From an uncultured Bacillota bacterium (lineage in GTDB: Bacteria; Bacillota; Clostridia; Peptostreptococcales; Anaerovoracaceae): a stretch of DNA of 5,418 bases. This document shows, piece by piece, positions 1 to 5,418 of the stretch. The notes under the pieces were generated by a model, which saw only the letters and a list, made by a program, of their open reading frames with translations, had not been told where the DNA came from and made no database searches. Location: contig CABQMM010000108.1 in assembly GCA_902465215.1 (NCBI GenBank), positions 1-5,418 of the forward strand. Direction: 5' to 3'. Numbering within the stretch: the first letter of the stretch is position 1; the number at the start of each line of letters is the position of its first letter. The translations under genes and the position numbers were made by a program.

Positions 1-6
1 TTTGTG

Positions 7-35
7 TTGACAGGCAACAAAATATATGGTACTAT
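7..35 (+). promoter_or_regulatory. Sigma-A-type promoter of the leader-metQNI operon
   Basis: TTGACA at 7-12 matches the -35 consensus exactly. TACTAT at 30-35 matches four of six bases of the -10 consensus, and the spacer is the ideal 17 nt. Transcription would start near 41-43, about 40 nt before the leader ORF and about 190 nt before the intrinsic terminator. No other convincing promoter is seen between here and metQ, so metQ expression should depend on passing that terminator. The promoter sits at the window edge, so operators upstream of -35 cannot be judged. Confidence 0.8.
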
Positions 36-81
36 CCTAACAGATTTGAAAATTGATTCTTGAGGAAAGGAGAAACACACC

Positions 82-216
82 ATGAGAAAATTGACATTCA
101 AGGCAGCAAGCGTTATGATGATGATGGAAATGTGCATGTGCAGCATGTGCATGCTTTGCGATACAATTTTTTCAAATGTGCTTTCCATCACCAAGACGAA
201 AACTTGTTTTCAATAA
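82..216 (+). CDS. Met/Cys-rich leader peptide (44 aa) of the methionine uptake operon
   Basis: This small ORF starts at ATG 82, has an AAGGAG ribosome binding site at 67-72 (9-nt spacing) and ends with TAA at 214-216. It lies between the promoter and an intrinsic terminator. Residues 12-26 read MMMMEMCMCSMCMLC: eight Met and four Cys in fifteen residues. The N-terminus (MRKLTFKAASV) and the tail (residues 27-44, one more Cys) are ordinary. Composition, size and position match an amino-acid-sensing leader peptide such as those of trp, his or leu operons, here tuned to sulfur amino acids. The last Cys codon of the cluster (157-159) ends 10 nt before the antiterminator arm at 170, so a ribosome stalled in the cluster should leave that arm mostly or wholly exposed. 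The family is not one I recognise by name. The main alternative is a small metal-binding peptide, since MxM and CxC patterns can bind copper, but the flanking RNA structure favours a regulatory role. Confidence 0.85.
   Translation: MRKLTFKAASVMMMMEMCMCSMCMLCDTIFSNVLSITKTKTCFQ
126..186 (+). promoter_or_regulatory. Candidate anti-antiterminator pairing (leader codons with region 2)
   Basis: GGAAA at 126-130 can pair with TTTCC at 182-186. After a 3-nt bulge, GCATGT at 134-139 can pair with 176-181 using two G-U pairs. This pairing would sequester the antiterminator arm when no ribosome masks the Met/Cys codons, leaving the terminator free to form. It competes with a local hairpin at 134-154 (nine pairs including two G-U, loop GCA) that could act as a transcription pause structure early in the leader. 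Both are hand-folded and the energetic balance is unknown. Confidence 0.45.
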
Positions 217-249
217 ACGATATGGAATTTTCGGAGAGCTCATTTGAAA
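170..249 (+). promoter_or_regulatory. Antiterminator stem, mutually exclusive with the terminator
   Basis: TTTCAAATGTGCTTTCC at 170-186 pairs antiparallel with 233-249. Sixteen of seventeen positions pair, including one G-U (183 with 236), and the only mismatch is T179 with T240. The 3' partner is the whole 5' arm and loop of the intrinsic terminator, so the two structures cannot coexist. The 5' partner begins 10 nt after the last codon of the Met/Cys cluster. This is the expected geometry for ribosome-controlled attenuation: a stalled ribosome allows this stem, and a moving ribosome disrupts it. Confidence 0.82.
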
Positions 250-263
250 GAGCTCTCTTTTTT
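234..263 (+). terminator. Intrinsic terminator (attenuator) before metQ
   Basis: GAGAGCTC at 234-241 and GAGCTCTC at 250-257 form a perfect 8-bp stem with an 8-nt loop (ATTTGAAA), followed directly by six T (258-263). It lies 17 nt after the leader peptide stop codon and 47 nt before metQ. The operon promoter is upstream, so this is a regulated terminator rather than the end of a preceding gene. Confidence 0.9.
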
Positions 264-310
264 ATTCCGAGACAAAATCAAAATTACATGAAAAAACGGA
301 GGTAACCAAA

Positions 311-1168
311 ATGAAAAAAGTTTTATCCACAGTTTTAACACTGACATTAGTATTCGCACTTGCGATTGCTTTCACAGGCTGCGGCAGCAGCGATGAATCT
401 TCAATTGAAATCGCTGTTCCAAACGACACGACAAACGAAGCAAGAGCGCTCCTTCTTCTGCAGGATCAGGGAATCATCACACTTGCTGACGGCGCAGGCA
501 TTACTGCAACAGTAAAGGACATCGTAGACAATCCGAAGAACATCAAGTTCCAGGAAGTCGAAGCAGCTCAGCTCCCTACAGTATTACAGGATGTTGATTA
601 CGCAGTTATCAACTCCAACTATGCACTTGACGCAGGACTCAACCCTGTAGGCGACGCACTGGCAATCGAAGGCGCATCTTCTGCATACAGCAACATTCTC
701 GCTGTTAAGGAAGGCAACGAAAACACAGATAAGATTAAGGCTTTAAAGGCAGCTCTTGAAAGCAAGCAGGTCGCTGATTTCATCGCAAAAGAATATGACG
801 GCGCTGTAGTAAGCACAGTAGAAAACCCGGGAGATGGATATGACGCAAGCGTTGATTACGATGCATTAAAGGGCACAGAAATCACAGTTGCAGCCTCCCC
901 TACACCACATGCTGAAATCCTTGACGTTGCAAAGGAAATCCTCGAAGCAAAAGGCGTTGCATTAAAGATTGTTGAATTCACTGACTATGTTCAGCCGAAC
1001 AATGTTGTAGACAGCGGCGACATCGATGCAAACTACTTCCAGCACCTGCCTTACCTTGAAGACTTCAATGCACAAAACGGCACAAACGTTGTTTCCGTAG
1101 CAGCAGTTCACGTAGAACCGATGGGCTTATACGGCGGCAAGCAGACTACACTCGACGCATTAAAATAA
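311..1168 (+). CDS. metQ: Methionine-binding lipoprotein MetQ (NlpA family), circularly permuted
   Basis: This 285-aa protein is the substrate-binding lipoprotein of a methionine ABC importer and should be anchored outside the membrane. Residues 1-23 are a signal peptide with lipobox FTGC, so Cys24 would be lipidated. The start ATG has GGAGGT at 298-303. The order of family motifs is unusual. Directly after the lipobox come the motifs of the normal second half: AVPNDTTNEARALLLLQ (35-51), NPKN (74-77), EAAQLP (84-89), VIN (99-101), SNIL (127-130) and YDGAVV (162-167). A linker follows (about 168-188). Then come motifs of the normal first half: SPTPHAEIL (196-204), FTDYVQPN (223-230), DIDANYFQHLPYLEDF (237-252), EPMGLY (269-274) and a terminal LDALK. 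Nothing seems missing, and positions usually conserved at the ligand site (R45, N101, N128, F243, H245) are present. It is followed by metN after 22 nt. The methionine assignment rests on family and on metN/metI context; related NlpA proteins bind other small ligands. Confidence 0.9.
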   Translation: MKKVLSTVLTLTLVFALAIAFTGCGSSDESSIEIAVPNDTTNEARALLLLQDQGIITLADGAGITATVKDIVDNPKNIKFQEVEAAQLPTVLQDVDYAVINSNYALDAGLNPVGDALAIEGASSAYSNILAVKEGNENTDKIKALKAALESKQVADFIAKEYDGAVVSTVENPGDGYDASVDYDALKGTEITVAASPTPHAEILDVAKEILEAKGVALKIVEFTDYVQPNNVVDSGDIDANYFQHLPYLEDFNAQNGTNVVSVAAVHVEPMGLYGGKQTTLDALK

Positions 1169-1190
1169 AAGAAAATAGGAGCCTTGAGAA

Positions 1191-2204
1191 ATGATAGAAA
1201 TTAAAAATCTTTCGAAAACATTCTCAGGCAGCGGTAATACAGTCGAAGCACTCAAAAATATCTCCATCACAATCGCTGATGGAGATATTTATGGCATTAT
1301 CGGCATGAGCGGAGCAGGAAAAAGTACGCTCGTAAGATGTATTAACATGCTGGAACGCCCGACAGAAGGAAGCGTTTTAATCGACGGATGCGATTTAGGC
1401 GCGCTTTCCGAAGCGGAACTGAGAAAAATACGCAGAAATGTTACCATGATATTCCAAAGCTTCAACCTGCTCGCACAGCGTACCTGTCTGAAGAATGTCT
1501 GCTTTCCGCTTGAGCTTGCAGGTGTAGCGAAGGCAGACGCGAAAAAGCGTGCAATGGAGCTTCTTGAGCTGGTCGGACTCCCGGATAAGGCGGATTCCTA
1601 TCCTGCGCAGCTTTCCGGCGGACAGCAGCAGAGAATCGCAATTGCCAGAGCGCTGGCTACAGACCCGAAAATTTTGCTTTGCGACGAAGCTACAAGCGCA
1701 CTTGACCCGAATACTACCCACTCTGTTCTTTCCCTGATAAAAGACATCAATAAAAAACTCGGCATTACGGTTATCATAATTACACATCAGATGAGCGTTG
1801 TGGAAGAAGTCTGCAATAAAGTCGCAATCCTCGACCATGGCGAAGTGGTTGAAGAAGGTGCGGTTTCCGATGTTTTCTCCAAACCGCAATCCGCTGCTGC
1901 GAAAAAACTGGTATTCCCGGACGGCGTGGCAGATACGCTTCCTCTCAAGGAAAATGAACACCATCTGCGTGTTGTTTTCAACGGCGCAGATGCAACCAAT
2001 ACACCTCTCATTGCAAAGCTTGCGATGGATAAAGGCATCGCTGCCAATATTTTAGGTGCAAGCACGAAGAGCATTGAAGGTAAGGCTTACGGCAATATGC
2101 TTCTTGGCATTTCCGGAGATGAAAAGACCGTACAGGAAGCGATTTCCTATTTAAGTGAAATCAGTAATGTCATTACAGAGGAGGTGGATCAGGATGTTCG
2201 ATAG
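1191..2204 (+). CDS. metN: Methionine ABC importer ATPase MetN with C-terminal NIL domain
   Basis: This is the cytoplasmic ATPase (337 aa) that powers methionine uptake through MetI. The nucleotide-binding domain spans about residues 1-240: Walker A GMSGAGKST (38-46), Q-loop Q89, signature LSGGQ (141-145), Walker B ILLCDE (161-166) and switch His199. Residues about 255-335 form the regulatory NIL domain typical of MetN, which in characterised members binds methionine and inhibits transport when cytoplasmic methionine is high. The length fits the family (about 340). The ATG at 1191 follows AGGAG at 1177-1181. The gene overlaps metI by 11 bases, suggesting translational coupling. A perfect 14-bp inverted repeat lies inside its first 100 bases. 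All catalytic motifs are intact. Confidence 0.95.
   Translation: MIEIKNLSKTFSGSGNTVEALKNISITIADGDIYGIIGMSGAGKSTLVRCINMLERPTEGSVLIDGCDLGALSEAELRKIRRNVTMIFQSFNLLAQRTCLKNVCFPLELAGVAKADAKKRAMELLELVGLPDKADSYPAQLSGGQQQRIAIARALATDPKILLCDEATSALDPNTTHSVLSLIKDINKKLGITVIIITHQMSVVEEVCNKVAILDHGEVVEEGAVSDVFSKPQSAAAKKLVFPDGVADTLPLKENEHHLRVVFNGADATNTPLIAKLAMDKGIAANILGASTKSIEGKAYGNMLLGISGDEKTVQEAISYLSEISNVITEEVDQDVR
1256..1290 (+). repeat. Perfect 14-bp inverted repeat inside metN
   Basis: AAATATCTCCATCA at 1256-1269 is the exact reverse complement of 1277-1290, with a 7-nt loop (CAATCGC). It lies 66-100 bases into metN and encodes part of the first strands of the ATPase domain. No U-tract follows, so it is not an intrinsic terminator. 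In mRNA it would form a strong hairpin just downstream of metQ, where it could slow ribosomes or protect the metQ end from 3' exonucleases. Confidence 0.75.
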
Positions 2205-2898
2205 TATACTGGCTTCTGAAAGCGTACAGGAAGCTCTCAGCATTTTGCAGACAGAATTTCCGCTCGCAATCTGGGAAACTTTCTATGTGACAATTTTGTC
2301 AACACTTTTTGCATCCATTATCGGCCTGCCCCTCGGCGTACTCGTAACCGTCGGCAGCAGGGACGGCATTCTGCCGCTTCCGAAATGGCTGATGACGATT
2401 TTGGATGTAGTAATCAACTTGCTGCGTTCCGTGCCGTTCCTGATTCTGATGATTATGGTTATTCCGCTTACGAGACTGATTGTGGGAACTCCGGTCGGCA
2501 CGGTGGCTTCTATCGTACCGCTGACGATTGCGGCATTTCCTTTCATCGCAAGACTTGTGGAAAGCAGCCTGCGTGAGGTAAGCCCGAACATCATCGAAGC
2601 GGCGCAGAGCATGGGCGCAACTCCATTCCAAGTTATCGTAAAAGTTCTGATTCCGGAAAGCGTTCCTTCACTAATTTCGAACGGAACTATTGCAATTACG
2701 ACGATTTTAGGTTATTCTGCTATGAGTGGTATTATCGGCGGCGGCGGCCTCGGCAAAATCGCCATCAATTACGGCTACTACCGCTATAAGACTTTGGTTA
2801 TGATTTTAGCAGTTATTCTGCTGATTATCATGGTTCAGGTTTTCCAAAGTCTGGGTACGTACTTAGTTAAGAAATTAGACAGAAGGAGTTTCGATTAA
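2194..2898 (+). CDS. metI: Methionine ABC importer permease MetI
   Basis: This 234-aa integral membrane permease forms the translocation path of the importer and pairs with MetN. The EAA coupling motif is clear at residues 135-156 (EAAQSMGATPFQVIVKVLIPES). About five hydrophobic segments are seen near 25-53, 65-92, 100-122, 163-183 and 198-220, and GGGGLG at 182-187 is typical of MetI. I chose ATG 2194 because AGGAGGT at 2179-2185 sits 8 nt upstream, and the resulting N-terminus (MFDSILAS) and length fit the family. A GTG at 2155 would add 13 residues but has no ribosome binding site. The gene starts 11 bases inside metN and ends 2 bases before the ABC-F gene, whose ribosome binding site lies in the last metI codons. 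Confidence 0.95.
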   Translation: MFDSILASESVQEALSILQTEFPLAIWETFYVTILSTLFASIIGLPLGVLVTVGSRDGILPLPKWLMTILDVVINLLRSVPFLILMIMVIPLTRLIVGTPVGTVASIVPLTIAAFPFIARLVESSLREVSPNIIEAAQSMGATPFQVIVKVLIPESVPSLISNGTIAITTILGYSAMSGIIGGGGLGKIAINYGYYRYKTLVMILAVILLIIMVQVFQSLGTYLVKKLDRRSFD

Positions 2899-2900
2899 AC

Positions 2901-4466
2901 ATGAGCTTACTCACAGTAGAAAATGTAACGCACGGCTTCGGCGCCAGACAGATTTTAGAGGATGCGTCTTTCAGACTTCTGAAAGGTGAGCATATCGGTC
3001 TCATCGGCGCCAACGGGGAGGGAAAATCCACTTTCCTGAATATTATAACCGGAAAAATCATGCCGGATTCCGGCAAAATCACATGGTCCCGCCATGTCAC
3101 AGTCGGCTATCTGGACCAGCATTCCGTTCTGAAAAAAGGCATGAGCATCCGCGAAGTGCTTCGCACCGCATTCAATCATATGTACGAGCTGGAAGCGGAA
3201 ATGCTGAAGATTTACGAAGATATGGCTCTTCCGGAGAATGGGGACAAAATGGACGAAATGATGGAAGATGCCGGCGAAATTCAGCAAATCCTTGAATACA
3301 GCGGCTTCTATCAGTTAGATGCCAAGATTGAGGAAGTTGCAGGCGGTCTGGGGCTTCGCGACATTGGGCTCGACAAGGATGTATCCGACCTTTCCGGCGG
3401 CCAGCGCACGAAAGTTCTGCTGGTGAAGCTTTTGCTCGAAAATCCGTCGATTCTGATTTTGGACGAACCGACGAACTATCTGGACCACGAGCATATCGTG
3501 TGGCTTACCAGATACCTTCAAAACTATGAGAATGCTTTCATTCTCGTTTCACACGATGTAGAATTTTTAAACTCCGTAGTTAATGTAATATATAATTTGG
3601 ACGGCGGCAATCTCACCCGTTACACGGGCGATTACGAAAACTTCCGCCGTATGTACGAAATTCAGAAAGCGCAGGAAAAAGCCGCTTACGAGCGTCAGCA
3701 GGCGGAAATCGAAAAGCTTGAGGATTTCATTGCCAGAAACAAAGCCCGCGTTGCGACACGCGGCATGGCAAACTCCCGTCAGAAGCAGCTTGATAAGATG
3801 GAAATACTCGAACGTCCGACCGAAAAGATTAAGCCGGAATTTAACTTCCTGATGGCACGCACACCGAGCCGCTTCGTGGTCGAAGCAAAGGACTTGGTCA
3901 TCGGATACAGTCAGGATGAACCGCTCACAAGACCTGTATCTTTTACGCTTGAGCGCGGTCAGAAGGTTGCCATCGTAGGAACCAACGGACTCGGCAAATC
4001 TACGCTTCTGAAAACGATTCTCGGCAAGCTCCCGCCGCTTTCCGGCGAGGCTCAGCTTGGGGACTATCTCTTCCCGGGCTATTTTGAGCAGGAAGCAGAC
4101 CGCGACTCACAAGAAACCGCCCTTGACACATTCTGGGCACAGTTTCCTTCGATGGAAAATCGTGAAGTTCGCCTGTGCCTTGCCAAATGCGGTCTGACGA
4201 ACGAACATATCACAAGTCAGATGCGGGTGCTTTCCGGCGGCGAAAACGCGAAGGTGCGTCTTGCCATCGTGATGAACCGCGAGCACAATTGGCTCGTGCT
4301 CGACGAACCGACGAACCACCTTGATGTGGACGCAAAGGACGAATTAAAGCGCGCTTTAACGGAATTTCCGGGAACGATTTTACTCGTTTCCCACGACCCG
4401 CTCTTCTATGAAGACTTCGTAACCGATGTCTGGAATGTAGAGGACTGGACAACGAAAATCGTATAA
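2901..4466 (+). CDS. ABC-F family ATPase (ribosome-associated, YkpA/YbiT-like)
   Basis: This soluble 521-aa protein has two ABC ATPase domains and no membrane segments, the ABC-F plan. These proteins act at the ribosomal E site as translation factors or, in some branches, as antibiotic-resistance factors. Domain 1: Walker A GANGEGKST (36-44), LSGGQ (164-168), ILILDEP (184-190), H218. Domain 2: Walker A GTNGLGKST (360-368), LSGGE (444-448), LVLDEP (465-470), H498. Between them is a charged, coiled-coil-like linker (about 245-320) containing ARNKARVATRGMANSRQKQL, the P-site tRNA interaction motif region. The linker is short and there is no long C-terminal extension, which favours a housekeeping translation factor over a resistance protein, though resistance cannot be excluded. 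ATG 2901 follows AAGGAG at 2883-2888 inside the metI end. With only 2 bases after the metI stop and no terminator, it should be co-transcribed with metQNI and subject to the same attenuator. Confidence 0.9.
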   Translation: MSLLTVENVTHGFGARQILEDASFRLLKGEHIGLIGANGEGKSTFLNIITGKIMPDSGKITWSRHVTVGYLDQHSVLKKGMSIREVLRTAFNHMYELEAEMLKIYEDMALPENGDKMDEMMEDAGEIQQILEYSGFYQLDAKIEEVAGGLGLRDIGLDKDVSDLSGGQRTKVLLVKLLLENPSILILDEPTNYLDHEHIVWLTRYLQNYENAFILVSHDVEFLNSVVNVIYNLDGGNLTRYTGDYENFRRMYEIQKAQEKAAYERQQAEIEKLEDFIARNKARVATRGMANSRQKQLDKMEILERPTEKIKPEFNFLMARTPSRFVVEAKDLVIGYSQDEPLTRPVSFTLERGQKVAIVGTNGLGKSTLLKTILGKLPPLSGEAQLGDYLFPGYFEQEADRDSQETALDTFWAQFPSMENREVRLCLAKCGLTNEHITSQMRVLSGGENAKVRLAIVMNREHNWLVLDEPTNHLDVDAKDELKRALTEFPGTILLVSHDPLFYEDFVTDVWNVEDWTTKIV

Positions 4467-4470
4467 CTTT

Positions 4471-4486
4471 TGCTCAATTTTGAGCA
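4471..4486. repeat. Small hairpin after the ABC-F stop codon
   Basis: TGCTCA at 4471-4476 and TGAGCA at 4481-4486 form a 6-bp stem with a 4-nt loop (ATTT). It lies 4 nt after the stop codon and directly before the main terminator. It has no T-run of its own and may only stack with or assist the following terminator. Confidence 0.4.
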
Positions 4487-4490
4487 TGCA

Positions 4491-4528
4491 AAAAGACCTG
4501 CCTTGGTTACCGCAGGTCTTTTGTTTTT
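4491..4528. terminator. Bidirectional intrinsic terminator between convergent genes
   Basis: AAAAGACCTGC at 4491-4501 and GCAGGTCTTTT at 4512-4522 form a perfect 11-bp stem with a 10-nt loop. On the plus strand a T-rich tail follows (TTTT inside the stem, then G and five T to 4528). On the minus strand the A-run at 4490-4494 supplies the U-tract. It thus serves both the met operon and the convergent CDF gene, whose stop codon (4527-4529) touches the tail. Confidence 0.9.
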
Positions 4529-5418
4529 ATTCTACATATGCACGGTCAAATTCGACAACCGCATGAAAATTCGGATTGTATGATGCCACCGCTCTTGCAA
4601 ACTTCTCGGAAATTTCTTCGTTTGACAGCTTGCACTCCGGTGATACCGCAATATCAAATACCACATTGGTATGGGTCGGCCCCGGAACAATCCTGAGATC
4701 GTGAAAGTTGCAAATCCCGTCGAGTCTGCCTACCGTTTCCATCAAAACATGCTTCAGCGGTTCTCTGTTCGGATCGCTCAAATCGATCGGATCCATGTGA
4801 ACCGTACAGTTTATCCCCAGTTTCTTCGCGATGTCATGCTCAATGTTATCAATCATGTCGTGGCTGACCATTACATCCACAGCTGCGTCAACTTCCACGT
4901 GAAGCGATGCAAAAACCTTTCCCGGTCCGTAATTATGTACCGCAAGGTCATGCAGTCCGAGCACGCCTTCATAGCTGTTTGCTATTTTCTCAATTGCAGC
5001 CACCATTTCCGAATCCGGAGCCTCTCCGAGCAGCGGGCTTACCGTTTCCTTAACCAAGCCAATTCCCGACCATATGATAAACAGTGCCACCAAAACGCCC
5101 ATATAACCGTCAATCTGTATTTGAAACAGTTCGCCTATAATCAGGCTCAGGAGAACCGCAGAAGTTGCGATTACATCGTTTCGGCTGTCTGCGCCCGTCG
5201 CAATCAAAGTCATCGAATTGATTCGTCTGCCTGCCGAAATATTAAAGCACGCCTGCCAGATTTTGATTCCGATTGCAAGAAGCAGCACGATTACAACCGT
5301 TGGACTGAATTCCGTCGGCGTCGGCGCAAAAATCTTTTCCGCCGAGCTTTTCCCCAGCTCCAATCCCACAACAATGATAATAACCGATACCAAGAGCCCT
5401 GCCAGATACTCAATCCGC
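4527..5418 (-). CDS. Cation diffusion facilitator (CDF) metal efflux transporter, 5' end outside window
   Basis: A proton- or counter-ion-coupled divalent metal exporter of the inner membrane; 296 residues are visible. The frame stays open to the window edge, and the first residues (RIEYLAGLL) match the segment just before TM3 in CDF proteins, so about 80-100 residues including TM1-TM2 lie beyond the window. An internal TTG at 5393 is not the start. Counting from the window edge, TM3 is about 5-22, TM4 39-58, TM5 79-98 and TM6 104-121. The metal site of TM5 reads D77-S-R-N-D81, a DxxxD rather than the HxxxD of zinc-type members, pointing to Mn or Fe; the partner site in TM2 cannot be seen. 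A cytoplasmic ferredoxin-like dimerization domain (about 151-212) is followed by a second segment of similar pattern (about 234-296). The protein ends at TAA 4527-4529. It is convergent with the met operon and probably unrelated in regulation. Confidence 0.92.
   Translation of the reverse strand, partial: RIEYLAGLLVSVIIIVVGLELGKSSAEKIFAPTPTEFSPTVVIVLLLAIGIKIWQACFNISAGRRINSMTLIATGADSRNDVIATSAVLLSLIIGELFQIQIDGYMGVLVALFIIWSGIGLVKETVSPLLGEAPDSEMVAAIEKIANSYEGVLGLHDLAVHNYGPGKVFASLHVEVDAAVDVMVSHDMIDNIEHDIAKKLGINCTVHMDPIDLSDPNREPLKHVLMETVGRLDGICNFHDLRIVPGPTHTNVVFDIAVSPECKLSNEEISEKFARAVASYNPNFHAVVEFDRAYVE

Follow-up and report, generated by a model that had tools for sequence, protein, structure and literature searches.

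A probable methionine leader-peptide attenuator ahead of methionine-importer genes in mostly clostridial genomes

The window analysed here, a stretch of 5,418 nucleotides from an uncultured Bacillota bacterium, carries a methionine-importer operon, metQNI, preceded by a short ORF that is dense in Met codons (Table 1). The real start of metI probably lies inside the frame listed, near position 2194. Behind the ABC-F gene, the minus strand carries a gene for a CDF-family cation-efflux transporter (4527-5417) that is truncated by the end of the window. An Rfam match to STnc370 at 4451-4528 (31.1 bits against a cut-off of 54, E 0.27) coincides with the terminator that follows the ABC-F gene and is most likely due to chance. 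A five-codon ORF reading MKKRR and then stop (288-305), the final codons of which overlap the metQ Shine-Dalgarno sequence, may likewise be a chance occurrence. The case made below for an attenuator is wholly computational and draws on sequence, comparison and folding.

Table 1. Features read or predicted in the window
Feature	Position	Strand	Remarks
Promoter-like pair	7..35	+	TTGACA 7-12, extended -10 TGGTACTAT 27-35; consensus matches 10/12
Region 1, protector strand (leader Shine-Dalgarno and start region)	58..93	+	predicted partner 164-196 without leader translation
Shine-Dalgarno sequence of leader ORF	64..72	+	GGAAAGGAG; sequence reading
Leader ORF	82..216	+	MRKLTFKAASVMMMMEMCMCSMCMLCDTIFSNVLSITKTKTCFQ; 44 codons, ATG 82-84, TAA 214-216
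Met/Cys run	115..159	+	codons 12-26, MMMMEMCMCSMCMLC; 8 Met, 4 Cys
Region 2, antiterminator strand	169..187	+	within leader ORF, behind Met run
Region 3, terminator 5' arm and loop	232..249	+	pairs with region 2 or region 4
Intrinsic terminator hairpin	233..258	+	followed by T run 258-263
metQ, NlpA/MetQ substrate-binding lipoprotein	311..1168	+	Pfam PF03180; NCBIfam TIGR00363 under its cut-off
metN, ATPase with NIL domain	1191..2204	+	top NCBIfam match MetN, under cut-off; Pfam NIL
metI, permease	2155..2898	+	top NCBIfam match MetI, 211.8 bits vs cut-off 212
ABC-F gene	2901-4466		after metI

The original prediction described a leader ORF with a good ribosome binding site and a Met/Cys-rich run, placed between a promoter and a terminator, and the sequence confirms both the ORF and its setting. 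The final Met of the run is codon 24, ending at position 153. The promoter-like pair has a spacer of 17 and a TG preceding its second hexamer, and the terminator hairpin starts 17 nt past the leader stop and ends 53 nt ahead of metQ. Taken alone, the scans for these flanking signals are weak, with 3 promoter-like sites in the window against 1.7 expected and 2 terminator-like sites against 1.2 expected. The Met codon run itself is not a product of chance: when bases 1-310 were shuffled 3000 times with dinucleotides preserved, no open frame with at least 7 Met in 14 codons appeared, where the window has 8. The leader RNA also folds more strongly than its own shuffles (z -4.1).

The window peptide has five close relatives among database proteins, with 89-93% identity in the aligned part and 50-100% query coverage, and the Met/Cys run is kept in all five. 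Neither NCBIfam nor Pfam holds a model for the window peptide, and NCBIfam holds none for eight leader and second-ORF peptides (see below) from relatives. No Rfam family matched the window leader at E values up to 1. A SAM riboswitch (RF00162) or T-box in the window was rejected, since neither gave a match in that search, which agrees with the original prediction, where neither was seen.

MetQ relatives were found by scanning genome contigs with the window MetQ, and a Met-dense short ORF stands ahead of metQ at 34 of the 80 loci examined, which were the best 80 of at least 583 relatives; these loci are mostly metagenome-assembled and were chosen as best matches, and counts among them are not natural frequencies. 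The search for such ORFs upstream of metQ homologues had been proposed as a check on the prediction. Under a fixed rule of at least 6 Met in 14 codons no more than 520 nt from metQ, 31 of the 80 loci scored, whereas no locus did so in any of 30 shuffled sets or on the reverse strand (0/80). Relaxing the rule to at least 5 Met gave 32/80 loci (shuffles 0.07, reverse strand 3), and at least 4 Met gave 36/80 (shuffles mean 1.47).

The count of 34 is partly a matter of judgement. Before hand selection, 37 of the 80 loci qualified at a threshold of 4 or more Met in 14 codons. Three of these were excluded (L011, L020 and L065), which have short ORFs of 14-19 aa with 4 Met lying 416-570 nt upstream, whereas L064 and L066, likewise with 4 Met, were retained since a matching terminator lies downstream. 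L029 (see below) was not counted as a leader. A run of the kind set by the fixed rule (at least 6 Met in 14 codons) was absent from both strands of all the DNA analysed at the other 46 loci. Dozens of genomes, most of them clostridial, carry a Met-codon-rich leader ORF ahead of the genes for methionine import.

When whole genomes were searched, the Met-run pattern was present in 8 of 16, at a single site in each and always adjoining metQ, with two overlapping matches in one of the 8. The strict form of the pattern matched 8/12 leader genomes and 0/4 T-box genomes. Among 394 genomes of one order it matched in 11 (reversed pattern, 2/394), a figure that is not an estimate of frequency, since the strict pattern recovers only 8 of 12 leader genomes. 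Six of the 11 are leaders: three lie ahead of metQ, one of these being already among the known loci, two (L092 and L099) precede metN-metI in metN-first operons, and one (L093) precedes a gene that, named from its sequence, we take to encode O-acetylhomoserine sulfhydrylase (metY-like). The remaining matches (L090, L091, L094, L095 and L098) are without metQ, metN or metI and were set aside; L095 contains a Met-rich frame. In a survey of metY-like genes (best 30 matches; 83/89 genomes with a match) Met-run leaders were rare, at 2/30 loci. In the second case, L122, the Met-run leader holds 5 Met in 14 codons and is accompanied by a promoter-like site and a terminator. At L093/L108 and L122, a Met-run leader and terminator stand ahead of metY-like genes, so that the leader there serves a biosynthesis gene.

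At the metQ loci, an ORF of at least 130 aa ending no more than 250 nt from metQ was present in 0/34 leader loci versus 26/38 loci with neither leader nor T-box, as judged by ORF reading only. The leader thus goes with a metQ that stands first in its operon, and no leader is expected in those 26 of 38 loci, as metQ there lies within 250 nt of the upstream ORF.

Some of the leaderless relatives carry a different regulator. A T-box precedes metQ in 8/46 leaderless loci, four scoring above the Rfam threshold and four recognized by the T-box core sequence, and this core was not found in any of the 34 leader loci. In 7 of the 8 T-box loci a GAA-N-AUG-G stretch, in which an AUG specifier is visible, lies where we presume the specifier to be, guided by the L041 alignment. 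No SAM riboswitch was detected at the gathering threshold at the 80 MetQ loci; one is present elsewhere in the genome in 16/16 genomes tested. Judged from these sequence matches, the Met leader occupies the slot where some relatives carry a T-box.

A terminator of -12 kcal/mol or better lies between the leader stop and metQ in 35/35 leaders (the 34 and the window), as compared with 2/700 shuffles. A terminator of that strength was present no more than 250 nt from metQ in 11/46 leaderless loci, some of which are the T-box loci.

Pairing between leader segments and the terminator arm was analysed in 40 leaders, namely the 34, the window, L092, L093, L096, L097 and L099. Stretches of equal length were paired with the terminator arm of their own locus or of other loci, and significance was assessed by permutation. 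For the stretch 5-45 nt past the last Met codon, the mean was -13.10 with the own arm and -10.53 with swapped arms (z -6.9, 0/5000 permutations), and overlapping stretches gave z values of -5.8 to -6.2. The control positions, three upstream and one further downstream, gave z values of -0.7 to +2.1. The preference persisted in 37 non-redundant leaders (z -6.7). The corresponding duplex in the window (169-187/232-249) has a computed energy of -21.6 kcal/mol and is top of the 40 in both swap directions; 10 of the 40 antiterminators are weaker than -10 kcal/mol. A swap control over long, unequal stretches did not discriminate own from foreign terminator arms, because the arms are alike across loci and long stretches dominate. 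The antiterminator strand sits where a ribosome halted on the Met run would just leave it uncovered.

The antiterminator segment also pairs preferentially with a stretch of its own locus that lies 90-50 nt upstream of the run's end (z -8.4 in the 40 leaders; -7.8 in non-redundant leaders). In the window this protector stretch corresponds to bases 64-103, covering the leader Shine-Dalgarno sequence, the start and the first codons, and the Shine-Dalgarno region alone gave z -5.9 with the antiterminator segment. Other stretches gave z values of -2.9 to +0.9, with the -2.9 at one neighbouring position, and the Met run itself gave -4.0. The Met run as a separate, self-folding pause hairpin was rejected as too weak (mean z -0.80 against codon shuffles, with 17/40 below -1 and 4 above +1).

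The leaders hence display the structural features of a trp-type attenuator: a short ORF bearing a ribosome binding site, a run of control codons, an intrinsic terminator and an antiterminator behind the control codons. The control codon feature (at least 4 Met in 17 codons in 40/40 leaders) is partly due to the way in which the leaders were selected. Of the regulatory elements, the original prediction had named the leader and the terminator and had missed the antiterminator and the protector pairing. It is the antiterminator, together with the protector pairing in which the start region binds the antiterminator strand, that would make the attenuator complete. The leader-peptide reading is upheld by the Met-run ORFs ahead of metQ and by the terminator and antiterminator pairing across leaders.

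Folding of the window leader gave a mean terminator pair probability of 0.94 for the free RNA, 0.00 when a ribosome is halted on the final Met and 0.98 with a ribosome at the stop. To model the halted ribosome, all bases were masked as far as 12 nt beyond the final Met codon. The antiterminator forms in the stalled fold. The switch computed across the other leaders is weaker than in the window. Specifically, the equilibrium mean terminator probability for the 40 leaders was 0.93 free, 0.80 stalled and 0.96 at stop, and individual stalled values for seven other leaders were 0.70-0.99. A full switch is thus obtained on paper in the window alone, so elsewhere the order of synthesis must matter.

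The state of the RNA before the terminator 3' arm exists was also considered. At this point the terminator 5' arm is held by upstream RNA in 37/40 leaders when stalled, 22/40 when free and 7/40 at stop, with part of this difference arising simply because more RNA is exposed in the stalled state. When the upstream RNA was shuffled the arm was held at 0.54, versus 0.72 for native RNA, with native higher in 34/40; the effect is moderate, with just 15/40 stalled leaders in the top tenth against their own shuffles. For free RNA the mean hold of upstream sequence on the arm is 0.52, exceeding 0.5 in the 22 leaders and staying below 0.3 in 6/40. Such frequent holding is not predicted by a simple protector model. 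Protector pairing is present across the leaders and works in the fold of the window, yet 22/40 leaders as free RNA have the arm occupied by upstream sequence.

Taken together, the leader in the window is very probably a methionine leader-peptide attenuator that would control metQNI transcription, likely by ribosome stalling that senses charged tRNA-Met. The best reading is attenuation of the trp type with tRNA-Met charging as the signal. When methionine is ample, the ribosome would pass the Met run to the stop, and region 2 would be masked or else freed too late; the terminator would then form, with the importer off. In the window the stop lies 27 nt beyond the end of region 2, and a ribosome resting there would therefore not itself cover region 2. 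A shortage of charged tRNA-Met would halt the ribosome on the Met run, with region 2 exposed and able to pair with region 3; this pairing would prevent the terminator and allow RNA polymerase to enter metQ. In an untranslated leader, region 2 would be bound by region 1, and formation of the terminator would again keep the operon off.

The last of these states raises a further possibility, which we put forward tentatively. AUG is both the control codon and the start codon, and the antiterminator strand pairs with the leader Shine-Dalgarno and start region when the leader is untranslated; for these reasons the leader might act as a band-pass switch, opening the operon only in partial methionine shortage and shutting it both in plenty and in complete starvation. 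It would then be a Bacillota sensor of tRNA-Met that alternates with Met T-boxes at the same gene. In partial shortage, initiation would still work while elongation would stall on the Met run. This possibility is made slightly less probable by the small number of leaders in which the free RNA leaves the terminator arm open.

The signal sensed by the proposed attenuator can be judged from the codons of the run. The 40 runs contain a mean of 6.9 Met in 17 codons, with a minimum of 4, and a mean of 1.7 Cys, with none in 5/40. Methionine is the conserved signal and cysteine an enriched extra, so that the claim of a methionine/cysteine sensor is supported in its methionine half only. A variant of the preferred explanation, not exclusive of it, is that Met and Cys codons both stall the ribosome and work the same RNA switch. 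Cysteine is indeed strongly enriched, making up 69/404 non-Met codons of the 40 runs as against 9/1390 residues of the four complete genes of the window, but joint sensing is unlikely given that five runs lack Cys and no run falls below 4 Met, and that the alternative regulator in relatives, the T-box, shows a Met (AUG) specifier.

It is considerably less probable that the nascent Met/Cys peptide itself arrests the ribosome on a small molecule rather than through a shortage of charged tRNA-Met. The residue order MMEMCMC.MCML recurs in several loci and could reflect selection at the level of the peptide, but the residues between the Met vary freely from one leader to another among the 40 (Cys, Arg, Tyr, His, Gly, Ser and others), and the Met count is the sole feature of the run that is kept. 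Least credible of all is that the ORF encodes a functional micro-protein, such as a Met/Cys peptide that binds metal, with a hairpin that merely ends its own small transcript: the ORF has its own promoter-like site, Shine-Dalgarno sequence and terminator, and Met/Cys-rich peptides can bind soft metals, but the own-locus pairing of leader codons with the terminator is kept and the leader is bound to metQ at the operon head (upstream ORF in 0/34 versus 26/38).

The original prediction named loss of the Met/Cys run in close relatives that keep the terminator as evidence against it. In this respect the loci mostly favour a leader, with L029 as a partial exception, in which the terminator and an antiterminator-like segment are kept and the ORF has just two internal Met codons, in RMCMC. 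This ORF, MGKDTAAAARMCMCRSSLHVLSVIK followed by a stop, lies about 330-200 nt upstream of metQ; L029 may represent a leader in decay.

A second short ORF with its own Shine-Dalgarno sequence was observed between the terminator and metQ in 18/34 leader loci (L001, L008, L010, L012, L013, L018, L024, L028, L036, L038, L040, L048, L053, L054, L058, L064, L068 and L076), and additionally by eye in L032. It is not present in the window, and NCBIfam holds no model for it. The ORF ends in RM, followed by Cys, Arg or the stop, and has the DNA core CGAATGTG; MKSLTALMIRSNIRNGRM and MTNLIKITNLYSTRM, each followed by a stop, are examples. By analogy, its conservation looks like that of an arrest peptide. 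An ORF of this RM type is also found alone, with no Met-run leader beside it, in five or more leaderless loci (L015, where it reads MGKKFEKLVRENFRFGRM and stop, L026, L042, L052 and L075), and is therefore an element of its own. Its core, CGAATG(T/C)G, occurs upstream of 13 of the 30 best-matching metY-like genes (L110, L111, L113, L114, L119, L122, L125, L126, L129, L131, L132, L133 and L134). Twelve of the 13 read as ORFs with a Shine-Dalgarno sequence, several of them ending in NFRFGRM and stop, and L122 has the Met-run leader, the terminator and the RM-type ORF together. This distribution suggests a wider, undescribed leader of sulfur genes. The 55 nt behind the second ORF in 10 metQ loci are poor in G (A 0.42, C 0.21, G 0.11, T 0.26). 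G-poor stretches can be Rho-loading sites, and a Rho-dependent switch behind the second ORF is only a guess.

For methionine alone among the amino acids, sensing by a leader peptide seems self-defeating, because starvation should hinder initiation on the leader as well. A widespread Met attenuator of apparently complete anatomy makes it testable whether elongator Met-tRNA runs short before initiator Met-tRNA. The alternation of T-box and leader peptide at one slot is in addition a natural experiment in regulator replacement, and the attenuator reading provides a likely function for a class of tiny ORFs that have no model in NCBIfam, Pfam (window peptide) or Rfam.

No paper listed in searches of the open-licence literature mentions a Met leader peptide in Bacillota in its title or abstract opening, and the original prediction likewise knew of no Met/Cys leader of this type described in that group. 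Leader peptides of other kinds are in print for Bacillota, among them the his leaders of bacilli treated in the part of PMC2965389 considered. Precedents for Met leader peptides exist outside Bacillota, in Campylobacter jejuni, and these qualify the claim of novelty; they are weaker. MetL, of 20 aa with 3 Met codons, is a proposed Met leader upstream of metBA and, according to the sections of PMC3847290 considered, is confined to C. jejuni, C. coli and C. doylei; an initiation signal on it appears in the portion of PMC11955535 consulted. MetL resembles the window leader as a proposed Met leader behind the stop of which transcription ends shortly, and differs in its 3 Met codons and in the biosynthesis genes downstream, with no antiterminator described in those sections. 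CJsORF19 (MMYQMR), upstream of Cj0772c, is the subject of a one-sentence suggestion in the discussion of PMC11955535. As presented in that discussion, it is like the window leader a Met-rich small ORF, suggested to be the leader of a methionine-transport substrate-binding gene, and unlike it has only six residues. The cysteine leader peptides of Actinobacteria, as described in the excerpt of PMC1262725, share the runs of sulfur amino acid codons, but the codons are Cys rather than Met, and the paper found conserved terminator hairpins to be absent there; the same excerpt records no conserved RNA structure for actinobacterial methionine operons.

The Met T-box ahead of metQ has the gene, the slot and, as judged by the AUG specifier, the tRNA-Met charging signal in common with the window leader. 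Unlike the latter, its RNA binds the tRNA directly, without a translated leader. The closest parallels in architecture are the trp and his attenuators of Proteobacteria, in which, as in the window, a translated ORF with control codons, an antiterminator, a protector and a terminator precede genes for the amino acid concerned. The window leader differs from these in that its control codon, AUG, is also the start codon, in that its host group is Clostridia-like, and in that its region 1 lies at the leader Shine-Dalgarno sequence and start, ahead of the control codons.
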